A stretch of 64,000 nt of DNA from Lewinella sp. IMCC34183 (GTDB taxonomy: Bacteria; Bacteroidota; Bacteroidia; Chitinophagales; Saprospiraceae): contig NZ_QMEM01000013.1 in NCBI RefSeq assembly GCF_003390915.1, positions 1-64,000 of the forward strand, written 5' to 3'. A program made the position numbers and the translations under genes. The notes under the pieces were generated by a model that was not told the origin of the DNA, ran no database searches, and worked only from the letters and a program-made list of their open reading frames with translations. Shown here in pieces: positions 1-64,000 of the stretch (positions within the stretch are counted from its first letter, which is position 1; each line of letters begins with the position of its first letter).

Positions 1-790
1 TCGCGGTCCGGAACCCGGGCGTTCGCAAGGGCGGTCCTCCCGCACACTCAGGTTCTTGGGCAGTTTGTAGCCTGCGGGTAGGGTACGGAGGGCACTGGTG
101 ATTTGTGTCAGTGCCGCTGGCAGCCCGGCAGGGGCGGCCCGAATCAGTGTTATCCCGCATCGGCCCTGCGCGCCAATGCATCAGGTTTGCGGGAATCTGT
201 GGCCATCTGTGCCCGAGCGCAGCGACACGAAGTTCGACGAAGTCAATCTGTGTTAGCCGCAGGCGATCTGTGGTAAGAGCCTATCCCGCCGGGAAGACCT
301 ACTGTTCGTTCTTTTCCCTTGATAGAAAAGAACCAAAAGATCAAGCCTGTGCGTCCGCCTATTCGTGTCCCGCACCCCGAACCGGCTAAAACCTGCAAAC
401 TCGCGTCAGCGGTACCGGCTTCGATTCAGTACGCTCCCGACTACTGATGACCAGGCACCTTGATGTCCCTGACGGCTCATACAGTGCAGCTTTTTTCACG
501 CCGGTTCGCGGTCCGGAACCCGGGCGTTCGCAAGGGCGGTCCTCCCGCACACTCAGGTTCTTGGGCAGTTTGTAGCCTGCGGGTAGGGTACGGAGGGCAC
601 TGGTGATTTGTGTCAGTGCCGCTGGCAGCCCGCAGGGGCGGCCCGAATCAGTGTTATCCCGCATCGGCCCTGCGCGCCAATGCATCAGGTTTGCGGGAAT
701 CTGTGGTCATCTGTGCCCGAGCGCAGCGACACGAAGTTCGACGAAGTCAATCTGTGTTAGCCGCTGGCGATCTGTGGTAAAAACCTACCC
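1..790. repeat. Tandem long repeat block A (unit 505 bp, about 1.5 copies)
   Basis: The sequence starting at 1 recurs at 506 with a period of 505 bases and near identity until about 785, where the second copy breaks off. Large parts of the unit (for example 280-450 and 490-540) reappear as the reverse complement in the block at 8163-9260. The unit contains scattered CACAGAT/CTGTG phrases and no convincing gene. Open frames through it are not protein-like. The first copy runs off the left edge of the window. Confidence 0.9.
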
Positions 791-872
791 CGCCGTCGAC
801 GTTTCGCGCTTTTCCTCGCCAAAGCGCAAGCCGCTACACTACGCAGCCGTGGTTGACGTATTTCCGGAAACA

Positions 873-1766
873 CTAAAGTCCCAGCACCCACCCCTCGTGC
901 CCGATCACCCGCTTCTCTACCTTCGGATCCTCGCCCCACGGCCGGTCCAGCAGGGCCGTAAGTCCCCCGTTGCGCTGCTGTTCCTGGAGCCAGGCAACGT
1001 AAGTTTTCACTTGCTCCCGGTCGAGTATGTCCCTTTTTCGGCGGGGGATAGTCAGCAGGCTCGGATAGATCTCCACGTGCAGGATCATTGCACCTGCGTC
1101 CGCGCCTACCCCTCCGGGCTGTTCGAACGGCCAGATACGGGAGACCTCCCGCAGCTTTTCGTGGTCCCGGAGGGCCCGCACCCGGGGAATGCCCAGCAGG
1201 GCCTGGCTGCCCACGCTCCCGGTGTAGGCCAACTTCCAAGCGGGTTGCAGGCGCAGGTTGTGGGTTTCCACGAGGCGACGCTCGCGGAGCCAGCCCTTTT
1301 TAGTCGGTACGGGAAAGTCAAAATCGCACTTGGAGCCCAGAAAAATCCCACTCTGTCCCACCGGCACCCCCCAAAACGGGCCGCTGGGTGCCTGGATACG
1401 CTCGTTGAGGCGGGCCCCGACGAGGAAGCGGTTGTTTTCGTTCTTCGGGCCGTCCTGGATCAGCTCGCTCAGCAGGTCCCAAACGGCACGCCAGGCGGGT
1501 TTGGCCTTCAGGCGCAGCGCCTTGGCAAAGCCCTTCGGGTAGCCGAAACTGAAGTCCCAGCCTACCAAGACCCGCTGGTTACGCAGGCGTACCAATCGCT
1601 TCGTTACGTATTCGCAGCAGGCCTGGCGGGTGCGGAAATACCGGGTGCGGATCCGGCCGGCGGCGGTGGCCTCAGCGATCCAGATGGCGTCTTTGGTGGG
1701 CTTGGCCGGACTGGGCTTATTACGGGCGCTCCAGTCTACGGCTATGAAATGGTCGAAGGGGGGCAT
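873..1766 (-). CDS. DUF429-like hypothetical protein (CbiG-like annotation family)
   Basis: A 297-residue protein opening with FIAVDWSARN and containing VGWDFSFGYPKG, then NRFLVGARLNE and FWGVP. These are hallmarks of a poorly characterised family that is often labelled 'cobalamin biosynthesis protein CbiG' in other bacteria without evidence for that role. The early Asp in AVDWSA and the second in GWDFSFGYP suggest an RNase H-like fold resembling DUF429; that is inference. The open frame extends 51 codons upstream, but the family similarity begins at the Met at 1766, so I chose that start. It stands alone, next to repeat block A, 191 bp downstream of the ABC-F gene. Function unknown. Confidence 0.7.
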   Translation of the reverse strand: MPPFDHFIAVDWSARNKPSPAKPTKDAIWIAEATAAGRIRTRYFRTRQACCEYVTKRLVRLRNQRVLVGWDFSFGYPKGFAKALRLKAKPAWRAVWDLLSELIQDGPKNENNRFLVGARLNERIQAPSGPFWGVPVGQSGIFLGSKCDFDFPVPTKKGWLRERRLVETHNLRLQPAWKLAYTGSVGSQALLGIPRVRALRDHEKLREVSRIWPFEQPGGVGADAGAMILHVEIYPSLLTIPRRKRDILDREQVKTYVAWLQEQQRNGGLTALLDRPWGEDPKVEKRVIGHEGWVLGL

Positions 1767-1957
1767 GAGGGCCAAAATAGCAATTGGCGGATTACCGGGT
1801 TGTTGCCTTGATGCGTTGGCCGGCAGGCTTGCGCCACTCGCTACGCTCGGGTGTGCCCGACCAGGAGCCTCACCTACCGGAGCGAAGCAAGGGGCAAGGG
1901 GCAACTGCCAAACGGGCAACGCACCAATTCAGTAATGCAACAACTCACCAACCCTAC

Positions 1958-3592
1958 CTAAGCAACCATCTCGTAGATCCCCTCCCGCTTCTTCTCTACC
2001 TCGTCCGATTCGAGGAACTCCTCGTAGGTCAGCAGGCTGTCCACCATGCCCTTCGGGCCGATCTCGATGATGCGGTTGGCGACGGTGTTGGTGAGCTCGT
2101 GGTCGTGGCTGCTCATGATGAGGTTACCCTTGAAGTCGCGCAGCGCATTGTTCAGGGCCGTGATGGACTCCAGGTCGAGGTGGTTGGTGGGCTCGTCGAG
2201 CAGGAGGAAGTTCGGGTGGTTGAGCATGGCCTTGGACATCATGCAACGCACCTTCTCGCCCCCACTGAGGACGCTTACGTTCTTGTGCACCTCCTCACCG
2301 CCGAAGAGCATGCGCCCGAGGAAGCCGCGGATGAACTGCTCGTCCTTGTTCTGGCTGTACTGCCGCAGCCACTCGACCAGATCGAGCTGTCCGACCTCTT
2401 CGGTGAAGAAGTCATTGTTCTCGTTGGGGAGGTACTGGGCGGTAATGGTCTGCCCCCACTCGATGCTACCGCTGTCGGGCTCGCTGATGCCGGACAGCAC
2501 CTCGTAGAAGGCGGTCAGGGCGGCGGCTTCCTTGCTGACGAGGGCGATCTTATCGGGGCTGTTCATGGTGAAGCTGACGTTCTTGAACAGGACGGTGCCG
2601 TCGGGGGAGGTCTTGCTCAGGCCGGTCACTTTCAGGATCTGATCGCCGGGCTCGCGCTCGGGCTGGAAGGCGATGAAGGGGTAGCGGCGGCTGGAGGGCT
2701 TGATCTCGGTGAAGTCAAGCTTCTCCAGGGCCTTTTTGCGGCTGGTGGCCTGTTTTGACTTGGAGGCGTTGGCGGAGAAGCGCTGGATGAACTCCATCAT
2801 CTCGGCCTTCTTCTGCTCCATCTTCTTGTTCTTGTTCTGCAGCTGCTGGGCGGCGAGCTGGCTCGACTGGTACCAGAAGCTGTAGTTGCCGGTGTAGATG
2901 CTGGCCTGCTGCCGGTCGATGTCGACGATGTGGGTACAGACCATGTCGAGGAAGTAACGGTCGTGGCTCACGACGATTACCGTATTGGGGAAGTCGGCGA
3001 GGAAGTCGGCCAGCCAGTGGACGGTATGGGCGTCGAGGTCGTTCGTCGGCTCATCCAATAGCAGGATATCGGGGTTGCCGAACAGGGCCTGGGCCAGCAG
3101 CACCTTCACCTTCTCGGAGCCGTTGAGCTCCTCCATCAGCTTGTAGTGGAGGTCTTCGGTGATGCCCATGTTGGACAGCAGTTCGGCGGCGTCGGAGTCG
3201 GCCGTCCAGCCGCCCATCTCGCCGTACTGGTTCTCGAGCTCGGCGGCGCGCATCCCGTCGGCGTCGCTGGCGTCGGGATTCATATAAATGGCGTTCTTCT
3301 CCTGCTCGATGGCGTAGAGCTCTTCGTAGCCCATCTTGACGACGTCGAGCACCTGCTTGTCCTCGAAGCCGAAGTGGTTCTGGCTCAGCACCGCCATCCG
3401 GTTGCCGGGCTCGAGGCTGGCCCCGCCGCGGTTGGGGGTGAGCTCCCCCGAAAGCACCTTCAGAAAGGTCGACTTCCCGGCGCCGTTGGCCCCGATGATC
3501 CCGTAGCAGTTACCGCGCACGAAGTTCAGGTTGACCTCATTGAAGAGGACGCGTTTGCCGAATTGTACGGTCAGGTCGTTGACTGAAAGCAT
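1958..3592 (-). CDS. ABC-F family ATPase (YbiT-like), degenerate second site
   Basis: A 544-residue soluble tandem ATPase with no membrane segments, as expected for ABC-F proteins that act on the ribosome E site. Domain 1 has Walker A GANGAGKST (34-42), a signature with an altered start LNGSEK (156-161) and Walker B ILLLDEPTNDLD (about 176-187). A charged linker follows (about 240-300). Domain 2 keeps LSGGEK (442-447) and LLLDEPTNHLD (463-473), but at the expected Walker A position it reads VSKEAAALT (352-360), with no glycine-rich loop and no catalytic lysine. The overall pattern is closest to YbiT. A -7 box lies 22 bp upstream at 3614-3621. It is probably a single-gene transcript. Confidence 0.93.
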   Translation of the reverse strand: MLSVNDLTVQFGKRVLFNEVNLNFVRGNCYGIIGANGAGKSTFLKVLSGELTPNRGGASLEPGNRMAVLSQNHFGFEDKQVLDVVKMGYEELYAIEQEKNAIYMNPDASDADGMRAAELENQYGEMGGWTADSDAAELLSNMGITEDLHYKLMEELNGSEKVKVLLAQALFGNPDILLLDEPTNDLDAHTVHWLADFLADFPNTVIVVSHDRYFLDMVCTHIVDIDRQQASIYTGNYSFWYQSSQLAAQQLQNKNKKMEQKKAEMMEFIQRFSANASKSKQATSRKKALEKLDFTEIKPSSRRYPFIAFQPEREPGDQILKVTGLSKTSPDGTVLFKNVSFTMNSPDKIALVSKEAAALTAFYEVLSGISEPDSGSIEWGQTITAQYLPNENNDFFTEEVGQLDLVEWLRQYSQNKDEQFIRGFLGRMLFGGEEVHKNVSVLSGGEKVRCMMSKAMLNHPNFLLLDEPTNHLDLESITALNNALRDFKGNLIMSSHDHELTNTVANRIIEIGPKGMVDSLLTYEEFLESDEVEKKREGIYEMVA

Positions 3593-3613
3593 AGTCGTCT
3601 GATTTTAAGGGCG

Positions 3614-3621
3614 CAAAGGTA
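3614..3621 (-). promoter_or_regulatory. -7 promoter box (TACCTTTG) of the ABC-F gene
   Basis: On the minus strand this reads TACCTTTG, an exact match to the Bacteroidota -7 consensus TAnnTTTG, ending 22 bases before the ATG at 3592. I do not see a clean -33 TTG at ideal spacing. Confidence 0.6.
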
Positions 3622-3662
3622 CGAACCTCGGTACAATGCGTCTTCTGGACGCGATGTTGAAT

Positions 3663-3677
3663 GCGGCTTCCAGCCGC
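3663..3677. repeat. Dispersed 15-nt hairpin element (copy 1)
   Basis: GCGGCTTCCAGCCGC: six-base arms around a TCC loop. The same element is at 9437-9451 (opposite strand), with variants at 9462-9476, 24795-24809 and 24821-24835. It lies in the 354-bp gap 3593-3946, which otherwise holds the ABC-F promoter, another small hairpin (GCGGAGGTTTCCGC near 3715-3735) and no gene I can support. Confidence 0.6.
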
Positions 3678-3946
3678 GGCGCGGGTTCTCCCACGGAAGG
3701 CGAATTAGGCGGACGCGGAGGTTTCCGCAAGGCGGTTAATCTAGGTACATGCGGTTGTTTTACTTTCCCGGTAGGTGCGGTAAAAAACCTGTGCTAACTC
3801 TCCGGAAGTACGTGGTAAGCTGGACGGCGGAGCGCAGGTGCCAGGTCTACCCCGGGAACACCGGTCCATCGGGTACGATTCATGCCATCGTGTTCGTGCC
3901 GGAGGGGAAAGCACGGGCGGTGCGCCAACCCGGTCCCGCGTAGGGG

Positions 3947-4376
3947 ATGCCCCGGTGCCGGACACCCCCCCGGCGGAAACCCATTCGCCTAAGAAAGGTA
4001 GCCAACCAATCCTCCGCCCGTGATTACCCCCGAAGCGTGCGCCACCGGGCCGTCCGTGACACGTTGGACGTGATCGGCGGCAAATGGAAGATCATTATCC
4101 TGACCGTGCTGCGGGAACGCAATATGCAGTTCAACGCCCTCTGCCGGGAGATCGGCATCAGCCCCCGCATCCCCACCCGGGAACTGCGCGACCTGGAAAT
4201 CAACCAGCGGGTCAGCCGCACGGAGCAGGACACCCGTCCCGTGACCCTGGTGTATGCGGCTACCCCCCCACGCCGGCACCCTGGCGCCCCTCATTGCCGC
4301 GCTGGGCGACTGGGGCTACCAACACTACGAGGCCCTGAGCGGCAGCCGTCGCGCAAATGACTCGCGGCCGGAATAG
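3947..4376 (+). pseudogene. HxlR-family transcriptional regulator, frameshifted
   Basis: The core AVRDTLDVIGGKWKIIILT followed by QFNALCREIGISPRI and TRELRDLE is the HxlR/MarR-like winged helix. The frame is lost at a run of seven C at 4263-4269. Removing one C restores the expected end TPHAGTLAPLIAALGDWGYQ and a stop at 4376; the uncorrected frame runs to 4360 with nonsense residues. The conserved cysteine normally just before PVxxTLDVIGGKW is missing in this frame. The other frame from a GTG at 4020 reads ITPEAC, hinting at a second frameshift near 4040. It could be a decayed gene, a phase-variable homopolymer or a sequencing error. HxlR regulators often control a neighbouring redox enzyme, here the azoreductase 160 bp downstream. 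Confidence 0.8.
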
Positions 4377-4474
4377 GTAGTTACCTGGAGATACCCGGTT
4401 GTAGATATATAATCTTCACCCTCCCGTACAACCACTACGCCGTTGACGTGTATTCAAGCTGTACATACCATATT

Positions 4475-4488
4475 GATGTACCTACATC
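4475..4488. promoter_or_regulatory. Possible operator palindrome upstream of the azoreductase
   Basis: GATGTACCTACATC is a perfect inverted repeat with six-base arms and a 2-base centre, 48 bases upstream of the azoreductase ATG. A related TGTACATA lies at 4460-4467. HxlR-type regulators bind short dyads of this kind, so it is a candidate site for the adjacent regulator. This is inference from position only. Confidence 0.35.
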
Positions 4489-4535
4489 ATAATTCAGCCC
4501 ACCCGTTCCCGGTGCGGGTCACAAACCAGCTAAAC

Positions 4536-5132
4536 ATGAAGATTTTACACGTCATCTCCAGCCCCCGCGGCAAAGACTCCTACAGCATTCCGCTGGGCAA
4601 TTCCGTCATTGAGCACCTGCAGGCCACCGCGCCGGACAGTGACGTCACCGTCCGCGACCTGACGGCCCCGCCCTTCCCCCACCTGGAGGAGGTGCACCTG
4701 CAGTCGTTCTTCACCCCGGAAAAGGACCACACGCCCGAACAGGCGCAGGCCGTGCGCCACTCCAACGAGGCGATCGCCGAGCTCAAGGCTGCCGACGCCA
4801 TCGTGATCGACGCGCCGATGTACAACTTCGGCATCCCCTCGGTGCTGAAGTCGTGGATCGACCACATCGCCCGGGCGGGCATCACCTTCCACTACACCGA
4901 GAACGGCCCCGAGGGCCTGGTGAAGGGCAAAAAGGTTTACCTCGCCGTTGCCTCCGGCGGCGTCTACAGCGAAGGCCCCGCGGCCGGCTACGACTTTGTA
5001 GCTCCCTACCTGAAGGCTGTTCTTGGCTTCCTAGGCATGACCGACGTGACCGTCTTCCGCGTAGAGGGTACCGCCGTTCCCGACCTGAAGGATCAGGCGC
5101 TGGAGAAGGCGATGGCCAGCGTGGAGGTATAG
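4536..5132 (+). CDS. azoR: FMN-dependent NADH-azoreductase (flavodoxin-like NAD(P)H reductase)
   Basis: A 198-residue flavodoxin-fold protein. The N-terminus MKILHVISSPRGKDSYS supplies the FMN phosphate loop. APMYNFGIPSVLKSWIDHI is the AzoR signature that contacts the flavin ring, and VASGGVYSEGPAAGYDF precedes the conserved C-terminal LGFLGMTDV. The family reduces quinones and azo dyes with NAD(P)H in the cytoplasm and often protects against electrophiles. The open frame starts earlier at 4443, but homology begins at the ATG at 4536. It follows the HxlR remnant on the same strand, and a hairpin starts at its stop codon. Confidence 0.92.
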   Translation: MKILHVISSPRGKDSYSIPLGNSVIEHLQATAPDSDVTVRDLTAPPFPHLEEVHLQSFFTPEKDHTPEQAQAVRHSNEAIAELKAADAIVIDAPMYNFGIPSVLKSWIDHIARAGITFHYTENGPEGLVKGKKVYLAVASGGVYSEGPAAGYDFVAPYLKAVLGFLGMTDVTVFRVEGTAVPDLKDQALEKAMASVEV

Positions 5133-5161
5133 CCCCGGTCACGTGGATACGTGGCCGGGGC
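5132..5161 (+). terminator. Terminator-like hairpin after the azoreductase
   Basis: The arms GCCCCGG (5132-5138) and CCGGGGC (5155-5161) extend inward through CACGT/ACGTG around a GGAT loop. There is no long T tract after it, so termination efficiency is uncertain. Confidence 0.5.
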
Positions 5162-5308
5162 GCCGTTGTTTGGGAGGTTTCGCGTGCCTGCAGCAGGCCC
5201 TGTGGGTGTGGGTTTGCCGCCAGGTAGCGTAACTGGGCAAGAAGTAGCGGACCGCCAAGCCGCGCCGGACTATTTTCGGGCATCTTACCACCCTCCTATC
5301 TTCTACCC

Positions 5309-5734
5309 ATGGGCGCCTGGGACTACGGCATTTTCGACGACGACACCGCCTACGACTTCCTCGATGACATCGCGGAGGATCCGCAGGGCTTCCTCACCGC
5401 CGCCTTCGAGCGCGCGGGCCGGGCCGATTACCTCGAATACGACGACGGAGTAGCGGCCCTGGTCGCGGCCGCCTACCTCGATAACCTGCTCAGCGGCACT
5501 TCTTTCCGCAACGATAACGAGGACCTACAGGACATCACCAACGTCAACCGCTTCCGGGAGCGCTACGCCGGCCCGCCGCTCGATCACCTGGCCGCGCCGG
5601 CGGCCGCCGCGGTACGGGCCGTGCGCACCGGCGATTCGGAATTGCAGGGACTATGGGAAGAAAACGAGGAGCTGTACCCGCTGTGGGTGCGGCAGCTGGA
5701 GGAGATGGAAGCGCGGCTGGATGGAGGTGAGTGA
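5309..5734 (+). CDS. DUF4259 domain-containing protein
   Basis: A 141-residue acidic protein starting MGAWDYGIFDDDTAYDFLDD, the defining start of DUF4259 (W-D-x-G-x-F-D-x-D-x-A). The middle, AALVAAAYLDNLLSG, fits the helical middle of the family, and the end WEENEELYPLWVRQLEEME is also typical. No signal peptide or membrane segment; probably cytoplasmic. The family has no established function. It is flanked by the azoreductase terminator region (176 bp) and, 35 bp downstream, by the convergent hydrolase. A weak TATTTTCG (5271-5278) resembles a -7 box with one mismatch. Confidence 0.85.
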   Translation: MGAWDYGIFDDDTAYDFLDDIAEDPQGFLTAAFERAGRADYLEYDDGVAALVAAAYLDNLLSGTSFRNDNEDLQDITNVNRFRERYAGPPLDHLAAPAAAAVRAVRTGDSELQGLWEENEELYPLWVRQLEEMEARLDGGE

Positions 5735-5769
5735 AAGCGGGTTATCAGTATCACCTTTTTGCGCGCCCC

Positions 5770-6759
5770 TTATAGATTATACCTTTCCAAAAACCCCCGG
5801 AGCAGCGGAAACACGACCTCCGGGTTTTCGTCGGCGGTGTCGTGGCCGGCATTCGGCACGATGGCCAGCTCCTTATTGCCGGGGTGCCGTTCGGTCAGGC
5901 CGGCGAAGATGATTCTTGCCTGATCGATGCCGATGGAGTAATCGCCGTCGCCCTGGATCACGAGTACGGGGATAGCGATGTCAGCCAGCCGGTTTACCAT
6001 ATTCAGGTTATTAAAAGCGGGATCCGTGCGGAAGGCTTCGTTGACGACTCTGCCTTTGGTGAAGAAACCCTTCGCGGTCTCCAGGTCTACCCCGGCGTCG
6101 GCGAGCACCTCCTCACTGGGGGGACCGCCGTGGGAGTTAACGCGGTAGGGATTGAAATTTAATTGTCGGGGAATAGTCCGCTTAATCAGCCGCGTGGCGG
6201 CGTAGAAATCGTCGAAACTGCTTCGCTCGATGCGTTCGAGTGCTGTGATCATCCTGCGGTATTCGGCGATTTCTTTCTCGTTGCGGGTTTCCGTCAGTAA
6301 CCCACGGGCCAATTCTTTTTCCTTCTCAATCAGATTGCGGTACCCGTACGGGGCGTCGGCCACGCCCCCGTTACTGATCAGGGTGACGACCTGGGATGGG
6401 TGCTTCAGAACGTACAAAAACCCGTAGCTCGCGCCCCAGGAATCCCCCATCAGGTTGAGCCCCGGTTTGGCGTAGCGGTCAAGCAGTTGCTGTACGACCA
6501 ATTGCAGGTCGCGCAGGTACTGGGTCATGGTGAGTTGATCGGTACCGTCGATCGCGCTCGACTGACCGCAGCCGCGCTGATCCAGGTAAGCGATTAGGTA
6601 GTCGGGCTCCAAGACGTTCCGGTACCGGTGGTGTTGCAGCGTGGAGAAGCCACCCGGTCCGCCGTGGAGGTACAGGATCAACGGGCGTTGTTCGTTCCCG
6701 CATACCCGGACAAATAGTTCGGCGCTCTCTACGGGCAAGTGTAAGGATTCGTCGATCAT
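5770..6759 (-). CDS. Prolyl iminopeptidase-like alpha/beta hydrolase
   Basis: A 329-residue S33-type hydrolase. It has the oxyanion-hole motif LHGGPGG, the conserved DQRGCGQS and the nucleophile elbow GDSWGAS. The acid Asp is probably in VIQGDGDYSIG and the catalytic His is in NAGHDTADENPE. The family releases N-terminal proline or hydrolyses related amides and esters; this member's substrate is not known. The raw open frame starts 85 codons earlier in low-quality sequence. The Met at 6759 (MIDESLHLPVES) starts the recognisable fold. It is divergent from the membrane protein at 6961 (201-bp shared upstream region). Confidence 0.85.
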   Translation of the reverse strand: MIDESLHLPVESAELFVRVCGNEQRPLILYLHGGPGGFSTLQHHRYRNVLEPDYLIAYLDQRGCGQSSAIDGTDQLTMTQYLRDLQLVVQQLLDRYAKPGLNLMGDSWGASYGFLYVLKHPSQVVTLISNGGVADAPYGYRNLIEKEKELARGLLTETRNEKEIAEYRRMITALERIERSSFDDFYAATRLIKRTIPRQLNFNPYRVNSHGGPPSEEVLADAGVDLETAKGFFTKGRVVNEAFRTDPAFNNLNMVNRLADIAIPVLVIQGDGDYSIGIDQARIIFAGLTERHPGNKELAIVPNAGHDTADENPEVVFPLLRGFLERYNL

Positions 6760-6960
6760 ATTCGCGCGTCCCGGACGGATTGGTGAGACAGGGAATGTAT
6801 GGCGTCTGCCGGGAAGGATTCCCAGCCACGCTTTCCCGTAGCAGGGCAGCCGGGTACAACGCCGCCCCCCGACAGCGGTAGTACGGGAATACCTCCCCTT
6901 CCCGGTCGGCCCGGCACCCGCGCCCGCGCCGAAGTCCCGCAAAGCGCCGATCTTCAGGCC

Positions 6961-8130
6961 ATGACCCCGAGCCCCATAGCCGTAGGCATCATGCAGCTGG
7001 AAGTGGCCGGCCACTCCACGCCCGGATTGGCCCGGCTCACCCGGCGGGCCACCGAACGCTTTACGGAAGCGCTGGAACGGGAACCGCGGATCGCCATCAC
7101 CTCCCTCACCTTCGCGGGGCCGCCATTGACACCCGACGAGAACGGCTACCGCGCGCTCGACTTCGTACAGATCGGCCTCAACGAGAAGACCGAACGGCAG
7201 CTCGCCTTCCTACTCATCGTCACGGAACTGGAGATCGCCGCCGATTCGCGCTCCTACCTGCTGGCGCTGCCCTCTCAGCTGACCAACGTGGCGGTACTCT
7301 CTACCCGCCGCCTCTCGGGCCGCAGCGATCCGCAGGCCGAGAACGAGGACCTGCTGGCCCAACGACTGGCGACCCTGATGGTCCATTGCTTCGGCCGACT
7401 GCTGAACCTCGACTACCAGGCCGATCCGGCCAACTACATGCGCCACATCCACCATCCCGCCGACCTCGATGCCATGCGCCACTTCACGGACGCGCAGTAT
7501 GCCACCATGTCCGGGAACCTGCCGCGGGAGGCTAACGACGCTTATTCCGCAGGCAACCGCCTCGGCTTCTTTCTGCGACAAACGGTCCGTAACCTGCCCC
7601 GCATCCTCCGCGGGGCCTGGCGCGCTAACCCCCTGCACATCGCCACGAAATTGCCGCGGATGATCGCCACAGCGTTGTCGGCCATCGTGATTCTGATCTT
7701 CGGAGCAGAGACATGGGACTTCGCCGCCTCGGTGTCGCCGCCCCAGCTGGCTGTATTTGTCGTGGCCAGTTTTCTCGCCGCCACCTTCGTGCTGTACCGG
7801 GCCTTCTCCTTCCGGCTGGTCTCTACGCGGCAGGGCGAGATCTCCGAGAGTGCGGTGGTGACGGCCGGCGCTACCGGGCTGGCGCTCGTGCTCACGCTTT
7901 GCTGTCTGTTCGCCTTCTTTGCTCTGCTGATGTACGGGGTGGTGATCTTCGTCTTTCCGGATCCGCTGATGAGTACGTGGACCTCCGCCCGCGACGGTGC
8001 CTCCGCCGGGGCGCACTTCCGGTTGGTGCTGTTCCTGGCTTCGGTGGGCATCTTGTCGGGCTCGCTGGGCGGCTCGGCGGACTCTCGGTCGGTGGTGCGG
8101 AACGTGCTGTTTGCGGTGGATGAGACCTGA
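6961..8130 (+). CDS. Unknown membrane protein with a metzincin-like remnant
   Basis: A 389-residue protein. The first 200 residues are soluble and resemble secreted or archaemetzincin-like peptidase domains only in outline: LAFLLIVTELEIAADS, NVAVLSTRRL, then LMVHCFGRLLNLDY, where a HExxHxxGxxH zinc site would sit but the Glu and later His are missing. The second half has about five hydrophobic stretches (from IATALSAIVILIFG, through FVVASFLAATFVLY and LALVLTLCCLFAFFALLMYG, to LVLFLASVGILSGSLGG), so it is membrane-anchored. I took the ATG at 6961 (MTPSPIAVGIMQLEV); codons before it look random. No recognised family; metal-site loss is inference. Confidence 0.6.
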   Translation: MTPSPIAVGIMQLEVAGHSTPGLARLTRRATERFTEALEREPRIAITSLTFAGPPLTPDENGYRALDFVQIGLNEKTERQLAFLLIVTELEIAADSRSYLLALPSQLTNVAVLSTRRLSGRSDPQAENEDLLAQRLATLMVHCFGRLLNLDYQADPANYMRHIHHPADLDAMRHFTDAQYATMSGNLPREANDAYSAGNRLGFFLRQTVRNLPRILRGAWRANPLHIATKLPRMIATALSAIVILIFGAETWDFAASVSPPQLAVFVVASFLAATFVLYRAFSFRLVSTRQGEISESAVVTAGATGLALVLTLCCLFAFFALLMYGVVIFVFPDPLMSTWTSARDGASAGAHFRLVLFLASVGILSGSLGGSADSRSVVRNVLFAVDET

Positions 8131-8162
8131 TGCTTTCTTGTTACGCTCGGTTTGGGGGGGGC

Positions 8163-9260
8163 CAATAGGCGGGCGCACAGGCTTGATCTTTTAGTTCTTT
8201 TCTATCAAGAGAAAAGAACGAAGGGTAGCCGATTACTAGCAGGATAGGGTTTCACGCAGATCGCCTGCGGCTAACACAGAGGCGCTGCGCTTCCACACAG
8301 ATTATCACAGATTCCCGCAGGGCTGATGCAATGGCGCGCAGGACTGATGCGGGATTACCCGGATTGCGGCCGCCCTGCGGGCTGCCGGCGGCACTGATGC
8401 GCACTTCTCAAGGTAAATTTGCATTTCCGCACGACCAATAGGCACAGGAATAGGTAAAGCGTCTACTACACGGAATGACCGCCCTTGCGAACGCCCGGGT
8501 TCCGGGCCGCGGACCGGCGTGAAAAAACCTGCACTGTATGAGCCGTAAGGAACAACAAGGTGCCTGATAAGCAGTAGTCGGGAGCGTACTGAATCGAAGC
8601 TGGTACCGCCGAGGCGAGTTTGCAGGTTTTAGCCGGTTCGGGGTGCGGGACACGAATAGGCGGGCGCACAGGCTTGATCTTTTGGTTCTTTTCCATCAAG
8701 GGAAAAGAACGAACAGTAGGTCTTCCCGACGGGATAGGGTTTCACACAGATCGCCTGCGGCTAACACAGAGGCGCTGCGCTTCCACACAGATTATCACAG
8801 ATTCCCGCAGGCTGATGCAATGGCGCGCAGGACTGATGCGGGATTACCCGGATTGCGGCCGCCCTGCGGGCTGCCGGCGGCACTGATGCGCACTTCTCTA
8901 GGTGAATTTGCATTTCCGCACGACCAATAGGCACAGGAATAGGTAAAGCATCAACTACACGGAATGACCGCCCTTGCGAACGCCCGGGACCCGGGCCGCG
9001 GACCGGCGTGAAAAAACCTGCACTGTATGAGCCGTAAGGAACAACAAGGTGCCTGATAAGCAGTAGTCGGGAGCGTACTGAATCGAAGCAGGTACCGCCG
9101 AGGCGAGTTTGCAGGTTTTAGCCGGTTCGGGGTGCGGGACACGAATAGGCGGGCGCACAGGCTTGATCTTTTGGTTCTTTTCCATCAAGGGAAAAGAACG
9201 AACAGTAGGTCTTCCCGGCGGGACAGGTTTTACCACAGATCGCCTGCGGCTAACACAGAT
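8163..9260. repeat. Tandem long repeat block B (unit about 489 bp, over 2 copies), inverted to block A
   Basis: The phrase AATAGGCGGGCGCACAGG occurs at 8163, 8655 and 9144, giving periods of 492 and 489 bases. The intervening copies match almost base for base. Much of the unit is the reverse complement of block A at 1-790. Each unit carries a run of CACAGAT phrases (for example near 8740-8800) and GGGATTACCCGGATT-like text. The whole gap 8131-9482 contains no gene I can support. After 9260 the sequence diverges into a related but different CACAGATT-containing tail to about 9410. Confidence 0.9.
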
Positions 9261-9436
9261 TGACTTCGTCGAACTTCGTGTCGCTACGCTCGGTCGCGGA
9301 TGGAAACAGATTCCCGCAGGGCCGATGCGGGGGCGCGTAGTGCTGACGCTGGATTACACGGATAGAGCCAGACCTGCAGTCTGCCTGCGGCACCACGCGG
9401 AGCCCTAGTCAGCAAAGGAAAAGAACGAAGCTCCGC

Positions 9437-9476
9437 GCGGCTGGAAGCCGCATCCCACTGCGCGGTCGGAAACCGC
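9437..9476. repeat. Dispersed hairpin elements (copies 2 and 3)
   Basis: GCGGCTGGAAGCCGC (9437-9451) is the reverse complement of the element at 3663-3677. GCGGTCGGAAACCGC (9462-9476) is a close variant. They lie just past the 3' end of the GH13 gene and could act as transcript ends. Confidence 0.55.
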
Positions 9477-9482
9477 ATTCTA

Positions 9483-11213
9483 CTAGCGGAGCACTACCGC
9501 CTGCCAGGGCAGCAGCTCCACCGTTGCATTGTCCGAGGTAAACTTCGGATAGTTGTTGATCAGAGGTTCCCCCAATTCTTCCATACCAGGCAAATCGACC
9601 GTCGCAGCTTCGTCGGAGAAATTCAGGAGTACCAGGATACGCTCCTCCCCCAGGGTGCGTGTGTAGGCGTACACCTGCTCGTGGTCGGGTACCAGCAGCT
9701 CATAGTCGCCGTAGACCAGCACCCGGTTTTCGTTTCGGAGGGCCGTCATCCGACGGAAGTGATTGAGCACCGACTCCGGATCGGCATCCTCGGCCTCCAC
9801 GTTGATCGTTGCGTAATTGTCGTTGACGGGTAGCCAGGGCACGGCACTCGAGAAGCCCGCGTAGGTCGAGTCGCTCCACTGCATCGGGGTACGGCCGTTG
9901 TCGCGGGAGGTGAAGTTGAGCTCGGTGAGGAACTGCTCCATATCCTTCCCCTGGGACTCCGCTTTCTTATACCCGTTGATGGCGGCGATATCCTGGTAGT
10001 CGCTGATCTCGTCAAAATCAATATTGGTCATGCCAAGCTCGTCGCCGTAGTAGGCGTAGGGCGTACCCCGCATGCTGAGCAGGAAGGTGTTGAGCAATTT
10101 GGCGGAGGCGGCGCGGTAATTGGGGGTATCGTCCCCCCAGCGGCTCACCATGCGGGCCTGGTCGTGATTGCTGAGGAAAATGGACAGCCAGCCGCGCTCG
10201 GCAAAGGCGCTGTCCCAGCGGGTGAAGACCCGTTTCATCTCCGTAAGTTCGTAGCCGCCGTACTTCGGTACGTCCACCCCGTCGAAGGCGTAGGCCATAT
10301 CCAGTTCGTTGCGGTCGGCGTCCACGAGTTCGTGGGCTTCGGTGAAGTTGCGGCCCGCCCCCTCGGCTACGCTCATCACGTTGTACTGGCTGAACACTTC
10401 GTCGTTCATCTCGCGGAGGTAGTCGTGCAGGCCGTCCTGCATGGCATAGTATTGGATGAAGTTTTCGTCCAAATCATCCGGGAACTTCGGATAGGTGGTG
10501 TCCTTAGCGGCAAACTGGAAGGCGTCCAGCCGGAAGCCGTCCACCCCCTTTTCGGCCCAGAACTTCATAATATCGTACACCTCCTGCCGCAGCTCGGGAT
10601 TCTCCCAGTTCAGGTCGGGCTGCCCCTCGGCGAAGTAGTGCAGGTAGTAGCTATCGGTGGTCTCGTCGTACTTCCAGGCGTCGCCCGCCGCGTCGAAGAG
10701 GCTGTAGCGGTGGGGCGGCGTGCCCTTTTCAGCGGGCCACCAGTGGTAGTAGTCGCGGTAGGGGCTGTCCCGGCTGCTGCGGGCCGACTGGAACCAGGGA
10801 TGCTCGTCGCTGCTGTGGTTCACCACGATGTCCATGATCAGCTTGATGTCGCGCTCGTGCATGGCGACAAGCATACGGTCGAAATCGGCCATGGTTCCGA
10901 AGTCGGCCATGATGTCGCGGTAGTCGCTCACGTCGTAGCCATTGTCGTCGTTGGGCGAGGTGTAGATGGGGTTGAGCCACACGGCGCTCACGCCCAGGCT
11001 CTGCACGTAGTCCAGCCGCTCGATGATGCCGTTGAGGTCCCCCACCCCGTCTCCGTCGGTATCCTGGAAGCTGCGGGGGTAGATCTGATAGATGATGAGC
11101 TCCTTCCACCATTCCCGGTCGGCCGGACTGCCACCTACGCCGGGAGCGGCAGGTTCCTGTCCGCTGCCACAGGACACAAAAACGGCTAGCAGTAAGTAGC
11201 AGGCAAAGCGCAT
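9483..11213 (-). CDS. GH13 alpha-glucosidase/alpha-amylase lipoprotein
   Basis: A 576-residue lipoprotein (FVSC, Cys 15). It has a complete GH13 catalytic core: DIVVNH (128-133), DGFRLDAFQF with the nucleophile Asp at 230, the acid/base Glu in VAEGAG at 284, and LSNHDQ with the transition-state Asp at 351. The start IIYQIYPRSFQDTDGDGVGD is typical of oligo-1,6-glucosidase and alpha-glucosidase subfamilies acting on short alpha-glucans. It is probably outer-membrane or periplasmic. I chose 11213 over the upstream Met at 11231 because a -7 box at 11229-11236 would overlap the latter. No SusCD genes are beside it, so it is not part of a classic starch locus here. Confidence 0.93.
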   Translation of the reverse strand: MRFACYLLLAVFVSCGSGQEPAAPGVGGSPADREWWKELIIYQIYPRSFQDTDGDGVGDLNGIIERLDYVQSLGVSAVWLNPIYTSPNDDNGYDVSDYRDIMADFGTMADFDRMLVAMHERDIKLIMDIVVNHSSDEHPWFQSARSSRDSPYRDYYHWWPAEKGTPPHRYSLFDAAGDAWKYDETTDSYYLHYFAEGQPDLNWENPELRQEVYDIMKFWAEKGVDGFRLDAFQFAAKDTTYPKFPDDLDENFIQYYAMQDGLHDYLREMNDEVFSQYNVMSVAEGAGRNFTEAHELVDADRNELDMAYAFDGVDVPKYGGYELTEMKRVFTRWDSAFAERGWLSIFLSNHDQARMVSRWGDDTPNYRAASAKLLNTFLLSMRGTPYAYYGDELGMTNIDFDEISDYQDIAAINGYKKAESQGKDMEQFLTELNFTSRDNGRTPMQWSDSTYAGFSSAVPWLPVNDNYATINVEAEDADPESVLNHFRRMTALRNENRVLVYGDYELLVPDHEQVYAYTRTLGEERILVLLNFSDEAATVDLPGMEELGEPLINNYPKFTSDNATVELLPWQAVVLR

Positions 11214-11228
11214 GATCAACGTTTTCAC

Positions 11229-11236
11229 CAAAGATA
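11229..11236 (-). promoter_or_regulatory. -7 promoter box (TATCTTTG) of the GH13 gene
   Basis: Exact TAnnTTTG match on the minus strand, ending 16 bases before the chosen ATG at 11213. It argues against the alternative start at 11231. Confidence 0.6.
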
Positions 11237-11316
11237 AGGGGTACGACCGGGCGGCGGCGCGCGGGTGCCGGGGGCCTCGTTAACCTGTCCTGCTCGGTAG
11301 GATAACGGACGAATGG

Positions 11317-13125
11317 CTATTCCTTGACCACCCGGGTCGTGTACGCGGCCTGCTGCCGGTCCAGGATGTAGAGGGTATACACGCCCCGGGGCAGGTCGCC
11401 CAGGTCCACGTCCGCGCCGCGGCCGGATTGCTGCAGCAGCTGTCGGCCGTAGCCGTCGAAGACCGTTACCGACGCCACGTCAACGCCTCCGATGCGGAAG
11501 CGGCCGGTGGTCGGGTTGGGGTAGACCGTCGCCGTACGGGCATCCGCGGCTGCCGTCACGGCCGTTGTCTCGAACCGTGCCATGTGCAGGCTGTAGGTAC
11601 CCGCGGCGACGGAGCTTCCTCCGTCGATCAGGACCAAGTAGTTCGCACCGGCTTCGGTCTGGAATTCCAGCATGGCTGCGGGATCGTCCGCGCCGGCGTC
11701 CTCATTGCAGTCGAGTATCTGGGCGGTGGTACAGTTGCCCCCTATGAGCAGGGCGCGGGTATCTCCGCCGGGGATGGCCGACTCGCTGTCGTCCGTCTTG
11801 GTCCACATACGGTAGCTGTTGCCGTCGCCGGTAAAGCGGTAGAAGACGGGGTGGTACAGGGAATCCTTCTTAGCGTAACAGCCGACCAGCAGGGGACCGT
11901 CGACCTTAACACTCGAATAATCCGTATTGTCGGTTTCCTCCAGGATGTGTTCGGCGCCCGGCGCGCCGCCCAGCAGGCTATCGATCCCGATGGCCACGGC
12001 ACAGGCTTCACCGGGCAGGTATTCGGTCATGGTGATGCTGGCCGCGGCGGTACATCCATTGTCGTCGGTGACCGCGACTTCGTACCGGCCGGAAGACAGT
12101 CCGGTGAGGGTTCCCGTGGTAACGTCCGGATGGGAGTTCCAGGCGTAGGTATAGGGGGCCGTGCCTCCGGTCGCCCGGGCCATGGCTACGCCGTCACCGG
12201 CACCGGTATCCTTGATGAGGCTGGTATCGATCGTCAGGGTGTCGGGTTCACGTACGGTTTCGAACGCCAGCCCTACACACTTCCTTTCGTCGAGGATGCG
12301 GACGCTGTACGCACCTCCCTCAAGTCCGGTGACGGTGGGTGTGGTGCTCTTGCCGGCGTCCGACCACATGTAGCTATAGTCGCCCGTTCCGCCGGTAACC
12401 GATACGGTGACGCTGCCGTCGGAGGCGCCGTAGCAGCTTACGTCGGTGGTGGCGACGGTGCCAATGATCATTTCCGGTTCGGTCAGTTCCAGCGCGGCAG
12501 TGGCCGTTCCGCCATTCGCGTCCGTGACCGTGACCTGATACGTCGCGGCGGCGAGCCCCGTAAGCGTATGGTTTTCGCTACCGACATCGGTTTCGGTGGT
12601 GCCGTCGGACCAGGCGTAAGTGTAGGGGGCGGCACCTCCGGTAACCGACACGGTCAGGCTGCCGTCGGACCCTCCGTTGCATTTGATTACCTCCGCAACC
12701 TGCAGGTTCAGTTCGGGCGGCTTGGGTTGAAAGGTAAGCTGATGCAGCTTCCACCCGGTTCTGGCGGTCTTGTAGTTCCCGTCGGCGTAGTCCGGCGGTA
12801 CCATGCCGCTACCTTCAGCACCCTGAAACACTATCAGTGCGGAGGAGAAGCCGTTAGGTTTCGTTTCGGTAGGTGGGAACTTGATCGTAGCCACTACGAT
12901 CCAGTCCATGTTGCTATTGTACTCCACCCGGATGGTGGTGTCTGAGAGTGTTGGCTCCCGGTACCTGTTCCGGCCGTTCGTAAGGGAAAAGAACTCCAGG
13001 GTTCCGGTCTTTCGCCTTCCGGTATCGTCTTCCAGTTCAAAGGTTCCGACATATTCTCCCTGAGCGACGAGGGGCGCCGCACCGGTAATCAACAGGCATA
13101 AGAGCGCGAGGTAGATATTCTTCAT
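11317..13125 (-). CDS. SprB-repeat adhesin with T9SS sorting domain (paralogue 1)
   Basis: 602 residues. A signal peptide (MKNIYLALLCLLITGAAPLVAQ) is followed by about 110 residues of unrecognised N-terminal domain, then three SprB repeats. Two have the usual VSCYGASDGSV-type start; the third lacks the Cys and begins with DTGAGDG. Next comes a module of about 150 residues starting CAVAIGIDSLLGG and containing YRFTGDGNSYRMW, then GDTRALLIGG and YLVLIDGG. The protein ends in a type A sorting domain (YPNPTTGRFRIGG to the final VVKE). The protein should be exported by T9SS and attached to the surface. I chose 13125 because the signal peptide starts there. The other two SprB proteins here share the layout. 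Confidence 0.92.
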   Translation of the reverse strand: MKNIYLALLCLLITGAAPLVAQGEYVGTFELEDDTGRRKTGTLEFFSLTNGRNRYREPTLSDTTIRVEYNSNMDWIVVATIKFPPTETKPNGFSSALIVFQGAEGSGMVPPDYADGNYKTARTGWKLHQLTFQPKPPELNLQVAEVIKCNGGSDGSLTVSVTGGAAPYTYAWSDGTTETDVGSENHTLTGLAAATYQVTVTDANGGTATAALELTEPEMIIGTVATTDVSCYGASDGSVTVSVTGGTGDYSYMWSDAGKSTTPTVTGLEGGAYSVRILDERKCVGLAFETVREPDTLTIDTSLIKDTGAGDGVAMARATGGTAPYTYAWNSHPDVTTGTLTGLSSGRYEVAVTDDNGCTAAASITMTEYLPGEACAVAIGIDSLLGGAPGAEHILEETDNTDYSSVKVDGPLLVGCYAKKDSLYHPVFYRFTGDGNSYRMWTKTDDSESAIPGGDTRALLIGGNCTTAQILDCNEDAGADDPAAMLEFQTEAGANYLVLIDGGSSVAAGTYSLHMARFETTAVTAAADARTATVYPNPTTGRFRIGGVDVASVTVFDGYGRQLLQQSGRGADVDLGDLPRGVYTLYILDRQQAAYTTRVVKE

Positions 13126-13400
13126 GAGCAAACGACTAAGTAACGGCACGCCCCGGCACAGCCGCCGGGAGACGTGGCAGATCAGTAAATGAGAGGGTAT
13201 GAAGGGGGGCAATCCCAAAAAGAATTCCGGTATACTAACGTCCTTTCCGGCACTAGCCGGAAAGCGTGTAGAAGATGGCCGTCATACGACGGGGGACCAT
13301 CGTGTGATGACACCCGATAGTACGGATACCCTGGGGGTCATATTGCCCGAATTGGTAGAATTTTCGGTGCCGACGCTGCACCCGCGTACCGCCGCACACA
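13126..13400 (-). other. Upstream region of SprB paralogue 1 with a hairpin
   Basis: No convincing gene. The 87-codon plus-strand frame here is not protein-like. A perfect hairpin, CTTTCCGGC-ACTA-GCCGGAAAG, lies at 13243-13264, probably in the leader of the gene starting at 13125. I find no clean TAnnTTTG box on the minus strand. Confidence 0.4.
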
Positions 13401-13436
13401 AAAAAGCCGGTACGGATCGTGACGATCCGTACCGGC
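13401..13436 (-). terminator. Strong intrinsic terminator of the large SprB gene
   Basis: A perfect 14-bp stem, GCCGGTACGGATCG (13406-13419) with CGATCCGTACCGGC (13423-13436), around a TGA loop. On the minus strand it is followed by a T run (A run at 13400-13405 on the plus strand). It sits 27 bases after the stop of the gene ending at 13463. Confidence 0.9.
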
Positions 13437-13462
13437 GTAGACCAGCGGTGCTGGGTGATTGA

Positions 13463-16400
13463 TTACTGCTTCACGATCCGTGAAGTGTAGTGCTGCTGTT
13501 CGGCGGTGGTCAGGTGGAGGTAGTACATCCCGCGGGGCAGGTCGCTCAGGTCGATCGTCCGGCTGGCGTTGCGCTGCTGGAGCACGAGGCGTCCGTAGCT
13601 GTCCGTGACGGTCAGCGCGCTGATGCCCAGTTCCGGGAGGCGTACCACGCCCGTGGTCGGGTTGGGGTAGACCGTGATGGCGGTGGGCAGGGCCGTGCGG
13701 ACGCCGGTGGTGGCCATCCGCATGACTTCGAGGCCGTACCGTCCGCCGGTACCTTCGACCCCGTCGACCAGCAGGGTGTATTCCATACCGGCTACCGTCT
13801 GGATTTCGATCCGTGCGTTGGCGTCCAGTTCCGATTCATCCAGGTTCCACTTCATCAGGTCGGCACTGCCGCAGTCGCCGGCGAAGAGGGCCGCGCGGGT
13901 ATCGGTCAGCACGTTCACCGAATCCAGATCGCTGGTGCGGATGTGGTAGATGTTGCCGTCGCCCACAAAGGAGAAGTAGGTGGCGTGGTAGAGCTTATCG
14001 TGACCGAAGCCGGCGATGAGGTTTTCATCCGTTACCACTCCGTGGGGGTAGGCGGTATTATCCATCAGGTGGGTACGGGTTGCCACGTTCATACCGTGGC
14101 CGAACAAGCTGTCGATGGCTATGGAACTGGTACAGCTCTCACCCATGAGGGGTACGCTGACGCTCTCCGTTTTCACACATCCCATGGCGTCCTGTACGGT
14201 TACGGTGTAGGTACCCGCCGCGAGGTCGGTCAGGGTGTCGGTGGTGGCGACCGGATCGGTATCCCAGGTGTATACCACAGGGCCCTGGTTGCGGGTCGTG
14301 GCTACGGTGAGGCTGCCGTCTCCGGCGCCGGAATCGTCGGTGGTGGTGAAGGCCAGCTGCAGCTCATCCGGCTCCACGACGGCGACGGAGTCGGTCTGCG
14401 TACAGCCTTTCCCGTCGGTAACGGTCACGTAGTACATGCCGGCGGCCAGGTCGAAAATGCTGGGGGTGGTGGCCTGCGTCGACCAGGCGTAGGCGTAGGA
14501 GCCCGTGCCCCCGCGCACCGCCACCGCGGCTATGCCGTCGTTGGCGCCGAAGCAGGAGAGCGTATCGCCGGCTACGGCATTTACCTGGAGGGGGGCGGGC
14601 TGCGTAAGGGTCACCTGGGCGGTGGCCGAACAGCCGTTGGCGTCGGTCACGACCACCTCGTGGGTACCCGCCGTGAGGGAGGTGGCGGTAGCCACGGACT
14701 CATCGTTGGCCCACGCAAAGCTGTAGGGGCCGGTACCGCCCGTAGCGGTTGCGGTAGCGGAGCCGTCGGCCCCGCCAAAGCAGGTGAGGTTTTTGTCGAC
14801 GGTGGCGGAGGCTACCAGGCCGGCCGGCTCGGTCACGGTGACGGTGGTCGTGGCGGTACAGCCGTTGGCGTCGGTCACGGTCACCTGGTAGGTGGCGGCT
14901 GCGAGGCCACCCACCTCTTCGGTAGTAGCGGAATTGTCCCAGGCGTAGGTGTAGGGGGCGGTACCGCCCGAGGCCTGTACGGAGGCGGCGCCGTCGCTTT
15001 CGCCGTTACAGCTGACGGTGGCCGCCACGGTGGCGGTAGCGATGAGCGCGGCAGGCTCAACGATGGTTACCTTGGCCGAAACGTGGCAGCCCTGCGCGTC
15101 CATGACGTACACGGTGTAGTTGCCGGCCGGCAGATCGGTGGCCTTTTCTGCTTCCGAAACGACCGAGCTACACTTCGCTAGCGAGCCGGGTTTGAGGCCG
15201 CAGCCGTTGGCATCGTCTACCCAGTAGTAGCTGTAGGGCGCATTGCCCCCCGAGACGCTGACCGAAGCGGCGCCATCCTTTCCCCCATTACAGGATACGT
15301 TAGCGTCGACGCTGGTCACCGCCACGATTGCGGCGGGTTCGGACAGGACCACCTGGCCGGTGCTGGTACAGTTGTTGGCGTCGGTAATTGTTACGGTATA
15401 GGTGCCGGCGGACAGGCCCGACAGCTTTCCAGTAGTGGCCGCATTGTTCCAAGTGTAAGCATAGGGAGCAGTACCGCCCGCTCCCTGGGCCGTCACTGCG
15501 CCGGTGGCGCCACCGTTACAGGAGATTTCCTGGTTGACCGTGAGCGCTACGGAGAGGGGGGCCGGCTCCTTTACCGTAGCGCTTTCCGTTGCGGTACAGT
15601 TGTTGGCGTCGGTGATCGTGACGGTGTAGGTACCGGCGGACAGGCCCGTCAGCTTCTCGGTAGTGGCCGAGTTGCTCCAGGCGTAGGTATAGGGGGATGT
15701 GCCACCCGTTGCGCCCGCCATTACGGCACCGTTGTCGCCGTCGAAGCAGGATGCGTCACTCTCGACCAGCGCCGCCGCGGTGAGGACGGCGGGCTCGGTA
15801 ACCGTAACCTTCTCGGTAGAGATACAGCCTTTGTTGTCGGTGACCGTCACGCCGTAGTTACCGGCGGGCAAATTCGCAACTTCCGCCGTGGCGGAGCCGT
15901 CGGACCAGAGGTACGTGTAAGGGGCTTCACCGCCGGACGCCACAACGCCGATCTTTCCGTCAGTACCGGCGTGGCAACTGACGTTGGCGAGGACGGTGGC
16001 GCTCGTTTTGAGCGTGGACTGTGACTTCAGGGTCACCTCCGCTATCGTTTCGCAGTGGTTGTGATCCATGACCGTAACCTTGTAGGTCTTCGCGTCCAGG
16101 CCGATCAGGTCCTCCGTGGTCGCACCGTTCGACCACATGAAGGTGTAGGGGGGAGCACCGCCCACCACGGTGAGGTCGACGGTACCATCAGGTGTCCCGC
16201 CGCAGCTCACGTCCGTCTTCTGAATGGACGCCGTCAGTTTCATAGGCTCGGCCACCGTCGCGGAAGCGGTGGTGGAGCCGCCCTTGTCGTCCGTGACCGT
16301 AACGGTATAGTTGCCGGCGGCCAGGCCGCTCAGGGAATTAGTGGTGGAGCTGGTGTTCGATGTTTTGGTACCATTGGACCAACTGTACGAATAGACGCCC

Positions 16401-16870
16401 GAACCGCCGGAAGCGACTACCTGCACTGATCCGGTTGCCCCACCGTGGCAGGATACGTCCGTATGCCCCTGGATCGAGGCCGCTAGGGGATCCGGGGCAC
16501 CACCGGTACCCGACCCTTCCAGTTTTGTGAGCTTAAAACCAGGCAAGTCTACCCACGTTCCGCTAGTCAGGCTCGGTGGCTTTTCTCCAACATCATCAGA
16601 GGATGCGGATACAGAGAAAGCTTTTAGTGAACCAGAGGGTCTATACCGAATCGTCCAGCTCTCACCACTCCAGTAAATTGTGGTAGAATGAGAACTGTTG
16701 GAACCGTGGTACAAAAGCTTTCCAGCATTCTGTCCAGCATAAGAAGCAGTACCAGAATACTGCACTAAGTCGTGAGTAAAAGCATAGTCAATGGACTGAG
16801 CTGTCAGGTCATGGGTTGGTGATACCGCAAGGAATAGCAAGAAGACCCATAGTGGGTACAGGTATTTCAT
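13463..16870 (-). CDS. Large SprB-repeat adhesin, ten repeats, T9SS sorting domain (paralogue 2)
   Basis: 1135 residues. Signal peptide (1-24), then an N-terminal domain of about 100 residues with no recognised family (rich in Ser, Tyr and Trp), then ten tandem SprB repeats of about 76 residues (about 128-905) with the pattern VSCxGGxDGxxxV..GGTAPYTYxW...GLxAGTYTVTVTDxNGC. Repeat 6 has an insertion of about 18 residues with two extra Cys (ANGCGLKPGSLAKC). Repeat 10 lacks the first Cys (DDSGAGDGS). It continues with the shared module (CTSSIAIDSLFGH onward) and a type A sorting domain (YPNPTTGVVRLPELG to the end). SprB itself is a motile gliding adhesin; this is a smaller relative. The first 370 coding bases are visibly AT-richer than the rest. 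Confidence 0.94.
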   Translation of the reverse strand: MKYLYPLWVFLLFLAVSPTHDLTAQSIDYAFTHDLVQYSGTASYAGQNAGKLLYHGSNSSHSTTIYWSGESWTIRYRPSGSLKAFSVSASSDDVGEKPPSLTSGTWVDLPGFKLTKLEGSGTGGAPDPLAASIQGHTDVSCHGGATGSVQVVASGGSGVYSYSWSNGTKTSNTSSTTNSLSGLAAGNYTVTVTDDKGGSTTASATVAEPMKLTASIQKTDVSCGGTPDGTVDLTVVGGAPPYTFMWSNGATTEDLIGLDAKTYKVTVMDHNHCETIAEVTLKSQSTLKTSATVLANVSCHAGTDGKIGVVASGGEAPYTYLWSDGSATAEVANLPAGNYGVTVTDNKGCISTEKVTVTEPAVLTAAALVESDASCFDGDNGAVMAGATGGTSPYTYAWSNSATTEKLTGLSAGTYTVTITDANNCTATESATVKEPAPLSVALTVNQEISCNGGATGAVTAQGAGGTAPYAYTWNNAATTGKLSGLSAGTYTVTITDANNCTSTGQVVLSEPAAIVAVTSVDANVSCNGGKDGAASVSVSGGNAPYSYYWVDDANGCGLKPGSLAKCSSVVSEAEKATDLPAGNYTVYVMDAQGCHVSAKVTIVEPAALIATATVAATVSCNGESDGAASVQASGGTAPYTYAWDNSATTEEVGGLAAATYQVTVTDANGCTATTTVTVTEPAGLVASATVDKNLTCFGGADGSATATATGGTGPYSFAWANDESVATATSLTAGTHEVVVTDANGCSATAQVTLTQPAPLQVNAVAGDTLSCFGANDGIAAVAVRGGTGSYAYAWSTQATTPSIFDLAAGMYYVTVTDGKGCTQTDSVAVVEPDELQLAFTTTDDSGAGDGSLTVATTRNQGPVVYTWDTDPVATTDTLTDLAAGTYTVTVQDAMGCVKTESVSVPLMGESCTSSIAIDSLFGHGMNVATRTHLMDNTAYPHGVVTDENLIAGFGHDKLYHATYFSFVGDGNIYHIRTSDLDSVNVLTDTRAALFAGDCGSADLMKWNLDESELDANARIEIQTVAGMEYTLLVDGVEGTGGRYGLEVMRMATTGVRTALPTAITVYPNPTTGVVRLPELGISALTVTDSYGRLVLQQRNASRTIDLSDLPRGMYYLHLTTAEQQHYTSRIVKQ

Positions 16871-17270
16871 GAGAGGGAGTTGAATAGGCGAATCAGCCGG
16901 TCGCGTCAGCGCGCCGGACAGAAAAATTGGGTGAGGAAGGTGAATTGATGGGTGAAGGACATATCTACACGGGTGGTCACATCGGAACCAGAGGGATTAC
17001 CTAGTATATACCGGATAATCCCGCCGCACGGATCAAGTACGCTCTTTTAGACGCTATAATCCACGTGGTATTGCACGCTGAATCCGTCTTTAGACCAGAT
17101 TTTTTGCCCCTCTCTTGCACGACCCTACAGTAAAGGTCACAACATCTTTAATTGGATATTGTGACTCAACCAATTTATATATGCATAGCCCGCGAATGTG
17201 TTTCAACCCCGTGGCGGCCGTGAAATTGCAGGTCGGAGCGCCCTGCCCCGGCCCCGGGTTGCTGCAAGCC
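16871..17270. other. AT-rich intergenic region upstream of the ten-repeat adhesin
   Basis: 400 bp with no supportable gene. The part from about 16950 to 17200 is clearly lower in GC than the surrounding DNA (for example ACCAATTTATATATGC at 17156-17171) and must carry the promoter of the adhesin gene starting at 16870. I find no exact TAnnTTTG on the minus strand. GC-rich sequence resumes at about 17205, near the end of the phosphodiesterase gene. Confidence 0.5.
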
Positions 17271-18401
17271 TCACTCCGTCACCGCAACGGGTACGGTAAT
17301 CTCCAACCGCTCCTCCACGCCGGTGACGGCGTTGAGCACCCGGAAGCGCAGGTCGAACGCTCCCAGTCGTTCCAGGGTCATCACGTTCAGGGTGGTTTCG
17401 CTGTGGGGCGGCAGGTGCAGCAGCCCCAGGTCGCTCTGCAGGGAGTAGCCGCTCACGTTTTCTACCGTATAGTCGGCGTCGGAATCGTTGCGGAGGGTTA
17501 CGTCCGCCACCGCGCTGGGCCCCTGGTAATGGGCCTCCGCCACCGACAGGCTGCCCGCCACCACCCGGCGCACGTTTTCTTCCCTGCCCACCAGCGTATT
17601 TTCGAACCAGGCCACGGTACGGCCCGCAAAGAGGGCCTCCCGGATGGCCTCCACGCTCCGTTCCGCGGCCAGCACCAGCGTCACGGGCCGGTGCCCACCC
17701 TCGGCGATGCCGTACTGGTAATCGACCAGCCCGTGGATGTCGGAGGTCCCCATGATGGTCAGGTCGTTGTCGAGGGCCACCTGCAGGGCCTCCGCGCTGA
17801 TGGTCAGGTCGTTGACGACCTCGATGCCGTGCAGCAGGTCGTTGTCTATCAGGTAGCGGTGGAAGGGGGTAAGTTCCGCTACGCCGTCGGGGCGCTGGGC
17901 CACCCAGTTGGGGTGGTTCCAGAAGGTAAAGGCCCCCTGCCGGTGGGCCTCCTCGAAGACCGCGAGGCTGTCGGCGATCAGCAGGCGGTTGGCGTCCTCG
18001 ATGAAGAGGGCGTTGGAGTGGCCGGGGGGCAGGCTGCGCGTGATCTCCGCCCCCTGTACCACCAGCAGGTCGTAGGGACGGGCGTATTGCTCGGCCAGCA
18101 CGTGGCTGCGGTTGCGGTCGGGGTGCGGCAGGTCGTCGGCGTGCGGCTGGTACTCCAGGTGCTCGGTCATCGCTACGGCATCGAGGCTGTCGCGCACCGC
18201 TTCCTGGATCCGGATGTCCGGCCACACGCTGCCGTCGCTGAAGACGGTATGGATGTGGAAGTCACAGGCCAGCACGCGGTATTCCTCGGTGTCCGGGAAG
18301 TCGATATCCCGCGCCGGGGCGTGGGCGTGGGGGTGGTTGTGCTGGGCCGGCAGCGCCAGGCTGCTGAGTACGATCGCTAATCCTGTCCAGTAGGTCTTCA
18401 T
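17271..18401 (-). CDS. PHP-domain phosphodiesterase (Sb-PDE/CehA-McbA type)
   Basis: 376 residues. Signal peptide-like N-terminus (MKTYWTGLAIVLSSLALPAQ), then a His-rich stretch and a PHP metallo-hydrolase domain. Metal ligands visible are DFHIHTVFSDG, TEHLEY, the Glu in QGAEITRS, the His in FWNHPNW and SDIHG. The last 100 residues form a beta-rich domain (DVTLRNDSDADYTVENVSG). The combination matches the Sb-PDE family, whose founding member from Sphingobium hydrolyses organophosphate diesters. It is probably periplasmic. It is the third gene after susC and susD on one strand (63-bp gap to susD), so it probably processes what that pair imports. Confidence 0.85.
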   Translation of the reverse strand: MKTYWTGLAIVLSSLALPAQHNHPHAHAPARDIDFPDTEEYRVLACDFHIHTVFSDGSVWPDIRIQEAVRDSLDAVAMTEHLEYQPHADDLPHPDRNRSHVLAEQYARPYDLLVVQGAEITRSLPPGHSNALFIEDANRLLIADSLAVFEEAHRQGAFTFWNHPNWVAQRPDGVAELTPFHRYLIDNDLLHGIEVVNDLTISAEALQVALDNDLTIMGTSDIHGLVDYQYGIAEGGHRPVTLVLAAERSVEAIREALFAGRTVAWFENTLVGREENVRRVVAGSLSVAEAHYQGPSAVADVTLRNDSDADYTVENVSGYSLQSDLGLLHLPPHSETTLNVMTLERLGAFDLRFRVLNAVTGVEERLEITVPVAVTE

Positions 18402-18464
18402 GGTATCCGTTTTTCGCCCCCGGCGACCGGGTAGGCGCGTATGGTAATGGCTTGGCGGGCGGGG

Positions 18465-19865
18465 CTACTCATCGTACCACACCCGGGAGTTGATATTGTC
18501 CCCCCCAATCCGGTCGGCGGCGGCCCGGTAGTTGTCCGGATTGACCGATTGCTCGATGCTGGGGTACAGCAGGCGCACCGGCACCTCCCCCCCGTTCACC
18601 GTACCCGGTCCGGCGGCGATGAAGGTAGGGCGCCCCGTCCGTTTCCAGTCGAACCAGGCCTCGGTCGTATTCTGCCACAGGCTCAACCACTTCTGCCGCG
18701 CGATGAGCTCCCGGGCTGCACCAGCATCCCACGCGGCGGCCCCGTCGAAGTAATCGGCCGGCAGCTCCACGCCCCACTGCGCGAAGGATGCCTCCACGCC
18801 CGCCCGGTAGTAGGCCGCCCCCTCGCCCGCGATCAACCCGCGCACCGCCGCCTCGGCCAGCAGGAAGTTGAGCTCGCTGTACGTCAGGAAGATAGCGTCC
18901 AGCTTGCCCGGTTCTTCAAAATAGGCGGGTGCCTTGGTCGCGAAGGCGTCCGGCCGGCCGATGTCGCCCAGGGTCTGCCCCGGGGCCACACCGCGGTAGT
19001 CGGGCTGCTCGTTGCGGTCCAGCCACTCCGCCAGGCGGGGGTCGTCGTATTCCTGCAGTAGGCCCACGAGGTTCGTAGTCGGAATGCCGAGGTAGTACTC
19101 GTAGCTGCGGCCCACCGGCGCGGCGGTCGGGGCCACGTTGGGCAGCACGCCCGTGAAGTCGTAGATAGCGTTGTCGGCGTTGCTCTCCATGAGGGGGTAG
19201 GTGTCCGGGTCCGCGAGCAGGGCGGTGAGTTCGTCGGATACGTCCGTCACCTCACTGGTCCGCATAAGGAGGCGTACGCGCAAAGTGTTGCCGAAGCGCC
19301 GCCACTTCATGCCGTCGCCACCGAAGAGGTTATCCCCCGCGATGGTCGCTCCGGTGAAGAGGCCGTTGGCCCGCTCCAGGTCGGCGAGCAGGCCGGCGTA
19401 AATACTTTCCTGGCTATCGTAGGCCGGGGCGTAGATGCCGTCGGTTTCTGCCCGCCCGGCCTCGGAATACGGTACGTCGCCGTAGGCGTCGGTGAGGATG
19501 GAAAACATGTAGGCCTGCAGGATCAGCGATACCGCCTCGTAGTCGGGCGCGTCGGTGGCCTGTCCGAAGGCTTCGATGTCCTTCGCGTCCTGGATCACGG
19601 CGTACAGGTCCCAGAAGCGGCTGTCGGCCGCCCACTGGTAGATGTCGATGTCGTTGAATTCGTAATTCGCCGTGTACTGTCCCACGACGTCGCCGAAGGC
19701 CTGCACGTTCGCGACGTGGTTGCTGGCCAGCTCGAAGGTGACCGTGCGCAGGAGCAGGTCGGCGGTCACCACTTCCGGTTCGTTAGGGTTGGTATTGATA
19801 TCGGCGAAGCCGTCGGTGCAGCGGGTGAGCAGCAGGGCCGGTAGCAGGAGCAGGAGGGTACGCAT
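18465..19865 (-). CDS. SusD/RagB-family outer-membrane nutrient-binding lipoprotein
   Basis: 466 residues with lipoprotein box LLTRC. Diagnostic SusD features follow: DINTNPNEPE after the Cys, the TPR-like helices (LILQAYMFSILTDAYGDVPYSEA), the mid-protein RFGNTLRVRLLMR, and the C-terminal QKWLSLWQNTTEAWFDWKRTGRP. It resembles the SusD-like group 2 subfamily. SusD proteins cap the SusC channel and bind the substrate at the cell surface. Start 19865 was chosen at MRTLLLLLPALLLTRC; earlier Mets lack a signal sequence. It is 44 bp downstream of susC. Substrate unknown; no glycosidase is linked. Confidence 0.93.
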   Translation of the reverse strand: MRTLLLLLPALLLTRCTDGFADINTNPNEPEVVTADLLLRTVTFELASNHVANVQAFGDVVGQYTANYEFNDIDIYQWAADSRFWDLYAVIQDAKDIEAFGQATDAPDYEAVSLILQAYMFSILTDAYGDVPYSEAGRAETDGIYAPAYDSQESIYAGLLADLERANGLFTGATIAGDNLFGGDGMKWRRFGNTLRVRLLMRTSEVTDVSDELTALLADPDTYPLMESNADNAIYDFTGVLPNVAPTAAPVGRSYEYYLGIPTTNLVGLLQEYDDPRLAEWLDRNEQPDYRGVAPGQTLGDIGRPDAFATKAPAYFEEPGKLDAIFLTYSELNFLLAEAAVRGLIAGEGAAYYRAGVEASFAQWGVELPADYFDGAAAWDAGAARELIARQKWLSLWQNTTEAWFDWKRTGRPTFIAAGPGTVNGGEVPVRLLYPSIEQSVNPDNYRAAADRIGGDNINSRVWYDE

Positions 19866-19909
19866 AGCGGACATCGATTGGGCGGCGGGGCGCGGGTGCA
19901 ACAAAATGT

Positions 19910-22900
19910 CTAAAACGATAGGTTCAGGCGGAAGCCGAAGGAGCGGGTGGAGGGCAGCTGCGTCACTTCGAAGCCGGGCACCAGGGTGCCGCCGTTGAGG
20001 GCAAAAGCCTCGGGGTCGATGTTGGGCACGTCGGTCCAGAGGGCCACGTTCTGCCCCACGAAGGCGATACTGGCGGTGGTCAGGCCCACGGGCTCCAGCC
20101 AGCGGGCGGGCAGTTGGTAGCCGATGGTCAGCTCCCGCAACTTGGCGAAGCTGGCGTCGAAGCTGTTGACCTCCACGTTGTCGCGGCGGTAGTAACCGCC
20201 GTAGTACCAGGTTTCGGGCGCCACGACGGTGGTATTGGGGACGAAGGTGCCGTCCACGTCGCGCATCACCCCGTCGCCTACCAGTCCGTCCTCCCGTCCG
20301 GGCAGGGAATGCTGCAGGATGCCGCTCTCCGCGCCGATGGCGTTGGTGTAGGAGTAGATCCGCCCGCCGCGGCGCACGTCGAGCAGGGCGCTGGCGAAGA
20401 GCCCGCGGTAGCTCAGGCGGTTGGTGATGCCTACGGTGAAGTCGGGGTTGTAGTTGCCCACGCTCCGCCGGTCGGTGCTCACCTCCGGCAGGCCGTTGCT
20501 GCCGTAGATCACCTGCCCGTCTGGCGCACGGTTGAAGACCAGTCCGTAGATGTCGCCCATACGGCCACCCACCCGGGCCTCCACGGTAGCGCCGTCGGGA
20601 CCGTAGCCCACGATGAAGGTTTCGATGCCCGGCGCCAGGGCGTTGACGTAGCTGCGGCTGCGGGCGAAATTGAGGTCCACGTCCCAGTTGAAGCCGTCGG
20701 TGCTCTGGAAGGGGCTGCCGCCGAGGACCAGTTCCAGGCCGTTCGTTTCGATCTCCCCGGCGTTGATGACGGTGGAGGTGAAGCCGGCGGCCGGGCTGAT
20801 GCCGGCCCGGATGATCTGGTCCTTGGCCAGGCTGTTGTAGTAGGTCAGGTCGAAGCGCAGGCGGTTACCGAGAAATACGCCGGCCAGGCCCACTTCGTAG
20901 CTGTTGGTGCGCTCGGGCTTGAGGTTGGCGTTGGGCAGTTCGTCCGGGTTGGTGACCGAGTTTGGCAGGGTGGCGAAGGGATAGGTCTTGCGCAGGCTGA
21001 AGGCCCGGGTATCGTTGCCGACCTGGGCCACGTTGGCCCGCAGCTTCAGGTAGTCGACCCGGTCGCCGAGGTCGATGATCTCCGAGGGCAGGAAGCTGAG
21101 CGAGAGCGAGGGGTAGAAGTAGGAATTGTTCCCTTCCGGCAGGGCGCTGCTCCAGTCGTTCCGGGCCGTCACATCGAGGTAGAGGAAATCCCGGTAGCCG
21201 ACGTTGGCGAAGGCGTAGGCGCTGTTGACGCGCTTGGGCAGCACGGTGCGGCGGCTGGTGGGCGTCACGTTGATGTTCTGCAGGTTGTAGATGCCGGGTA
21301 CCGCCAGGCCGCGGCCCTCGATGAAGCTTTCGTTGTAGGCCTCGTCGCGCCGGTTGGCGCCACCGCTGACGACCGTGCTGAAGTCCCCGAACCGCCGCTC
21401 GTAGGTCAGCAGGAGGTCGAGGTTCGTCTCCCGGAAGTTGACGTTCTGCTCGCGGTACATCCCGTTGGCGTAGCGGATGGCTCCCACGGGCCGGCGGCTG
21501 GTGCGCAGGTCGTCGAAGTAATCAGTGCCCGCCCGCAGCAGGAGGCTGAGCTCCGGCGTCAGCTGGGCGGTGGCCGAGATGCGCCCGAAGAGGCGGTCCT
21601 TGGTGAAGCCGTTCAGGTTTTCGTTGGCGATCAGGTAGGGGTTATCGGCCCAGGTGAAAATGTAGTCCTGCTCGCGGTCGGTGCCGCCCTCGGCCCAGTA
21701 GTCGCGGTACCAGTCGAGGTCCACGTTGTTGTAGTTCCAGAGCAGCACGTACATCAGGCCCTGGCTGCCGTAGCCGGCCACGGGCACGTTGTCGCTGCCA
21801 CTGTTGATGTAGTTGGCGCTCAGATCGACCGTGAGCCAGTCGGCGGCCCGGTACTCGGTGTTGAGGCTGATCGTGTGGCGGTCGAGGTTCGTATTGGGTA
21901 CGATGCCGGTGTTGTGGCTGTTGCCGTAGCTGAGGCGGAAGTTGCCGCGGTCGTAACCGCCGGTGATGGCTACCTGGTTGTTGGTGCTGAAGCCGGTCTC
22001 AAAGAAATCGGCCAGCCGGTAGCGGTAGTCGAAGGGTAACGCGCCGGCCGTGGGCGCACCGTCCTGCGGGAGCTGCAGCCCCTCGTTCAGGGCCGGCCCG
22101 AAGTTGGTCCCGAAATCGGAGGCGTAGTCCAGTCCCCAGCCGCCGCCGTACTGCGTCTGCTGATCGGGCAGCACCAGGGGGCTGCTCCAGGTGGTGTTAG
22201 TACTCAGGCTGACGCCGAGGCCCTCCTGCTGGCTACCGCTTTTGGTGGTGATGAGCAGCACTCCGTTGGCCGCCCGCGACCCGTAGAGGGCCGAGGCGGC
22301 GGCGCCCTTCAGGACGGAGACGGACGCGATATCGGCCGGGTTGATCTCTGCGGCGCCGTTGCCGTAGTCGCTGGGCAGGTCGCTCTGGCTAGTGCTGCCG
22401 CCGCCAACGCCGTAGATCTGGTTGTTTATGGGGATGCCGTCGACGACCACCAGCGGCCCGTTGGCGTTGAGATTGAGGCTGCTTTCCCCGCGGATAACAA
22501 CCCGCGAACTGCTCGTCAGGCCATTGCCGGCGTTGGTGACCGTGAGGCCGGCGACCCGGCCGCTCAGGCTGCTGAGCATGTTGACGGGACGCACCGCATC
22601 CAGCGCCTCGCCGCCTACTTCCTCCACCGCGTAGCCCAGGGCCTTCTTTTCCCGCCTGATCCCCAGGGCGGTGACGACCACTTCGTTCAGGTTGACCCCG
22701 TCCTGCAGCGCTACGTCGACGGTGGTACGCCCGTTCAGCGGCACGGACTGCGCCTGGTATCCGACGTAGGTGAAGCGGAGCGTGGCATCGGTCGTGGTCA
22801 CGGTGAGGGTGTAGTTGCCGTCGAGGTCCGTCACCGTACCGGCCGTACCGCCGGTGGCCAGCACCGATACCCCGATCAGCGGTTCCGCGCTACCGGCGTC

Positions 22901-22999
22901 GGTGACCCGCCCGGAAACGGTAACCTGGGCCGCCAGGCCGGTGGTGATCAGCCCCAGCAGTACGGCAAGGAGGGGCAGGCGGAGGTTGGGTGCCTTCAT
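19910..22999 (-). CDS. SusC/RagA-family TonB-dependent outer-membrane receptor
   Basis: 1029 residues. A signal peptide precedes a carboxypeptidase-regulatory-like domain (VTVSGRVTDAGSAEPLIGVS), then a TonB-box and plug region (EVVVTALGIRREKKALGY, DAVRPVNMLSSLSGRVAGL, GPLVVVDGIPINNQ, VLKGAAASALYGSRAANGV). The rest is a 22-strand-type barrel ending in Phe (LNLSF). It imports oligomeric or bulky substrates across the outer membrane with TonB energy, paired with the SusD downstream. I used the Met at 22999 (MKAPNLRLPLLAVLLG), since a -7 box lies just upstream. First gene of the susC-susD-phosphodiesterase operon. Confidence 0.95.
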   Translation of the reverse strand: MKAPNLRLPLLAVLLGLITTGLAAQVTVSGRVTDAGSAEPLIGVSVLATGGTAGTVTDLDGNYTLTVTTTDATLRFTYVGYQAQSVPLNGRTTVDVALQDGVNLNEVVVTALGIRREKKALGYAVEEVGGEALDAVRPVNMLSSLSGRVAGLTVTNAGNGLTSSSRVVIRGESSLNLNANGPLVVVDGIPINNQIYGVGGGSTSQSDLPSDYGNGAAEINPADIASVSVLKGAAASALYGSRAANGVLLITTKSGSQQEGLGVSLSTNTTWSSPLVLPDQQTQYGGGWGLDYASDFGTNFGPALNEGLQLPQDGAPTAGALPFDYRYRLADFFETGFSTNNQVAITGGYDRGNFRLSYGNSHNTGIVPNTNLDRHTISLNTEYRAADWLTVDLSANYINSGSDNVPVAGYGSQGLMYVLLWNYNNVDLDWYRDYWAEGGTDREQDYIFTWADNPYLIANENLNGFTKDRLFGRISATAQLTPELSLLLRAGTDYFDDLRTSRRPVGAIRYANGMYREQNVNFRETNLDLLLTYERRFGDFSTVVSGGANRRDEAYNESFIEGRGLAVPGIYNLQNINVTPTSRRTVLPKRVNSAYAFANVGYRDFLYLDVTARNDWSSALPEGNNSYFYPSLSLSFLPSEIIDLGDRVDYLKLRANVAQVGNDTRAFSLRKTYPFATLPNSVTNPDELPNANLKPERTNSYEVGLAGVFLGNRLRFDLTYYNSLAKDQIIRAGISPAAGFTSTVINAGEIETNGLELVLGGSPFQSTDGFNWDVDLNFARSRSYVNALAPGIETFIVGYGPDGATVEARVGGRMGDIYGLVFNRAPDGQVIYGSNGLPEVSTDRRSVGNYNPDFTVGITNRLSYRGLFASALLDVRRGGRIYSYTNAIGAESGILQHSLPGREDGLVGDGVMRDVDGTFVPNTTVVAPETWYYGGYYRRDNVEVNSFDASFAKLRELTIGYQLPARWLEPVGLTTASIAFVGQNVALWTDVPNIDPEAFALNGGTLVPGFEVTQLPSTRSFGFRLNLSF

Positions 23000-23023
23000 G
23001 TGGTAGTAAGTGTATAGCGGACG

Positions 23024-23031
23024 CAAAGCTA
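23024..23031 (-). promoter_or_regulatory. -7 promoter box (TAGCTTTG) of the susC operon
   Basis: Exact TAnnTTTG match on the minus strand, 25 bases before the susC ATG at 22999. No clear -33 TTG was found, which may mean an activator is needed. Confidence 0.6.
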
Positions 23032-23230
23032 GGGGGAATTCGTAGGCCCGTCACCTTACATCCGTTAAGTTACGGTAAAGCCTGAGCGGTAGCCGTTAAG
23101 GAGGTCCGCCGGGGTACTCCCGCGGGCAGGGCCGCGTTGTAATTCCCTACCCCGCCGGCCGTTTGTACGGTTGCCCCTGCCGCCACCCCGCCGGCGGAAG
23201 GCGGGGACCACCCGCACGACCCGCCCGCCT

Positions 23231-24145
23231 ATGCCCCACCTGTACCCGACGGCAGCCGCCCTGCTCCTCCCCTTTCTGCTCGCCGCCCAGGCAGTGGCCC
23301 CGCCCCCGCCCCCCACGGCCCAGCCACCACGCTACATCGACCGGGCGGACAGCCTGGAGAACGGACTCACCTACCACAACGATACCACCGTTGCTCTGGC
23401 GGGTGGGCGCGCCAAGCTGACCGTTCCGACGGGCTATCGCTACCTGGACACCCGGGATGCGGCGACCGTCCTGGTTGACTTGTGGGGCAATCCGCCGGTA
23501 GCCGCGGGAGGCTCTCTGGGCCTTCTCGTTCCCGACGGGGTCTCGGTATCCCACCCCGCCTGCTACGCCATTCACCTCCTGTATACCGAAGACGGGCACG
23601 TACGTGACGCGGATGCCTCCGACATCGACTACGGGACGCTGCTTCAGCGCCTCGAGGAAGAAGTGACGGCCGAAAACGCCGCCCGCGCCGCGGCGGGGTT
23701 CGGGCCGGTGCAGCTCATTGGCTGGGCCGTACCGCCCCACTACGACCCCGCCGGGCATCACCTGCACTGGGCCAAGGAACTTTACTTCGCCGGCGAAGAC
23801 AACTATACCGTGAACTACAACGTACGGTTTCTTAGCCGCCGGGGCTACCTGACCATGAGTATCGTAGGCCGAATGAAGGACCTGCCGCGCATCAACAGCC
23901 ACCTGGACGACCTCCTGGCGAGCGTTCGTTTTACTCCCGGCGAGCGGTACGCGGATTTCGACCCGTCCACCGATAAAGAGGCCGAATACGGGTTGGTACG
24001 GCTCGTCTCCGGAGCGGACTCCGGCGGAGATGGACTGCTGGCGACGCTGGCGTGGTTCTTTTCCGGCTGGAAACTTGCCGTAATCGGCCTGATCGGGATC
24101 GGTGTCAGCCTGCGCAGCCTGATCGCGCCCAAGACCCCCTTCTGA
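23231..24145 (+). CDS. DUF2167 family membrane-anchored protein
   Basis: 304 residues. Signal peptide (LYPTAAALLLPFLLAAQ), a proline-rich linker, then the DUF2167 core: AKLTVPTGYRYLDTRDAATV, LWGNPP, LGLLVPDGVS, EDGHVRDADASDIDYGTLL and GPVQLIGWAVPPHYDPAGHHLHWAKEL. A single C-terminal hydrophobic helix (KLAVIGLIGIGVSLRSLI) would anchor it with the domain outside the cytoplasm. The family is widespread and uncharacterised. The ATG at 23231 starts the signal peptide. It is divergent from susC and convergent with the next gene (24 bp). Confidence 0.88.
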   Translation: MPHLYPTAAALLLPFLLAAQAVAPPPPPTAQPPRYIDRADSLENGLTYHNDTTVALAGGRAKLTVPTGYRYLDTRDAATVLVDLWGNPPVAAGGSLGLLVPDGVSVSHPACYAIHLLYTEDGHVRDADASDIDYGTLLQRLEEEVTAENAARAAAGFGPVQLIGWAVPPHYDPAGHHLHWAKELYFAGEDNYTVNYNVRFLSRRGYLTMSIVGRMKDLPRINSHLDDLLASVRFTPGERYADFDPSTDKEAEYGLVRLVSGADSGGDGLLATLAWFFSGWKLAVIGLIGIGVSLRSLIAPKTPF

Positions 24146-24169
24146 CCGACGCTTCCGGCCCCTGCCCCA

Positions 24170-24769
24170 CTAGCCCCGCCGCCGCTCCAGCAGGATCATC
24201 ATCATCAGCCCCAGCATGATTCGCTCGTCGTCCGCACCGTCGAGGGGCGGCCCGAGCCGGTCTACTTGGAACCGGCGCCCGAAGAAAGAAGCCTGTTTCG
24301 AGAGGCGGACCACCTCCCGTCCCCGCCGGTCGGTGACCAGGTAGGAGGGATTGAAGACGTAGCCCGTGAACCAGCCGATAACGGGCAACTCCCCCACCAG
24401 TTGGTCGATGACCTTCACCCACCCGTTCTCCTCCCGGATCGTAAACTGCGGTTGCGCGTGATCGTCCACGATCTCGTATTCAGCCTTCCAGATCGACTTC
24501 CACCCCCTGCGGGCCACCTTCCCGAATTCGCGCCCGCCAGCATCGTAAAAGGCGTAGGCGGCCGACCAGTCGAGCCAGCGGTCGGCGCGGATCTGGTACA
24601 TCACTTCACTCTGGCTGCCGTCGCGGTAGATCTGAATGTCCTCCTTCAGCCGCAGCATCTTCTGCCGCACGTACGCGATCTCCCGGTTCGTCGCGTCGGT
24701 GGTGGTGAAGTCGTTGGCAAGCGTGCCAATATTGAAGGTAAAGGTGAGCGGAAAGCGGAGATCTTGCAT
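24170..24769 (-). CDS. LURP-one-related (tubby/scramblase-like fold) protein
   Basis: 199 residues, no signal peptide. The order of short motifs fits the LURP-one-related family, whose fold resembles tubby and phospholipid scramblase: VRQKMLRLKEDIQIYRD, EVMYQIRADRWLDWSAAYAF, GRRGWKSIWKAEYEIVDD-like text (KVARRGWKSIWKAEYEI) and the end RIMLGLMMMILLERRRG. Bacterial members are cytoplasmic or membrane-peripheral proteins of unknown role. The gene stands alone with its own upstream region, which carries two small hairpin elements. Confidence 0.75.
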   Translation of the reverse strand: MQDLRFPLTFTFNIGTLANDFTTTDATNREIAYVRQKMLRLKEDIQIYRDGSQSEVMYQIRADRWLDWSAAYAFYDAGGREFGKVARRGWKSIWKAEYEIVDDHAQPQFTIREENGWVKVIDQLVGELPVIGWFTGYVFNPSYLVTDRRGREVVRLSKQASFFGRRFQVDRLGPPLDGADDERIMLGLMMMILLERRRG

Positions 24770-24794
24770 ACGGCTAAGATAAGCCCGTACAATG

Positions 24795-24835
24795 CTGCCT
24801 CCGGCAGCGGAAGTACAAAGCAGCCTCCGGCTGCG
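24795..24835. repeat. Dispersed hairpin elements (copies 4 and 5)
   Basis: GCTGCCTCCGGCAGC (24795-24809) and GCAGCCTCCGGCTGC (24821-24835) are two back-to-back 15-base hairpins with the same TCC loop as the element at 3663-3677. They lie in the 184-bp gap between divergent genes. Confidence 0.55.
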
Positions 24836-24953
24836 CTAGTAATTGCCCCTAGCCCCAAGCCGCGCCCCCCCATCAATACGACCAAACCAAACGATTCCCC
24901 CCCGAAAAGCTACCTTCATGCAGACCATTTGCCTCCCTTAACCAACTTCCCCG

Positions 24954-27900
24954 ATGCGTCTTATCCTACTCATCTGCTGCGGCCTGCTTCTGCTGACCGC
25001 CGACGTCGACGCCCAACGTCGGAAACGATCCGCGCCCGACACGACGGCGGCGGAAACGCCCGCCTACCTTCAGCCCTCCACCTACGGTGCCCTGCGGTGG
25101 CGCAGTATCGGACCGGCCGTGACCAGCGGGCGGATAGCGGACTTCGCGGTCAACCCCGACAACCGCAGTGAGTACTACGTGGCCACCGCCGCCGGAGGCG
25201 TCTGGAAGACCGTCAACCACGGCGTCACCTACGAGCCGCTCTTCGACAACGAAGGCTCCTACTCGATCGGCTGCGTTTCCCTCGACCCCTCCGACTCCCA
25301 GACGGTCTGGGTAGGGACCGGCGAAAACAACAACCAGCGGTCGGTCAACTACGGCGACGGCGTCTACAAGTCGGTGGACGGCGGTAAACGCTGGAAGAAC
25401 ATGGGACTCAAGAACTCCGAGCACATCGCCAATGTCCTCGTCGACCCGACCGACAGCGACGTGGTATGGGTAGCCGCCTACGGCCCCCTGTGGAGCAACG
25501 GCGGCGAACGCGGGGTATACAAGTCGACCGACGGCGGCGAGACCTGGGAAGCCAGCAAGCAGGTCAGCGACTACACCGGCTGCAACGACCTGCGCATGGA
25601 CCCCCGCGATCCGAACGTCCTCTACGCCGCCTTCCACCAGCGGCAGCGCAAGGTCTTCACCTACCTGGGCGGCGGCCCGGAGTCTGGCCTGTACAAGACC
25701 ACGGACGGCGGTGCTACCTGGATGCCCCTCAAGAACGGACTGCCGGGCGGCGACCTGGGCCGGATCGGCATCGACGTGTCGCCCGCCAACCCCGATGTTG
25801 TGTACGCCGTCGTGGAAGCCCCCGACGGGAAGGGTGGCATCTATCGCTCGGACAACGGCGGCGCCAGCTGGGCCAAGCAATCCGGCACCTTCACCAGCGG
25901 CAATTACTACCAGGAACTTACCTGCGACCCCCGGAACGTGGACCGCATTTTTCTGGCCGATACCTACTACAAGGTGAGTGACGACGGCGGCAAGACCGTC
26001 CGCAACTTGGGGGAGCTCAATAAGCACGTCGATAACCACGCCATCTGGGTCGACCCGTCCGATACCGACCACCTCCTGGTGGGCTGCGACGGGGGCATTT
26101 ACGAAAGCTGGGATTTTGCCAGCACCTGGCACTTCAAGCCTAACCTGCCCGTCACCCAATTCTATAAGGTGACCACCGACCAGTCGGGTCCCTTCTACCA
26201 CGTGCACGGCGGCACCCAGGACAACCTGAGCCTCGGAGGTCCCAACAAGAATACCAGCATTAACGGCGTCCTGAATTCCGACTGGTACGTAACCAGCACC
26301 GGCGACGGATTCGAAACGCAGGTCGACCCCACCGACCCCAACATCATTTACGCCCAGAGCCAATACGGCGGCCTGTCGCGCTTCGACCGCCGCAGCGGAG
26401 AGTACCTCCCGATCAAACCGGTCGAGGGGGAAGGAGAAAACGCCTTGCGGTGGAACTGGGACGCTCCCCTGACCATCTCCCAGCACCAGCCGACCCGCCT
26501 GTATTTCGGTGCCAACCGCGTCTACCGCACCGATGACCGGGGCAACTCGTGGACGGCCATCAGCCCCGACCTCACCCGCGGCATCGACCGCAATACTCTG
26601 CCCGTCATGGACCGCGTCTGGAGCGTGGATGCGGTGGCCAAGAACGGATCCACCTCCATCTTCGGACAGACCACCACCATCGCCGAGAGCGGGATCGACC
26701 CGGACCTGCTGTGGGTCGGCACCGACGACGGGCTGCTCCACAAGACCACCGACGGCGGCGATACCTGGACCGCCTACGACAACCTGCCCGGCGTACCGGA
26801 GATGAGCTACGTCAACCAGGTCATCGCCTCCCTCCACGACCGCAATACGGCCTACGTAGCCTACAACCACCACCGCTACGGTGATTTTGCACCTTACCTG
26901 CTGAAGACGACCGACGGTGGCGCCACCTGGACCTCCATCGCCTCCACCCTGCCGGAGCGGGGCAGCGTATACACCGTTGCCGAAGACCACGAGGACCCCA
27001 ACCTGCTGTTCTGCGGAACGGAGTTCGGGGCCTTCTTTTCCCCCGATGCCGGGGAACACTGGATCGCCCTGCGCAGCGGACTGCCCACCATCGCCGTGCG
27101 CGACATCGAGATTCAGCGTGGGGAAAACGACGTGGTGATCGGCACCTTCGGCCGGGGCTTCTACGTCCTGGATGACTATAGCCCCCTGCGCAACCTCGGC
27201 CCCGAAACCTTTGCGGGGGACGCGGTGATCTTCGCGTCACGCGATCCCTGGCTCTACGTGCAGCGCACGCCCATCGGTCTGCGCGACAAGGGCCACCTCG
27301 GCAGCAGCCTGTTCCGGTCCGACAATCCCGATTACGGTGCCGCCATCACCTACTACGTGCGGGAGGCTCCGAAAACCCTCCGGGCGCAGCGTCAGGAACG
27401 CGAGCGCGCCATCATGGAGCGCAAGGAGTCCGTCTACTACCCCTCCATCGACAGCCTGCGGCTCGAGCAGGAGCAGGAAGACCCCTTTTTCCTGGTCACC
27501 GTCAGCGATGCCGAAGGCCGCGTGATCCGCCAGCTCAAGCGGCCGGCCACTTCCGGTATGCAGCGTTTCCACTGGGACCTCCGCTATCCGCCCGCCGAAC
27601 CGGTAAACAGCCGGTATACCCCGGCCCCCGATGTACTTTTCGGTAGCGAATCGAAGGGACAGCTGGTAACCCCCGGCACCTATACGCTTCGCCTGCGGCA
27701 GTTTTTCGATGGTGAGATGACAGATCTGGCCGGCCCGGTATCCTTCGACGTCAAGTACCTCGATGAGGCCACTTTCCCGACGCAGGACTGGGGTGAATAC
27801 CGCCGGTTTACCGGAGAGGTTGCCGCCCTTACCAAAGCGGTCAGCGCCCTGGGTGATATCCGCCGCGACCTCGATCAGCGGGTGTCGGCCCTGGAGAAGG

Positions 27901-28259
27901 CGGCCCTGGAAACTACCAACAATCCCGAGACGGCATTGACGGATATCTACGCCATCAAGGGCCGGCTGGCGGACTTCACCACCGCCCTCTACGGCGATCG
28001 TACCCTGAGCAGTCTCGAGATAGAAACCCCACCCTCGGTGGCCCAGCGCATCGGTTCGGTCAAGTACGGGATGTGGGACGTCACCAGTGCTCCCACTACT
28101 ACGTACCGGGACAACATCCGCATTGCCTCCGCTCAGCTGCCCCCCCTGGTCGAGCAGCTCCGGGGCATCGAGCGGTCCATCCTTTCCTTGGAGGGTGAGC
28201 TCGAGCAGCAGGGAGCTCCCTATACGCCGGGCCGGTGGCCCACGCTGGGTCGCGAGTAA
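24954..28259 (+). CDS. Sortilin-like BNR/Asp-box beta-propeller protein (annotated 'glycosyl hydrolase')
   Basis: 1101 residues. Signal peptide (MRLILLICCGLLLLTADVDAQ), then a double propeller built from Asp-box repeats; at least seven are clear, such as KSTDGGETW, KTTDGGATW, RSDNGGASW and RTDDRGNSW. Conserved family text includes LRWRSIGPAVTSGRIADFAV, TAAGGVWKTVNHGV and VWVGTGENNNQRSV. The last 330 residues are a non-propeller region with a beta domain and helices. Members are called VPS10/sortilin-like or glycosyl hydrolase in databases, but no catalytic residues are obvious and the role is not established. There is no T9SS sorting domain. It ends 8 bp from the convergent SprB gene. Confidence 0.85.
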   Translation: MRLILLICCGLLLLTADVDAQRRKRSAPDTTAAETPAYLQPSTYGALRWRSIGPAVTSGRIADFAVNPDNRSEYYVATAAGGVWKTVNHGVTYEPLFDNEGSYSIGCVSLDPSDSQTVWVGTGENNNQRSVNYGDGVYKSVDGGKRWKNMGLKNSEHIANVLVDPTDSDVVWVAAYGPLWSNGGERGVYKSTDGGETWEASKQVSDYTGCNDLRMDPRDPNVLYAAFHQRQRKVFTYLGGGPESGLYKTTDGGATWMPLKNGLPGGDLGRIGIDVSPANPDVVYAVVEAPDGKGGIYRSDNGGASWAKQSGTFTSGNYYQELTCDPRNVDRIFLADTYYKVSDDGGKTVRNLGELNKHVDNHAIWVDPSDTDHLLVGCDGGIYESWDFASTWHFKPNLPVTQFYKVTTDQSGPFYHVHGGTQDNLSLGGPNKNTSINGVLNSDWYVTSTGDGFETQVDPTDPNIIYAQSQYGGLSRFDRRSGEYLPIKPVEGEGENALRWNWDAPLTISQHQPTRLYFGANRVYRTDDRGNSWTAISPDLTRGIDRNTLPVMDRVWSVDAVAKNGSTSIFGQTTTIAESGIDPDLLWVGTDDGLLHKTTDGGDTWTAYDNLPGVPEMSYVNQVIASLHDRNTAYVAYNHHRYGDFAPYLLKTTDGGATWTSIASTLPERGSVYTVAEDHEDPNLLFCGTEFGAFFSPDAGEHWIALRSGLPTIAVRDIEIQRGENDVVIGTFGRGFYVLDDYSPLRNLGPETFAGDAVIFASRDPWLYVQRTPIGLRDKGHLGSSLFRSDNPDYGAAITYYVREAPKTLRAQRQERERAIMERKESVYYPSIDSLRLEQEQEDPFFLVTVSDAEGRVIRQLKRPATSGMQRFHWDLRYPPAEPVNSRYTPAPDVLFGSESKGQLVTPGTYTLRLRQFFDGEMTDLAGPVSFDVKYLDEATFPTQDWGEYRRFTGEVAALTKAVSALGDIRRDLDQRVSALEKAALETTNNPETALTDIYAIKGRLADFTTALYGDRTLSSLEIETPPSVAQRIGSVKYGMWDVTSAPTTTYRDNIRIASAQLPPLVEQLRGIERSILSLEGELEQQGAPYTPGRWPTLGRE

Positions 28260-28267
28260 GCCGTAGC

Positions 28268-29701
28268 CTACTGCTTGATTATCCGGGTCACATATGTCCG
28301 CGCGCCGCGGTCCGTGATACGTAGGTGGTATATCCCGGCCGGGTACCCGCTGAGATCCAGCTCGGTGCCGGGATCGGAAAATGCCGCGACTTTCCGGCCG
28401 GCAGCATCGTAGACTTCTACTTCCCGGGCGGAGAACTCATCCAGCCGCAAGTAACCGGAGCTGGGGTTGGGGTACAGGCTTATCCACGTACTTGAAGGCC
28501 GGTGGACGGAAGTGGTGGTGATGGCCGTCACCTCCAGACAACGGCTGCTGCCTGCCGCCAGGGTGTCATCGACGAGCAGGGTGTACGTTTGTCCGGGTTC
28601 GGTAAGCAGTTCGATCGTGCCGCCGGAAGAACAGGTACGTACGACTGCTTCCCCGCAAGACCCGGCGTATAAGGCCACGCGTACGCCCGCGGGATTGCCC
28701 CCCGGACCGCAGTATACCGGACGCAGGCGGTACGGCCGGCCGTCGCCCGTGAAGGTCATCCACACCGGGTGGTGCAGGGTATCCCGGCCTACGAAACAGT
28801 CCGGGCGGTCAGCTTCCGTGGTCGCGGAACCGGGAAAATTGCCCGTATTCAGTGCGGTCAGGTAGCGGGGTGCCTCCACGGCGCCCCCCAGCAGACTGTC
28901 CAACGCCAAAGCCGTAGTGCAGCGCGCACCCGGCGGGAGTCGATCGACGGATACGCTGTCCGCTACCGTGCATCCGTTCCTGTCGCTGACCGTCACCGCA
29001 TAGGTACCGGACGGCAGGCTTTGAATTGTAGCGCTCCGCCGGACCGGGTTGGTCGACCAGGTGTACGTGTAGGGCTCCGTGCCACCGGCCGCCATTACGG
29101 TAGCGGTGCCGTCTCCGGGGCCCGCGTCTCCCGCGGTGGCGAAGGCCAGCGCCAGGCTGTCGGGTTCCCGGACCGCTACGCCGGAGGAGGTGCCGCACAG
29201 GTTCGCGTCGATGACCACCACTTCGTAGAACCCACCGGGAAGTCCGTCAGCGGTGACGCCGGTCGCTCCGTTCGACCAGTTGTATTCGTAGGGGGGCGTG
29301 CCTCCGGAAACGGCGACGCTCGCGCGGCCGTCGGTGGCGGCGTAGCAGGTGGGATATCGCTCGGCGCTGGCCCGCACCTCCAGGCCGGCGGGCTCGGTGA
29401 CGGTGACGGCCGCCTGTGCGGTATCCCCCGCCGTGTCGGTCACCGTGACGGAGTAGATGCCCGTGGGCAGATTATCCAGGGTAGCGGTGCCCGTGGCCCC
29501 GGTGGACCAGGCGTAGCGGTAATGCTCCGTGCCCCCCGTAGCCGTAGCCGCGACGCGACCGTTCGAGCCGGAAAAGCAGCTTACCTGCTGCTCTACTTGC
29601 AGGGTTACCTTCAGGGGAGCGGAGTGGGACGGGGTGAGGGCCAAAAGGCTTCCGGAGATAAAAAGGATTAGCGCAAGCCAGATCCGGTACAGGTTGTTCA
29701 T
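28268..29701 (-). CDS. SprB-repeat protein with T9SS sorting domain (paralogue 3)
   Basis: 477 residues. Signal peptide (MNNLYRIWLALILFISGSLLAL) leads directly into three SprB repeats (VSCFSGSNGRVAA, PTCYAATDGRASV and the Cys-free AGDAGPGDGTA). The shared module follows (CTTALALDSLLGGAVEAP, WMTFTGDGRPYRL, VALYAGSCG, YTLLVDD), then a type A sorting domain (LYPNPSSGYLRLDEFS to TRIIKQ). Unlike the other two paralogues it has no extra N-terminal domain. The frame extends 48 codons upstream, but the signal peptide fixes the start at 29701. Surface adhesin or matrix protein by family. Confidence 0.92.
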   Translation of the reverse strand: MNNLYRIWLALILFISGSLLALTPSHSAPLKVTLQVEQQVSCFSGSNGRVAATATGGTEHYRYAWSTGATGTATLDNLPTGIYSVTVTDTAGDTAQAAVTVTEPAGLEVRASAERYPTCYAATDGRASVAVSGGTPPYEYNWSNGATGVTADGLPGGFYEVVVIDANLCGTSSGVAVREPDSLALAFATAGDAGPGDGTATVMAAGGTEPYTYTWSTNPVRRSATIQSLPSGTYAVTVSDRNGCTVADSVSVDRLPPGARCTTALALDSLLGGAVEAPRYLTALNTGNFPGSATTEADRPDCFVGRDTLHHPVWMTFTGDGRPYRLRPVYCGPGGNPAGVRVALYAGSCGEAVVRTCSSGGTIELLTEPGQTYTLLVDDTLAAGSSRCLEVTAITTTSVHRPSSTWISLYPNPSSGYLRLDEFSAREVEVYDAAGRKVAAFSDPGTELDLSGYPAGIYHLRITDRGARTYVTRIIKQ

Positions 29702-29857
29702 AGCAAAAAGAAAATCGAAATCCGAACGGGTAGCGCCTGCCGTCAAAGGACGGTCAGTAGGGACGGATGGCAAAAGCCGATCCCGGCGCCGGTTTATCCG
29801 ACACCTTACTGTACGTACTTTCCCACGTCGGTAGTTTCTCCGCAATAAGGGGTATCC

Positions 29858-30976
29858 TTATTCCGGAGCAGCGTAGCGGGGGTCGGTCAGCAGCGACTCG
29901 TCGGTCAAGGTATGGAGAAAAGCCAGCAAGGCCGCCTTCTCCCGCTCCGTTAACGTAAACCCGGTGATGTTGGGATCCTCGTTCTCAAGGTTGTGACCGC
30001 CGGAGGCATAGTGATCGATGACCTCCTCCAGCGTTTTGAAGCGCCCGTCGTGCATATAGGGGGCGGTCAGCGCAATGTTGCGCAGCGTCGGTGTTCTGAA
30101 CTTGCCGTTGTCGAAGCGGCTGCCCGTCACGTCACCGTAGCCCTTGTCGATGATGTCGTCGAGGCTCGACGCATCCTCGATGCCGTTGTTGTGGAACTTG
30201 TTGTCCCCGAAGGTGGGGGCGTTGTGGCAGTGCCCGCAGCCGGGATGGAGGGTGGCGGGCGGCACGTTTTCCACGAAGAAGAGGCTATCGGCACCCAGTT
30301 GCTCCTGCTCGGTGAAAAACTCGGTGTTCTGGTAGAATACGCGGTCGAACTTGCTGTCCGCCGAGATGATCGTACGCTCGAACTGGGCCAGGGCCTTAAC
30401 GGTAAGTTCCCGGGTGATCTCGTCCGTATGGTCGATGCCAAAGGCGGCCCGGAAGCGGGCCGGGTAGTCGGCGTGCTCCCGCAATTTGCGGATGACTTCC
30501 TCCCAGTCGTTGTCGAGTTCGAGCATATCCTCTACCGGATGGATAGCCTGCTCCCAAAGTTTCGGCGAGCGGCCGTCCCAGTTGAAGCCGTTCGGATTGA
30601 AAGCCAGGTTGACCAGCGACATGGCGCTACGGGGCCCGGGTTCGCCGCGGACGCCCAGGGCCCGGCCCAGGCCGTCGGTGAAGGCCAACTCCTGCTTATG
30701 GCAGCTGGCGCACGACATATTCCCGTCGGTACTGAAGATCGAGGCGTCGTAGAACAGGTGGCGCCCCAGCTCCACGCCCTCCTCCGACAGCGGGTTCTCG
30801 GGATCGGTGATCGGGGCGGGCAGGTAATCGGGCACCTCCAGGGCGTAGGGGGTCGGGGCGTCGGGACCGGTAATGGTGCCTCCGTCCGGAACTTCCGGCC
30901 CGGTCACGGGCTCCTCCCTGCAGCCCACGACCGCGAGCAGGACCAGAAAACCGACCAGATAGAAGTGACGAATCAT
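29858..30976 (-). CDS. Di-haem cytochrome c peroxidase-like lipoprotein (MbnH/MauG family), copy 2
   Basis: 372 residues, lipoprotein box VVGC. Two haem-binding CxxCH sites: CASCH after STDGNMS and CGHCH after ATLHPG. Other family marks are GRHLFYD, FNWDGRSPKLWEQ, ALAQFERTIISADSKFDR, FRTPTLRNIALTAPYMHDGRF and the end LLAFLHTLTDESL. These enzymes reduce peroxide or form high-valent haem to oxidise a partner protein in the periplasm. It lies 114 bp downstream of a close relative, probably a tandem duplicate that has diverged. Same strand as the MbnP gene. Confidence 0.9.
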   Translation of the reverse strand: MIRHFYLVGFLVLLAVVGCREEPVTGPEVPDGGTITGPDAPTPYALEVPDYLPAPITDPENPLSEEGVELGRHLFYDASIFSTDGNMSCASCHKQELAFTDGLGRALGVRGEPGPRSAMSLVNLAFNPNGFNWDGRSPKLWEQAIHPVEDMLELDNDWEEVIRKLREHADYPARFRAAFGIDHTDEITRELTVKALAQFERTIISADSKFDRVFYQNTEFFTEQEQLGADSLFFVENVPPATLHPGCGHCHNAPTFGDNKFHNNGIEDASSLDDIIDKGYGDVTGSRFDNGKFRTPTLRNIALTAPYMHDGRFKTLEEVIDHYASGGHNLENEDPNITGFTLTEREKAALLAFLHTLTDESLLTDPRYAAPE

Positions 30977-31090
30977 ACGCTATTACTTTTCCCAACACCT
31001 ACCGCACCCGCGCGCCGCCGCCCGCCCCGGCCTTTAACTGTTAGTTAACCGACGGAACTCCATAACGCCGCCCCCGGATCGTGCAGTACG

Positions 31091-32107
31091 CTACCGCCCG
31101 GCCACGAAGGTGGAATCCGTGAGCGTATTCAGAAAGGCGACCAGGGCCTCCCGTTGCTCCGCGTCTAGGCCCAGGGGGCGTACGTTGGGGCTGCGGTTCT
31201 CGGCGTAGTGGCCGCCGGAGTTGTAGTGGTCGACCACCTCCTCCAGGGTGGCCATACGCCCGTCGTGCATGTAGGGAGCCGTCAGGGCCACGTTACGCAG
31301 GCCCGGCGTCCGGAAGCGGCCGTAGTCGTAGGGGTTACCGCTGATGGCTCCGCGTCCCGGATCGGTAAAGGCCGCCAGGTCATCGGCCGCGTCCAGGCCG
31401 TTGTTCTCGAAGCGTTCGTTGGTGAAGTGGGGGGGCGTATGGCAGTGCGCGCACTCGGCGGTCGGCAGGCCGGCCCAGGCGCCGCCGGGGTCGTCGCCGA
31501 AGTCGAAAAAGAGGGCGTGCCCCAGCGCCTCCTGCGGCGTGTAGGTCGCCTCTCCGCGCCGGACGCGGTCGTACTTGCTGTCGCGGGATACCAGGGTGCG
31601 CTGATACTGGGCCAAGGCCCGCCCGACCCGGATCGAGTCGGTGCCCCCGGCCCCGAAGGCGGTTTGGAACGCTTCCGCGTAACCCGCATCGGCACGCAGC
31701 CGGGCCACCACCGATTGCCAGTCGCCGCCCATCTCGTGGGGGGTCCCAACGGGGTGCAGGGCCTGGGTCTCCAGGTTATCGGCGCGGCCGTCCCAGAACA
31801 GGGGATGGTGAAAGTACCCGATGTTCGTCAGCCCCGGCGTGTTGCGGATGCCCGGGCGACCGGCGAGGCCCACGGCCACGGATCGTCCGTCCGTAAAGGC
31901 GCGTTCCGGCCGGTGGCAGCTGGCGCAACTGATGGTGGAGTCGGCGGAGAGGACGGGGTCGAAGAAGAGCCGCTCGCCCAGGGCGATCCCCGCCGCGGTG
32001 GAGGGGTTATCGGCGGGATACAGGATGGCGGCAAACTCCGGCGGGGCGTCCGGCGCGTCATTGCAGGCCAGCCACAACAGCAGGAATATGCCGCACCACC
32101 CGCGCAT
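31091..32107 (-). CDS. Di-haem peroxidase-like lipoprotein next to MbnP (MbnH-like), copy 1
   Basis: 338 residues with lipoprotein box LWLAC. Haem sites CASCH (after SADSTIS) and CAHCH (after TAE); then LRNVALTAPYMHDGRMATLEEV and the end LVAFLNTLTDSTFV. Its start codon follows the stop codon of the MbnP gene with no spacing, so the two are very probably translated together. In characterised systems MbnH is a di-haem enzyme that converts a Trp of MbnP to kynurenine through a bis-Fe(IV) state. That makes this copy the likely MbnH. The exact axial ligands cannot be assigned from sequence alone. Confidence 0.88.
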   Translation of the reverse strand: MRGWCGIFLLLWLACNDAPDAPPEFAAILYPADNPSTAAGIALGERLFFDPVLSADSTISCASCHRPERAFTDGRSVAVGLAGRPGIRNTPGLTNIGYFHHPLFWDGRADNLETQALHPVGTPHEMGGDWQSVVARLRADAGYAEAFQTAFGAGGTDSIRVGRALAQYQRTLVSRDSKYDRVRRGEATYTPQEALGHALFFDFGDDPGGAWAGLPTAECAHCHTPPHFTNERFENNGLDAADDLAAFTDPGRGAISGNPYDYGRFRTPGLRNVALTAPYMHDGRMATLEEVVDHYNSGGHYAENRSPNVRPLGLDAEQREALVAFLNTLTDSTFVAGR

Positions 32108-32875
32108 CTAGTTGACCTCGAGCCGGAAGCTGCGGGACAGGCGGTGCCATACGCCGCTGGCCACCTGCTGGTTGCCGCCATGAACGGCCTGCTTGGTGGG
32201 GTCGGTGATGTCAAGGGTTTGCCCGTTGCTGCTGAGGGCATTGCGTACGTCGACGACGATCGTCAAGTGAGGGCTGCTGCCGTCCGTGATGGTGAAAGAG
32301 CGGTCCAGCTGTACCCCCCGGTAGAGCGAGTCGCTGCCCATGTGGTAGCTCAGGCCGGTGTCGTAGCGGCCGTCCTCCTCCAGCTGAGCGTTGGCCTCGA
32401 TCTTGGCGAATACGTAGCGGGTCGTGGGGCCCCAGAATTCGTTCTCGTTCAGCACGTAGTCGGCGGGGAAGTTACTGGGGTCGGTGGCGTTGAGCGTGGG
32501 CTTCACGCCGAGGCCGAAGGTCAGCCCCTGGTAGGTACCGACGGGCACGGAAACGGTATAGGTACGCTCCTGCGTAGGATCGTCGGTGGCCGAGTTCCAG
32601 CGGATGAGGTCGATATCGGACAGTAAGTACTGCCGGCGACCGCTACCGTCGTTCAGGGCAAGGTCGGAAAGGTAGTACTGGAACAGCAGCAGCTTCAGGG
32701 AGTCGCCGGTCGGGTACCCGTAGGCTTCGGACTGAATGTGGAGCGGTTCGCCCCCGTACTCGGCGCGGAACGCGATGGTGAGCTCGGCGTCCTGGAGGGT
32801 TTCCATGCCGTCGTCATCGTCGAGACAGCCGGTGAGCGGGAGGAGGAGCAGTAGTAGGAGAAGCAGGTTCTTCAT
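32108..32875 (-). CDS. MbnP-family copper-associated lipoprotein
   Basis: 255 residues, lipoprotein box LTGC followed by an acidic LDDDDG. The beta-sandwich pattern of MbnP is visible: LTIAFRAEYGGEPL, LKLLLFQYYLSDLAL, the YSLSDIDL-like LLSDIDLIRW, FGLGVKPTLN, RYVFAKIEANAQL, YHMGSDSLYRGVQL and LTIVVDVRNAL. Where many MbnP proteins have MYWTW before the Tyr-rich strand, this one has EFWGPTTRY, so only one Trp is kept there; other Trps are in IRWNS and GVWHR. Known MbnP proteins bind copper and carry a kynurenine made by MbnH. First gene of a three-gene operon with the two di-haem enzymes. Confidence 0.85.
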   Translation of the reverse strand: MKNLLLLLLLLLPLTGCLDDDDGMETLQDAELTIAFRAEYGGEPLHIQSEAYGYPTGDSLKLLLFQYYLSDLALNDGSGRRQYLLSDIDLIRWNSATDDPTQERTYTVSVPVGTYQGLTFGLGVKPTLNATDPSNFPADYVLNENEFWGPTTRYVFAKIEANAQLEEDGRYDTGLSYHMGSDSLYRGVQLDRSFTITDGSSPHLTIVVDVRNALSSNGQTLDITDPTKQAVHGGNQQVASGVWHRLSRSFRLEVN

Positions 32876-33050
32876 AGTCAGCGGGGCGCGGGTGCGGCGG
32901 GTTCAATGTATCCGGTAGAACGCGGTTGGGAGGGTTGGGGCTTCGTAAAACCCGAACTAATCTCAGCCTAACCGCAGACAAAGTACCCGAACATCGCCGG
33001 AAAGCCACCCGTTAAAAAGGTGCATTAGTTAATTAAACGATTATCCCCCT

Positions 33051-33587
33051 ATGGCAACCCAAGTAGCCGACCAGCAATTAGACAACGCCCTCAAGCAATT
33101 ATCCTACGGATTCTACATCGTAGCCACCCGCAAGGGCGGTCAGGACCTGAAGACCCGCGAGGAGGACTGGGTGAGCGCCGCCACCGTAAGCTGGGCCATG
33201 CAGTCCAGTTTTCACCCGCCGCTCATCACCATCGCCGTGCAAAAGGACAGCGACCTCAACGAAACCATCCAGAAGGCCCAGGCCTTCTCGCTCAGCGTCC
33301 TCGGCAAGAGCGACGAGGCACTCATCAAGAAATTCGCCAAGCAGTCCGAAGTGGACTACAGCAACCAGTCCGTGAACGGCATCAAGTACACGGAGGGAGA
33401 GACCGGTGCCCCGCTGCTCGACTGTGGCGTCGCTACCCTCGAGTGTAAGCTCGAAGATGCCCTGACCACGCCCGGCGACCACCTCCTCTTCGTCGGACGC
33501 ATCGTAGGAGCCACCTCCAAAGATGGCCAGCCCATCACCGAGGCGGATACCCGCAAGCACTACGAGGGCGTCAGCGAACGCAGCTAG
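33051..33587 (+). CDS. Flavin reductase-like (FMN-binding split-barrel) protein
   Basis: 178 residues with the flavin_reduct fold: ALKQLSYGFYIVATRKGG, SAATVSWAMQSSFHPPLITIAV, FSLSVLGKSDEALIKKFA, PLLDCGVATLECKL and GDHLLFVGRIVGA. Such proteins use NAD(P)H to reduce FMN/FAD or act as FMN-dependent oxidoreductases in the cytoplasm. The start at 33051 follows an AT-rich leader (GTTAATTAAACGATTATC). Divergent from the MbnP operon with a 175-bp shared region; a long hairpin lies downstream. Confidence 0.9.
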   Translation: MATQVADQQLDNALKQLSYGFYIVATRKGGQDLKTREEDWVSAATVSWAMQSSFHPPLITIAVQKDSDLNETIQKAQAFSLSVLGKSDEALIKKFAKQSEVDYSNQSVNGIKYTEGETGAPLLDCGVATLECKLEDALTTPGDHLLFVGRIVGATSKDGQPITEADTRKHYEGVSERS

Positions 33588-33616
33588 TCCCCTCCCGGCA
33601 AAGCATCCCCACCGCG

Positions 33617-33646
33617 CAGGGCCCCGGACGACCGTCCGGGGCCCTG
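33617..33646 (+). terminator. Long hairpin after the flavin reductase gene
   Basis: Perfect 14-bp stem CAGGGCCCCGGACG / CGTCCGGGGCCCTG with an AC centre. It has no T tract, so it may be a poor intrinsic terminator or an RNA-end stabiliser. Confidence 0.5.
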
Positions 33647-33673
33647 TGTCGTCGGGGGCAGTACCTTGTGCTT

Positions 33674-34288
33674 ATGACCGACCCCGCCATCCTCGAGCAC
33701 CTGGGCCGCGAGCCGCACCTGGCCCCGATCGTGGCGGCCCACGCCCTGCGGGAGCGGCCCGACTTCGGTGGCGACGTGTATTTCGGCCTGATCCGGTCCA
33801 TCACCTACCAGCAGCTGAGCGGGCGGGCGGCGGGGACCATCTTCGGCCGCTTCCTGGAGCTCTTTCCCGACGGCTACCCCCACCCCGACCGGCTGCTCGA
33901 CCTCGACGTCCCCGACCTGCGCGCGGTGGGGATGAGCCGGCCCAAGGCCGGCTACCTCCACAACGTGGCGGAGTTTTGGCTCGACCACCAACTCATCAAC
34001 CAGGACTGGAGCATCTACACCGACGAGGAGATCATTGATCTGCTCACCCCCATCAAGGGCGTCGGCCGCTGGACGGTCGAGATGGTTCTCATGTTCATCC
34101 TGCACCGCCCCGACCTGCTCCCCCTCGACGACCTCGTCGTCCGCCGCAACCTCATCGCCCTCTTCGACCTACACCACCTCAAGGGCAAGGCCCTCACCGT
34201 GGCCATGACCGAAGCCGCGGAGCCCTGGCGCCCGTACCGCAGTTTCGCCAGCCGGTTTCTTTGGGAGATAGATGGTACGGAGGTTTAG
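33674..34288 (+). CDS. AlkA-like DNA-3-methyladenine glycosylase (HhH-GPD)
   Basis: 204 residues. Core of the helix-hairpin-helix glycosylases: FGLIRSITYQQLSGRAAGTI, GMSRPKAGYLHNVAEF, the hairpin LTPIKGVGRWTVEMVLMF, and the catalytic Asp region LPLDDLVVRRNLIALF. The end WRPYRSFASRFLWEI is typical of AlkA-type enzymes that excise alkylated purines. It lacks the N-terminal domain of E. coli AlkA and the Fe-S cluster of Nth/MutY. I took the ATG at 33674; a GTG six bases earlier is also possible. Confidence 0.9.
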   Translation: MTDPAILEHLGREPHLAPIVAAHALRERPDFGGDVYFGLIRSITYQQLSGRAAGTIFGRFLELFPDGYPHPDRLLDLDVPDLRAVGMSRPKAGYLHNVAEFWLDHQLINQDWSIYTDEEIIDLLTPIKGVGRWTVEMVLMFILHRPDLLPLDDLVVRRNLIALFDLHHLKGKALTVAMTEAAEPWRPYRSFASRFLWEIDGTEV

Positions 34289-34320
34289 GGGTTAATAACC
34301 ACGGGACCAACGCGCGCCTC

Positions 34321-34485
34321 CGGGTTGAGGACCTCCAGGTCCGATCACCTATCCAAGCCAAGCAAAGGACCAAGCCCGGGTTAAGGACCTCCAGGTCCGA
34401 TTACGCCCCAAGCCAGGCGAGGGACCAGGCCCGGGTTGAGGACCTTCAGGCCCGGGTTGAGGACCTCCAGGTCCGATCACGGGAC
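34321..34485. repeat. Tandem palindrome-containing repeats (four copies)
   Basis: The phrase CGGGTTGAGGACCTCCAGG begins at 34321, 34377 (with TTAAGG), 34432 (diverged, CTTCAGG) and about 34453. Three of the copies carry GGACCTCCAGGTCC, a palindrome of six-base arms around CC. Units 1 and 2 are 56 and 55 bases long, with related spacers (AAGCCAAGCAAAGGACCAAGCC versus a close variant). The 336-bp gap 34289-34624 has no gene; frames through the repeats read RVEDLQVR-like text that I do not regard as a protein. Confidence 0.85.
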
Positions 34486-34624
34486 ACAAAGAGAAACGAA
34501 TTACTGCATCCCTTTCAAGACACTTACTCCTCGCTTCGCGAGGGTTTGCATCGGGCCGGGAGGCCCGCCACCCGCAACCACCCCGAGAAAACGCGTAATT
34601 TCGCCCCCAGAACGTATCCCATCC

Positions 34625-36115
34625 ATGCCCACCGACCTTACACTATACAATAGTCTGACCCGTAAAAAAGAAGTTTTTCACCCCCTGGTACCTGGGCACG
34701 TGGGGCTGTACGTCTGTGGTCCGACCGTCTACAACCCCGTCCACCTGGGCAACTGCCGGACCTTCGTAAGCTTCGATATCATCTACCGCTACCTGATGGC
34801 CAAGGGGTACAAGGTGCGGTATGTGCGCAACATCACCGACGTGGGGCACCTCACCGACGACGGCGAGGACCGGATGAGCAAGGGCGCCCGCCTGGAGCAG
34901 CTGGAACCCATGGAAGTAGCGCAGAAGTTCAGCAACCAGTTCCACGATATGATGCGGACCTTCAACGCGCTGCCGCCCAGTATCGAGCCGCGTGCCACGG
35001 GACACATCATCGAGCAAATCGATATGGTACGCGAGATCATCGAAAACGGCTACGCCTACGAGGTTAATGGCTCCGTGTACTTCGACGTCGAGGCTTACAA
35101 CAACGCCAACGAAGAGCGATACGGTGAACTGTCCGGCCGCCGCATCGAGGAGCTGATGGCCGAAAGCCGCGAGCTGAAGTCGCAGGGGGAGAAACGCAGC
35201 CCTTCTGACTTCGCCATCTGGATGAAGGCCTCCGACGACCACATCCTGCGCTGGGACAGCCCCTGGGGGGCCGGCTTCCCCGGCTGGCACCTGGAGTGCT
35301 CCGCCATGAGCACGAAATACCTCGGCCGCGACTTCGACATCCACGGCGGCGGCAACGATCTGAAGTTCCCCCACCACGAGAACGAGATCGCCCAGAACGT
35401 CGGCGCCTGCCACCACGCCGGTGCCCGCTACTGGCTGCATACCAATATGCTGCTGATGAACGGCAAGAAGATGTCGAAGTCGGACGGTAATACCATCACG
35501 CCGGAAGAACTTTTCACCGGCGACAGCGAGCATGTCTCCGAAGGCTATGCGCCAATGGTAGTGCGCTTCTTTATGCTCCAGACCCACTACCGCAGCACGA
35601 TGGACCTCAGCGAGGAGGCCCTGCAGGCCGCCAAAAAGGGCTACACCCGCCTACTGGAGGCCTGGGACAGCCTGCAGGATATGGAAGGGGCGGGCGGCGC
35701 CCAGAACGGTACCGTAGGCAAGGAACTGGCCGCCGGCCTCGCCGCGGCCTACGCGGAGATGGACGACGACTTTAATACGCCGAAGGCCATGGCCCGCATC
35801 TTCGAGCTGGTTACGCGGATCAATGCCCTGAAGGGTGGTCAGCTTTCGCTCGAGGAAGTTAGCGCCGAGGGGCTGGAAAGCTTCCGGGACGGACTCGGCA
35901 CCCTACTGTGGAATGTGCTGGGCCTGAAGGCGGAAGCCGCGACGGGCGGGGCCGAGCAGGAAGCCCTGGACCGGGTGATGGAGATCGTGCTCGAACTGCG
36001 GCAGCAAGCCCGGGCCGACAAGGACTGGGCCCTCTCCGACAAGCTGCGCGACGCACTGACGGAGGCCGGTATTACGGTAAAGGACGGGAAAGAAGGAGCG
36101 ACCTGGTCGCTCTAG
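34625..36115 (+). CDS. cysS: Cysteinyl-tRNA synthetase
   Basis: 496 residues, close to the usual length. Class I signatures: YVCGPTVYNPVHLGNCRT (zinc Cys and the HIGH-equivalent HLGN) and GKKMSKSDGNTI (KMSKS). Zinc and anticodon features are FPGWHLECSAMS and GGNDLKFPHHENEIAQ. It charges tRNA-Cys. The frame is open 63 codons upstream through the repeat region, but the protein starts at the ATG at 34625 (MPTDLTLYNSLTRKKEVF). The C-terminal helical domain ends GATWSL. Convergent with the ROK kinase 28 bp away. Confidence 0.97.
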   Translation: MPTDLTLYNSLTRKKEVFHPLVPGHVGLYVCGPTVYNPVHLGNCRTFVSFDIIYRYLMAKGYKVRYVRNITDVGHLTDDGEDRMSKGARLEQLEPMEVAQKFSNQFHDMMRTFNALPPSIEPRATGHIIEQIDMVREIIENGYAYEVNGSVYFDVEAYNNANEERYGELSGRRIEELMAESRELKSQGEKRSPSDFAIWMKASDDHILRWDSPWGAGFPGWHLECSAMSTKYLGRDFDIHGGGNDLKFPHHENEIAQNVGACHHAGARYWLHTNMLLMNGKKMSKSDGNTITPEELFTGDSEHVSEGYAPMVVRFFMLQTHYRSTMDLSEEALQAAKKGYTRLLEAWDSLQDMEGAGGAQNGTVGKELAAGLAAAYAEMDDDFNTPKAMARIFELVTRINALKGGQLSLEEVSAEGLESFRDGLGTLLWNVLGLKAEAATGGAEQEALDRVMEIVLELRQQARADKDWALSDKLRDALTEAGITVKDGKEGATWSL

Positions 36116-36143
36116 GGCGGGGCGGCCCGCCGGGACGATGTCG

Positions 36144-36941
36144 TCAGATAGCGGCCACCTTGCGGTGGTGACGCTGGTAGGCGTACACGGCGGCCCCCAC
36201 CGTGCCGGCGGTGTTGCGCATCTCCGCGGGTTTCACCTCGCAGTTGACCTTCAGGTGCTTCTTATAATCGGTAAAGTACTTGCTGCCGCCGCCGCCCAGA
36301 ACGATAAGGTCCGGATTCAGTAAGCCATTAACTTGTACCAGGTACTTGTTAAGGCGCTTGCCGAAGGTCTTCCAGTCCATGTCCGTGTCCTTACGGATCT
36401 TATTGGAGATGAACTTCTCGGCGATCACATCCATCCCCTTGAGGTAAAGGGAACCGAGCTCGAAGTTGGGGACCAGTTTTCCATCGAGGAACATGGCTCC
36501 ACCGAGTCCCGTACCGATAGTGATCATGACCACCGTACCGTCTTCCTTGTGGGAGCGGCCGGTACCGAAGTTCATGGTGGCGATGCCTGCGGCGTCGGCA
36601 TCGTTGAGCGCGTAGATGGACACGTCGCGCATTCGCCCGAAGGTTTCGGAGATCGAGGTGCCGATCCAGCCCTTGTCGATATTGGCAGCCGTTTTGGCGA
36701 CGTTGCGGTTGACGACGGCGGGAAAGCCCACGCCCACTACGCCGCTGTACTCAAAGTGGTCGACCAGGCTGCGGAACGTATAGGCCATGGCCGAGGGCGT
36801 AGCCGGCTGCGGGGTATCAAACCGGTGCCGCTCGGTGAGCATGGTACCGGTCTTTATGTCGACCAGTCCGCCCTTGAATCCGGTGGCGCCTACATCGACG
36901 CCCAGTATGGTGGTGCTGTTGCTTCCGCTGTTCTCTGCCAT
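36144..36941 (-). CDS. ROK-family sugar kinase, polyphosphate glucokinase-like
   Basis: 265 residues. ATP/polyphosphate-binding loop LGVDVGATGFKGGLVD, sugar-site VVGVGFPAVVNRNVAKTAAN, catalytic Asp in ALNDADAAG, phosphate loop TIGTGLGGAMFLDGKL, and LIVLGGGGSKYF. It lacks the CxCGxxGC zinc motif of typical ROK kinases and is short, both features of polyphosphate glucokinases. The residue after ELG is Ser (FELGSLYLKG), where many ROK proteins have His. It probably phosphorylates glucose using polyphosphate or ATP; donor choice is not decidable here. Confidence 0.85.
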   Translation of the reverse strand: MAENSGSNSTTILGVDVGATGFKGGLVDIKTGTMLTERHRFDTPQPATPSAMAYTFRSLVDHFEYSGVVGVGFPAVVNRNVAKTAANIDKGWIGTSISETFGRMRDVSIYALNDADAAGIATMNFGTGRSHKEDGTVVMITIGTGLGGAMFLDGKLVPNFELGSLYLKGMDVIAEKFISNKIRKDTDMDWKTFGKRLNKYLVQVNGLLNPDLIVLGGGGSKYFTDYKKHLKVNCEVKPAEMRNTAGTVGAAVYAYQRHHRKVAAI

Positions 36942-36993
36942 GAGCGTGAATATAGCAGTTTGTTGGAGAAGGGATTAACGCGTCCGGTACCGG

Positions 36994-37869
36994 CTAGCGG
37001 ACCAGCGTGATCTTCATCGGTACGTCCTCCTTGGGCCGGTCGCCGGCGCCCGTGGCTACGGCGGCGATCTTGTCGATGACGTCGAGCCCCTCGATCACCT
37101 GCCCGAAAACGGTGTAATTCTGGTCGAGGAAGGGTACGCCGCCCTGCTCCAGGTATTGCTCGCGAACGTCGCTTGGGTACCGGACGCCCGTCTGGCTTTC
37201 CTGGCGGTTCAGTTCGGTTTCGGTGACCGGACGGCCCTGTACGATGTAGAACTGCGAGCCGGAGCTCTTCTTGTCGGGATTGTTGGTTCGGGCCGCGGCA
37301 ATGGCTCCCTTGACGTGGGCCAGGGAGGGATCGAATTCCGCGGGGACCTGGTAGCCGGGGCCACCGCTGCCGAGCCGGTCGTTGGGGCCGGCATTCTTGC
37401 TGGTAGGGTCACCACCCTGTACCATGAATCCCTCGATCACCCGGTGAAAGAGAAGACTGTCGTAGAAGTTTTCCTCGACCAACTTGACGAAGTTATCCTG
37501 GTGCTGGGGAGTCAAATCGGAGAGGCGGGCCAGCATATCGCCCTGGGGCGTCTCGATACGGATGAGGCATTCTTTCGGTGGAGTCACGTTGATGGTTTGG
37601 GTGGTGGTTCTCGATTTTCCTTTTTCGTTGGTGGCCGTCAGGGCTACCTCGTAGTCGCCCGAACGGAAATACCGGACGCTGGGTTCCGCTTCGGTACTGG
37701 TCTGTCCGTTTCCGAAGTCCCACGCGTAACTTACCGCCTTTTCTGAACTATTGGTCAATCGCAGGGTATCGGCAGCGGCCAGATCGGTGGAAGACGGCGT
37801 AAACCGGGCCACGGGGCGGGCACAGTAACTAAGGAAAAGCAGGGGAAGGAGCAGTAGGGAAAGGCGCAT
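36994..37869 (-). CDS. PKD domain-cyclophilin fusion lipoprotein (peptidyl-prolyl isomerase)
   Basis: 291 residues with lipoprotein box LSYC at the N-terminus. Residues about 20-98 form a PKD domain (SYAWDFGNGQTSTEAEP, SGDYEVALTATNEKGKS). Residues about 100-291 are a cyclophilin: LVEENFYDSLLFHRVIEGFM, VQGGDPTSKNA, SSGSQFYIVQG, YTVFGQVIEGLDVIDKIAAV. Between the last two there is an insertion of about 45 residues that is common in Bacteroidota cyclophilins. It should assist folding of exported proteins on the periplasmic or outer face. It follows a small gene (29 bp) on the same strand. Confidence 0.92.
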   Translation of the reverse strand: MRLSLLLLPLLFLSYCARPVARFTPSSTDLAAADTLRLTNSSEKAVSYAWDFGNGQTSTEAEPSVRYFRSGDYEVALTATNEKGKSRTTTQTINVTPPKECLIRIETPQGDMLARLSDLTPQHQDNFVKLVEENFYDSLLFHRVIEGFMVQGGDPTSKNAGPNDRLGSGGPGYQVPAEFDPSLAHVKGAIAAARTNNPDKKSSGSQFYIVQGRPVTETELNRQESQTGVRYPSDVREQYLEQGGVPFLDQNYTVFGQVIEGLDVIDKIAAVATGAGDRPKEDVPMKITLVR

Positions 37870-37898
37870 GAATGAAAGTTGTTACCTACCGTAACGGC

Positions 37899-38189
37899 CT
37901 AGGATTCCAGAAAGTGTTGCAGCAGTACCTCGCGTTCCCGCACCAGCCCGTAGTCCGGGCGATTCCGGCCGGCCCGGCGGTACCAGTACCCGGCATTGGC
38001 CTCGTCGCCCTCGATGCGGTGCAGGTGTGCGTGCACCCAGGCGCAGTCGGAACCCGGCGCGGCGTCGATAAGCGAATGTGCGCGATCCCAGTTATTTTTG
38101 CTGATCCACCAGAGCGAGGCAAGCTCGGTACGGGCGGCGGCGGGGGGGTGCGCCTCCTGGAGGGAGGCATCGAATTCTGGGCGGGTCAC
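37899..38189 (-). CDS. Small conserved hypothetical protein (GTG start)
   Basis: 96 residues starting at a GTG (VTRPEFDASLQEAHPP). Recognisable family text: TELASLWWISKNNWDRAHSLI, GSDCAWVHAHLHRIEGDEANAGYWYRRAG. Similar short proteins occur in several phyla; the helix pattern resembles a pair of TPR-like repeats. No in-frame ATG exists near the start; the much longer frame upstream runs antisense through the antiporter gene and is spurious. Soluble, function unknown. It shares an 81-bp region with the divergent antiporter and is probably cotranscribed with the cyclophilin gene. Confidence 0.75.
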   Translation of the reverse strand: MTRPEFDASLQEAHPPAAARTELASLWWISKNNWDRAHSLIDAAPGSDCAWVHAHLHRIEGDEANAGYWYRRAGRNRPDYGLVREREVLLQHFLES

Positions 38190-38270
38190 TGGGATAGGAT
38201 TGTCAGGGTTTGCGCGGCGAAGATACCCCGCGGGGCCTAAACAACTTTGCGCACCAAGCGATTTACTGCT

Positions 38271-40154
38271 ATGTACGAAATTGGAAGCCTGATTATCATA
38301 GGGGTCGTCGCGCAGTGGATCGCTTGGCGGCTCAGGGTTCCGTCCATTCTCCCCCTCATCATTGCCGGTATCCTCATCGGCCCGGGCTGGGAGCTCTACA
38401 CCGGTCACCGGCTGCTCAACCCCCGCTTTGACAGCGAAGCCGGCACCGGCCTGTTTCCCGGCAACCTCCTCTACAGTTTCGTTTCCCTCTCCATCGGCCT
38501 CGTGCTCTTCGAGGGAGGGCTTACCCTCAAGGTGAAGGAGGTCCGCGGTATGGCCGACAGCATCCTGCGTCTGACCACCTTCGGGGCGGCGACCACCACG
38601 GTGGTAGCCGGCCTGGCAGCGCACTACCTGCTCGGCCTGGACTGGCAGATCGCCTTTCTCTTCTCCACGCTCATCGTAGTGACCGGCCCCACCGTCATTG
38701 CGCCCATCATGCGGCAGATCAACGTGAAGCGGCAGGTGGCCACGATCCTGAAGTGGGAGAGCATCATCGTCGATCCGGTCGGCGCTTTCCTCGCGGTGCT
38801 CTTTTACAACTTCATCGTATCCTACTACGATGCCGAAGCCACGGTCTACGACTCGTTGATCAAGTTCTTCCAGTCCGGCCTCGTCGGCATCGGCCTGGGT
38901 TTCGTGCTGGGCCACGCCCTGTTCTACCTCATCTCCCGGATGTACATCCCGAGGTTCCTGCTCAACATCGTCACCCTCGGCTTCGTCGTGGCCGCCTTTC
39001 TCATTTCCGATTCGATCGCCCACGAGAGTGGACTGCTTACCACCGTAGTCATGGGCGCCTACCTCGCCAACCGCGAGGTCCCCTTCCTGCACGATATCCT
39101 CGACTTCAAGGAAAGCCTGACCCTGCTGCTCATCTCCCTGCTCTTCATCCTGCTGTCGGCCAACATGACCGTCGAGCAGATCGAGCTGGTCCTCAACTGG
39201 GAAAGCCTCTACATCTTCCTGATCGTCGTCTTTGTAGCGCGCCCCCTCGGCGTCTTTTGGAGCCTCAGCACTTCCGACCTCACCTGGCGCGACAAGGCCT
39301 TCATCAGTTGGGTAGGCCCCCGCGGTATCGTAGCGGCCGGCGTGGCATCCCTCTTCGGTATCGAGCTGGCCAAGGAGGGCATCCCCGACGCGGAGTACAT
39401 CACCCCCCTGGTGTTTCTGATTGTTCTCGGCACCGTACTACTGAACGCCACCCTCGCCGGGGTCCTCGCCCGCCGGCTCAAGGTTAGCTTGCCCAAGGGC
39501 AGCGGGGTGCTCATTTTCGGCGCCTCCGAGGGGGCCCGACAACTCGCCCACTCCCTGGTGGAGAGTGGCCGCGACGTCACCCTCGTCACCCCCAACCGGG
39601 CCGAGGCCGATATCGCCGAAGAAAACAACCTGACCGCCATGCAGTCGCCGATCGATACCGACATCCTGGACGACCGCCTCGATCTGACCGACATCGGCTA
39701 CGTGCTGGCCCTTACCGGCAACGACGAGGAGAATTTCTATCTCCTCAACAATTACCGCAGCCGCGAAGGCATCCGGGGTGCCTATCGCCTGGTGACCCGC
39801 AAGGAGATCCAGTTGCAGCGCTACAGCAAGGAGGCCCTCTTCGGGCAGTACGTCAGCTACCTGCTCTTCAACCGGGCAGCCCGCAATTTCGGCACCGTGA
39901 ACGCGATCGAGCTGCTCGACCCCGGGCACATCGGCACCATCCTCGGCAAACTGCGTGAGGAACGCGCCATCCCCCTCTACCTGCGGTGCACGGAGTACGG
40001 GGACATCACCTTCATTCCGGCCAACGACAACGGCGATCGCCCCTTGTCCGTCAGCGCCGGCGACGTACTCTACTACATCGGGGAGCCGCTCGCGGAGGTC
40101 GATGAGGAGGCAGCCCGTCAGATTCCCAAGGAGGACGGATCACTCGTCGAGTAG
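38271..40154 (+). CDS. Na+/H+ antiporter (CPA family) with C-terminal RCK/TrkA-like domains
   Basis: 627 residues. About twelve membrane helices (IGSLIIIGVVAQWIAW to GTVLLNATLAGVLA), with family motifs LVLFEGGLTLK, STLIVVTGPTVIAPIM, ESIIVDPVGAF and SWVGPRGIVAAGVASLFG. A cytoplasmic TrkA-N-like nucleotide-binding domain follows (GVLIFGASEGARQLAHSLVE, ALTGNDEENFYL) and a TrkA-C-like end (IPLYLRCTEYGDITFIP, GDVLYYIG). It probably exchanges Na+ or K+ for protons in the inner membrane under nucleotide control. I chose the ATG at 38271; the open frame from 38247 would need a TTG. Its last 15 bases overlap murF on the other strand. Confidence 0.92.
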   Translation: MYEIGSLIIIGVVAQWIAWRLRVPSILPLIIAGILIGPGWELYTGHRLLNPRFDSEAGTGLFPGNLLYSFVSLSIGLVLFEGGLTLKVKEVRGMADSILRLTTFGAATTTVVAGLAAHYLLGLDWQIAFLFSTLIVVTGPTVIAPIMRQINVKRQVATILKWESIIVDPVGAFLAVLFYNFIVSYYDAEATVYDSLIKFFQSGLVGIGLGFVLGHALFYLISRMYIPRFLLNIVTLGFVVAAFLISDSIAHESGLLTTVVMGAYLANREVPFLHDILDFKESLTLLLISLLFILLSANMTVEQIELVLNWESLYIFLIVVFVARPLGVFWSLSTSDLTWRDKAFISWVGPRGIVAAGVASLFGIELAKEGIPDAEYITPLVFLIVLGTVLLNATLAGVLARRLKVSLPKGSGVLIFGASEGARQLAHSLVESGRDVTLVTPNRAEADIAEENNLTAMQSPIDTDILDDRLDLTDIGYVLALTGNDEENFYLLNNYRSREGIRGAYRLVTRKEIQLQRYSKEALFGQYVSYLLFNRAARNFGTVNAIELLDPGHIGTILGKLREERAIPLYLRCTEYGDITFIPANDNGDRPLSVSAGDVLYYIGEPLAEVDEEAARQIPKEDGSLVE

Positions 40155-41465
40155 CCGCTCCAGACGGTTGCCCCGGCTGCCCTTGACAAAAATCCGCTTC
40201 CCACTCCAGTCCTGTGCCCAGAACCACTCGGCCAGGAGACGGCTGTCGACAAAGTGGGGGCGGTCGAATTCGCGGGCCACGTCTTCCATTTCGGCACCTA
40301 CGAGCAGCACCGTGCGTGCTACCTGCCCCGCCCGTAATACCACCCGACGGTGGGCGGCGGGAGAGGCGGCCCCTAGCTCAAGCATTTCTCCCAGTATGAC
40401 GACGCTGTCCAACGGCTCGTTATCGGTGGCGAAGCCCGCCAGTGCCGCCGTCACGCTACTCGGGTTCGCGTTGTACGCGTCCCAGTAGAAGGTTACCCCG
40501 CGGTGTTCCATCCACTGGCTGCGGTGATTGGCGGGCCGGTATTCGGCGAGGGCCGCGGCAATGGATGCCCCGGGGACCTTGAAGTACTTCCCTACCGCGA
40601 CGGCGGATTTTACATTTTGCAGATTATGCACCCCGGCCAGTTGGGTGCTCGTCTGGACCAACTGCCGCTGCTCGTCCAGGAAAGCGACCTCGATGAAGGG
40701 GTGCACGGCCAGGGACTTGACTTCCAGGCCGGCCACCGTGGGGGAAGGCTCCTCGCTGACGAAGTAAGGAATACGCCGCGGGAGGGCGTCGGACATCTCT
40801 TCCAAGTCCAGCTCGTCGGTGTTTACGAACGCTACCCCACTCACCTTCTCCAGCCAGTCGTAGAGCTCGCCCTTGCCCCGCTTGACCCCCTCCCGGCCTC
40901 CGAAGCCTTCCAGGTGTGCCTCCCCGATATTGGTGATGAGGCCGTGAGTAGGCCGTCCGATCCGGCACAGCTCGGCAATCTCCCCCTGGTGGTTGGCCCC
41001 CATTTCCAGGATGAGAAATTCCGTTCCCTCGGGCATCGACAGAATGGTCAGCGGCAAGCCGATGTGGTTATTGTAGTTGCCGGGGGTAGCGTGTACCCGG
41101 TACTGCCGTCCCATGACCGCCGCGATGAGTTCCTTAGTGGTCGTCTTTCCGTTGCTGCCCGTAATGGCGAATACCGGCATTCGGAAGGCGGAGCGGTGTC
41201 GCAGCGCGATCTCCTGCAGGGCAACCAGTGAATCCTCGACCAGGAGGTAGCGGTCGTCTCCCGCCGCGACCACGTCGGGGTTATCGACGATAGCGTAAGC
41301 CGCTCCCGCTTCCAGCGCCCCGGCGGCGTACTGATTGCCGTCCGACTGCCCCCGTAGGGCTACGAACAGGCCGCCCGCCGCGACCCGCCTGCTGTCAATG
41401 CTTACCCGGGGGTGCCGCAGGTATACCGCGTATAGATCCGAAGGGTCGGCGTAGAGGAGCTTCAT
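40140..41465 (-). CDS. murF: UDP-N-acetylmuramoyl-tripeptide--D-alanyl-D-alanine ligase
   Basis: 441 residues. Mur ligase marks: SIDSRRVAAGGLFVALRG, the ATP loop AITGSNGKTTTKELIAAVM, NYNNHIGLPLTIL, LEMGANHQGEI, NIGEAHLEGFGG and the C-terminal WDAYNANPSSV. It adds D-Ala-D-Ala to the peptidoglycan precursor in the cytoplasm. Its 3' end overlaps the antiporter gene by 15 bases in convergent orientation. A -7 box ends 5 bases before the ATG, and a terminator separates it from gldJ upstream, so it appears to have its own promoter. Confidence 0.97.
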   Translation of the reverse strand: MKLLYADPSDLYAVYLRHPRVSIDSRRVAAGGLFVALRGQSDGNQYAAGALEAGAAYAIVDNPDVVAAGDDRYLLVEDSLVALQEIALRHRSAFRMPVFAITGSNGKTTTKELIAAVMGRQYRVHATPGNYNNHIGLPLTILSMPEGTEFLILEMGANHQGEIAELCRIGRPTHGLITNIGEAHLEGFGGREGVKRGKGELYDWLEKVSGVAFVNTDELDLEEMSDALPRRIPYFVSEEPSPTVAGLEVKSLAVHPFIEVAFLDEQRQLVQTSTQLAGVHNLQNVKSAVAVGKYFKVPGASIAAALAEYRPANHRSQWMEHRGVTFYWDAYNANPSSVTAALAGFATDNEPLDSVVILGEMLELGAASPAAHRRVVLRAGQVARTVLLVGAEMEDVAREFDRPHFVDSRLLAEWFWAQDWSGKRIFVKGSRGNRLERLLDE

Positions 41466-41469
41466 GCTG

Positions 41470-41477
41470 CAAAGCTA
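41470..41477 (-). promoter_or_regulatory. -7 promoter box (TAGCTTTG) of murF
   Basis: Exact TAnnTTTG on the minus strand, only four bases from the ATG at 41465. Transcription would begin at or next to the start codon. Confidence 0.55.
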
Positions 41478-41490
41478 CGAGGAGGGGGGC

Positions 41491-41526
41491 AAAAGAAATG
41501 CCCCACCCAAAAATTGGGTGAGGCAT
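41491..41526 (-). terminator. Intrinsic terminator of gldJ
   Basis: The stem ATGCC(C)CACCCAA / TTGGGTG(A)GGCAT spans 41498-41526. On the minus strand it is followed by TTTCTTTTG. It lies 25 bases past the gldJ stop codon. Confidence 0.85.
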
Positions 41527-41551
41527 TCCGGAATTATAGGTGCTTATACGC

Positions 41552-43063
41552 CTAGCGACGGGAGCGCCGGCGGTTCTTTTGCTTGCCCGGCCGCATGCCG
41601 AAGCGGTTTACCTGCCCTTCGTCCACGCCTTGGCTGTTGCCAACGCGGACCATGGCACAGCGGAAGCCGATCGTACGGGAAGCGCGGTCCTGATCGAGGA
41701 AGCGGCGGGTTCCGGGGCTGAGCCAGTAGGCCCGGTCGGCCCAGCTGCCGCCCTTGTAGACGCGTGCTTTGTCACTGATCAGGGTGTATTCGTTGGTGGA
41801 GTAGGAAGCACCGCTTTCCTCGTCGCCGTCCAGGTAGTCGTAGACGCGGCCACGGTTGTAGTTGTCGCGGTCGGCCACCTCTTCGTCCTGTACGGGTACG
41901 TACACGAGGCGTCCGAGACTGTCCTTCTCGACGGGGCGGCCATCCTGGTCGCGCTTCACGTTCATGAAGTCGTTACCCCGGAAGCTGTTTAGGTCGTGGT
42001 TCTCGACGTCGACCAGCGTCTGGGTGGTCAGGGGACGGTAAAGGTCCAGTACCCATTCGTTGACGTTGCCGGCCATGTTGTAGAGGCCGAAGTCGTTGGG
42101 GAAATTGTCGAAGACGTTACTGGTGATCATGTTCTCGTCGTTCGGCTTGCCCGCGATACCGGAGTAGTCACCACCGCCACGCTTATAGTTGGCGTACATC
42201 TTACCCTGGTTCTTATCGTGGCGCTGGTAGCGCATGCTCGTTCCGCTCCAGGGGTAGATGCGGCGGTCGGTGTAGTTTTCGTCCTTTTCGTTAGCCTGCA
42301 GGCCTTCGAGGGCCAGGGCTGCGTATTCCCACTCGGCTTCGGTGGGCAGGCGGAAGTCGGGCTGGAGAATACCGTCCTCAAGGCGTACCGGGCGGGTTTC
42401 GCCGTTCTTGAGGTCCTTCATTCCCTTGCGCTCAACGCCTTCGTACTGGCCGGCAAGGTAAGCATCGGTGACGAATACGTCAGAGCCCTGCTGGTCGGGG
42501 CGCTGCTCCTGGATACCCTTGTCGATCAGGATGGCCTCGTTCACGCGGTCCGTCCGCCAGCGGCTGTATTCGCGGGCCTGGACCCAGCTCACGCCCACGA
42601 CGGGGTGCTGAGCGTAGGCGGGGTGGCGGAGGTAACCGGTCACGTAAGGCTCGTTGAAGGACAGCTCGTCGCGCCATACCAGGGTATCCGGCAGGGCGGA
42701 CTGGAGTACCTCGGGGTATTCGCTGTAGACGTCTTCCGTCCAGTGCAGGTACAGGAGGTAATCTTCGTTGCTGATCTCCGTCTGGTCCATGTAGAAGCTG
42801 GACACCGTAACGCGCCGCGGGATGTTGTCCCAGTCGTAGGGTACGTCCTCCTCGGTGAAACCCATGACGAACGTTCCGCCGGGAATGAGCACCATGTTGG
42901 GAGGCGTTTCCTGTCCCTCGAATTCATTGTTGCGTTCGTATCCGCCCCACTTCTCGTCGTTGTACTTCCAGTTGGTGGTGCGGGAGCGATCGTTGTTACG
43001 GTTGCAGCTCGCCACCAGGAGTACCAGGCAGAGGTAGGGCAGCGTCTTGAGCAGTATCTTCAT
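41552..43063 (-). CDS. gldJ: Gliding motility / T9SS lipoprotein GldJ
   Basis: 503 residues with lipoprotein box LVASC. It has the formylglycine-generating-enzyme (sulfatase-modifying) fold: MVLIPGGTFVMGF, FYMDQTEISNEDYLLYL, PVVGVSWVQAREYSRWR, FRLPTEAEWEYAA, NMAGNVNEWVLD, YKGGSWADRAYW and IGFRCAMV. The segment VPYDWDNIPRRVTVSSFYMD and the early YNDEKWGGYE point to GldJ rather than GldK. GldJ stabilises the gliding motor and T9SS rings at the outer membrane. The tail is basic (KQKNRRRSRR). Start 43063 begins the signal peptide (MKILLKTLPYLCLVLLVASC). murF follows, an arrangement I recall from other Bacteroidota. Confidence 0.9.
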   Translation of the reverse strand: MKILLKTLPYLCLVLLVASCNRNNDRSRTTNWKYNDEKWGGYERNNEFEGQETPPNMVLIPGGTFVMGFTEEDVPYDWDNIPRRVTVSSFYMDQTEISNEDYLLYLHWTEDVYSEYPEVLQSALPDTLVWRDELSFNEPYVTGYLRHPAYAQHPVVGVSWVQAREYSRWRTDRVNEAILIDKGIQEQRPDQQGSDVFVTDAYLAGQYEGVERKGMKDLKNGETRPVRLEDGILQPDFRLPTEAEWEYAALALEGLQANEKDENYTDRRIYPWSGTSMRYQRHDKNQGKMYANYKRGGGDYSGIAGKPNDENMITSNVFDNFPNDFGLYNMAGNVNEWVLDLYRPLTTQTLVDVENHDLNSFRGNDFMNVKRDQDGRPVEKDSLGRLVYVPVQDEEVADRDNYNRGRVYDYLDGDEESGASYSTNEYTLISDKARVYKGGSWADRAYWLSPGTRRFLDQDRASRTIGFRCAMVRVGNSQGVDEGQVNRFGMRPGKQKNRRRSRR

Positions 43064-43278
43064 GTTGCGGTGGTAGTCCAAAATTGATAGATGGGGTTCT
43101 TGGCTCGCCGCCCGAAACGGACGGGTCGTCATCGACCTCGGCTAGTTAAACCGAATCGCTGCGACAACTATTGTGTTCGAAAACTTAATATTTCCGCGGA
43201 AAAGCAGTTGTCCACTGCCCTGTCGCCCCGCTTGCGCACGGCCCGAAGATGCTGTTTCCCGGTGAACATACGGCCCGC

Positions 43279-43881
43279 TTACGGCAACCGCTTGTTGATC
43301 TCGTTCTGCAGTTGCCGCCGCAGGTCCTGCTCGACGGTCAGCCGGCTTTTCCGGCTCTGCTCGAGCTCCTCCGACAGCTTATCGCGCTCCCGCTTCAGGT
43401 CGTTGTTGTTGCGGGCGGCCAGGCGGGTACTCGCCAGCGCCACCAGCAACGCGATGAGCAGACCGATCACCAGCGACCACATGATGAGGCTGTACGTTCC
43501 TTTATCAAGTTGCAGGCCCAAAAGGTTCACGCTGTCACGCTCCTGGTTCAGGGCGGCAATGGTCGCGTCGCGGTCGGCTACCTCGGAAGAGTTTTTGTCG
43601 ATCTGCCCCTGCAGGCTCGCCTCCTGCTGTTCCAGCTCGCTGATGCGGCGGGTATAGATGGAGATGGAATCACCGACATTATTCATGAAGGCGTCCAGGT
43701 AATCCCGGCGTACTACCTTGAACTCGCGGCTGCCCTCGCGGTACCGGTTGGAGACATCCAGCATGGACTCGAACTGCGTGCGCAAAGATTCGTCACTGCC
43801 CTGGGAAGGATCCCCCGACTGTTGGGCGTAGGCGGAAAACGTACCGAGAAAAATAAAAAGTAGCGGGAGAAGGACACGCAT
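43279..43881 (-). CDS. Coiled-coil single-pass membrane protein, unknown function
   Basis: 200 residues. Signal peptide (MRVLLPLLFIFLGTFSAYAQ), then a helical region with a coiled coil (about 75-120: RRISELEQQEASLQGQIDK, DATIAALNQERDSV), one membrane helix (about 130-152: LIMWSLVIGLLIALLVALAS) and a C-terminal cytoplasmic coiled coil (KRERDKLSEELEQSRKS) ending INKRLP. Similar proteins occur across Bacteroidota without an assigned role; some are labelled tRNA methyltransferase, which the sequence does not support. Start 43881 chosen at the signal peptide. A -7 box lies 40 bases upstream. Confidence 0.8.
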   Translation of the reverse strand: MRVLLPLLFIFLGTFSAYAQQSGDPSQGSDESLRTQFESMLDVSNRYREGSREFKVVRRDYLDAFMNNVGDSISIYTRRISELEQQEASLQGQIDKNSSEVADRDATIAALNQERDSVNLLGLQLDKGTYSLIMWSLVIGLLIALLVALASTRLAARNNNDLKRERDKLSEELEQSRKSRLTVEQDLRRQLQNEINKRLP

Positions 43882-43920
43882 AGACAGGTGTTTGAGGGGT
43901 CGTCCATTCGTAAAGCAGCG

Positions 43921-43928
43921 CAAAGTTA
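43921..43928 (-). promoter_or_regulatory. -7 promoter box (TAACTTTG), minus strand
   Basis: Exact TAnnTTTG match on the minus strand, 40 bases before the ATG at 43881. It sits almost back to back with the plus-strand box at 43934-43941. Confidence 0.55.
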
Positions 43929-43933
43929 GTAAC

Positions 43934-43941
43934 TACCTTTG
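43934..43941 (+). promoter_or_regulatory. -7 promoter box (TACCTTTG), plus strand
   Basis: Exact TAnnTTTG match on the plus strand, with four bases between the box and the ATG at 43946. The predicted transcript would be leaderless or nearly so. Confidence 0.5.
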
Positions 43942-43945
43942 GCAA

Positions 43946-44554
43946 ATGCTTGATCACCTAGTATACGTCGTAGCGGACCTGTCTATTGCCGTTGACCGTT
44001 TTTCTAAGCTCGGCTACCCCCCGGTGATCGGTGGTCGCCACCCCGCCCGGGGCACCCACAACGCGCTGCTGCGGCTCGGTGACCGTTCGTACCTCGAGCT
44101 GTTGGCGGTCGATCCGGCCACCTCCGTCCCCCCACCCCGGTGGATGGGCATCGACCTGGTCGACGCGCCGGTACTGAGTCGTTGGGCGCTTCACGCGGGT
44201 GCGGAGATCGTCCGTATGGCAGAGCTGCTCGGTTCCGGCACAGAGGTACAGGCAGGCAGCCGTGACCGCCCGGACGGAGAAACCCTCAGCTGGCGCCTTA
44301 CCGACCCCGGCCCCGAGCCCGCCGTTTCGGTGCTGCCCTTTCTGATCGACTGGGGCGGCGCCGAGGCCCCCCACCCCGCCGATACCCTCCCCGACCTCGG
44401 ACTGTACCTGACGGAGTTGCGCCTCTTCCACCCCGCGCCCGACCGCGTCAATCCGGTACTGCATGCGCTGGGATCGCCCTTTCTGGCTCACCCGGGCGAC
44501 ACGGACCGGATCGAGGCCGTCTTCACCGGTCCGGCCGGCCGACTGGTAGTGTAG
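43946..44554 (+). CDS. VOC (glyoxalase-like) superfamily protein
   Basis: 202 residues. The start MLDHLVYVVADLSIAVDRFSK and the segment PARGTHNALLRLGDRSYLEL are the pattern of the Glyoxalase_3 branch of the vicinal oxygen chelate superfamily. The fold has paired beta-alpha-beta-beta-beta units and usually binds a divalent metal. The His of LDHLVY and the Glu of YLELLAVD are the likely metal ligands. Substrate unknown. The frame is open from 43892, but the ATG at 43946 gives the family start. Divergent from the coiled-coil protein (64 bp). Confidence 0.85.
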   Translation: MLDHLVYVVADLSIAVDRFSKLGYPPVIGGRHPARGTHNALLRLGDRSYLELLAVDPATSVPPPRWMGIDLVDAPVLSRWALHAGAEIVRMAELLGSGTEVQAGSRDRPDGETLSWRLTDPGPEPAVSVLPFLIDWGGAEAPHPADTLPDLGLYLTELRLFHPAPDRVNPVLHALGSPFLAHPGDTDRIEAVFTGPAGRLVV

Positions 44555-44612
44555 CCGGGCAATTAACCGCTCCACCGCCGATGCAGGCTCCTCTCCGCAC
44601 CCCGCGACCGCG

Positions 44613-44660
44613 CAAAAAAAACGGCCGGCACCCACGCGCGAAGCGTGTGTACCGGCCGTT
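44613..44660 (-). terminator. Intrinsic terminator of htpG
   Basis: The stem AACGGCCGG / CCGGCCGTT closes at 44620-44660 with a GC-rich inner part (CACGCGCG/CGTGTG). On the minus strand eight T residues follow (A run 44613-44620). It lies about 40 bases past the htpG stop and also faces the end of the VOC gene. Confidence 0.85.
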
Positions 44661-44701
44661 CGGTAGCCGGGGAACGGAGCGGCGTTCTCCCGCCCCCTGC
44701 G

Positions 44702-46585
44702 CTACATCATTTTTAGGGAACGGTCGATGAAAGCCTTCAGCTCGGCTCCGCTCAGCATCTGTTGGCTGAGCTTGGCCAGCTGGTAGAGGTAAGCGGCATT
44801 CTCCTGCCGGGCGGCAGCGTCCTCCACCTGCAACAGGCGCTCCTTGACGACCGGGCTGTTTGCGTTCACCACGACCTGAAAAGAATCGGGGAACATGGCG
44901 GTGTCCATGCCCTGCATCATCTGCATCTCTTTCATGCGACGCATGAACTCGTTGCGGACGATCTGTACCGGGGCATCCTGGACGTCGAGCGGCTTCAGTT
45001 CCACGGACCCGGCCGACCCCACGGTCTCGGTGAACAGCTGGGTAAGGGTTTCCTGCTCTTCCTCGGTGAGAAGGTTATCCTTTTCCTCATCCTTCTGCAC
45101 GAGTTGGTCCGGGGTGGCGCTGTCCACGCGGACGAAGTTGAGCTTATCCTCCTTCTGCTCGAGCGTCTGGATCGTGGGCGCGTCGATGGCGTGTTCCATC
45201 TTCAGCACGTCATAGCCGCGATCCTTTACCGACTCGATGAGGGTGTGCTGCCGGTCGGCGTCGGCGGTGTAGATGGCCACCAGGCGCTCGTACTTGTCGG
45301 TCTGGTTCTCCTTGATGCGCTCCCGGTACTCCTCGATGGTGAAGTACTTGTCTTCGGTGTTCTGGAGCAGGGTGAACTTCTGCGCCCGCTCGAAGAACTT
45401 GTCGTCCGAGATCAGTCCGTACTTCACGAATACGCCCAGGTCGGACCACTTGGCCTCGTAGGCTTCCCTGTCCTCCTTAAAGAGGCTGCTAAGTTTCTCG
45501 GCTACCTTCTTAGTGATGTACCCGGTGATCTTCTTCACGTTGGTGTCGGCCTGCAGGTAGCTACGCGACACGTTCAGGGGAATATCGGGGGAGTCGATCA
45601 CGCCGTGCAGCAGGGTCAGGAACTCCGGCACGATGTCGGACACGTTGTCCGTCACGTATACCTGGTTGCTGTACAGCTGGATCTTGTTACGCTGCAGTTC
45701 GAGCTTACCGGATACCTTGGGGAAGTAGAGGATACCCGTGAGGTTGAACGGGTAATCGATGTTCAGGTGGATCCAGAACATGGGAGGCTCACCCATCGGG
45801 TAGAGTTCCCGGTAGAAAGCCTTATAGTCTTCGTCGGTCAGGTCGGCGGGCGACTTTTTCCACAGCGGATCGGTGTTGTTGATGACGTTGTCAACCTCGG
45901 TCTCGATCTTCTTGGGATCGGGCTTTTCCTCGCTGCCTTCCTCGGCTTCCACCTCCTCGTAGGTGGTTTCGGTCTTGGTACCGAACCGAATGGGATAGGG
46001 CAGGAAGCGGCAGTACTTCAGCAGCAGCCCTTCGATCTCGTCGGTTTCCAGGTACTGCTTGCTGTCCTCGCTGATGTGGAGAATGACGTCGGTGCCCTGC
46101 ATGTCGCGCTCGGCCTCTCCGATCTCATAGCTTGGATCGCCTTCGCAGATCCAGCGGACGGCACTGGCTCCGTCCTGGTAGCTTTTAGTAACAACTTCCA
46201 CCCTGTCCGCCACCATGAAGGCCGAGTAGAAACCCAGTCCGAAGTGACCGATAATGGAAGCGTCATCCTGGTACTTGTCGACGAACTCCTGGGCGGAGGA
46301 GAGGGCCACCTGGTTCAGGTACTTCTTGACCTCTTCCTCGGTCATGCCGATGCCGCGGTCGCGGATGGTGAGGGTGCCGGCTTCCTCGTCGATCATGATG
46401 TCGATCGTCTTGTCCGTGAAGTCGCCCTTCGCCGCTCCCTTCCGGGCCAGCGTGGCCAGCTTGCTGGTTGCGTCGGTGGCGTTCGAGACGAGCTCGCGCA
46501 GAAAGATTTCCTGGTCGGAGTACAGGAACTTCTTGATGATCGGAAAGATGTTTTCCGTTTGTACGGATATGTTACCTTTTTGCAT
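44702..46585 (-). CDS. htpG: Hsp90-family molecular chaperone
   Basis: 627 residues, normal length. GHKL ATPase motifs: FLRELVSNATDATSKL, IRDRGIGMTEEEVKKYLNQVA, IGHFGLGFYSAFMVADRV. The middle domain contains LYSNQVYVTDNVSDIVPEFLTLLHGV and the catalytic-loop text SRSYLQADTNVKKI. The C-terminal dimerisation part ends FIDRSLKMM. It is an ATP-dependent cytoplasmic chaperone. The start at 46585 is MQKGNISVQTENIFPIIKKF; 25 upstream codons in the open frame are not conserved. An intrinsic terminator follows. Confidence 0.97.
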   Translation of the reverse strand: MQKGNISVQTENIFPIIKKFLYSDQEIFLRELVSNATDATSKLATLARKGAAKGDFTDKTIDIMIDEEAGTLTIRDRGIGMTEEEVKKYLNQVALSSAQEFVDKYQDDASIIGHFGLGFYSAFMVADRVEVVTKSYQDGASAVRWICEGDPSYEIGEAERDMQGTDVILHISEDSKQYLETDEIEGLLLKYCRFLPYPIRFGTKTETTYEEVEAEEGSEEKPDPKKIETEVDNVINNTDPLWKKSPADLTDEDYKAFYRELYPMGEPPMFWIHLNIDYPFNLTGILYFPKVSGKLELQRNKIQLYSNQVYVTDNVSDIVPEFLTLLHGVIDSPDIPLNVSRSYLQADTNVKKITGYITKKVAEKLSSLFKEDREAYEAKWSDLGVFVKYGLISDDKFFERAQKFTLLQNTEDKYFTIEEYRERIKENQTDKYERLVAIYTADADRQHTLIESVKDRGYDVLKMEHAIDAPTIQTLEQKEDKLNFVRVDSATPDQLVQKDEEKDNLLTEEEQETLTQLFTETVGSAGSVELKPLDVQDAPVQIVRNEFMRRMKEMQMMQGMDTAMFPDSFQVVVNANSPVVKERLLQVEDAAARQENAAYLYQLAKLSQQMLSGAELKAFIDRSLKMM

Positions 46586-46676
46586 AGTTGTAAATGTTTT
46601 GGCTATAGATCCCCCCGCACGAAAGGGACAACTTCCGTTCCAGCCCTCCAGGCCTGTCAAAATGTCGGTGACGATT

Positions 46677-47258
46677 TTACCGGTACATCCCGGACTTGTG
46701 CAACTCCGCGGCCACGGCCGGGGGCACCAGGTAATGGATACTGTACCCTTCGCGGACGGCTTCCCGGATGTAAGTAGCGGACAGGTGCATCAGGGGGGCA
46801 TCGTACTGGGCTACGTTCGGATGGTCGAGGAACTCACCGCCCGGATAGCCCGGCCGGGGGTAGACCTTAATGGAGAAGTCGCGCAGGATCAACTCATAGT
46901 TCTTCCACTTATGGAGGGAGGCCAGGTTATCGCTTCCCATGATGAGGGAAAAGTCATATTCGGGATACTTGTCGCGTAGTACGGCGAGGGTATCGATGGT
47001 ATAGGAGGGCTTTGGCAGGTCGAATTCCACGCGGCTGGCGCGGAGGCGGGGGGTATCGCCGATAGCCAGCTCCACGAGGTGCAGCCGGTCGTGGTCGCGG
47101 GCCAGCGTGCCGCGCTTCTTGAGGGGGTTCTGGGGGCTAACCACCAGCCATACCTCGTCCAGGCCGGTACGGGTGGCCATGAAGTTGGCGAGAATCATGT
47201 GGCCCACGTGGACCGGATTAAAAGAGCCGAAAAAGAGGCCGACCTGTCGCGAAGCCAT
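46677..47258 (-). CDS. nadD: Nicotinate-nucleotide adenylyltransferase
   Basis: 193 residues. Nucleotidyltransferase motifs GLFFGSFNPVHVGHMILA and LSATYIREAV (the ISSTxIR position), with SLIMGSDNLASLHKW for substrate binding. It makes nicotinate adenine dinucleotide in NAD synthesis. Ten bases separate it from the M14-type gene upstream on the same strand, suggesting one operon with that gene and the membrane protein before it. Confidence 0.95.
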   Translation of the reverse strand: MASRQVGLFFGSFNPVHVGHMILANFMATRTGLDEVWLVVSPQNPLKKRGTLARDHDRLHLVELAIGDTPRLRASRVEFDLPKPSYTIDTLAVLRDKYPEYDFSLIMGSDNLASLHKWKNYELILRDFSIKVYPRPGYPGGEFLDHPNVAQYDAPLMHLSATYIREAVREGYSIHYLVPPAVAAELHKSGMYR

Positions 47259-47267
47259 GGAGGGAGT

Positions 47268-48257
47268 TTAGTAGCTGGCGGAACCTTCGTAGCGCTGTAC
47301 GATGAAGAATCCCTCGTCGCCCTGGTTCTGGTAGAGGGGCATCAGTAGATAGCCCGCGCACGGGGCGGCAATGGGGCCGTCGGCATCCTCGGCGAGGATT
47401 TCCCCGGCATTGATTTTCTGGAAGTTGAGGTAGCCGGGCCGCATGACGAAACCGTGCCGACCGCCCGCCGGCAGGCGATGAACGTAGACCAGCTCGAGCA
47501 CGGGCGGCACGCCGGGGTTGGAGGTACGGAGTGTTTCCTCGTGGTGGGTGCTGACGTCTTCGTCGCGTACGCAGCCGACCGAGCGCAGGAGGTTGACGGT
47601 GGCGGCCAGGGCCCGGTCTACGGAAACCGGGTCGGTGTGTCCTCCCGCTTCGAAGGTGACGGCCCGGCAGGGGCGTTCGAGGTCGTACTGCCCGGACCGG
47701 AAGTAGCTCAGGGTAGTTCCCTGCAGACCGCTGAGCATTCCCTTGATGACCGGCACTCCGAGTTCCGCGGCCAGCGACAGGCTAGGAGCGTCGTCGCCGG
47801 TAATGGAGAATACGCCCCCGGTGGCCGTCGTGGTGTGCAGGTCCAGCAGCACGATCTCGGCCACGGGCGAGTCGACCAGGGCATTATCGATCGCGGCAAG
47901 CATGCCGTCCAACTCCCGCGCCTCGACGGTAGGGTAAGAATCGTCCACGCCCCGCACGACGTGGCGCCAGATGCGGTTGAGGTCGGTATCGATGTAGCGG
48001 CGACCGCTACGGAGGGCTTCGAGATTACCGCGCAGGGCCAGCAGCTCGCCGCGGAAGGTGAAACCCGGATTGATCAGCGGCTCTTCCCGCAGCAGCTCGA
48101 ACAGTTGCTCGAGGGCCGCCACGCCCGCCGGCTCGTTGCCGTGGATGCCACCGATGGCTACTACTAGGGGGCCGTTCTCTTCCCCTACGTAATGCCCGAT
48201 GACCCGGGGGGATTCGCCCAGCGGATCGTGGGGGAGAGGATCGGTGAGGCTAGGCAT
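47268..48257 (-). CDS. Succinylglutamate desuccinylase/aspartoacylase-family (M14-like) protein
   Basis: 329 residues. Zinc-site motifs IGGIHGNEPAGVAAL (HxxE) and LLDLHTTTATGG (second His), with RYIDTDLNRIWR between and TFEAGGH later supplying the catalytic Glu. The C-terminal barrel ends AAPCAGYLLMPLYQNQGDEGFFI. The family deacylates N-acyl amino acids or trims peptides; the substrate is unknown here. Its ATG overlaps the previous gene's TGA by one base (TGATG), implying translational coupling. Cytoplasmic by lack of a signal peptide. Confidence 0.9.
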   Translation of the reverse strand: MPSLTDPLPHDPLGESPRVIGHYVGEENGPLVVAIGGIHGNEPAGVAALEQLFELLREEPLINPGFTFRGELLALRGNLEALRSGRRYIDTDLNRIWRHVVRGVDDSYPTVEARELDGMLAAIDNALVDSPVAEIVLLDLHTTTATGGVFSITGDDAPSLSLAAELGVPVIKGMLSGLQGTTLSYFRSGQYDLERPCRAVTFEAGGHTDPVSVDRALAATVNLLRSVGCVRDEDVSTHHEETLRTSNPGVPPVLELVYVHRLPAGGRHGFVMRPGYLNFQKINAGEILAEDADGPIAAPCAGYLLMPLYQNQGDEGFFIVQRYEGSASY

Positions 48258-48946
48258 CAGAAATAGAATTTCAGGGCCACGAACTGGGCGACGAAGCCGA
48301 TCAGGTACCCCGCGATGACCTGCAGCAAACTGTGGGCGCCCAGGGACAGGCGTGCCGTACCGACCACCCCGGCCAGCAGCACGCTGACCAGCACCAGCAG
48401 CGGAAGACCGACGGTAACCTCACCCACATTGATCCCGTTCGGACCGAAGAGGGCGAGCATGATCACGGAAACGGCCACCAAACCGCCCATCCCCACGGCG
48501 TGCAGGCTGATCTTGTCGAGCAGATTGACCACGAAGCTCGTCACCAGCGCAATCACTACCCCGAGCAGGAAGGAGGTGAAGATGGTCGGCGTCTGGTTGC
48601 TCTGGCTGAAATTGTAGAAGATCCAGAAGTAAAGCACCATCACGAGCAACAGCGGCCCGATGCGTTCCGACTTCTCGTGCATCATCACGCTGTTGATCAT
48701 GTTCAGCCTGACCATGATGAGCACCGCGATCACCGGGATGACAAAGGTGTCGAGAAAGATCAGGATCAGGTTGCTCATCGCCCGCGGCTCTCCGAGGTCG
48801 GAGGTGCCGAACAGGTAGGGATTGACGCCCGCCAGGATGAGAAAGATGTACGTAGGCAGCAACAACGGGTGAAACAGGCCGCTGATGGCCAGGGCCGGAT
48901 AGTTGGGCGGCGGGGGCGCCTCCGATAGCTGTACTTCAGCGGACAT
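48257..48946 (-). CDS. Multi-pass membrane protein, degenerate PAP2-like
   Basis: 229 residues with six to seven hydrophobic segments (ISGLFHPLLLPTYIFLILAG to GYLIGFVAQFVALKFYF). Near the end, TARLSLGAHSLLQVIAGYLIG resembles the last PAP2 phosphatase motif (SRxxxxxHxxxDxxxG) with the Asp replaced by Gln; the first motif is not seen. It may be a PAP2-fold protein without standard activity. Its stop codon overlaps the next start by one base. The ATG at 48946 (MSAEVQLSEAPPPPNYPAL) precedes the first helix. Confidence 0.75.
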   Translation of the reverse strand: MSAEVQLSEAPPPPNYPALAISGLFHPLLLPTYIFLILAGVNPYLFGTSDLGEPRAMSNLILIFLDTFVIPVIAVLIMVRLNMINSVMMHEKSERIGPLLLVMVLYFWIFYNFSQSNQTPTIFTSFLLGVVIALVTSFVVNLLDKISLHAVGMGGLVAVSVIMLALFGPNGINVGEVTVGLPLLVLVSVLLAGVVGTARLSLGAHSLLQVIAGYLIGFVAQFVALKFYF

Positions 48947-48965
48947 GGCGCGAAAGTAAGGACTT

Positions 48966-50900
48966 CTAGAAGAGCAGCCGGAAGGTAGTACGCCGGTTGC
49001 TCGCCCGCCCCTCCTCGGTAGCATTCGTTGCCACGGGCCGGCTTTCCCCGTAGCCGACCGACTGTATCCGGTCGGCGCCGATCCCCTGCTGCTCCAGGTA
49101 CGCCTTTACGGCGGCGGCCCGCCGCTCGCTGAGGTCCTGGTTATCGGCCTCCGAGCCGACGTCGTCGGTGTGGCCCGCGATCTCTACCCGCAGCCCGGGC
49201 CGCCCCGCCAGGAGGGTCACCAGCCGGTCAAGCTCCTCGGTCGACAGGTCGAGGAGTGCGTCGCTGCCGGTGGCAAAGAAAACGTTGCGCAGTACGATGG
49301 CGCCGTCGTCCTCGGCATCCGGTGCAGCGGCCGTTTCGGTGATCGGCTGCAACCTGATCCGCAATTCGTACGGTTCGTCGGCGGAGTGGAGCCCCGTCAG
49401 TTCAAAGCGGTCGGAGTAGAAGACGTAGCCTTCCTTTTCTACGGTGAACCCGTAGTCTTCCCCGACGGGAAGTACGGTGAGGTAGCGGCCGGTACGGTCC
49501 GTGCGGCTCTCGACCACGGTGCCGGAACTATCCTGGGTCTGAAGACGCACGGACGCCTCCAGGGGACGGTCGCTTTCCGCATCCACCACGGTTACTTCCA
49601 CGTAGGTAGCGGGAGCGGGCCGAATGGCTTCCGGCATGTCGAAGGTGTAGATATCGATCCCGTTCTCCACGCCCTTGCTGAAGAAGGCGGTCACCCCGTC
49701 CAGCGCGATAAACAGATTACTTTCCTCGCCCGCCGTATTGATGGGGTAGCCAAGATTTACCGGCGATTCCCAGGTGTTGTCGGGCCGGACCGAGGTTTTG
49801 AAGAGGTCGGCCCCACCCATACCCGGCCGGCCGTTGGAGGTGAAGTAGAGGGTTCGGTTATCGGCGGCCCAGAAGGGGTAGCGATCGTTCCCGGAAGTAT
49901 TGATGGTTGGGCCGAGGTTCATTGGCCGGCTCCAGCTACCGTCCGGTCCGCGACCGCTTACGTACAGATCGTCGTTACCGAATCCACCGGGTCGGTTGCT
50001 GGCGAAGAAGAGCAGCTTTCCGTCCGGGGAAAGGCTCGGCTGGCTTTCCGAGGATCGGGTATTAACGGTTGGCCCGAGGTTCTCTGCCTCCGACCACTGC
50101 CCCGCGGTACGCTCGCTGAAGTACAGGTCACAGGACCCCATCCCCGAGGGCCGGCCGCAGCCGGTGAAGACGAGGTAGCTGCCGTCGGCCGTGACGCTCT
50201 GGGCGCCCTCGTTCATTGGGGTGTTGATGCCGGGGAGGGGCGCCGCCGTGCCCCATGTACCGTCGGGCAGGCGCTCGCTTTGGTAGAAGTCTTCCTGCCG
50301 CTTCCCCACGCGCCGCGTGAAGATGAGCCGCTGCCCGTCTACGCTAAGGCTGGGAAAATATTCGAGGTGTTCCCTGGTATTCACGCCCGGACCGAGGGGG
50401 CGGGGGGAAAAGGAAAGCGGGCGCGCGGCCAGGTCGGCGGCTACGCGGGCGGTAGCCAATAGCTCGGTCGCTCGGTCTACGAGACTGGCATTCCGCCCGT
50501 CGGCCCGCAGGCGGTCCAGGTAACGCTCGTAATCGGCCGCGGCTGCGGCGTAGTCGTTAAGTTGGGTGTGGAGTTCGGCACGCTTGCGGTAGGCGATGGC
50601 GGGCGGATTCTCTTCAAGGCTCAGGCCGCGGTCCAGGGCCGCAAGCGCGGCGGCGTACTGCTGCTGTTCCCGTCCGATCTCGGAATCAAGGTAGTACAAT
50701 TCGGCCACGTCGGTATATCGCCGCAGCAGGCGATCCACCTTCTCACGGGCTTCCGGATACTGCTGCAGGCTGAGCAGCGACTGGGCGGCGGCGAGCTCCT
50801 TCTGGTCACTTTTGCGCAGCTCGGTACGGCCGGATTGCGCCGTCAGGCCGGCGGAACAGGCCGTTACGAAGAGAAATAAAAAGGGGAAAAGCGCACGCAT
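48966..50900 (-). CDS. PorE-like OmpA-family protein (TPR, beta-propeller, regulatory domain, OmpA)
   Basis: 644 residues. N-terminus with a possible lipobox (FVTAC). TPR-like helices (about 35-155), then a PD40-type propeller (EYFPSLSVDGQRLIFTRR, QSVTADGSYLVFTGC, SQPSLSPDGKLLFFASNRPGG, DRYPFWAADNRTLYFTSNGR). A carboxypeptidase-regulatory-like domain follows (YVEVTVVDAESDRPLEASVR), then an OmpA peptidoglycan-binding domain (VEIAGHTDDVGSEADNQDLS, RRAAAVKAYL). This exact order is that of PorE, which ties the type IX secretion apparatus to peptidoglycan. Bacteroidota have several such paralogues, so identity as the T9SS subunit is likely but not certain. Confidence 0.85.
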   Translation of the reverse strand: MRALFPFLFLFVTACSAGLTAQSGRTELRKSDQKELAAAQSLLSLQQYPEAREKVDRLLRRYTDVAELYYLDSEIGREQQQYAAALAALDRGLSLEENPPAIAYRKRAELHTQLNDYAAAAADYERYLDRLRADGRNASLVDRATELLATARVAADLAARPLSFSPRPLGPGVNTREHLEYFPSLSVDGQRLIFTRRVGKRQEDFYQSERLPDGTWGTAAPLPGINTPMNEGAQSVTADGSYLVFTGCGRPSGMGSCDLYFSERTAGQWSEAENLGPTVNTRSSESQPSLSPDGKLLFFASNRPGGFGNDDLYVSGRGPDGSWSRPMNLGPTINTSGNDRYPFWAADNRTLYFTSNGRPGMGGADLFKTSVRPDNTWESPVNLGYPINTAGEESNLFIALDGVTAFFSKGVENGIDIYTFDMPEAIRPAPATYVEVTVVDAESDRPLEASVRLQTQDSSGTVVESRTDRTGRYLTVLPVGEDYGFTVEKEGYVFYSDRFELTGLHSADEPYELRIRLQPITETAAAPDAEDDGAIVLRNVFFATGSDALLDLSTEELDRLVTLLAGRPGLRVEIAGHTDDVGSEADNQDLSERRAAAVKAYLEQQGIGADRIQSVGYGESRPVATNATEEGRASNRRTTFRLLF

Positions 50901-50956
50901 GATCGACGGGATGGATCCGAAACGTACAACGCGCAGCGGCGAGTGCCTAGTGCGCC

Positions 50957-51907
50957 TTATGCGCCGGAGCCGGAGGATGGGGCGAGCAGTTTGTCCAGGT
51001 CCTGTCGTATCCGGTCTTCCGCGGGCGCCTTGTGATCGGCTTCCGCGGCAAGGGCCCGCTCGAAGGCATTGATCGCGTCCTTGGTCCGTCCGGCGCGGGC
51101 GTACAACTGCCCCGCCTGAAAGGCGACACGCCGGTCGTAGCGATCGAGGCTAGCAATGCGTTGCTTGCGCTTCATGAACATCCCGAAAATGCGCATGGCA
51201 TCGGCGGGCCGGCCCAGTTCGAGGTAGGCGTCGCCAAGGGCCACCTGGGCCATCCAGTAAATCGCCTGGTGGGGAATGCTGTTTTTGGTAACGGCCTCGA
51301 AATCGTCCGCCGCTTCGCTCATCTTATCCTGGCGGAGATACACCAGCCCGCGTCCGTAGTAGCTCTCCGGCATCAGCGGGTTGATGGAAATGCTTTTGGT
51401 GTAGTCGTAGAGGGCATCCTTGTCGTTGCCCAGGCGGTAGTTAACAAAACCGCGCCGCTCGTAGGCCTGCGCGTGGCGCTCGAAGCGCGTGACCACCTTG
51501 GTCATCATGTTCAGGGCCTCCTGCTCATTGTCGCGCTGGTCCACCAGCTCCCGCCCGCGGTTGAAAAGTTGCACGGTGGTGCGGTCGCTCTTGGGTTCGA
51601 GCTTGTAGTGGTCGATCATCACGCCGGCGTCAAGGCGCCACAGGTTCAGGCTGCCGGCGATGCTGAAGGTGACCACCCGTTCCAGTAGGTTCAGGGTATT
51701 GAGCCAGAGACGCTCCGAACTGGGTAGGACCGTGCGGGGCACGTCGAGGGTGAGCTCATCTTCCTTGAAGATGGTTTCCGGCTTCAAGAGAATATCATTC
51801 TTGTAATAATTCTCCATCCGGTGGGCATACTGCTCCATCACCTGGTTGTACGCCCGCGGCGAACCGAATTCCAATTGGCCGGCTATAATCACCTTATACT
51901 CAGACAT
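50957..51907 (-). CDS. TPR-repeat protein, unknown function
   Basis: 316 residues, no signal peptide. Residues 1-130 are an unrecognised domain (MSEYKVIIAGQLEFGSPRAY, YYKNDILLKPETIFKEDEL). Residues about 135-310 are TPR repeats (HAQAYERRGFVNYRLGNDKDAL, PESYYGRGLVYLRQDKMSEA, VALGDAYLELGRPADAM, FQAGQLYARAGRTKDAINAF). Probably cytoplasmic scaffold. It lies 56 bp upstream of the PorE-like gene on the same strand. The frame extends 34 codons further, but I start at the Met at 51907. No clear promoter box. Confidence 0.78.
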   Translation of the reverse strand: MSEYKVIIAGQLEFGSPRAYNQVMEQYAHRMENYYKNDILLKPETIFKEDELTLDVPRTVLPSSERLWLNTLNLLERVVTFSIAGSLNLWRLDAGVMIDHYKLEPKSDRTTVQLFNRGRELVDQRDNEQEALNMMTKVVTRFERHAQAYERRGFVNYRLGNDKDALYDYTKSISINPLMPESYYGRGLVYLRQDKMSEAADDFEAVTKNSIPHQAIYWMAQVALGDAYLELGRPADAMRIFGMFMKRKQRIASLDRYDRRVAFQAGQLYARAGRTKDAINAFERALAAEADHKAPAEDRIRQDLDKLLAPSSGSGA

Positions 51908-52142
51908 TTCCCTGACTGCTTTTACAAATATCAAAATAAGAAATTCCCGCCCAAAACGCTGCCGAGACATCTCCGGGCGGAGACAACAGATGGTACGAAT
52001 GGTGAACACCGGTGGGAAGGGGCGGACCGCTGACGCGTATGAATCCCCCCGTTAAGACTGCTAATCAGCTATTTGCAACAGCCCACCCGGTAGAAAGGTG
52101 CGCTTGGCCGGGGTAAAAAAGCCTGGGCCGGGGTAGTGTCGC

Positions 52143-52182
52143 AAAAAACAGGGGGTGCCTCCTTTCGGAAGCACCCCCTGTT
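52143..52182 (-). terminator. Intrinsic terminator of the OmpA/thrombospondin-3 gene
   Basis: The stem ACAGGGGGTGC / GCACCCCCTGT is extended inward by TCC/GGA. On the minus strand a T run follows (A run 52143-52148). It lies 27 bases past the stop at 52209. The rest of the 301-bp gap 51908-52208 shows no gene. Confidence 0.9.
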
Positions 52183-52208
52183 GTCGGGGTCACCGGTAAA
52201 GTACCGGA

Positions 52209-53879
52209 TTAGTTATTCGGCATCATCCGGGTGGGCTCGGTAGCTACCGGGATCACTACGCGGTTCTCGCGGAGCGTGCTGCCGACCGGCTGGTTCTCAC
52301 CGAAGCCAATGGCGCTGAGGTTAGCCGCTTCGGCGCCGTCTTGCTCGGCGGTGTAATCGCGGGCGGAGTTGGCACGACGCTCGGACAAGCGCTGGTTGTA
52401 CTCGTCGGAAGCACGGCGGTCAGCGTGACCTTCGTAGCGGATCATGAAGTCCTCGGCTCCGGGCAGTGCCAGGAAGCGGTCGATCTCCTCGATGATCATG
52501 CGGTCGGGGCGGTTGAGGCTCGACACGTCGGTGGGGAAGTAGATCCGGTCGATCTCAATGGTTCCGTTAATGGAATCGATGCGGATGTGCTCGAAGTCCT
52601 GACCTTCCAGGATACGGCCGTAGCGGGCGATACGCTCCTGCAGGTTCTCGGGCCGCTCGTTGGGTCCGGGGCAACCGTTGTACTCGGGAACACCGGCTTC
52701 GTCGGGACACTCATCGTCTTTGTCAGCGATACCGTCACCGTCGCGGTCGGGGCAACCGTTGGTAGCGGCGGGACCGGCTTCGGCGGGACACTCATCGTCT
52801 TTGTCGGCGATACCGTCACCGTCGCCATCGGGGCAGCCGTTCAGGCTGGCGAGTCCGGCTTCGTTGGGGCAATCGTCGTCTTTGTCAGCAACACCGTCGC
52901 CGTCGCTATCGGGGCAACCGTTGGTAGCTGCGGTACCTGGCTCGGTGGGGCATTCGTCATCTTTGTCAGCCACACCGTCGCCGTCGCCATCGGGGCAACC
53001 GTTGAGGTTAGCCAGGCCGGCCTCGTTGGGGCAGTCGTCATCTTTGTCAGCCACGCCGTCGCCGTCCGTGTCAGGACAGCCGTTGGTAGCGGCGGGGCCG
53101 GGCTCCGTGGGGCATTCGTCAACCAGGTCGTTGACACCGTCGCGGTCCGCGTCGCGGGCACCGAAACCAACGGAGTAGGTCAGGCCAATAAAGTTATAGG
53201 TATCGTCGTCGTCGGGATCACCGGAAGCGGAAACACCGTCGATAAGGTCGGAGCTAGTAAGGCTGAGGGAGTACTCGAGCCCGAGGCTGGAGCGGGGGGA
53301 GATATAGTACCGCAAACCGATGCCGAGGGGGAAAGTCACCCCACCGCTATCATCAATCTCGTCGGCGATGTCCTGCTGGACAGGGGCCTCGTTGGTGTCG
53401 TCGCCGTAGGTGGTGGTAACATCACCCCAGATGCCGTAGCCTACACCCGCTGAAATGTAGGGGGAGAGGCCGCCACGGAAGGTGTAATCATCGGAAAAGC
53501 GCGATCCGTAGAAGGGCTCGAGTACCAGGCTGAGGCTGGGCTCGATGACGGTGGCCTCCGAAGTGTAGCCGCGGTCGACGAATTGTTGGTCTTCACTCTC
53601 GGCGTCATCGCTGTGCAGCGAACCGTACATGACCGCAGCCTTCAGCGACAGGGCAGAACCCAACCGGCGGCTGAGCCAGAGCCCGCCTCCAAAGTGTGCC
53701 TGATTGAAGAAGATAATATCGTCTTCGATCATGTCACCACCAAGAGCAGAGGTGCCGAGTTTGATTCCAAACTCCCAGGGGTAGGGCGATTCGGGCATTT
53801 CCGTGCTGGCCGGCATATCCTGTGCGGATAAGTTGATACAGGAAAGCACCGCGAAGACTAAAAGTAACTGCTTGAGCAT
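52209..53879 (-). CDS. OmpA-family outer-membrane protein with thrombospondin type-3 repeats
   Basis: 556 residues. Signal peptide (MLKQLLLVFAVLSCINLSAQ); a beta-barrel-like N-terminal region of about 220 residues (WEFGIKLGTSALGGD, GGLWLSRRLGSALSLKAAV, FPLGIGLRYYISPRSSLGLE). Six calcium-binding thrombospondin type-3 repeats (DTDGDGVADKDDDCPNEAG type, about 27 residues each) lead to an OmpA-like domain (IRYEGHADRRASDEYNQRLS, RRANSARDY). It would link outer membrane and peptidoglycan. The OmpA motif reads GHADRRASDEYN rather than GHTDxxG. Monocistronic, with a strong terminator. Confidence 0.92.
   Translation of the reverse strand: MLKQLLLVFAVLSCINLSAQDMPASTEMPESPYPWEFGIKLGTSALGGDMIEDDIIFFNQAHFGGGLWLSRRLGSALSLKAAVMYGSLHSDDAESEDQQFVDRGYTSEATVIEPSLSLVLEPFYGSRFSDDYTFRGGLSPYISAGVGYGIWGDVTTTYGDDTNEAPVQQDIADEIDDSGGVTFPLGIGLRYYISPRSSLGLEYSLSLTSSDLIDGVSASGDPDDDDTYNFIGLTYSVGFGARDADRDGVNDLVDECPTEPGPAATNGCPDTDGDGVADKDDDCPNEAGLANLNGCPDGDGDGVADKDDECPTEPGTAATNGCPDSDGDGVADKDDDCPNEAGLASLNGCPDGDGDGIADKDDECPAEAGPAATNGCPDRDGDGIADKDDECPDEAGVPEYNGCPGPNERPENLQERIARYGRILEGQDFEHIRIDSINGTIEIDRIYFPTDVSSLNRPDRMIIEEIDRFLALPGAEDFMIRYEGHADRRASDEYNQRLSERRANSARDYTAEQDGAEAANLSAIGFGENQPVGSTLRENRVVIPVATEPTRMMPNN
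52665..53153 (-). repeat. 81-bp coding repeats (thrombospondin type-3)
   Basis: Six in-frame units of 81 bases encode D-x-D-G-D-G-x-A-D-K-D-D-x-C-P blocks. Adjacent units alternate between two subtypes (AATNGCP and LANLNGCP/LASLNGCP), suggesting duplication of a two-unit block. Slippage could change the repeat number without breaking the frame. Confidence 0.8.
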
Positions 53880-54079
53880 GTTTGCGGGTTTGACGTGAGG
53901 GTTAATTACATATAAAACTAGCATAGCTCCCAGCTATTACCGGGAACCAACTACCGCTGTATCGCCTGGAAACGTATTTTGTTCAGGGCGGTATGTTTCG
54001 GGGTGCAATTTTAGGACATTAACCCCTTACCTAGATAACATTTAGGGCAAACCTTCCCTCCGGGCATCCAATTTTCTGC

Positions 54080-54547
54080 TTATCGCCGGTGAAAACGGAG
54101 GAGATGGCCCGTTGCGGTTTCATCATAAATCTCGAGCAACAGCCCGCCCCGGCGCCCCCCGGGGGGTGGAAAAAGGACCTTTACGGGATTGTGCACGTAG
54201 CCGTCCTCCCCGAAGAGAGATAGCTGGTGACGCAGTTTCGGCGGCAGCCGGAAACGCCGCAGTTCTTCCACGTCGGCCGGCAGGGGCACGTTCGCGTAGC
54301 CCTCCTCGACCAGGAAGGCCCGTAACAGCTCGTAGGTTGCCGCCAGCCGGCCGGCTGCAAAGGTGATGCGGTAGCAATAACCGTCGGAGGCACCACCGTG
54401 CCGGACCTCCCCGGCCCCGGGGAAGCGGTCCCGTATCCGTTCGGTTGCTTGCGGAGTATCTTCCGCCCTGCCGTCCGCCGGCTCGCTTCCCCCGGAACCG
54501 AAGGAGGCGATGAATACCGGCCGGCGCGTTACCGCCCTGAGTGCCAT
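54080..54547 (-). CDS. Hypothetical protein, 155 residues
   Basis: No family recognised. The start MALRAVTRRPVFIASFGSGG follows a convincing -7/-33 promoter, which supports the gene and this start. Residues 50-110 contain GYCYRITFAAGRLAATYELLRAFLVEEG and VPLPADVEELRRFRLP, followed by LSLFGEDGYVHNPVKVLF. The protein is soluble, mixed alpha/beta, with no signal peptide. It is divergent from the thioesterase (56 bp). It may be a lineage-restricted protein. Confidence 0.65.
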   Translation of the reverse strand: MALRAVTRRPVFIASFGSGGSEPADGRAEDTPQATERIRDRFPGAGEVRHGGASDGYCYRITFAAGRLAATYELLRAFLVEEGYANVPLPADVEELRRFRLPPKLRHQLSLFGEDGYVHNPVKVLFPPPGGRRGGLLLEIYDETATGHLLRFHRR

Positions 54548-54567
54548 ACAAGATGTTTTGAGTGGTA

Positions 54568-54594
54568 CAAATCTAAACAAAAAGTTTATTTCAA
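54568..54594 (-). promoter_or_regulatory. Promoter (TTG-N16-TAGATTTG) of the 155-residue hypothetical
   Basis: On the minus strand TAGATTTG (54568-54575) matches TAnnTTTG and a TTG (54592-54594) lies 16 bases upstream, close to the Bacteroidota -33/-7 spacing. The ATG at 54547 is 20 bases downstream. Confidence 0.65.
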
Positions 54595-54603
54595 CCCATC
54601 CCT

Positions 54604-55371
54604 TTGGTACCCGCCTCCCCCCTCCAGGAAACCTTCAATACCCGCGTCGCCGCCGCCAGCGTAGGTCCGCACCGCTATCTCACCCTCCCCCACCTCATCC
54701 GGTTGTTTCAGGAGGCCGCTCTCGTTAATACGGACCGGCTCGGCATCTCCAGCGAGCGGTTGACCGCCGACCACGGTCTCACCTGGGTCCTGCACCGGCA
54801 GGTCGTGGATGCCGAACGGTGGCCGCGCCTCGGCGACCGGGTGACGGTCCTTACCCTACCCACCCACATCGAACGGCGGCTGGTTTCCTACCGTGACTTT
54901 TACCTGCTCGACGCCAAGGGTCACCCCATCGTGCGGTCCACCACCGCGTGGTCGCTGATGAGCCTCGACGCGCGGCGCATCCGCCCAATCCCCGTTGAAG
55001 TGTCCGATCGCCTCGCCGGATTGCCCCCGGCGGGGCAGCACCTGACCCGCCCCGGCGACAAACCCGACCCGCCCGGGGAGCCGGCCGCGGAACGCACGTC
55101 GCGGGTGACCTTCGCCCACCTGGACTTTAACAACCACCTCACCAATCCGGCCTTCCCCGAGCTGATGCTCGAGCCCCTCGGCGCCCCGTTCCTGAGCACT
55201 CACCTGCCCCGCCACGCCGACATCACCTACCACCGCGAGGCCCGCTACGGCGACTACCTGACCGCCCGGTCTTCCGCCCCCGACGCCGGAGATGCCGTCG
55301 GCCACGCCCTGTACCGCGACGAATCCGAGCTACTCGCGGCGATGGCAAGCCGGTGGACACCGCTTTTATAG
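54604..55371 (+). CDS. Acyl-ACP thioesterase (FatA/FatB-like, double hot-dog)
   Basis: 255 residues. Family pattern: YLTLPHLIRLFQEAALVNTDRLG, GLTWVLHRQVVDAERWPRLGDRVTV, VSYRDFYLLDAKG, AWSLMSLDARRIRPIP, and the second hot-dog start FAHLDFNNHLTNPAFPELML, with the catalytic Asp-Asn-His arrangement. It releases fatty acids from acyl carrier protein. The upstream stop is at 54574 and no ATG or GTG occurs before the conserved region, so a TTG start at 54604 is the best choice. The serine-hydrolase gene follows after 41 bp. Confidence 0.88.
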   Translation: MVPASPLQETFNTRVAAASVGPHRYLTLPHLIRLFQEAALVNTDRLGISSERLTADHGLTWVLHRQVVDAERWPRLGDRVTVLTLPTHIERRLVSYRDFYLLDAKGHPIVRSTTAWSLMSLDARRIRPIPVEVSDRLAGLPPAGQHLTRPGDKPDPPGEPAAERTSRVTFAHLDFNNHLTNPAFPELMLEPLGAPFLSTHLPRHADITYHREARYGDYLTARSSAPDAGDAVGHALYRDESELLAAMASRWTPLL

Positions 55372-55412
55372 TACATTCACCGCACCCGCGAACCCGCCAA
55401 ATCCTTCCGCTT

Positions 55413-56735
55413 ATGCGCTTGCGTTTGCTCCTGCCCCTGCTGCTGCTGGCAGCCTCCGCCCCGGCCCAGCGCGCCCTCAAAGACTCCATCCGCTCCGTCC
55501 TCGAGGAAGGGATCGCCGCGGGGGCCTTCCCCGGGGCCCAGGTACTCGTCTGGCACCACGGCGAACCCCTGCTGCACGTCACCAGCGGCTACCACACCTA
55601 CGAAAACCTGCGTCCGACGCGCGCCGACGACGTTTACGACCTCGCCTCGATCACCAAGACCGCCTCCGGCCTCCTGGTGCTGATGCAGCAGTACGGCGAG
55701 GGGCGGCTGCGCCTCGATGCCCCCCTCGGCCTCCTCTTCCGGGAGCTCAAGCAGACCAATAAACAAAGCATCCCCCTGCGCTCCGCGCTCGCCCACCGCG
55801 CCGGACTGCTGTCGTGGGTACCCTACTGGCAGTCTACCCTGCGCGCTAACGCCCGCTACCCCTGGCAGGACGGTTGGTCGTCAGCGCTGACCAACGACTA
55901 CCGCTTCCGCAACCATACGATCCGGCGCGACAGCTCGGCCCGCTACCCTATCCGCCTGACCGACGATATGTGGCTCTACCGCAACTACCGCAAGCGGGGC
56001 ATCGGCCGCGCCATCCGCAAATCGCCGGTCAAGCCCCCCGGCGAGTACGTCTACTCCGGACTGCTGTTCTACCTGCTGCCCGCCTACGTGGAGCGCACTA
56101 CCGGACAGGACTACCGCACCTACCTGCGGGAAAACTTCTACGACCCGCTCGGCGCCACCACGCTCGGATACCGCCCCCTGGACCGGGGCATCCCCCTCGA
56201 CCGCATCGTGCCCACCGAGGTGGATACCTTCTTCCGGATGGACACCCTCCACGGCGTGGTGCACGACGAGGGAGCAGCCATGATGGACGGGGTCAGCGGC
56301 AACGCCGGCCTCTTCTCCTCCGCCGAGGACCTGGCCAAGCTCTACCAGATGCTGCTCAACGGCGGGGAATACGCGGGCCGTCGCTACATCGCGGAGAAGG
56401 CCGTGCGGGAGTTCACCCGCTACCAGTACCCCGAGGAAGGGAGCCGCCGCGGCCTGGGCTTTGACAAGCCCCTGCTGGAATACGACGCGGCGAGCAGCTC
56501 CGTAGCCAAGGACGCCTCGCCGGCCAGCTTCGGGCACAGCGGATACACCGGTACATTCGTGTGGGCCGATCCCGAGTACGATCTGCTCTATGTCTTCCTC
56601 AGCAACCGGGTGCACCCCAGCCGCGACAGCCGGGCGATCTACGAACTTTCCATCCGACCCCGGATCCAGGAAATGATCTACTCCTTTATAAAGCGGAATG
56701 ACGGGGCTCCCGAGGCGCGCGACAGCCGCAGGTAG
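55413..56735 (+). CDS. Serine hydrolase of the beta-lactamase / class C PBP family
   Basis: 440 residues. Signal peptide (MRLRLLLPLLLLAASAPAQ). Catalytic SxxK in DLASITKTASG, the Tyr motif in GEYVYSGLLFYLLP (YSG), and the HxG in FGHSGYTGTFVW. PLGATTLGYRPLDRGIPLDRIVPTE is typical of the Bacteroidota group that also occurs fused to beta-N-acetylglucosaminidase. It probably acts on cell-wall peptides or small esters in the periplasm. Nothing indicates antibiotic resistance. The end overlaps the convergent T9SS gene by 58 bases. Confidence 0.9.
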   Translation: MRLRLLLPLLLLAASAPAQRALKDSIRSVLEEGIAAGAFPGAQVLVWHHGEPLLHVTSGYHTYENLRPTRADDVYDLASITKTASGLLVLMQQYGEGRLRLDAPLGLLFRELKQTNKQSIPLRSALAHRAGLLSWVPYWQSTLRANARYPWQDGWSSALTNDYRFRNHTIRRDSSARYPIRLTDDMWLYRNYRKRGIGRAIRKSPVKPPGEYVYSGLLFYLLPAYVERTTGQDYRTYLRENFYDPLGATTLGYRPLDRGIPLDRIVPTEVDTFFRMDTLHGVVHDEGAAMMDGVSGNAGLFSSAEDLAKLYQMLLNGGEYAGRRYIAEKAVREFTRYQYPEEGSRRGLGFDKPLLEYDAASSSVAKDASPASFGHSGYTGTFVWADPEYDLLYVFLSNRVHPSRDSRAIYELSIRPRIQEMIYSFIKRNDGAPEARDSRR

Positions 56736-58543
56736 TACACGCCCGCGGGCAGGTCGCGCAGGTTGGCCTCGGCACCGGTGAACCGGCGAACGAGCCGCCC
56801 GTCGGCCCGGAATACCGTGACCTGCTCGGTGGCGGCTACCTCTCCGGACAAGTGCAGCTTACCGACCACCGGATTCGGATACACGCGTACGTCACCGCTG
56901 TCGGTCCGCACCAGGACGGGCCCGTACACCGTTTCGCGACCATCCACGTCCACCTGCCGCAGGCGGTACAGGTTCTGCCCCGGGAAGGGCGTATAGTCCA
57001 CGTAGCTATACCGGCCGTTCCCCGCCGGCACTTCCCCGAAGGGAGTAAAGGTCCGCCCCGCCTTGCTGCGCTCGATGACAAAGCGGTCGTTGTGCCGTTC
57101 CGCGTCCGTAGCCCAGTCGAGGCGTACCGCGTCGTGCAGGGAGGTGGCGGTGAAGAACCGCAACTCGACCGGCAGGGCCGCGGCCGTCTGGCAGGCCGTG
57201 GAGCGATTGCCGTCGACCTCGGTGTGGGGTTGGTAGCCGCCGGCCAAATTGCCGTCGGGCGAAAGGACCAGCGACGCGCCGGCCGGCGCATCGGCAAAAT
57301 CGGCCTGGGCTACGACGCGTCCGGAGGCGGTCCGCAACGTCACCGTTTCCGGGCTGTCGTTGTTCAGCCCCAGGAAACCCCGGGCGACGCCGTAGGTGCA
57401 GCCGCCCCCAAGCCCTTCGCCCTCCGTGGCTAGAATACTGTAGGTGGCCCCGGGCGCAAGCAGCGTACCCTCCGGGAAGGTGAAGCGGGCACCGGAGTTA
57501 GAGCCGTCGTGCAGGGTGTGGCGGGAGAGATCGTAGGCGGTGGCGCCTACGTTGTAGAGTTCTACGAATTCGTCCCCGGCGTCCACCCTGCCGTCTCCGT
57601 TGATGTCTTCCCCGGGGTCGGCGAGCACCTCGTTGATGACCACGCTGCCGGGGGCGCACTGGGCAGTGGGGATCTCCAGCGGCACGGTCAGGTCGCAGGC
57701 GCCGCCGCGTACCTGTAAGGTATAGAACCCTCCTTCGGTCAGGCCCGTCGCCGTGATCGTGCCCCCGGCGACGGCGCCCGGATCGTCGCCCCCCACCACG
57801 CCTTCGCTGCAGTAGACGCGGGCGCCGGCTTCGGCCCCGGTGTAGGGTAGGCTGAGCCGCAGCAGGTCGGGCCCGTCGGTAAATTCGCTGCAGTGCAGGA
57901 CGGGTTTGCCGAGGCGGATGCCGCACACGGGCCGGCAGTTGCCATCGTCGCCGGTGGCCAGCAACTGCACGTCGTCGACGCCCGCTACGTCATCGCCGTT
58001 CTGCTCGAAGAAGAGCGAGAGCCGGGCCGTCTCGGCGGTACCGGGGATGGCCACGGTATCGTACACCCACCCCGACGTGGAGACCCCGCCTCCGTTCTTG
58101 CCATCTATAAGGATAACCTCTTCCGTGGGGAAACCGTCGAGGTACAATACGTACCCGAAGTCGTCTCCGCCATCGTAGCCCTGCACGTTGTAGGCAAAGA
58201 CAAAACGGGCGCTGGTCAGGTGGCAGATCGTATCGGCGCTGAAGTCGAGCGTACTGCGCGACGTACCGGACATCGCGTTCTCCACGTCGCGGGCCACCCA
58301 AAAGTGGGTGCCGTGGGCCGCCGTATCGATACCGCCGCAGCGTTCTACGACGTTCCAGGTGGGCAGACCGCCGCCGCCGTAGGGCGCGGTCGTCGATGCA
58401 TAGGGCAGCGAGGCGTCGGTCGTGGATTCAAAGCTCTGACGGGGCGGCGTGCCCTGGGCGCGGGCGCAGGTGCCGTGCAAAAGGGTGAGGAGCAGGGCCA
58501 AGAGGCTGGCGTAAATGGAAGTTTGCATTACTTTTTTCCGCAT
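56678..58543 (-). CDS. Secreted lamin-tail-domain protein with T9SS sorting domain
   Basis: 621 residues. Signal peptide (MRKKVMQTSIYASLLALLL), an N-terminal beta domain (about 30-200; FVFAYNVQGYDGGDDFGYVLYL, VAGVDDVQLLATGDDGNC) resembling carbohydrate-binding jelly rolls, a Cys-containing middle, a lamin-tail domain (about 310-430: VVINEVLADPGEDINGDGRV, DEFVELYNVG, LHDGSNSGARFTFPEGTLL), and a type A sorting domain (VRVYPNPVVGKLHLSGEV to FRFIKE). Exported by T9SS. Start at 58543 gives a basic n-region; Met 6 (58528) is an alternative. Its 3' end overlaps the serine hydrolase gene. Confidence 0.9.
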   Translation of the reverse strand: MRKKVMQTSIYASLLALLLTLLHGTCARAQGTPPRQSFESTTDASLPYASTTAPYGGGGLPTWNVVERCGGIDTAAHGTHFWVARDVENAMSGTSRSTLDFSADTICHLTSARFVFAYNVQGYDGGDDFGYVLYLDGFPTEEVILIDGKNGGGVSTSGWVYDTVAIPGTAETARLSLFFEQNGDDVAGVDDVQLLATGDDGNCRPVCGIRLGKPVLHCSEFTDGPDLLRLSLPYTGAEAGARVYCSEGVVGGDDPGAVAGGTITATGLTEGGFYTLQVRGGACDLTVPLEIPTAQCAPGSVVINEVLADPGEDINGDGRVDAGDEFVELYNVGATAYDLSRHTLHDGSNSGARFTFPEGTLLAPGATYSILATEGEGLGGGCTYGVARGFLGLNNDSPETVTLRTASGRVVAQADFADAPAGASLVLSPDGNLAGGYQPHTEVDGNRSTACQTAAALPVELRFFTATSLHDAVRLDWATDAERHNDRFVIERSKAGRTFTPFGEVPAGNGRYSYVDYTPFPGQNLYRLRQVDVDGRETVYGPVLVRTDSGDVRVYPNPVVGKLHLSGEVAATEQVTVFRADGRLVRRFTGAEANLRDLPAGVYYLRLSRASGAPSFRFIKE

Positions 58544-58588
58544 AGGTAGCGGGTGCCAGTCCACGTGGGGTGGACTGGTGTTAAATCT

Positions 58589-58596
58589 TATCTTTG
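58589..58596 (+). promoter_or_regulatory. -7 promoter box (TATCTTTG) of the CCA-adding enzyme gene
   Basis: Exact TAnnTTTG match; nine bases separate it from the ATG at 58606, so the leader would be only a few bases long. It supports 58606 over the earlier in-frame start at 58594, which falls inside the box. Confidence 0.6.
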
Positions 58597-58605
58597 CGCG
58601 TTGAT

Positions 58606-60024
58606 ATGATATTTCAGATCCGGGAAGACGAGCGTAAGATTTTCGAAGTGATCGGCCGGTCGGCCGCCGATCTGGGCTACCCCACCTATGTGGTCGGGGG
58701 CTACGTCCGCGACCGGCTGCTGGCGCGCCCCAGTAAGGACCTCGACATTGTCTGCGTGGGCAGCGGCATCGACCTGGCCCGCCGCGTGGGCGAGAACCTA
58801 CACCCCCGCAGCCGGGTCACCGTCTACAAGCGCTTCGGCACCGCCGCCCTGAAGCACCGCGACCTGGAAATAGAGTTCGTGGGGGCCCGCAAGGAGAGCT
58901 ACCGCTCCGATAGCCGCAAGCCCACCGTCGAGTCCGGCTCCCTGGCCGACGACCAGAACCGCCGCGACTTTACCATCAACGCCCTGGCGATCAGCCTCAA
59001 CGAGCACGACTACGGCTCCATCATCGATCCCTTCAACGGGCTGGAGGACTTGGAGGCCAAGCGGATCGTGACCCCGCTCGAGCCCGGCAAGACCTTCAGT
59101 GACGATCCCCTGCGAATGCTGCGGGCCATCCGCTTCGCTACCCAACTGGGCTTCCGGATCGACCCCATCACCTTCCGCGCCATCAAGGAGCACCGCGAGC
59201 GCATCAAGATCATCAGCTGGGAACGCATCGCGACGGAGCTCAACAAGATCCTCCTAGCGTCCCAGCCAAGCGTCGGCCTCCGGTTGCTGGACGAAAGCGG
59301 ATTGTTGCAGTACATCCTGCCCGAGCTGGCGGCCCTGCGGGGCGTGGAGAGCCGCAACGGCCGCAAGCACAAGGACAACTTTATCCATACCACCAAAGTG
59401 GTAGATAACCTGGCCGACCGCAGCCCGGATTTGTGGCTGCGCTGGGCCGCCCTGCTGCACGATATCGGTAAGGCGAAAACCAAGCGTTGGGAAGAGGGGG
59501 TCGGCTGGACCTTCCACGCCCACGACGCCGTCGGGGAACGCATGGTACCGAAGATCTTCCGCCGCCTCCGTCTGCCCAACGACCGGCTGAAGTACGTGCA
59601 GAAACTCGTAGCCCTGCACCAGCGCCCCATCTCCCTCACCCAGGAAGAGATCAGCGACTCGGCCGTACGCCGTATTCTTTACGATGCGGGCGACGACATC
59701 GACGACCTGATGACCCTTTGCGAAAGCGACATCACCAGCAAGAACCCCCAAAAGGTGCGTCGTTACCTGACCAACTACGAAGGGCTGCGCGAGCGCATGA
59801 AGGAGATCGAGGAAAAGGACCACCTCCGCAACTGGCAGCCTCCCATTTCCGGCGAACTGATCATGGAAACGTTCGGCATTCCGCCGAGCCGCGAGGTGGG
59901 TACTATAAAGGATGCGGTCCGCGAAGCGATCCTCGACGGAGACATTCCGAACGAGTACGAAGCCGCCTACCGCAAGATGGTAGAGGCCGCCGCAAAACTG
60001 TCCCTGCAACCCGTCGCCGGATAG
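58606..60024 (+). CDS. cca: CCA tRNA nucleotidyltransferase with HD domain
   Basis: 472 residues. Nucleotidyltransferase core YVVGGYVRDRLLARPSKDLDIVC (GG and DxD), NRRDFTINALAISLN, FSDDPLRMLRAIRFATQLGF, then the HD domain HTTKVVDNLA and LRWAALLHDIGKAKTKRW. It adds or repairs the 3' CCA of tRNAs. The ATG at 58606 (MIFQIREDERKIFEV) fits the promoter. It is divergent from the lamin-tail gene (62 bp). Confidence 0.95.
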   Translation: MIFQIREDERKIFEVIGRSAADLGYPTYVVGGYVRDRLLARPSKDLDIVCVGSGIDLARRVGENLHPRSRVTVYKRFGTAALKHRDLEIEFVGARKESYRSDSRKPTVESGSLADDQNRRDFTINALAISLNEHDYGSIIDPFNGLEDLEAKRIVTPLEPGKTFSDDPLRMLRAIRFATQLGFRIDPITFRAIKEHRERIKIISWERIATELNKILLASQPSVGLRLLDESGLLQYILPELAALRGVESRNGRKHKDNFIHTTKVVDNLADRSPDLWLRWAALLHDIGKAKTKRWEEGVGWTFHAHDAVGERMVPKIFRRLRLPNDRLKYVQKLVALHQRPISLTQEEISDSAVRRILYDAGDDIDDLMTLCESDITSKNPQKVRRYLTNYEGLRERMKEIEEKDHLRNWQPPISGELIMETFGIPPSREVGTIKDAVREAILDGDIPNEYEAAYRKMVEAAAKLSLQPVAG

Positions 60025-60061
60025 CGCTCATTAAGCCGATTTTAACTAAAATTATGCCCCC

Positions 60062-60081
60062 CACCCCACGATCGTGGGGTG
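60062..60081. terminator. Palindromic hairpin after cca
   Basis: CACCCCACGATCGTGGGGTG is a perfect 20-base palindrome 38 bases past the cca stop. No T run follows (a C-rich tract does), so it is only a possible terminator. Confidence 0.35.
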
Positions 60082-60102
60082 CTGCCCCCTCCCCCCTCCC
60101 CC

Positions 60103-60110
60103 TATCTTTG
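60103..60110 (+). promoter_or_regulatory. -7 promoter box (TATCTTTG) of the candidate ncRNA
   Basis: Exact TAnnTTTG match on the plus strand with no coding sequence downstream on that strand. It is preceded by a C-rich tract and no obvious -33 TTG. Confidence 0.5.
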
Positions 60111-60113
60111 ACT

Positions 60114-60321
60114 TATCGAAAGGGACGGTGCAACGTCCTATCGAGTTTTTCCAAAAAGCGTGTTCACTTTTCTGGCGCCCGGGATTGTTGGTTTTCCCAC
60201 CGCCACGTTTTGAAGGTTTGTATTATAATCCCTGCGGCTCGGCCGCACTAAATTCCAGTTATTTCGGTAGTCTGAAAGCTACACTTGAGGTCCGTACGAA
60301 AGTACGGACCTTTCTTTTTTT
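60114..60321 (+). ncRNA. Candidate structured ncRNA, about 205 nt
   Basis: A plus-strand transcription unit with no open frame is bounded by a -7 box (60103-60110) and an intrinsic terminator (60289-60321). It is rich in local hairpins: GGACG/CGTCC (60123-60138), TGGCG/CGCCA (60173-60205), TGCGGC-TCG-GCCGCA (60233-60247) and GTAG/CTAC (60267-60282). Nothing on the same strand follows, so it is not a leader or riboswitch. The length would suit 6S RNA, but I cannot show the 6S-type central bubble. SRP RNA and RNase P core motifs are absent. The 5' end is inferred. Confidence 0.5.
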
Positions 60322-61616
60322 ATCCACCCCCGCTCCAGCAAAAAATACACGCCTACCAGCGCGTATTCCGCGCCGACCAGCCAGAGGTTCTCAGTATAGG
60401 GCACCACAGTATAGCTGGTGTAGGTCAGCATGATCAGGTACGACCACAGCAGGGGGAACCGCCAGGGGGTGAAGCAACACAGCACCACCGGCACCGTCAG
60501 GTACCAGGGATGGACGGTGGTGGCGCAGAGCAAATACAGCACAAAGGCCGCCAGCCAGCCCCCCGGCAGCGAACGCCAGTCGGTACGGCGGTCCGCCAGG
60601 GCGACGATAAAGATCACGCCCGCCGCCAGACGGGCGAGCAGCGGGCCGAAACGGGCGATCTGGTTCCACCCCAGCTCGTGGTAGCCGTAGCTTCGCAGCA
60701 GGTAGTAGAGGCTGGCGTTAAATTCAAATTTCCGGAAGTACAGGTCCAGGCTGTTGCCGAAGCCGCTCAGAAAGCCGCTCCCGATCAGCAGCGGTACGAA
60801 CAGTAGCCCCAACCCCGCCCCCAGATATAGGAAAAAGGTCCAGAAGGGCCTCCCCCACAATCGCCGTAACAGAAACGGCAGCAACATGAGTGGCAACAAC
60901 TTGCTCCCGACCGAGAGAGCCATCGCACCCGCGGCCCCGCCGTACCGGCTGCGCGTGAGCAGGTACAGGGACAGGAGCAGAAAGGCCACCATCGCCCCCT
61001 CGAAGTGCAGGTTGCCCACGATCTCCACCAGGATGAGGGGATTGAGATAGTACAGCAACAGTCGCCCGCGCGGCAGGCCGAAGCCCGCCAGTAATCGCAG
61101 CAATAGCCACAGGGTAGCCAGTTCGGTCAGCAGCAGGAACAGCTTCATGACCACCGCCGCCCCGTACCAGCTGTGGGGGCTCACCATTACCGCCACCGCG
61201 AATACCGCCTGGGCGACCGGGGGATACACGGAATGGTACGCCTGCGAATTCAGCCGCTCGAATAACCGGGCGTCGTTGCCCCCGGGGCCCGTGCCGGTGG
61301 CGGAGTAATAAGCAGGCGGATGCACAAATGGGTTTTCTCCGGCCGCCACCAGGTGGCCGTCCCAGACAAAGCGGTATACGTCGTCGCTGAGGCGCGGAAA
61401 CGCAAAGACCAGTACGATCCGCAACAGGACGCCCAGGCCGATCCAGTACCGGAGCCCGCGAAGCGTCGGGCGGTAGACGCACAGCAGGTAGCCGGCGAAG
61501 GCGGTGGTGAAGGCGGCAAACAGCGGCCAGAAGCCGGTACGATCTACCGCAAAGCCCAGGTAGAGCACGCCGGCCGAGAGCAGGAGCCCGCCGGCTGCAC
61601 CGCGGGCCAGGCTCAC
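60279..61616 (-). CDS. Polytopic mannosyltransferase-like membrane protein (GT87/DUF2029 type)
   Basis: 445 residues with about a dozen hydrophobic helices. Family marks are FPRLSDDVYRFVWDGHLVAA followed by GENPFVHPP, YPPVAQAVFAV, NLHFEGAMVAFLLLSLYLL and TTVHPWYLTVPVVL. This is the pattern of polyprenol-phosphate-mannose-dependent transferases; the Asp pair of SDDVYR is the probable catalytic site. The start codon is GTG, overlapping the previous gene's TGA by four bases (GTGA). The last ten codons overlap, in antisense, the ncRNA terminator. Donor and acceptor unknown. Confidence 0.85.
   Translation of the reverse strand: MSLARGAAGGLLLSAGVLYLGFAVDRTGFWPLFAAFTTAFAGYLLCVYRPTLRGLRYWIGLGVLLRIVLVFAFPRLSDDVYRFVWDGHLVAAGENPFVHPPAYYSATGTGPGGNDARLFERLNSQAYHSVYPPVAQAVFAVAVMVSPHSWYGAAVVMKLFLLLTELATLWLLLRLLAGFGLPRGRLLLYYLNPLILVEIVGNLHFEGAMVAFLLLSLYLLTRSRYGGAAGAMALSVGSKLLPLMLLPFLLRRLWGRPFWTFFLYLGAGLGLLFVPLLIGSGFLSGFGNSLDLYFRKFEFNASLYYLLRSYGYHELGWNQIARFGPLLARLAAGVIFIVALADRRTDWRSLPGGWLAAFVLYLLCATTVHPWYLTVPVVLCCFTPWRFPLLWSYLIMLTYTSYTVVPYTENLWLVGAEYALVGVYFLLERGWIKKERSVLSYGPQV
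60289..60321 (+). terminator. Intrinsic terminator of the candidate ncRNA
   Basis: The perfect stem GGTCCGTAC-GAAA-GTACGGACC (60289-60310) is followed by TTTCTTTTTTT. It lies antisense within the last codons of the mannosyltransferase-like gene, which ends at 60279. Confidence 0.9.
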
Positions 61617-63187
61617 TTTTGGAGCACCTTGGCGGCTACGGCCCGCGCCACGTTCTGCCCGTCCATGGCGGCGCTGAGGATGCCACCCGCGAAGCCGGCC
61701 CCCTCCCCGCAGGGAAAGAGCGAAGCCGCCTGGGGGTGCTGGAGGGACTTGCGGTCGCGGGGAATGCGCACGGGCGAGGAGGTACGGCTTTCGGTACCGA
61801 TCACGTTGGCCTCCTCCGTATAGTATCCCTTCATCTTGCGGCCGAACACCCGGACCCCCTCCTGCAGCCGGCTGTAGATACCTGCGGGCAGCAGCTCGTG
61901 CAGAGGGGCGGCGTGCAGCCCCGGAATGTAGCTCGTGGCGGGAAGGTCACGCGATACCTTGCCACTGGCAAAATCGGGCAGGCGCTGGGCCGGTGCCCGT
62001 TGGCTGCCGTCGCCGCTGGCAAACATGGCCCGCTCGACTGCCTGCTGGAAGGCAAGGCCGGCAAATACCCCGTGCTCGGCGTAGGGGGCCAGGTCCTCGG
62101 TCTCCACGGCGACTACGGTACCGGAATTGGCGTACGGGCTGTCGCGGCGTGAGAGGCTCATTCCGTTGACTACAATCTCGCCCGGAGCGGTAGCGGCGGG
62201 CACTACGAGCCCCCCCGGACACATGCAAAAACTGAAGACCCCCCGCTCGGCCACCTGGGCTACCAGCTTGTAGCTGCTGGCGGGCAGGTTCTCTTCCCGC
62301 TCCGCCCGTCCGTACTGGATACGGTCGATCAGGGGCTGGGGGTGTTCGATGCGTACCCCGAGGGCGAAGGGTTTGGCCTCGATGCGCAGGCCCCGTTCGT
62401 GCAGCAGGTAGTAGATGTCCCGGGCGGAGTGTCCGGTGGCCAGTACGTAGGCTGCGGCGGGCAATCGGTACGTACTTCCCTCGGGATCCGTGATGATGAG
62501 CGCCTCCAGGTCCTCACCGTATTCCAGGTCGGTTACGCGATGGCCGAAGCGGATCTCCCCACCGTGGTCGAGGATCGTCTGTCGCAGGTTGGCCACTACA
62601 CCCGGTAGTTTGTTGGAGCCGATGTGCGGGTGGGCGTCGATGAGGATGTCCGGCTGCGCCCCGTGGGCCACCAGTGCCTGGAGCGCCTTGAGGTAGTTGC
62701 CGCGCTTGAGGCTGCGGGTGTAGAGCTTGCCGTCGCTGTAGGTGCCGGCCCCGCCCTCGCCGAAGCAGTAGTTGCTGTCGGGGTCCACTTCACCGAACTG
62801 CTGGATTGCCCGTAGGCTCCGGCGCCGGGCCCGGACGTCACGGCCTCGCTCGATAATGATGGGTCGCAGGCCGAGCTCGATCAGCTCCAGGGCGGCGAAC
62901 ATGCCCGCCGGCCCACATCCCACAACGACAACGGCGGGAGCGTCGGCCACGTCGCGCAATTGGAAGGAAGGGGGAGACTCCGGCGTCGGGTCTTCCCCGG
63001 GGCCGGTTACGTCGACCCGCAGGCGGTAGACGGGTCGGGCGCCGCGGGCGTCGATGCTCCGGCGGTTGACCACGATATCGGCAACGGCGGCATCGGTGAG
63101 GTTACCCTGTCGCAGCACGGCCCGTCGCAGGGCGTTCGCGTCGTTCAGGTCGGCGGGGGCAAGCTTGATCTCCAGGGTGGTCGGCAT
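61613..63187 (-). CDS. FAD-dependent dehydrogenase, COG2509 family
   Basis: 524 residues. An N-terminal ferredoxin-like region (about 1-85, VNRRSIDARGARPVYRLRV) precedes the FAD Rossmann loop VVVVGCGPAGMFAALELIELG and the family motifs DSNYCFGEGGAGTYSDGKLY, ATGHSARDIYYLLHERGL, VFSFCMCPGGLVVPA and the C-terminal FPCGEGAGFAGGILSAAMDG. Predicted cytoplasmic flavoprotein oxidoreductase with unknown substrate. It is upstream of and translationally coupled to the mannosyltransferase-like gene. A -7 box ends five bases before the ATG. Confidence 0.92.
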   Translation of the reverse strand: MPTTLEIKLAPADLNDANALRRAVLRQGNLTDAAVADIVVNRRSIDARGARPVYRLRVDVTGPGEDPTPESPPSFQLRDVADAPAVVVVGCGPAGMFAALELIELGLRPIIIERGRDVRARRRSLRAIQQFGEVDPDSNYCFGEGGAGTYSDGKLYTRSLKRGNYLKALQALVAHGAQPDILIDAHPHIGSNKLPGVVANLRQTILDHGGEIRFGHRVTDLEYGEDLEALIITDPEGSTYRLPAAAYVLATGHSARDIYYLLHERGLRIEAKPFALGVRIEHPQPLIDRIQYGRAEREENLPASSYKLVAQVAERGVFSFCMCPGGLVVPAATAPGEIVVNGMSLSRRDSPYANSGTVVAVETEDLAPYAEHGVFAGLAFQQAVERAMFASGDGSQRAPAQRLPDFASGKVSRDLPATSYIPGLHAAPLHELLPAGIYSRLQEGVRVFGRKMKGYYTEEANVIGTESRTSSPVRIPRDRKSLQHPQAASLFPCGEGAGFAGGILSAAMDGQNVARAVAAKVLQK

Positions 63188-63192
63188 CGGGG

Positions 63193-63200
63193 CAAAGGTA
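63193..63200 (-). promoter_or_regulatory. -7 promoter box (TACCTTTG) of the COG2509 gene
   Basis: Exact TAnnTTTG on the minus strand; five bases separate it from the ATG at 63187, so the mRNA would be leaderless or nearly so. Confidence 0.55.
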
Positions 63201-63220
63201 CGCCGCCCCGCCGGTCCGGA

Positions 63221-63640
63221 TTATTTGTGGGCGCGCGTATACTGTCGGTCGCCCGCGGGGCTGAAGTCCTCGGGCAGGTACACCACGATGGTGACCTCTT
63301 CGAAGGCACTGCCCTCGGTACCCTTGACCACCCGCCGGTTCTTGTCGAAACTGACGAGCTGCATCTGGTCACCGCTTACGGTGGGCTTGAGCACGTACCG
63401 CTTTTGCCGCAGGTAGAAGTCGAGGATGTCTTGCTTGACGTTCTTGATCTGTACGCTGGTCTCGATGAGCAGGTCGTCGCCGGGCCAGGAGCGGAACTCC
63501 AGCTGGTCCTTCGCATATACGTCGAAGGTGATCTCGTTGACGTCGTCAACGTCAACCGTCTTGTGGAAGATGTCCGCGGGATCCTGTGCAAAGGATACCG
63601 TGGTGCAGCCCAATAGGGCTAGCAGGAGAAGGTATTGCAT
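63221..63640 (-). CDS. Secreted small hypothetical protein (DUF4097-like beta repeats)
   Basis: 139 residues. Signal peptide (MQYLLLLALLGCTTVSFAQ) and a short beta-rich domain: VNEITFDVYAKDQLEFRSWPGDDLLIETS, QMQLVSFDKNRRVV, FEEVTIVVYLPEDF. The strand pattern (x-V-x-V-x-G-x-x-x-V-x-V) recalls DUF4097/adhesin-head repeats, but it is too short for a firm call. Periplasmic or surface. It lies 33 bp upstream of the COG2509 gene, which has its own promoter box. Confidence 0.7.
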   Translation of the reverse strand: MQYLLLLALLGCTTVSFAQDPADIFHKTVDVDDVNEITFDVYAKDQLEFRSWPGDDLLIETSVQIKNVKQDILDFYLRQKRYVLKPTVSGDQMQLVSFDKNRRVVKGTEGSAFEEVTIVVYLPEDFSPAGDRQYTRAHK

Positions 63641-63756
63641 AAGGTAGTATTCCAGTACAGTAACTAAAGCAAAAACGGCCGCAGGAGCTGGTTTGGTCTA
63701 TCCCGAAAGGCCGATATAAAAGAAAATTCTATACGCGTTCCCGTAAAGATAGGGGA

Positions 63757-64000
63757 TCATACGCTCTGTTTGCTCTCAGGAATTTGTCGGTGCGACTTCA
63801 CATCCGGCAGTTTGACGCCCAGGTACACCAGCTGGTACCCCCCGTCGTCCACGTCGAGGCTTTCGGCATCGTAGGGTACGACCTGCAGGCTGCCATCCGG
63901 AGATTTGATGAACAGGGGGATGGAATATTTTTCCTCTCCGGCCATCAGCAGCAGATCGAGCAACTCCCGCTGGCTGTACAGTTCGCGCTCGTGGATCACC
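63757..64000 (-). CDS. C-terminus of a transporter-like protein (partial, runs off the window)
   Basis: 81 codons are visible; the 5' end lies beyond 64000. The text ELYSQRELLDLLLMAGEEKY, IPLFIKSPDGSLQVVPYD and GGYQLVYLGVKLP resembles the TrkA-C-like end of the antiporter at 38271-40154 (IPLYLRCTEYGDITFIP, VLYYIG). It may therefore be the end of a cation transporter. The GTG at 63999 is probably an internal Val. Low confidence in function, higher that it is a real gene end. Confidence 0.55.
   Translation of the reverse strand, partial: VIHERELYSQRELLDLLLMAGEEKYSIPLFIKSPDGSLQVVPYDAESLDVDDGGYQLVYLGVKLPDVKSHRQIPESKQSV

Follow-up and report, generated by a model that had tools for sequence, protein, structure and literature searches.

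The window, that is, the whole 64,000-nt stretch of DNA analysed, carries a conserved and structured predicted transcript of ~206 nt (60115-60320, plus strand), here called RNA1. It is placed in the gap between cca, which ends at 60024, and a convergent glycosyltransferase gene, which ends at 60279. The features of the locus are collected in table 1, together with an array of further RNAs. A first-pass annotation of this DNA had recognised an exact -7 box and an intrinsic terminator, and both are in place, the latter with 11 pairs followed by a T run. The terminator had also been described as sharing its sequence with the final codons of the gene opposite; this is true in the window but not general, as the glycosyltransferase gene has a match within the RNA1 locus in 10 of 20 loci (that of the window's genome included). 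The cca gene accompanies 16 of the 20 aligned loci.

Table 1. Features of the RNA1 locus (window positions) and the tandem array of further RNAs
Feature	Position	Strand	Basis or remark
Palindrome ACCCCACGATCGTGGGGT, proposed activator box	60063..60080	+	centre ~-43.5 from predicted start
C-rich spacer in place of -33 element	60081..60102	+	20 aligned RNA1 promoters; G011 spacer not C-rich
-7 box TATCTTTG	60103..60110	+	TA[CT]CTTTG in 20/20 loci
Hairpin H1, loop GUGCAA	60116..60144	+	segment folds, within/between energies, covariation
Near-invariant linker TTTTTCCAAAAAGCGTGTTCA	60146..60166	+	RNA1 alignment
AAAAAGCGTGTTCA, part of linker TTTTTCCAAAAAGCGTGTTCA	60153..60166	+	similar to small-RNA core of other genera
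Hairpin H3, loop UUGUUGGUUU	60173..60205	+	segment folds, within/between energies, covariation
Hairpin H4	60233..60247	+	segment folds
Near-invariant linker CTAAATTCCAGTTATT	60248..60263	+	RNA1 alignment
Hairpin H5	60267..60282	+	segment folds; GGTAGTTAGAAAGC in relatives, common to RNA4 of array
Intrinsic terminator	60287..60320	+	overlaps last codons of opposite glycosyltransferase gene
RNA array (RNA2, RNA3, RNA4), tandem	L022 = G000:C34:85155-88172	minus	also L027, L030, L031, L032, L039, L044, L045, L053

A DNA search of 60 relatives gave RNA1 matches in 20 of the 21 genomes of the genus Neolewinella (Lewinellaceae, Saprospirales in the NCBI taxonomy), the window's own genome included, and none in the 39 genomes from outside the genus. 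The 21st genus genome, G011, contains a divergent copy which was located via its promoter, and RNA1 is thus found in all 21 Neolewinella genomes searched. A pattern scan of named genomes returned 18 stretches, entitled Neolewinella, Lewinella, uncultured Saprospiraceae or Bacteroidia. The covariance search against Rfam 15 placed no family at or above its gathering threshold in the whole window. Sub-threshold scores fell on the 3′ end and terminator of RNA1 (suhB, 23.2 of 41 bits; MicC, 19.6 of 90) and, on the minus strand, over the palindrome (Chlorobi-1, 21.2 of 50).

The stretch had been described as free of open frames. In the window, a GTG frame of 101 codons does start at 60128, but its length drops to 6-75 codons in the 19 remaining loci, and no ATG was found in the transcript; a coding reading was therefore rejected.

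The stretch 60103-60330 folds better than its shuffled versions (z -2.65, with 3 of 200 shuffles as good). At least four local hairpins had been proposed; five structures, namely H1, H3, H4, H5 and the terminator, recur with changing stems in the segment folds of 20 relatives, H5 being weak in one. In the MAFFT alignment, 94% of the cells pair. Both sides of a pair have changed in 54 cells, against a mean of 19.3 in shuffled alignments, none of 500 being as high, and 2 to 10 in slid controls, over which the scored structure is favoured since it derives from the same alignment. Two of the five measures of the covariation test were reached by 17 and 12 of the 500 shuffles. H4 was left out of the score because its register is misaligned, and H5 hardly varies among the loci. 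Almost no change is seen in the linkers TTTTCCAAAAAGCGTGTT and CTARATTCCAGTTATT. The presence of RNA1 in every genus genome searched and the number of both-side pair changes above the controls show that it is more than a product of chance. Conservation, covariation and the empty Rfam result support the initial proposal of a stand-alone, structured and undescribed noncoding RNA.

In the more distant members of the genus (L010-L020, alignment A1), the terminator of RNA1 is the hairpin GACGGTGCAACGTC, which resembles H1 (60128-60133). The GGTGCAAC loop is also found in RNA2 terminators and is gone from the RNA1 terminator in the window's subgroup. As a frequent signal, GGTGCAAC was rejected (2 sites in the window vs 2.6 expected).

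The palindrome upstream of RNA1 was absent from the first-pass annotation, and it leads to the explanation given below. In all 20 aligned loci, ACCCCA-N6-TGGGGT starts 48-49 nt ahead of the end of the -7 box. The combined pattern of palindrome and box occurs in all 21 genus genomes (none with the reversed control), where several of its matches are not RNA1. According to PMC9723704, the TAnnTTTG box of Flavobacterium is located at -12 to -5; when the box of the window is placed likewise, RNA1 is predicted to start at 60115, with the palindrome centred as in table 1. On the other strand, the spacers of the 20 aligned RNA1 promoters, unlike that of G011, are rich in G with long G runs, and a quadruplex might form there.

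Further RNAs that are probably driven by the palindrome form an array in nine genus genomes, including that of the window. RNA4, the last member, was found in all nine arrays; in seven of them an exact palindrome precedes it, but a TAnnTTTG box is missing from the set distance. In the window's genome, no RNA3 was recognised. Against Rfam, the array RNAs gave four sub-threshold matches and none above. Short sequences are common to several of these RNAs: TCTCTCA near the 5′ end to RNA2 and RNA3, GGTAGTTAGAAAG to RNA3, RNA4 and RNA1, and GGTAGTTAGAAAGC to RNA4 and the RNA1 relatives. The gene adjoining the array resembles, by eye, a macro-domain protein. In L042 and L047 (genus genomes G003 and G015), a further candidate RNA with AAAGCTTTCTGACATACC and a terminator extends from the palindrome at 1500 in the promoter direction. 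A TAnnTTTG box at the set distance is likewise missing from the fourth palindrome of the window's genome (C50:400309).

The palindrome and box pattern is also found in 34 of 199 genomes of the family, four of the 199 belonging to the genus (reversed control, 2 matches). The span from palindrome to box is 47 nt in 27 of 29 sites, where 42-50 were permitted; these sites, from 28 loci, are a subset of all pattern sites listed. A small RNA with AAGCGTGTTT follows 15 of the 29, and roughly nine run into protein genes. In detail, this small RNA of other genera consists of a nearly invariant 38-nt core, ATCCTTCCTATTCACCTATCAACAAGAAGCGTGTTTAC, then a variable hairpin and mostly a T run. AAGCGTGTTYA is common to its core and to RNA1, and several of the small RNAs contain a block like CTAAACTCCAG, comparable to the RNA1 linker at 60248..60263. 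Three rows were left out of A3: L074, which repeats the site of L101; L103, which repeats that of L092; and L086, which has AAGCGTGTTT without the palindrome.

R2, a sequence model of this RNA built without genus members, matches 20 of the 199 family genomes and 15 of 112 genera, with one copy per genome. Sixteen of the 20 R2 loci have the exact palindrome at the set distance, as does a 17th (L118) by pattern scan; it is imperfect in the other three. On 46 loci outside its training, 21 of them RNA1, R2 gave three matches, all to RNA1 (E 0.007-0.016). In the reverse direction, the best non-genus matches of the RNA1 model were L080, L074 and L081 (E 0.008-0.05). A common origin of RNA1 and the small RNAs of other genera is likely, not proven, with homology resting on short blocks. 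An order-wide search for CAAGAAGCGTGTTTAC found it in 3 of 298 genomes, all within the same family. A stricter form of the palindrome (CAT...ATG) was absent from all 395 genomes searched across the phylum, only six of which were from this family; the zero is silent on other forms of the palindrome, since this form misses the window's own genome too.

Other short RNA kinds also appear behind the palindrome, one with a TTTAACGTAACACACACTCAAAC-like sequence and one with GTTACGTAAGGGGGAATC and a long hairpin (L075, L085; L079, L091), and L085 has a second palindrome in tandem. In L076, L077, L078, L084, L086 and L088, the palindrome and -7 box precede protein genes, several of which start like small secreted proteins; the presumed regulon would thus not consist of RNA alone.

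A gene whose product has the C-terminus of one histidine-kinase family lies immediately upstream, in the same orientation, in 10 of the 20 R2 loci; two of the 20 gave no upstream gene (L108 starts close to the RNA and L118 was not read). Pfam searches of three of these kinases found Reg_prop, Y_Y_Y and HisKA_3, with HATPase_c above cut-off in two. Beyond the small RNA, as seen from the kinase, a recQ helicase gene recurs in several genera (L143, L145, L146, L147, L151 and L157), so that kinase, small RNA and recQ make up a conserved neighbourhood. In L094, the palindrome lies between a Reg_prop-type kinase and a regulator with Response_reg and GerE domains. Fifteen linked regions contain regulator, kinase and palindrome in 13 cases and kinase and palindrome in 2; as they were picked for visible linkage, they confirm a gene order and not a rate. 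The order varies (regulator-kinase-palindrome, kinase-regulator-palindrome or kinase-palindrome-regulator), and the distance from the first letter of CCCCA to that of the box is 39 nt in all 15.

With the regulator of the window's genome as query (E <= 1e-35), matches were obtained in 85 of the 199 family genomes. Outside the genus, the regulator is present in 29 of 30 palindrome-positive genomes vs 52 of 165 others (Fisher p 5e-12), and in 20 of 20 R2-positive genomes vs 61 of 175 others (Fisher p 5e-9), both values being uncorrected for ancestry and genome size. The single palindrome-positive exception, G161, has an odd 44-nt site. Many genomes have the regulator but lack the palindrome or the RNA.

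The window's genome has a single clear homologue of the kinase (G000:C54:57986-59362, E 5.7e-115; next best 1.3e-25) and likewise of the regulator (G000:C53:112378-113013, E 3.3e-48; next best 2.1e-21). They are located on different contigs, neither linked to RNA1. Near this kinase the palindrome search gave just one chance-level match with two mismatches, and near the regulator none. Autoregulation of the regulator in this genome was rejected, as there is no palindrome within L131 or L132.

RNA1 is probably a structured small RNA with a regulatory role, produced as one of the outputs of a two-component system that acts through the palindrome. The RNA is conserved and structured, the spacing of palindrome and box is fixed, and several RNAs have the same promoter. 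In other genera, palindrome, kinase and regulator are physically linked, and they co-occur. A sensor kinase of the Reg_prop/Y_Y_Y/HisKA_3 type would phosphorylate a LuxR-type response regulator (Response_reg and GerE), which would bind ACCCCA-N6-TGGGGT centred near -43.5. We infer activation rather than repression, in which the bound regulator would help the polymerase at the TAnnTTTG promoter. The small RNA, once transcribed, would act in trans via its invariant single-stranded linkers and loops; conserved single-stranded blocks of the RNAs may base-pair to mRNAs or serve to hold a protein. Counting against this reading are the unlinked kinase and regulator of the window's genome, the uncorrected co-occurrence test, the many regulator-positive genomes that lack the palindrome or the RNA, the sites leading to protein genes, the missing box of RNA4 and the shortness of the blocks common to RNA1 and the RNAs of other genera. 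As the palindrome adjoins kinase and regulator genes in relatives, an undescribed signal-to-small-RNA switch is suggested. This reading brings together a family of RNAs, the box in their promoters and a candidate pair of sensor and regulator, and the proposed RNA and promoter offer a reason why the gap behind cca is so well kept.

RNA1 could instead be a conserved small RNA whose palindrome is the site of another regulator, the nearness of kinase and regulator reflecting a shared neighbourhood only. The separation of the three in the window's genome and the lack of an upstream kinase in about half of the R2 loci agree with this; on the other hand, the linkage persists while gene order varies, and the regulator co-occurs with the palindrome, which makes the alternative unlikely.

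The initial suggestion that RNA1 is the 6S RNA of the lineage, a decoy for RNA polymerase, is very improbable. Like 6S RNA (RF00013, RF01685), RNA1 is stand-alone, structured, ~200 nt long and has its own promoter. RF00013 had no match in the window's genome (5 of 14 controls responded), so the post would be vacant; RF01685 had none either, but none of its controls responded. A strong closing helix appears in the single-sequence fold of the window and in its closest relatives, with -8 to -10 kcal/mol for six of the first nine. Over 20 loci, however, this end-to-end helix is not supported, with -5.63 kcal/mol within vs -5.23 between sequences, unlike H1 (-13.4 vs -8.6) and H3 (-12.2 vs -9.0), and the architecture is one of separate hairpins and invariant linkers. 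Hardly credible is a cca 3′ end region with the palindrome as terminator and the rest as untranslated leader or decay debris, for although the palindrome lies ~40 nt behind cca, which accompanies most loci, no T run follows it, the palindrome-box unit stands at 20 R2 loci without a cca match, and conservation extends to the box, the linkers and the terminator of RNA1.

To our knowledge, little is known about small-RNA regulation in Bacteroidota beyond Bacteroides and Flavobacterium, and a search of an open-access library found nothing comparable to the proposed switch in print. The Rfp small RNAs of Flavobacterium psychrophilum (e.g., Rfp18) are likewise stand-alone, structured and from Bacteroidota (PMC9723704). 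By description they are another class, and the stem "palindrom" is absent from that paper.

The closest likeness is to GacS/GacA-RsmX/Y/Z (BarA/UvrY-CsrB/C), with a histidine kinase, a response regulator, a 6-N6-6 palindrome and several small RNAs. GacA itself is LuxR-type, and here too a LuxR-type regulator and a histidine kinase are linked to a small RNA in other genera, although not in the window's genome. The palindrome is ACCCCAN6TGGGGT and not the Gac box, TGTAAGN6CTTACA (PMC11837529), and it adjoins a -7 box at fixed spacing. The kinase carries Reg_prop, Y_Y_Y and HisKA_3 domains. GGA-rich loops are missing, with 1-4 GGA per RNA1, 0-2 per 90-nt family window and none in the two conserved loops of RNA1 (GUGCAA and UUGUUGGUUU). 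Since palindrome letters, kinase type and RNA design differ, the system would work like Gac/Rsm without being a member. More tentatively, and with doubt outweighing belief, the family of Neolewinella may possess its own counterpart of Gac/Rsm, in which one kinase-regulator pair would command a set of RNAs via a dedicated palindrome (up to four RNAs per Neolewinella genome). The 38-nt core, single-stranded and near-invariant, with its echo in RNA1, would then bind a single conserved partner, either a protein or an RNA, with control over many genes.
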